From positions 1 to 10,176 of the forward strand of contig JAIRTU010000113.1 in the NCBI GenBank assembly GCA_031254735.1: 10,176 nt of DNA, given 5' to 3'. A model generated the notes under the pieces. That model did no database searches, was not told the DNA's origin, and saw only the letters and a program-made list of their open reading frames with translations. The position numbers and the translations under genes are program-made. This document shows, in pieces, positions 1 through 10,176 of the stretch. How positions within the stretch are numbered: position 1 is the first letter of the stretch; the number at the start of each line of letters is the position of its first letter. The stretch comes from Bacteroidales bacterium (GTDB lineage Bacteria; Bacteroidota; Bacteroidia; Bacteroidales; WCHB1-69).

Positions 1-371
1 CCCGACAAGACTTGCCGAATATCATAAAGGGTCGAGATCGGCTCACGCAACATTCTTTCTGCTAAGGTTTCACCCGCAATATAATGTTCCACCAAATAGA
101 GAAATTTTTTATTCCCTACAATCACCTCACCACGATCTTCGTACGATACGATATTCGGGTGTTTGAATCTCCTTAAAAATTCAATTTCCAACAAATTACC
201 ATTGGTATCAAACGACGTGTGGTGCAATGCCGCAGGATAAAATAGTTTTAGAAAACAGAGTTTCCCTTCCGCACTTTTCACGCGGTAGGTTTCAGTAGAT
301 TTCCCTTTTTTGACAAAAAATAAAATGGTGTATTTGTTGTCGAAGAGTTGATTTTTTGATAAAGTACTCAT
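1..371 (-). CDS. Ser/Thr protein kinase, N-terminal lobe (partial; C-terminus outside window)
   Basis: About 123 codons are visible, starting at the ATG at 371 and running off the left edge. The translation reads as the small lobe of a Hanks-type (eukaryote-like) protein kinase. There is a nucleotide-loop region near residues 20-32 (VKKGKSTETYRVK), a beta-3 lysine in CFLKLF (K42), an alpha-C helix EIEFLRRF with the likely salt-bridge Glu62, the hallmark HPNIV at 71-75, and a hinge-like LYLVEHYIAGETL at 91-103. Only the middle glycine of the usual GxGxxG loop is kept (G23), so the loop is degenerate, but Lys and Glu are present. The catalytic HRD and DFG motifs would lie outside the window, so activity cannot be judged. 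The start codon shares its A with the last base of the stop of the small membrane gene upstream (TAATG), which suggests translational coupling. A role in phosphorylating the neighbouring chaperone proteins is inference only. Confidence 0.85.
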   Translation of the reverse strand, partial: MSTLSKNQLFDNKYTILFFVKKGKSTETYRVKSAEGKLCFLKLFYPAALHHTSFDTNGNLLEIEFLRRFKHPNIVSYEDRGEVIVGNKKFLYLVEHYIAGETLAERMLREPISTLYDIRQVLS

Positions 372-667
372 TATTCTTCTTTTTTTGATTTTAGAAACAA
401 AGACACTACCAAACCAGCTGCAACTAATACATCAATAATGTTCCACAATTCTCTACCTAACGCAATTTTATGAAATGGCTGAAATAGAATAGCCAAAACA
501 ATATAGACGACAGACTCTATTTCTTTTTTCTGTCCATACGAGAAATAGGCAAGTATGGCAAAACCAACAAATGAGATAAAACGCACAAATTGGTAATAAC
601 CAAAAGGCATATCTGCTAAACATAGCAACATTAATATTGCCAATATTATTTTTATTGCTTTCCCCAT
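371..667 (-). CDS. Small multi-pass membrane protein (98 aa), possibly DUF6804-like
   Basis: A 98-residue, strongly hydrophobic protein. Likely membrane segments lie near residues 5-17, 25-44, 51-66 and 75-93, and the C-terminus is short and charged (KSKKEE), probably cytoplasmic. Recognisable stretches such as DMPFGYYQFVRF and LGRELWNIIDVLVAAG resemble, from memory, the small Bacteroidota membrane family annotated as DUF6804; this was not checked against a database. No catalytic motif is visible. It lies 17 bases downstream of the Hsp70 gene and overlaps the kinase start by one base, so it belongs to the same transcription unit. In this context it could be a membrane partner or anchor of the kinase/chaperone module, but the sequence does not show a function. 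Confidence 0.8.
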   Translation of the reverse strand: MGKAIKIILAILMLLCLADMPFGYYQFVRFISFVGFAILAYFSYGQKKEIESVVYIVLAILFQPFHKIALGRELWNIIDVLVAAGLVVSLFLKSKKEE

Positions 668-684
668 ATTAGTTTCTCATAAGT

Positions 685-3216
685 TTAACCTAATGTCTCT
701 GTTGGTAATTCATCTTTCGGTATCAACTTAACAAGTTCGGCTAAAACAGGGCGAACATTATTGTCACCATCTGCCACCATTTGCAAACCTTTGTTGATTA
801 ATTGCCGGGCTTTTGTTGCATCTTTCCAATGAAACTCACCAAAACATTTGTCGAAAAATTGCAATATTTGCACATCTTGCGAACCTCCCGTTACAGTATT
901 GCGAAGATTGTAATCCAATGAATGAATTTCAGAAGACAATTCTCTTGCTTCACCTTTATTTCTCTCGTGAATGACTAAATCAACTCTTTGTTTGATTTCA
1001 ATAAGCATATTATTTATTTGTGGCATATTGACTTTATCACTATCACCTAATTGTTTGATTTTTTGCACTAAATCTTCAAACTCAAAATAAGTGTCTTTCA
1101 GCTCTTGTTCCACCGCCGGCCACTCTTGTGCTTTTTCCAAAGCTTCGAGTAGCAAGAGTTCTTTGCGAAGTGCATCAAAGATTTTTAAACGACCATCGGC
1201 ACTGCCTTTTTCGTGTTCTAATTGCTTTTCGAGATTTTCCAAGCGTTCCGAAATATCGTTTGCCTGCACATTGCGAGCGGCACGCTGGGTATTACTGATT
1301 TTTTTTGCCAATTCGTCGGCAGGAATTGCTTCGGTCTGTTTCACCGTAATTTCCAACTCTTCGGTGTAATCGAGGACGGGAAAATAGGCGGAAAACTTCA
1401 TCAAACCCGATTTATCAACTTTAATTGTAATATCTACATCACTGCCTTCGGGAAGCAATGCCGGCAAACTCTCGCCTGTGATTAACACTTCAAAAATCAG
1501 ATTATTGAGGTCCGGATTGGTTTTTTGCGAAGCATATTCGCCCTCGTAAATCGGAATACGAATTACATCTTTTACCATTCCGGGACGGATTGTCTGACGA
1601 GTTTTCAGTCCGTTAGTAATGCCTACGGCGGGATAGCGGTTATTCTTTTCCAAACCTTTGACAGGCAGAATCAAGTCCTTTCCTTCGTCTGCAAAATGTT
1701 TTACAATGCAAATATGGCTCGGTAACACCTGCATACCGTCAAGTCCACCTATACCTTGCAAAATGGTAAATTGATTCGGCTCACATTCAATTCTATTTCC
1801 CTGATTATCATAGACATTGACAGCAAAAGCATTTGAGCGACCTTCCAGCAATTGCACTTCCATAAGAGTGGTTTTTTTGTCACTAATTGCTTTTTTCGGA
1901 CTGCTCCACGCACCATCAAAGCGGACAAATTCGGCAAAAAGTTCGGCCGGGTAATCGCCTGTGGATTTTTCTTTTAACACTTTAATATTAATCCATTCTT
2001 CAGTTTCTACCGACGCCGCTTCATATTTCACTTCGAGTTGCAGTTTGGTTTCATCGCGGATTTCGTCCTGAATTTCGTCCGCAACATCAATCGTAGAAGC
2101 ATACAATGCCGCACCGCAAGCAACAACGGTCATCGGGTCAATCGAAGTATCTACATTCTCTGTAATCTGCTCTTTCAACATCCGACGCAAAATGGGCGAA
2201 TGGGTAGGACCGCCTACCAAAATAAGTTTATCTAATTGGCTACTTTTCAGATTGTTGCGTTTCAATAAATTCTTTGTAATGTCGATTGCTTTCTGGAAAT
2301 GAGGAGAGAGGACGCGCTCTAAATCATCGGTTGTAATACACAAATCACTAATATCTGTTTCTTCTCCATTTTCGTCTTCACACAAATCCCCCAAATTATA
2401 ATCAACATCATATTTTTCGCTAAACGATAATTGATTTTTTGCTTTTTCTGCAAAACGCTTCAAAGCAGAACGCAATATTTGACGATTATCAGCATCATCT
2501 AAAATAAAATCAATGGCATAATGTTCTTGCATATATGGAATTATAATTTCATCAACAATCGCCTCGTCAAGGTTTTTACCGCCGAGCCAATTATCGCCTT
2601 CGGTGTCTTTAACCGACAAAATACCTTCTTCGGCTTTGATAAGAGCCGCATCGAAAGTACCGCCGCCAAAGTCAAAAACGAGCAAAAAACCGTCTTTCGA
2701 TTTGCTATCCAAGCCGTAGACAGTAGCGGCAGCAACCGGTTCTTGTAGAAGTTGTACTTGCTTGAAACCTGCGAGTTTAGCAGCTTTCATTGTCGCCTCT
2801 TTCTGCTGATTACCAAATTTTGCAGGAATAGTTATTACAACAGAAGACAAGTTTTCGTCCTGAATAAGTGATTTAAGTTTAATGAGTACTTCCGCCGAAA
2901 GTTCGTAAGACAAAAATTCCTTGCCCATATGGGTACTCTCGTAAGTAGTAGTTGTTCCCATAGTGCGTTTAAACTCAATAAAAGTGTTGGTTTTACCTTT
3001 TGTCAGCACTTTCAATGCACGAGCAAAATCACTTCTCATAACCTCTGTTGCTGTATCTCCGACGAGTACATTTAGTTTTTTGTTAAAACTCACGCACGAA
3101 GGCACAGTGTCTTTGAGTGTATCCGATTTTTTAATCACAGGAACTCCATTTTCCATTCTTGCAATGGCGGAATTAGTAGTTCCAAGGTCAATTCCATAAT
3201 CAATTTTATTACGCAT
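685..3216 (-). CDS. Divergent Hsp70-family (DnaK-like) chaperone ATPase, 843 aa
   Basis: The N-terminal ATPase domain (about 1-385) is well conserved. It has phosphate-1 IDLGTTNSAIA (9-19), the DnaK Lys70 equivalent in EFKRTMG (K83), VVITIPAKFGNQQKEAT, the QEPVAAATVYGL helix (E159), phosphate-2 FDFGGGTFDAAL with Thr187, GDNWLGGKNLDEAI (207-220), and the adenosine motif LILVGGPTHSPILRRML (331-347). ATP binding and hydrolysis are therefore expected. The rest differs from DnaK. Residues about 391-486 look like an extra beta-rich domain. About 490-627 may be the substrate-binding beta domain (RIPIYEGEY and KVDKSGLMKFSA match its landmarks). Residues 630-843 form a long charged helical tail, not a short lid. 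At 843 aa it is about 200 longer than DnaK and lacks an EEVD-like end, so it is not the housekeeping dnaK. It lies 21 bases after the GrpE-like membrane gene. The call is firm; substrates are unknown. Confidence 0.95.
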   Translation of the reverse strand: MRNKIDYGIDLGTTNSAIARMENGVPVIKKSDTLKDTVPSCVSFNKKLNVLVGDTATEVMRSDFARALKVLTKGKTNTFIEFKRTMGTTTTYESTHMGKEFLSYELSAEVLIKLKSLIQDENLSSVVITIPAKFGNQQKEATMKAAKLAGFKQVQLLQEPVAAATVYGLDSKSKDGFLLVFDFGGGTFDAALIKAEEGILSVKDTEGDNWLGGKNLDEAIVDEIIIPYMQEHYAIDFILDDADNRQILRSALKRFAEKAKNQLSFSEKYDVDYNLGDLCEDENGEETDISDLCITTDDLERVLSPHFQKAIDITKNLLKRNNLKSSQLDKLILVGGPTHSPILRRMLKEQITENVDTSIDPMTVVACGAALYASTIDVADEIQDEIRDETKLQLEVKYEAASVETEEWINIKVLKEKSTGDYPAELFAEFVRFDGAWSSPKKAISDKKTTLMEVQLLEGRSNAFAVNVYDNQGNRIECEPNQFTILQGIGGLDGMQVLPSHICIVKHFADEGKDLILPVKGLEKNNRYPAVGITNGLKTRQTIRPGMVKDVIRIPIYEGEYASQKTNPDLNNLIFEVLITGESLPALLPEGSDVDITIKVDKSGLMKFSAYFPVLDYTEELEITVKQTEAIPADELAKKISNTQRAARNVQANDISERLENLEKQLEHEKGSADGRLKIFDALRKELLLLEALEKAQEWPAVEQELKDTYFEFEDLVQKIKQLGDSDKVNMPQINNMLIEIKQRVDLVIHERNKGEARELSSEIHSLDYNLRNTVTGGSQDVQILQFFDKCFGEFHWKDATKARQLINKGLQMVADGDNNVRPVLAELVKLIPKDELPTETLG

Positions 3217-3237
3217 AATATTATTGTTTTTTATTAT

Positions 3238-4155
3238 TTATCCTACATTTAATTCTATTTGTGCGGCTTGTATCATTTTGTCTTGGTAATTCACTTGTGG
3301 TTTGATAATTTTTGAAATTATTTTCTCTCCTTCTTTCAGACTTTCATCATAAATGGAGTTTATAACAATAACTTTCAGCCCTTCGTTGTACGGCTTGCCC
3401 AAAAGTTCGGAAATTTCGTAACCATTAACGGCGAGATTATCTTTGAGTTTGCCGATTGAGCGAGTTAATTGTTTTAATCCCTTTGTATTACTATCCATTA
3501 ACGAAAGGTTACGCTCCATAAGCGTAATTTCGTCGGCAAGTTTGAGGGCGAGGGAATGGTCGGGTTTGCCGCCGTCTGCTGCCGAAACAGGAATTTCGCG
3601 GATTGTTTTCATTAGATTCCCCAAAACTTCCGCTTGCTGCGAATACGCTTTTACAAGTTTCGTTTCAATTGCCGATTTTTGTTCTTCCAACTGCGTTATC
3701 AGTTTTTTAGAATCGGTTTTTCGTTTGGATAACAAATAAAGAAACAACCCAACCGACAACAACAACAAAATAATACCACCGATAATGCCAAATCGTGATT
3801 TTTTGTCGATATTTTCCGTAACATTTGTAATTTTGTTTTCTACAGTTGTTGCCGTTTCCTTGATTTTCACATCCAAACTATCTTTCAAGCTGTTAACATT
3901 CCCAGAAACAGCATCAATCATAGATTTAGCTGAGTCGATTTTATTCTGCAGTGACTTGATTTGTCCATCGACTTTCGAAATACGATTCGAAAAATCTGTT
4001 TGCTGCTTTTTCAACTCGGCTTGTAACGTGTCAACAATTTGTTGCTGCAATACAACTTGCTGCTGCAAACCAACGATTGCAGTGCTGTCGTTGGTTTGCG
4101 ATACTACTGACAGCGAAGAAAAGAAAAAGACTATAAAAGTTGTTAACCTACTCAT
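3238..4155 (-). CDS. Signal-peptide, single-pass coiled-coil membrane protein with GrpE-like cytoplasmic part (305 aa)
   Basis: Residues 1-19 form a signal peptide (hydrophobic TFIVFFFSSLSVVS, likely cleavage before Q20). Residues about 25-118 are a Gln/Lys/Asp-rich heptad coiled coil predicted to be periplasmic. Residues about 122-143 (FGIIGGIILLLLSVGLFLYL) form a membrane helix followed by basic SKRK, so the C-terminal half should be cytoplasmic. That half starts with a second coiled coil (about 148-240) and ends in a small domain: LLGKPYNEG (251-259), then DESLKEGEKIISKIIKP (270-286) and DKMIQAAQIEL (292-302). Long helix plus small beta domain is the layout of GrpE, and the spacing resembles the GrpE beta-wing (PF...LHEAV, then LPPGTV, then RVIRPAMV). 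This is resemblance by eye, not a proven homology. Its start overlaps the stop of the J-like gene by one base (TAATG), and Hsp70 follows, which supports a nucleotide-exchange or anchoring role. Confidence 0.85.
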   Translation of the reverse strand: MSRLTTFIVFFFSSLSVVSQTNDSTAIVGLQQQVVLQQQIVDTLQAELKKQQTDFSNRISKVDGQIKSLQNKIDSAKSMIDAVSGNVNSLKDSLDVKIKETATTVENKITNVTENIDKKSRFGIIGGIILLLLSVGLFLYLLSKRKTDSKKLITQLEEQKSAIETKLVKAYSQQAEVLGNLMKTIREIPVSAADGGKPDHSLALKLADEITLMERNLSLMDSNTKGLKQLTRSIGKLKDNLAVNGYEISELLGKPYNEGLKVIVINSIYDESLKEGEKIISKIIKPQVNYQDKMIQAAQIELNVG

Positions 4156-5771
4156 TACTTTATGATTTTGATAATTTGATTTAATAAATTGCGAATTATT
4201 GTATTAATAGTTTGCTTGTCTTTTAGTTTTTCTACAAGTTTTGGTGAGTAATGATAGTAGGTTTTTATAAACCATCGTCCAAACATTGAATTTTGCAAAA
4301 CTTCATCTCTAAATTGTCGCAAAACCAGAACTTGCGGGTGTTCATAACTGCCATATGCCATTGTTGCTATAAAACAATTATCGCTACTAATTTTTCGACC
4401 ATCGTATTTCTTTAAAACATTATTTATAAAATGTTTATTTGATGTTTTTTCTTGAATCCATTCTGCCAACCGTACAAATTCTTGTTTTTGATTTGTATTG
4501 TCGCATTCTTTGATTTTTTCGATATTTGAATCAGTTAAAACGGTTTTTAATAAGTCATTTATTTTGTCCCAATCTATCGCATTTTTTTTGATCTCTGCTA
4601 CTTTGTCCCAATTAATAGATTGACCCCATCCTAAGCTTCTTGATTGTAAAACAACTTGTGCATCAATTTTCACACAGGCTTCTTCATACGCTTGTTTTAT
4701 CATTTGCATTGTCTCAATCGCTACTTTAATTTCCTTATTTTTCATCTCGTTAAGCGTCTGCAAATTATCTTTCACTCTGCCTTTAACTACACTGCCTACT
4801 GCTATGTTTTGAGCGAGCTTTACAAGGTTGGTGGTATTTGTGTGGTAATCGACCGAATTATTATCTTGTTCCTGCATTTTATTGAAATAGTCAATACTGC
4901 ATTGCAAAATTTCATTTGCCACTTTGTCGGCAATGTTTGAATAATTGAAATCTTGCTCGCCGAAAATGGTTTTTAGTTGGACAAGGTCAGCTTGGGTGTC
5001 GTTGTAAAGTTTTTTACCTGCTTCTTCACCTTTTGCGCTGTTTGCTTTGCGGGCATTTTCGGAAATGGAAATAGCTACTTTAATATTGTCGGTAAATGAT
5101 TTGGATATATTTTTGAGAAAATCAGCTCTGGCTGTAAAATTTACGTCTTTTACAATTTGTGCCAATGTGCCTATTTCAACAATACCGTCATCTGCAATTT
5201 TATTGAGAAATTGCATCTGAAGTTCTTTTTGTGAAATTTTAAAAGTAATATCGGTTACTTCTGTGATAAATCTATGACAATGTTCGCTTTCCAAAAAATA
5301 TAATTTAGAAACAACAGCATGATGCACATTTACATTTTGTTTTGTCAGATACGAACCAACAAAAAAATTGTGGAAAGCAGAAGCATTCCCCTTCGTTACT
5401 TCTCTCCAAAGGCGACATCCATCCTTTTTTGTTTTGATAATTAGGTCATTCCAAATATTCAATGCCGATTCTATATCACCCTCTTTCATCGCATCAAAAG
5501 CCGGCTCATCAGTAATTTCATTGCCTCTCCAAAACCAAAAAAGAGAATTTTCAATTTTTTCGGAATTGGTGTCGTTGCGCTCTATGGCATCGTCAATCAT
5601 TTCAACACTGCGTTGCAAGTTGTCGAGTTTCGAGAAGCTGTAATCTTCAGGTAGTTTTTCGTCTGCGGCAATATACTTTTTAAGTTTATTTGCCTGCTTT
5701 GTTTCTTCTTTGAGCGTTGCACCTGCTAAAACCCCCAAAATTCGATACGGATTATTTGTAATTGCTTGCAT
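4155..5771 (-). CDS. J-domain-like protein without HPD, with C-terminal CFI-box (538 aa)
   Basis: The N-terminus NNPYRILGVLAGATLKEETK (6-25) copies the opening of a DnaJ domain (helix I, YxxLGV, then helix II). Helix II runs into KLKKYIAADEKL (29-40), where KYHPDK would be expected, so the HPD that triggers Hsp70 ATPase is missing. Residues about 77-110 (SLFWFWRGNE..., AFDAMKEGDIESALNIW) form a TPR-like helical pair seen after this J-like start in other Bacteroidota proteins, as I recall. The middle is helical and Lys/Asn-rich with no motif I recognise. The C-terminus from C466 (CFIATMAYGSYEHPQVLVLR, then FRDE, FGRWFIKTYYHYSP) is a clear CFI-box, a roughly 50-residue C-terminal module of unknown role; a hydrophobic, basic tail follows. 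This is the first gene of the operon, with its stop overlapping the next start. The start at 5771 is chosen because the J-like motif begins at once. Cytoplasmic or membrane-peripheral location is inferred from the lack of a signal peptide. Confidence 0.85.
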   Translation of the reverse strand: MQAITNNPYRILGVLAGATLKEETKQANKLKKYIAADEKLPEDYSFSKLDNLQRSVEMIDDAIERNDTNSEKIENSLFWFWRGNEITDEPAFDAMKEGDIESALNIWNDLIIKTKKDGCRLWREVTKGNASAFHNFFVGSYLTKQNVNVHHAVVSKLYFLESEHCHRFITEVTDITFKISQKELQMQFLNKIADDGIVEIGTLAQIVKDVNFTARADFLKNISKSFTDNIKVAISISENARKANSAKGEEAGKKLYNDTQADLVQLKTIFGEQDFNYSNIADKVANEILQCSIDYFNKMQEQDNNSVDYHTNTTNLVKLAQNIAVGSVVKGRVKDNLQTLNEMKNKEIKVAIETMQMIKQAYEEACVKIDAQVVLQSRSLGWGQSINWDKVAEIKKNAIDWDKINDLLKTVLTDSNIEKIKECDNTNQKQEFVRLAEWIQEKTSNKHFINNVLKKYDGRKISSDNCFIATMAYGSYEHPQVLVLRQFRDEVLQNSMFGRWFIKTYYHYSPKLVEKLKDKQTINTIIRNLLNQIIKIIK

Positions 5772-5927
5772 TTATATTGTTGATTTTTATTATTTTGTTA
5801 CTTGATTTTAGAATACAAAAAAACGAGTCTATCGTTTGCACGATGGACAAGGACAAAGCAGACATTTTCGTTAATAAAATACTGAGTACTTTATATAAAA
5901 TTCGCATTGAAATGCCGTAAGAAGATA

Positions 5928-5943
5928 GATAGACAGATAGACA
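5928..5943. repeat. Two tandem copies of GATAGACA
   Basis: GATAGACA occurs twice without a gap (5928-5935 and 5936-5943), preceded by a truncated GATA unit at 5924-5927. On the transcribed (minus) strand this gives TGTC TATC repeats in the leader of the chaperone operon. Such short tandem units can slip during replication; whether length changes matter here is unknown. Confidence 0.6.
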
Positions 5944-6040
5944 AGACGCTAAATCACCTATATTCATTTGATTACATGCACGCATCGGAGCTTGGGTAAA
6001 ACACATGACAAAACAGTCGTCAATTCTATTATCCTCTTCC

Positions 6041-6058
6041 GATGAGGCACGCCTCATC
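6041..6058. repeat. Perfect 8-bp inverted repeat GATGAGGC-AC-GCCTCATC
   Basis: Arms GATGAGGC (6041-6048) and GCCTCATC (6051-6058) are perfectly complementary with a 2-base spacer. It stands out in AT-rich surroundings. In RNA it would form a stem of 6-7 pairs with a small loop; as DNA it could be a dimeric regulator's operator. It lies about 105 bases downstream of the candidate operon promoter. No long U-tract follows on either strand, so a rho-independent terminator is unlikely. Confidence 0.6.
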
Positions 6059-6162
6059 TTTACAATATCATTCAACCACCTTTTCCAACTGTAACTTTGG
6101 TATTTACCACGGTTAAGCCTTTCTTCTACACTCAATAAAATACACATATAATTTTGCGACCG

Positions 6163-6194
6163 TAAAGTTACTAAATTTTCACATACCAAACAAA
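6163..6194 (-). promoter_or_regulatory. Candidate sigma-ABfr-type promoter for the chaperone operon
   Basis: Read on the minus strand, TTTG (6194-6191) is followed after 20 bases by TAACTTTA (6170-6163). This matches the Bacteroidota TTTG / TAnnTTTG pattern except for the last base of the -7 box. Transcription would start near 6156 and leave a leader of roughly 385 bases before the J-like gene. No better match to the -7 box was found by eye between 5772 and 6250 on this strand. Confidence 0.5.
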
Positions 6195-6279
6195 TTCTTA
6201 TCATTATTTTTTGCTTTTTTCTACTTTTGGTTGAAAAAAGACAGATCAACAGAAATATTGTGTATCCTCGACAAATGAG

Positions 6280-6358
6280 TAGGGGGGAGGCAACATTTTT
6301 ATTGTTCTCGCACTGCGCTATCGCTTGTACGCGACTATAAAAATATACCCCACCCCTA
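6280..6358. repeat. Imperfect inverted repeat (about 23-base arms) around a CG-rich core
   Basis: The left arm 6280-6302 begins TAGGGGGG and ends ATTTTTAT. The right arm 6337-6358 begins ATAAAAAT and ends CCCCACCCCTA. Reverse-complementing the right arm aligns the two with one gap and a few mismatches; both ends (TAGGGG) and the inner ATTTTTAT block are exact. The 34-base core contains CGCACTGCGCTATCGC and GTACGCG, unusually CpG-rich here. It lies just downstream of the TonB receptor stop. It could be a REP/MITE-like element or a terminator structure without a clear U-tract. Confidence 0.5.
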
Positions 6359-6401
6359 TAAAAGCGGACAGATTGATTTTTCTTACATTAATATTTATTC
6401 C

Positions 6402-8435
6402 CTATATCGCCGCCGGCCGGAATTTCAGCGCTATGCCCGCAGTAAACCAAAATTTGGGCTGCTGCAAGCCTCCGTAGTCGAAATAGACGACATTAAAGAG
6501 GTTGTTTACTTCGGTAAAGATGTCGTACCGGGCTTCGCTCCAACAAAGACGGGCATCGACCAAAGCAAAGGGATCGAAAGGTGCGGTTTGCCCCGAAACA
6601 GGATCGACGTAGGAACCTGCACGATCATATAGCGTAAAATGCCACGAAGCTTTTAGTTTCTGAAAAAACGCCGAATGTTCCAGATTCAGGTGCAGTTTAT
6701 GGTTTAAGTAATCTAAGGCGTAGGAGGTGGTTTGAGGCGCATTTTCCTTATCCAATTTCGTAAATGTATAATTAAATCCAATTTGCCGGACGATACTCTC
6801 CGGGTTGTATTTAGACGGGTTCCACTGACATGACACTTCAGCTCCCGCCGCATTTATATGACTGTAGTTTAAACTTTTAGATACACTTGCGCCTTCGGTA
6901 TATACCCAGTCTATAATGTTTTTTCCTCTGCGGTAGAAGATATTTGCGGTTGCCGTCCACGCATTTTTTGCCAACTTGCTCCCCACTTCATACACGACGG
7001 CTTCTTCGGGTTTTAAATTGGGATTTGCCTCGTGTGTTGCGCTTTTATAGTATAAATCGGTAAAAGTAGGCAGGCGCAAAGATTGATTGACTGCGGTATA
7101 GGCAAACAGAAAAGGCGTTATTTTGTAACCGGCATTTCCGGCAAAGCAAATTTTACTTCCGTAATCATTGTTGTGATGAAAAGAAGCGCCTGCATTTACG
7201 GCAAATTTGCCGTATTCATATCCGTGCGACAATAATCCCCGGAAAAGGATTCTGTTCGCTTCATTTGTATATTGAACATTCCCTTCAAACGAAGCGTATT
7301 TAGGCGTATCCATCGGAAGCCCCAACACAGTACTGAGGATCTGTTCGTTGCGAAGTTCGGCGCTAAACGTTGTTTGCCCGATCATGCTCCGATAAGTCAG
7401 ATGGGTTTCTCCGCCGTTTATTTGTGTTTGATGATAATTGTGTCCCGTATACCAATCGGGAGCTTCGTTGCGGAACAGTTCAAAACGGTTGTAATGCATC
7501 CGGTGATAAGCAAGGGCGGACAATTTGAAATTTTTTATTTCTTTTTGCCAACGCAGACTGGCCAAGAATGTACGGGTGTAATCGAATTGGTCGGGGTATT
7601 TGAATGAATAAAATCCGTTAGCGCCACAAGGTTTGTCCTGAAAACCCGATTGAAATTCCCAATCTCCGATGCCGGAGCGGTACTTGGTAAAATTATACAG
7701 GTTGATTTTCCGGAAATCGGTGTTGTTGATGTATCCTGTGCTTTGTTGACAGGAAGCCGAAAGGAAGGAATAGCATTTTTCATTACCTGCAACGGCATTG
7801 CCAAGGGCATTGAGGTAGCCGTATTGCCCGCCTGAAAATTGAAGATTGGCTGTGTTTAGGGGTTGATTTCCGGTGGCGATATTTAATGCTCCGCCGATAG
7901 CGCCGGGCGCACTCAATCCTTGCAGGATTTCCATCCGCGAAACGGACGAAAGGTCGATTGGAATATTTAAGGAATAATGTCCCGTTTGAGGGTCGCTGAA
8001 GTTGACACCGTTGAGAAGAACTTGTGTTTGGTCGAAGCTGCCGCCGCGAACGGAGAGGTCGGCCTGAACGCCTAAGGGGCCACGTTGGCGTAAGTCAATA
8101 GAGGGGAGGGTGCGAAGCAGATCGTTGATACTCAGGGAAGGCGCTCGCTCTACTTCGGTACGGGTGACGGCAGTCAACGTTCTGACCACGTTGGGCAAAG
8201 CATCCTCCCGCTGCCCGATGACAACGATCTCATCCAGTTCCACGACAGACGGGGTGCACTCCAATGTGCCGGGAGTCTGGGCATTCGCCTTGTTTACAAC
8301 ATGAGCACTTAAAAACATTCCGGCGCACAATACGCCGATTTTCACAACCTTATGCAAGGTATTGAACACCGCATAAGGTTTACGATTCCATTTCGAGAAA
8401 CAGATATCGTACTTTTTCCTTTTTGATTTGTACAT
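6402..8435 (-). CDS. TonB-dependent outer-membrane receptor (677 aa, BtuB-like size class)
   Basis: This is an outer-membrane gated transporter driven by TonB/ExbBD. The leader is long: a basic N-terminus of about 31 residues (including FSKWNRKPYAVFNTLHK, 13-29) precedes the hydrophobic core IGVLCAGMFLSAHVV, with cleavage probable after ANA or AQ near residue 52. A TonB-box-like LDEIVVIGQR lies at 67-76. The plug spans about 77-190, with SINDLLRTLPSIDLRQRG, LSVRGGSFDQTQVLLNG (128-144) and SRMEILQGLSAPGAIGGALN. The remainder is a beta-barrel, including the conserved LRLPTFTDLYY and NPNLKPEEAVVYEVG blocks, and ends EVNNLFNVVYFDYGGLQQP...ALKFRPAAI. The terminal aromatic lies six residues from the end, slightly unusual for barrel assembly. 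Length and leader fit the cobalamin-type receptors of Bacteroidales, but no cobalamin riboswitch was seen upstream, so the substrate is left open. Confidence 0.93.
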   Translation of the reverse strand: MYKSKRKKYDICFSKWNRKPYAVFNTLHKVVKIGVLCAGMFLSAHVVNKANAQTPGTLECTPSVVELDEIVVIGQREDALPNVVRTLTAVTRTEVERAPSLSINDLLRTLPSIDLRQRGPLGVQADLSVRGGSFDQTQVLLNGVNFSDPQTGHYSLNIPIDLSSVSRMEILQGLSAPGAIGGALNIATGNQPLNTANLQFSGGQYGYLNALGNAVAGNEKCYSFLSASCQQSTGYINNTDFRKINLYNFTKYRSGIGDWEFQSGFQDKPCGANGFYSFKYPDQFDYTRTFLASLRWQKEIKNFKLSALAYHRMHYNRFELFRNEAPDWYTGHNYHQTQINGGETHLTYRSMIGQTTFSAELRNEQILSTVLGLPMDTPKYASFEGNVQYTNEANRILFRGLLSHGYEYGKFAVNAGASFHHNNDYGSKICFAGNAGYKITPFLFAYTAVNQSLRLPTFTDLYYKSATHEANPNLKPEEAVVYEVGSKLAKNAWTATANIFYRRGKNIIDWVYTEGASVSKSLNYSHINAAGAEVSCQWNPSKYNPESIVRQIGFNYTFTKLDKENAPQTTSYALDYLNHKLHLNLEHSAFFQKLKASWHFTLYDRAGSYVDPVSGQTAPFDPFALVDARLCWSEARYDIFTEVNNLFNVVYFDYGGLQQPKFWFTAGIALKFRPAAI

Positions 8436-8457
8436 AAAATTTTAATGTTAAATGAAT

Positions 8458-8478
8458 AAAAAAACCGGATTGCTCCGG
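8458..8478 (-). terminator. Terminator-like hairpin in the TonB receptor leader
   Basis: On the minus strand CCGGA-GCAA-TCCGG is followed directly by seven T. The stem is a perfect 5 bp capped by a GNRA-type tetraloop, then a U-tract, the form of a short intrinsic terminator. It lies between the receptor's promoter and its start codon, not after a gene. An alternative overlapping pairing, TTGC/GCAA around CGGA, would exclude part of this stem. It may act as an attenuator or as a 5' protective stem-loop. Confidence 0.5.
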
Positions 8479-8491
8479 CAACATATCAAAG

Positions 8492-8525
8492 CAAAGATAG
8501 CATAAAATCCTCTATTATACACAAA
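8492..8525 (-). promoter_or_regulatory. Promoter of the TonB receptor gene
   Basis: The minus strand carries a perfect -7 box TATCTTTG (8499-8492) and a TTTG -33 element (8525-8522). The 22-base spacer is slightly longer than the usual 19-21. Transcription would start near 8486, giving a leader of about 50 bases that contains the terminator-like hairpin. Confidence 0.65.
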
Positions 8526-8616
8526 CGGACAAAAATCGCAACAATTTTCCGGTCATCACGAATACCGGAATCCGGCATTTTCATCCGGTCAGGTTTAATT
8601 ACATTTGCATGTATAG

Positions 8617-8646
8617 TTGTGATTTGCTTTCGAAATTGTATCTTTG
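8617..8646 (+). promoter_or_regulatory. Promoter of the DUF4468/flavin reductase gene
   Basis: A perfect -7 box TATCTTTG lies at 8639-8646, with a weaker -33 element (TTG at 8617-8619) 19 bases upstream. Transcription would begin near 8652, about 75 bases before the chosen ATG. It is divergent from the receptor promoter. Confidence 0.6.
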
Positions 8647-8728
8647 ACACGATTATTGCGGCATTTACTGATTTAATATATTGCAACTGAAAAAAATTGT
8701 CTTTTTATTCATTTTTAAATATGTCGGT

Positions 8729-10027
8729 ATGAGAAAAATAATTCGTTGTTTAGTGACAGTAATGGCTTGTATGCCTGTTTTGTTATTTGCTCAGGATGAT
8801 GATAGTAAATATCTGGCGGGAGCCGTACCTGAGGTAGATGGAAAAGTTGTTTTCACAAAAGAATTTGATCTGAAGGGAGCAGATCGGGATGCGATTTACG
8901 ATCGAATCTACGGATGGCTCGATAAACGTATGAAAGCGAACGAAAACGACAGTCGCATTTCGTATACAAAAAAGGAAGAAGGCCAGATTGTTGCACAGGG
9001 AGAAGAATATCTGGTATTCAGCAGTAACGCCTTTTCGCTGGACCGATCCATGATGAGTTATAATCTGGTTGTCCTTTGCAAGCCGGGCAAATGTGAAATG
9101 AGCGTAGAGCGTATCCGTTACAGCTATGAAGATAGTCGTTACACAGCGGAAGAACAGATTTCCGATAAGATGGCTCTCAACAAGAAAAAAACAAGTATTT
9201 ACCGTGGCAACAGGAGATTTCGTGTGAAAACGATTGATTATATAGAGGATCTGTTTGAAAATGCGGGAACGGTTTTTGGTCTTCAGCATGTAGCGGCTGT
9301 TACTTCGCCGGCACAAGCGCAGCAAACGGCAATTACGCCCCCCGTAACAGAACCCGCTTTATCAACCGAGGTAACCGTTCAATCCGTTCAGACGGTTGAA
9401 AAGCCGGCTCCGGCGCCGACCCTCGCAACTTCCGTATCGATTCCGGAAGAAACGAATGTTTCCGTACCACCGGCAAATATTGCCGTAACCCCGGCTTCAT
9501 CTTCCGGTAAGCCGGTTTCTTTTGAAGGTTACAAACCTTTGCCACCGGATAAAATCCCCGGAAACATCATAAAAATGTTGAATGAAGACTGGATGCTGAT
9601 CACTGCCGGAACGGATGCAAAATTCAATATGATGACGGCAAGCTGGGGCGGATTAGGCGTGCTTTACGGTAAACCGACGGCTACCTGCTTCATCAATCCC
9701 ACGCGATATACTTATCAACTGATGGAAACAAACGAAACATACACGCTGACATTTTATACCGAAGCATACCGGGAGGCATTGCGGTATTGCGGTTCGAACA
9801 GCGGACGCGATCAGGATAAAGTGAAAGGATCCGGGTTAACGCCCATAACGACTCCTTCCGGAAGCAAGGCCTTTTCCGAAGCATGGCTCATCATCGAATG
9901 TCGTAAACTTGTAGGCCAATCGCTCAGTCATGATGCCCTTTTCGACGAGAAAGTAAAGAATGAATGGGTCGGAAAACAACTCCATAAAATGTATATCGGC
10001 GAAATCATCAATGTGTGGGTGAAGTAA
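8729..10027 (+). CDS. Exported DUF4468 - flavin reductase (flavoredoxin-like) fusion protein
   Basis: The start chosen is the ATG at 8729 (432 aa), because a clean signal peptide follows (MRKIIRCLVTVMACMPVLLF, cleavage before Q22). A TTG at 8681 would add 16 residues and is less likely. Residues about 30-185 match the DUF4468 (TBP-like fold) pattern: VPEVDGKVVFTKEFDLKG, IYDRIYGWLDKRMK, and VERIRYSYED. Residues about 190-262 form a Pro/Thr/Ala-rich linker. Residues about 265-432 match the flavoredoxin/flavin reductase family: WMLITAGTDAKFNMMTASWG (288-307), GVLYGKPTATCFINPTRYTY, LRYCGSNSGRDQDKV (351-365), ECRKL (390-394) and the closing HKMYIGEIINVWVK. Flavin binding is expected from the family. 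Export to the periplasm is odd for this usually cytosolic fold. It stands alone, divergent from the TonB receptor and ahead of ettA. The domain calls are firm; its redox partner is unknown. Confidence 0.9.
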   Translation: MRKIIRCLVTVMACMPVLLFAQDDDSKYLAGAVPEVDGKVVFTKEFDLKGADRDAIYDRIYGWLDKRMKANENDSRISYTKKEEGQIVAQGEEYLVFSSNAFSLDRSMMSYNLVVLCKPGKCEMSVERIRYSYEDSRYTAEEQISDKMALNKKKTSIYRGNRRFRVKTIDYIEDLFENAGTVFGLQHVAAVTSPAQAQQTAITPPVTEPALSTEVTVQSVQTVEKPAPAPTLATSVSIPEETNVSVPPANIAVTPASSSGKPVSFEGYKPLPPDKIPGNIIKMLNEDWMLITAGTDAKFNMMTASWGGLGVLYGKPTATCFINPTRYTYQLMETNETYTLTFYTEAYREALRYCGSNSGRDQDKVKGSGLTPITTPSGSKAFSEAWLIIECRKLVGQSLSHDALFDEKVKNEWVGKQLHKMYIGEIINVWVK

Positions 10028-10044
10028 GAAAATACACAGACTTT

Positions 10045-10075
10045 TTTGTATTCCTTCCGGCATACATTATCTTTG
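10045..10075 (+). promoter_or_regulatory. Promoter of ettA
   Basis: TTTG (10045-10048), a 19-base spacer and TATCTTTG (10068-10075) give a full match to the Bacteroidota consensus, about 30 bases before the ettA ATG. The AT-rich inverted repeat AATACA/TGTATT (10031-10052) just after the previous stop overlaps the -33 element; it is too weak to call as a terminator. Confidence 0.7.
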
Positions 10076-10105
10076 TCATCAATAAAATTATAGCACGCAT
10101 AAATT

Positions 10106-10176
10106 ATGGCAGACGACAAAAAAATTATCTTTTCGATGGTGGGGGTCAGTAAAATATATCCTCCTCAAAAACAAGT
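10106..10176 (+). CDS. ettA: Energy-dependent translational throttle protein EttA (ABC-F), N-terminal fragment
   Basis: Only the first 23-24 codons are present, and the gene continues past the right edge. The translation MADDKKIIFSMVGVSKIYPP followed by QKQ matches the distinctive EttA N-terminus (compare E. coli, which begins MAQFVYTMHRVGKVVPPKR). EttA is a cytosolic ABC-F ATPase that binds the ribosomal E site and gates entry into elongation according to energy state. The Walker A motif would come just after the window, so the call rests on the N-terminus alone, but that stretch is characteristic of the family in Bacteroidota. A dedicated promoter lies directly upstream, so it is probably transcribed independently of the flavin reductase fusion gene. 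Confidence 0.85.
   Translation, partial: MADDKKIIFSMVGVSKIYPPQKQ

Follow-up and report, generated by a model that had tools for sequence, protein, structure and literature searches.

The DnaK-DnaJ-GrpE system together with ClpB forms a bichaperone disaggregase. To our knowledge, bacterial GrpE is known only as a soluble protein, and a literature search for a membrane GrpE found no paper. GAP1-N2 GTPase-centred predicted conflict systems include an HSP70/GrpE/DnaJ theme, which passages of the paper in question describe mainly from Actinobacteria and Firmicutes (eLife 2020;9:e52696, PMC7159879). In E. coli, HscC works with the tail-anchored J proteins DjlB and DjlC at the membrane, according to passages of a paper that also name DnaK-DnaJ-GrpE with ClpB (PMC8215388). 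DnaJ-mediated phage sensing is described for bNACHT25 in part of a third paper (PMC12169576). The window analysed here, a stretch of 10,176 nucleotides, holds most of a mobile cassette that is scattered through Bacteroidota and of which our literature search yielded no description.

Gene order and distribution of the cassette

Five minus-strand genes form an operon-like array: a J-like protein (538 aa, cassette gene 1; ORF call, 4155..5771), a membrane-spanning GrpE-like protein (305 aa; ORF call, AF2 model and Foldseek, 3238..4155), a long divergent Hsp70 (843 aa; PF00012 match, 685..3216), the small multi-pass membrane protein DUF6804 (98 aa; PF20619, E 7.7e-35, 371..667) and the N-terminal 123 aa of a kinase-AAA+ fusion (3..371), a product of at least 123 aa whose gene runs off the window edge at the contig end. 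The joints are, in order, a 1-base overlap, a 21-base gap, a 17-base gap and a 1-base overlap, as claimed in the original prediction of five tightly joined same-strand genes. In complete operons elsewhere a TerB-like gene is usually present as well, and in some cases a gene for a lipoprotein.

For comparison, the GrpE-like protein served as query to collect 80 loci, some of them from metagenome bins, and each locus therefore contains it by construction; ORFs there were predicted with a script that greedily takes the longest frame. Whether the five genes recur in the same order or as scattered homologues had been proposed as a check, and for the core genes linkage proved near total: among loci with room, Hsp70 lies downstream of the GrpE-like gene (at most 3 ORFs and 600 bases) in 78/78 and the J-like gene upstream of it (at most 3 ORFs and 400 bases) in 76/78. 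Within the phylum sample, separate searches with the GrpE-like protein, the J-like protein, the Hsp70 C-terminus and the kinase-AAA+ protein found the identical 3 of 148 genomes. Two of these, the centre genome (G001) and G007 (L031), were previously known carriers, which leaves G060 as the single strong case that is new; G071 gave an additional weak, partial GrpE-like match (5.5e-7). Counted over further genomes, the cassette occurs in 2/147 of the phylum sample and 2/149 of the genus sample, the latter two being the previously known carrier G013 (L044) and the new G297. Pairwise distances of the four core proteins correlate with one another across 27 genomes (r 0.69-0.90), but the same cassette distances correlate more weakly with those of housekeeping DnaK (r 0.29-0.33; 0 to 6 of 2000 permutations reach each value), and part of the descent is therefore vertical. 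Viral contigs gave one match to the full 305-aa query (L001, excluded from the 80-locus counts), confined to the coiled coil at aa 39-121. They gave none to the Hsp70 C-terminus or the cytosolic GrpE-like domain, and phage records gave none to the Hsp70 C-terminus.

The DUF6804 protein, in which a low threshold shows four hydrophobic stretches, is encoded in 38/65 cassette loci with room. It is also common outside the cassette, being carried by 36/148 genomes, and was dropped as a strict cassette member for that reason. The sole DUF6804 copy of the centre genome is some 15 kb away from its cassette. This wide occurrence, together with an unconfirmed J domain, is what would be expected if unrelated genes had come to lie together by chance, some of them misidentified from weak motifs, but order and co-occurrence refute that explanation for the four core genes and leave it vanishingly improbable overall.

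The chaperone-like proteins

The motif counts that follow use length-filtered ORFs only (J-like 480-760, GrpE-like 280-345, Hsp70 825-870 and kinase-AAA+ 575-610 aa), a filter that excludes split or odd copies.

The 305-aa protein begins with a predicted, signal-peptide-like N-terminus read from the sequence (aa 1-20, 4096..4155), and a hydrophobic N-terminus is found in 69/76 homologues. It is followed by a predicted periplasmic coiled coil (aa 24-112, 3820..4086), one long helix in the AF2 model, a transmembrane helix (aa 124-142, 3730..3786; hydropathy 2.74) present in 76/76 homologues, and a cytosolic domain of a long helix, two short helices and small strands (aa 143-305, 3238..3729). We infer a periplasmic position for the coiled coil because the protein combines a signal-like N-terminus with a single membrane helix, and the claim of an exchange-factor-like protein that spans the membrane with a periplasmic coiled coil is borne out to that extent. 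The AF2 model has a pTM of 0.47, and its strand region (aa 251-280) is weak at pLDDT 50-62. The nine best Foldseek matches in the PDB are all GrpE chains, with TM-scores of 0.18-0.48, rmsd of 17-27 A and a best E of 7.3e-4, the sole one below 1e-3; the VIA-align list for the same model contains BAG and other bundles and no GrpE. The window protein did not match Pfam GrpE (PF01025) at E up to 0.1. At that threshold the family matched 11/68 relatives (best 0.007), fewer than the 23 matched by DivIC. Across 49 cassette genomes PF01025 reached the cassette protein at E 1e-3 in two and over the Pfam cut-off in one, at 29.4 bits against 25.8 and over profile positions 7-164 of 165. An hhalign comparison of the domain with GrpE gave 13.5%. 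The predicted GrpE fold thus has the Foldseek ranking and one homologue in its favour, but the rmsd is large and sequence matches are scarce; the cytosolic part looks GrpE-like in the model and is thin by sequence. Neither scattered homologues nor a confident structure lacking the GrpE fold, the outcomes named beforehand as refuting, turned up for this protein. A search with the whole protein returned 2274 proteins at E <=1e-3, some perhaps through the coiled coil.

The Hsp70 has an ATPase domain supported by profile matches (aa 5-397, 2026..3204; PF00012 E 1.9e-71 over aa 8-405), and the ATP-site motifs GIDLGTTNS and GGGTFD are each present in 67/68 homologues. Between this and the substrate-binding domain, the conserved alignment contains an extra region, roughly 100 aa long (aa 397-496, 1729..2028), deduced because aa 497 corresponds to the end of the DnaK linker and the residues after it align with DnaK. 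The substrate-binding beta domain (about aa 497-640, 1297..1728) was placed with hhalign against the C-termini of 29 housekeeping DnaK proteins (163 columns in register, P 8e-4), where the probability was only 24-25%, the alignments being shallow. The remaining conserved region (about aa 641-843, 688..1296) would act as the lid. At L034 the Hsp70 is split into two ORFs. A plain second DnaK operon was considered and rejected, as the protein scores 242 bits against a DnaK model cut-off of 823 and the housekeeping genes are located apart. That this is not the housekeeping copy, as originally held, agrees with a separate strong GrpE gene in 49/49 cassette genomes and a full-length DnaK-like match elsewhere in 42/44.

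The J-like protein has an N-terminal domain (aa 1-84, 5520..5771) that starts with NPYRILG, has helices at 8-12, 20-36, 56-65 and 69-76 and a WF motif, and lacks HPD. It is modelled by AF2 at pLDDT of about 83-95, with a helix order compatible with the J fold. Local hhalign against J-domains gave P 3e-4 and 39.8% over 23 columns only, and global mode gave 1.0%. No J-domain profile matched the window protein in Pfam, where PPR_2 was the only match at E up to 1, and DnaJ is absent from the best 25 of 83 Pfam families matched across 45 members. The Foldseek and VIA-align lists for the whole protein, in which the helical body dominates, hold TPR-like, designed and other helical proteins and no J-domain. 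Of the J-protein counterpart that had been proposed, the helix order stands; since HPD is missing from the first 100 aa of 74/74 homologues and no J-domain model matches, the J-domain (PF00226) assignment was dropped and the gene is not classed as encoding a J-domain protein. In the Hsp70, one loop has the sequence TLKD in at least 43/68 cassette homologues, where 29/29 housekeeping DnaK proteins have EGKR, EGRR or EGSR. Given this loop and the missing HPD, standard J or GrpE action is not to be assumed.

J-like homologues are numerous (851 proteins at E <=1e-3 among 7995 candidates scored), and the tails of the 74 that were classed vary between a CFI box, membrane helices and other tails. The window protein ends in a CFI-box-CTERM domain (aa 466-534, 4170..4376; NF041770, E 3.6e-25). 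As the CFI box replaces membrane helices in otherwise similar proteins, the comparison suggests that it may do the job of a membrane tail. Seven loci have J tails that carry the lipoprotein domain as a fusion, and L033 carries two J-like genes, each with a different tail. In the two loci that depart from the usual J-like order (L017 and L064), a J-like gene is present further upstream, and ORFs with a different tail type adjoin the J-like gene.

Kinase-AAA+ fusion, mobility and proposed function

The kinase N-terminus in the window matches the Pfam protein kinase family at E 2.6e-4, under the Pfam cut-off because the gene is truncated. Two intact homologues match both kinase (E 1.5e-39 and 2.1e-38) and AAA (E 7.5e-38 and 1.2e-33), and intact relatives of about 595 aa carry Pkinase and AAA. 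A eukaryote-like kinase had been proposed here; the kinase domain is confirmed in the intact homologues, but the whole protein is a kinase-AAA+ fusion. A TerB-like gene follows it in 49/61, according to a model built from 25 ORFs of those same loci; 1/3 of the TerB-like proteins scanned against Pfam scored over the cut-off. Should the Hsp70 and its co-chaperones merely assemble or hold the kinase-AAA+ protein, the output would be phosphorylation upon an envelope signal. The DFG-like motif is largely kept and the catalytic loop is HN[ED] in 55/61, which would suit such a signalling cassette. Yet the catalytic position is E in 31/61, and about 10 have a degenerate DFG or none that could be located, so many of these proteins may be pseudokinases, and the AAA+ site, with Walker A in 60/61, is better kept than the kinase site. 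We regard phosphorylation as the output as quite improbable.

A Haliscomenobacter plasmid carries the cassette next to a BREX cluster, with 13 bases between it and brxL, and genes for SIR2 and WD40 proteins lie on its other flank. Neighbours elsewhere include type I restriction (L026, L020, L044, L075), type IIG (L012), AbiLi-like (L052) and, in part, DrmD-like (L081) genes. Eight of ten neighbour proteins, hand-picked from 18 motif-bearing ORFs, match PADLOC at 1e-60. Taking on each side the two closest ORFs that reach 170 aa gave 197 ORFs; in a scan of 130 of these, drawn from 44 loci, 285 PADLOC models matched, compared with 78 for 126/130 control proteins from dnaK regions, totals that are not protein counts since the models are redundant, and a control whose conserved region is expected to be poor in defence genes. 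The control took up to four nearest proteins per side in 18/20 dnaK regions, the 2 in which the script found no dnaK being dropped. PADLOC-DB 2.0.0 left the Hsp70, J-like and DUF6804 proteins of the window unmatched at E up to 1 and gave only weak kinase and coiled-coil matches, the kinase being scanned as the partial gene. Pfam scans found no defence domain in the two genes upstream in the window and no recognised toxin domain in the scanned parts of the window proteins and the genes added in relatives. A position near defence genes, which had been proposed as a check, is borne out at other loci by the restriction, BREX, AbiLi-like and DISARM-like neighbours, but not by the window's own two upstream genes. 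Patchy, mobile and beside defence genes, the cassette has the traits by which defence systems are generally recognised.

The genes had been taken for one functional system, in either envelope stress or conflict and defence. Linkage and co-occurrence support a single system, and because of the patchy spread, plasmid carriage and defence neighbours we lean towards conflict or defence. On balance, and with modest confidence, we favour the reading, drawn from sequence comparisons, that the genes are a mobile accessory cassette for a membrane-tethered Hsp70 machine, most likely protecting against phages or other envelope attack. Alternatively, a membrane Hsp70 and AAA+ protein, gated by the kinase, could extract or refold misfolded membrane proteins, a quality-control machine that is accessory because it is niche-specific. 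Its parts (Hsp70, J-like, GrpE-like, AAA+) are those of a disaggregase set, the J-like tails and the GrpE-like protein are membrane linked, and membrane work with tail-anchored J proteins has its precedent in HscC (PMC8215388, in part). Such very patchy spread, defence neighbours and tail exchange would, however, be unusual for repair functions, and we consider quality control unlikely.

In the protective machine that we favour, the periplasmic coiled coil of the GrpE-like protein, together with any lipoprotein or J-tail domain in the locus, would sense a disturbed envelope, and the cytosolic GrpE-like domain would pass this on as altered nucleotide exchange on Hsp70. The J-like protein would bring Hsp70 to a client at the membrane, and the AAA+ ring, held or released by Hsp70 and the kinase domain, would then extract or unfold the target; DUF6804 or the variable J tail might be the effector. 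A more specific version, possible if rather doubtful, is an inner-membrane immune sensor gated by chaperones, running from GrpE-like receptor through Hsp70 cycle to kinase-AAA+ motor, with swappable J tails that retune recognition or attack. If it is correct, a dedicated Hsp70-GrpE-J-AAA+ set would serve defence, with a nucleotide exchange factor as transmembrane receptor. With a GrpE-like domain attached to a transmembrane coiled-coil protein, a signal from beyond the membrane could directly set the Hsp70 nucleotide cycle. The cassette also couples an Hsp70 set to a kinase-AAA+ motor. Chaperone-gated immunity becomes testable if the cassette is defensive.

Comparison with described systems

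Against DnaK-DnaJ-GrpE with ClpB, the cassette likewise has Hsp70, J-like, GrpE-like and AAA+ parts, but it has a membrane tether, no HPD and, joined to its kinase, a single AAA domain of classical type. The described passages on GAP1-N2 systems share with it an Hsp70, a GrpE, a DnaJ- or TPR-bearing partner, a predicted conflict setting and membrane-linked variable parts (PMC7159879). Unlike those systems, based on a GTPase and GAP1 in the same passages, the cassette adds kinase-AAA+ and TerB-like proteins, and its GrpE-like protein spans the membrane (PMC7159879). No GTPase or GAP1 gene was found among the window genes or the relatives' added genes scanned, the flanks being covered in part and for the best 25 of 112 families.

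HscC, as portrayed in the passages cited, resembles the cassette in being a non-housekeeping Hsp70 with sporadic spread, tail-anchored J partners and a probable membrane role (PMC8215388). It is thought there not to use GrpE, unlike the cassette, which has a GrpE-like gene, though its loci were picked by that gene (PMC8215388). From HscC as described there, the cassette Hsp70 also differs in its 843 aa and extra region, and its profile matches include no HscC model. The bNACHT25 system shares a J protein in phage sensing, but part of its description gives it as DnaJ with an NLR-related protein rather than a cassette built around its own Hsp70 (PMC12169576).

The plasmid pSDM007 of Pseudomonas hygromyciniae carries a three-gene relative of the cassette. 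It differs in having a TPR protein instead of the J-like protein, a soluble 117-aa partner and no adjoining kinase-AAA+ gene annotated. The J-like profile did not match the TPR protein, in which a stretch NPFQLL can be seen by eye. The small partner aligns weakly with the GrpE-like domain (17.2%, P 0.0014) and has no Pfam match. The C-terminal half of the Hsp70 is homologous to that of the cassette (98.9%, E 1.2e-17). The cassette and the Pseudomonas plasmid have in common an Hsp70 family with an extra region.

Organization and linkage of the cassette

The five cassette genes had been predicted to form one close-set, same-strand operon, and this was confirmed in the window. All five lie on the minus strand with 1-base overlaps or spacings of 17-21 bases. 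A J-like protein of 538 aa (5771-4155) is followed by a 305-aa GrpE-like membrane protein (4155-3238), an Hsp70 of 843 aa (3216-685), a 98-aa DUF6804 protein (667-371) and a protein kinase of which only the beginning (371-3) lies inside the window. Genes upstream of the cassette encode a TonB-dependent receptor and a DUF4468/flavin-reductase protein, the latter a single 448-aa protein (8681-10027) in which a DUF4468 domain is fused to a flavin-reductase-like domain.

An alignment of relatives of the 305-aa protein was used to scan genome contigs, and the best 80 of 135 matched loci, mostly from Bacteroidota by recognized record titles, were compared. Among these best 80, an Hsp70 gene lies downstream of the GrpE-like gene in 78/78 loci with contig room, and a J-like gene lies upstream in 76/78; the remaining two (L017 and L064) also have the J-like gene upstream, with tail-bearing ORFs in between. 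Where 5 kb or more of downstream sequence is available, the kinase gene is present in 62/65 loci and DUF6804 in 38/65. Co-occurrence in the same order, which had been proposed as a check, was borne out, least consistently for DUF6804.

A phylum sample of 148 genomes was assembled around G001, the genome of locus L021, titled Flavobacterium ammonificans. Separate searches with the GrpE-like domain, the J-like protein, the C-terminal half of the Hsp70 and the kinase protein each found the same 3/148 genomes, one being the center genome and another a locus already known, and the GrpE-like search gave one additional weak match. Scattered, unlinked homologues, which would speak against a common system, were not found in this sample. 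Pairwise distances among the four core proteins correlate at 0.69-0.90 (27 genomes), compared to 0.29-0.33 between core proteins and each genome's own housekeeping DnaK, a weaker level that permutations still rarely reached (0-6 of 2000). The core genes form one unit. In four genome pairs, cassette Hsp70s are 9-10% apart while the DnaK copies differ by 27-29%, which points to spread by horizontal transfer plus some vertical descent.

Divergent chaperone-like components

The Hsp70 was correctly predicted not to be the housekeeping copy, as it scores far under the DnaK model cut-off, and likewise under that of HscA. Of two ATP-site motifs, each is conserved in 67/68 cassette Hsp70s. Alignment with the DnaK substrate-binding domain resumes in register at aa 497 (hhalign P 8e-4, 24-25%), and some 100 extra residues lie between this domain and the ATPase domain (window 2026-3204). 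In DnaK, a loop with EGKR, EGRR or EGSR contacts GrpE; one of these motifs occurs in 29/29 housekeeping copies, whereas TLKD occupies the loop in at least 43/68 cassette Hsp70s. Judged from this loop, the Hsp70/GrpE-like pair is diverged from the standard set. Three loci (L023, L032 and L073) have an extra Hsp70-like gene of 690-871 aa within the cassette, next to the normal copy; the extra copy in L023 may be inactive, since its GIDLGTTN site is changed to AIYLNSSF. The C-terminal half of the cassette Hsp70 is shared with an Hsp70 of the conjugative Pseudomonas plasmid pSDM007. A three-gene relative on this plasmid (L165:8340-13320) encodes a TPR protein, a 117-aa protein that is a possible mini-GrpE, and an Hsp70 of the long type seen in the cassette.

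The proposed GrpE-like fold of the 305-aa protein was supported in part. In its AlphaFold2 model (mean pLDDT 75, pTM 0.47), a long helix leads into a membrane helix, followed by a second long helix, a pair of short helices and small strands; confidence is lowest for the strand region. GrpE chains, drawn from six entries, took the nine top places in a Foldseek search of the PDB; the best E was 7.3e-4, although just one fell below 1e-3 and rmsd was 17-27 Å. Next in rank came BAG domains, another type of domain that acts on Hsp70, whereas the matches listed by VIA-align comprised BAG domains and other helical bundles, with GrpE absent. The homologue at L053 exceeds the Pfam GrpE cut-off (29.4 bits against 25.8), with 158/165 profile positions aligned to its cytosolic part. 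In a genome search with the GrpE profile, the L053 and L072 proteins scored 26.5 and 22.4 bits, respectively; cassette proteins of the other 47/49 genomes gave no match at E 1e-3, and the window protein gave none at E up to 0.1. Profile alignment of the GrpE-like family with GrpE (hhalign 13.5%, P 0.0021) was in the expected register. The cytosolic domain (3238-3729) is likely, rather than proven, to be a divergent GrpE carried on a transmembrane protein. One named record and one source name label this protein a 'septum formation initiator', perhaps on account of its combined coiled coil and membrane helix.

A J domain at the start of the 538-aa protein (5520-5771) was not confirmed. The protein begins with NPYRILG, its modeled helix order is compatible with a J domain, and local hhalign paired it with J-domain helices I and II over 23 columns (P 3e-4, 39.8%; mismatched pairs at most 1.2%), but global mode gave 1.0%. 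HPD is absent in 74/74 J-like homologues, so the standard Hsp70 ATPase trigger is missing. The C-terminal tails of these 74 homologues carry a CFI box (23), at least one membrane helix (41) or neither (10). CFI-box-CTERM (window 4170-4376; J tails in L006-L081) sits where otherwise similar proteins have membrane-helix tails, which suggests a role in membrane association. ORFs with a tail of a different type come after the J-like gene in L017 (9237-10001) and L064 (2485-3338), and tandem J-like genes occur in L033 (693-4691), where their starts are 83% alike over 473 aa and their tails differ. On these sequences, tail swapping looks like cassette exchange, although duplication and decay could also have produced the extra tails. 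The stray tail ORFs and tandem genes resemble leftover cassettes of polymorphic systems. In L074 (15742-18555) and in protein P0107, a J-like body is joined to BspA-type leucine-rich repeats.

Kinase-AAA+ fusion and accessory genes

The fifth gene was predicted to encode a eukaryote-like kinase. The kinase domain was recovered, but it does not stand alone: in intact relatives, the last gene encodes a protein kinase fused to a classical AAA ATPase (about 595 aa). Two intact fusions were scanned (kinase E 1.5e-39 and 2.1e-38; AAA E 7.5e-38 and 1.2e-33). Walker A is kept in 60/61 kinase-AAA+ proteins. At the kinase catalytic loop, 31 of these 61 proteins have HNE, 24 have HND and 6 have another sequence; some family members may therefore be weak catalysts. 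A TerB-like gene accompanies 49/61 loci having the kinase gene, and 1/3 TerB-like proteins scanned passed the Pfam TerB cut-off. Some loci have a lipoprotein gene between Hsp70 and kinase; 11 were gathered, and in each a cysteine was seen by eye behind the hydrophobic N-terminus. At 7 loci, the lipoprotein domain is instead part of the J tail, where it follows a membrane helix (E 2.3e-18 to 4.6e-10).

Defense setting, proposed role and known systems

The cassette is rare, occurring in 2/147 further phylum-sample genomes and 2/149 genus-sample genomes. The cassettes in L040, L076 and L078 lie on contigs <10 kb in bins whose titles name Oceanicaulis, Chloroherpeton and Clostridia; here, misbinning and wider transfer cannot be told apart. 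Siting near defense genes, which had been proposed as a check, was observed at several loci. On the Haliscomenobacter plasmid pHALHY02 (L164:371-23617), SIR2, WD40, cassette and BREX genes lie in a row, the cassette being 13 bases off brxL. Of ten hand-picked neighbors, 8 (7 loci) matched restriction, AbiLi-like or DrmD-like models of PADLOC, a known-defense profile collection; those picked in L027 and L054 had no PADLOC match. In a bulk scan, 130 proteins flanking cassettes hit 285 PADLOC models and 126 control proteins from around housekeeping dnaK hit 78, a flattering contrast because the control region is conserved. Pfam matches listed for the 130 flanking proteins include integrases (3), relaxases (2) and resolvases (2).

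With its parts, linkage, mobility and defense neighbors established, we slightly favor a defensive cassette, namely an envelope-sensing Hsp70/AAA+ machine. In such a machine, the coiled coil would detect envelope change, the GrpE-like domain would set Hsp70 exchange and the J-like protein would deliver clients at the membrane. Envelope protein repair by the cassette is a rather unlikely alternative beside these defense neighbors. In the defensive machine, the AAA+ domain would perform mechanical work with the kinase in control; that the cassette instead has a signaling role seems more doubtful still.

Searches of an open-license library listed no recognized description of the cassette and no paper with the names CFI-box-CTERM or DUF6804, subscription papers and preprints being outside this scope. 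The three prokaryotic Hsp70 types named in one review are DnaK, HscA and HscC (PMC8215388); the cassette Hsp70 was compared with the first two and falls far under both models' cut-offs. The closest published account found concerns GAP1-N2 GTPase systems and their HSP70/GrpE/DnaJ theme (PMC7159879). In the excerpts of that account, those systems are distinguished by GTPases and no kinase-AAA+ or TerB part was seen, whereas these parts characterize the cassette.
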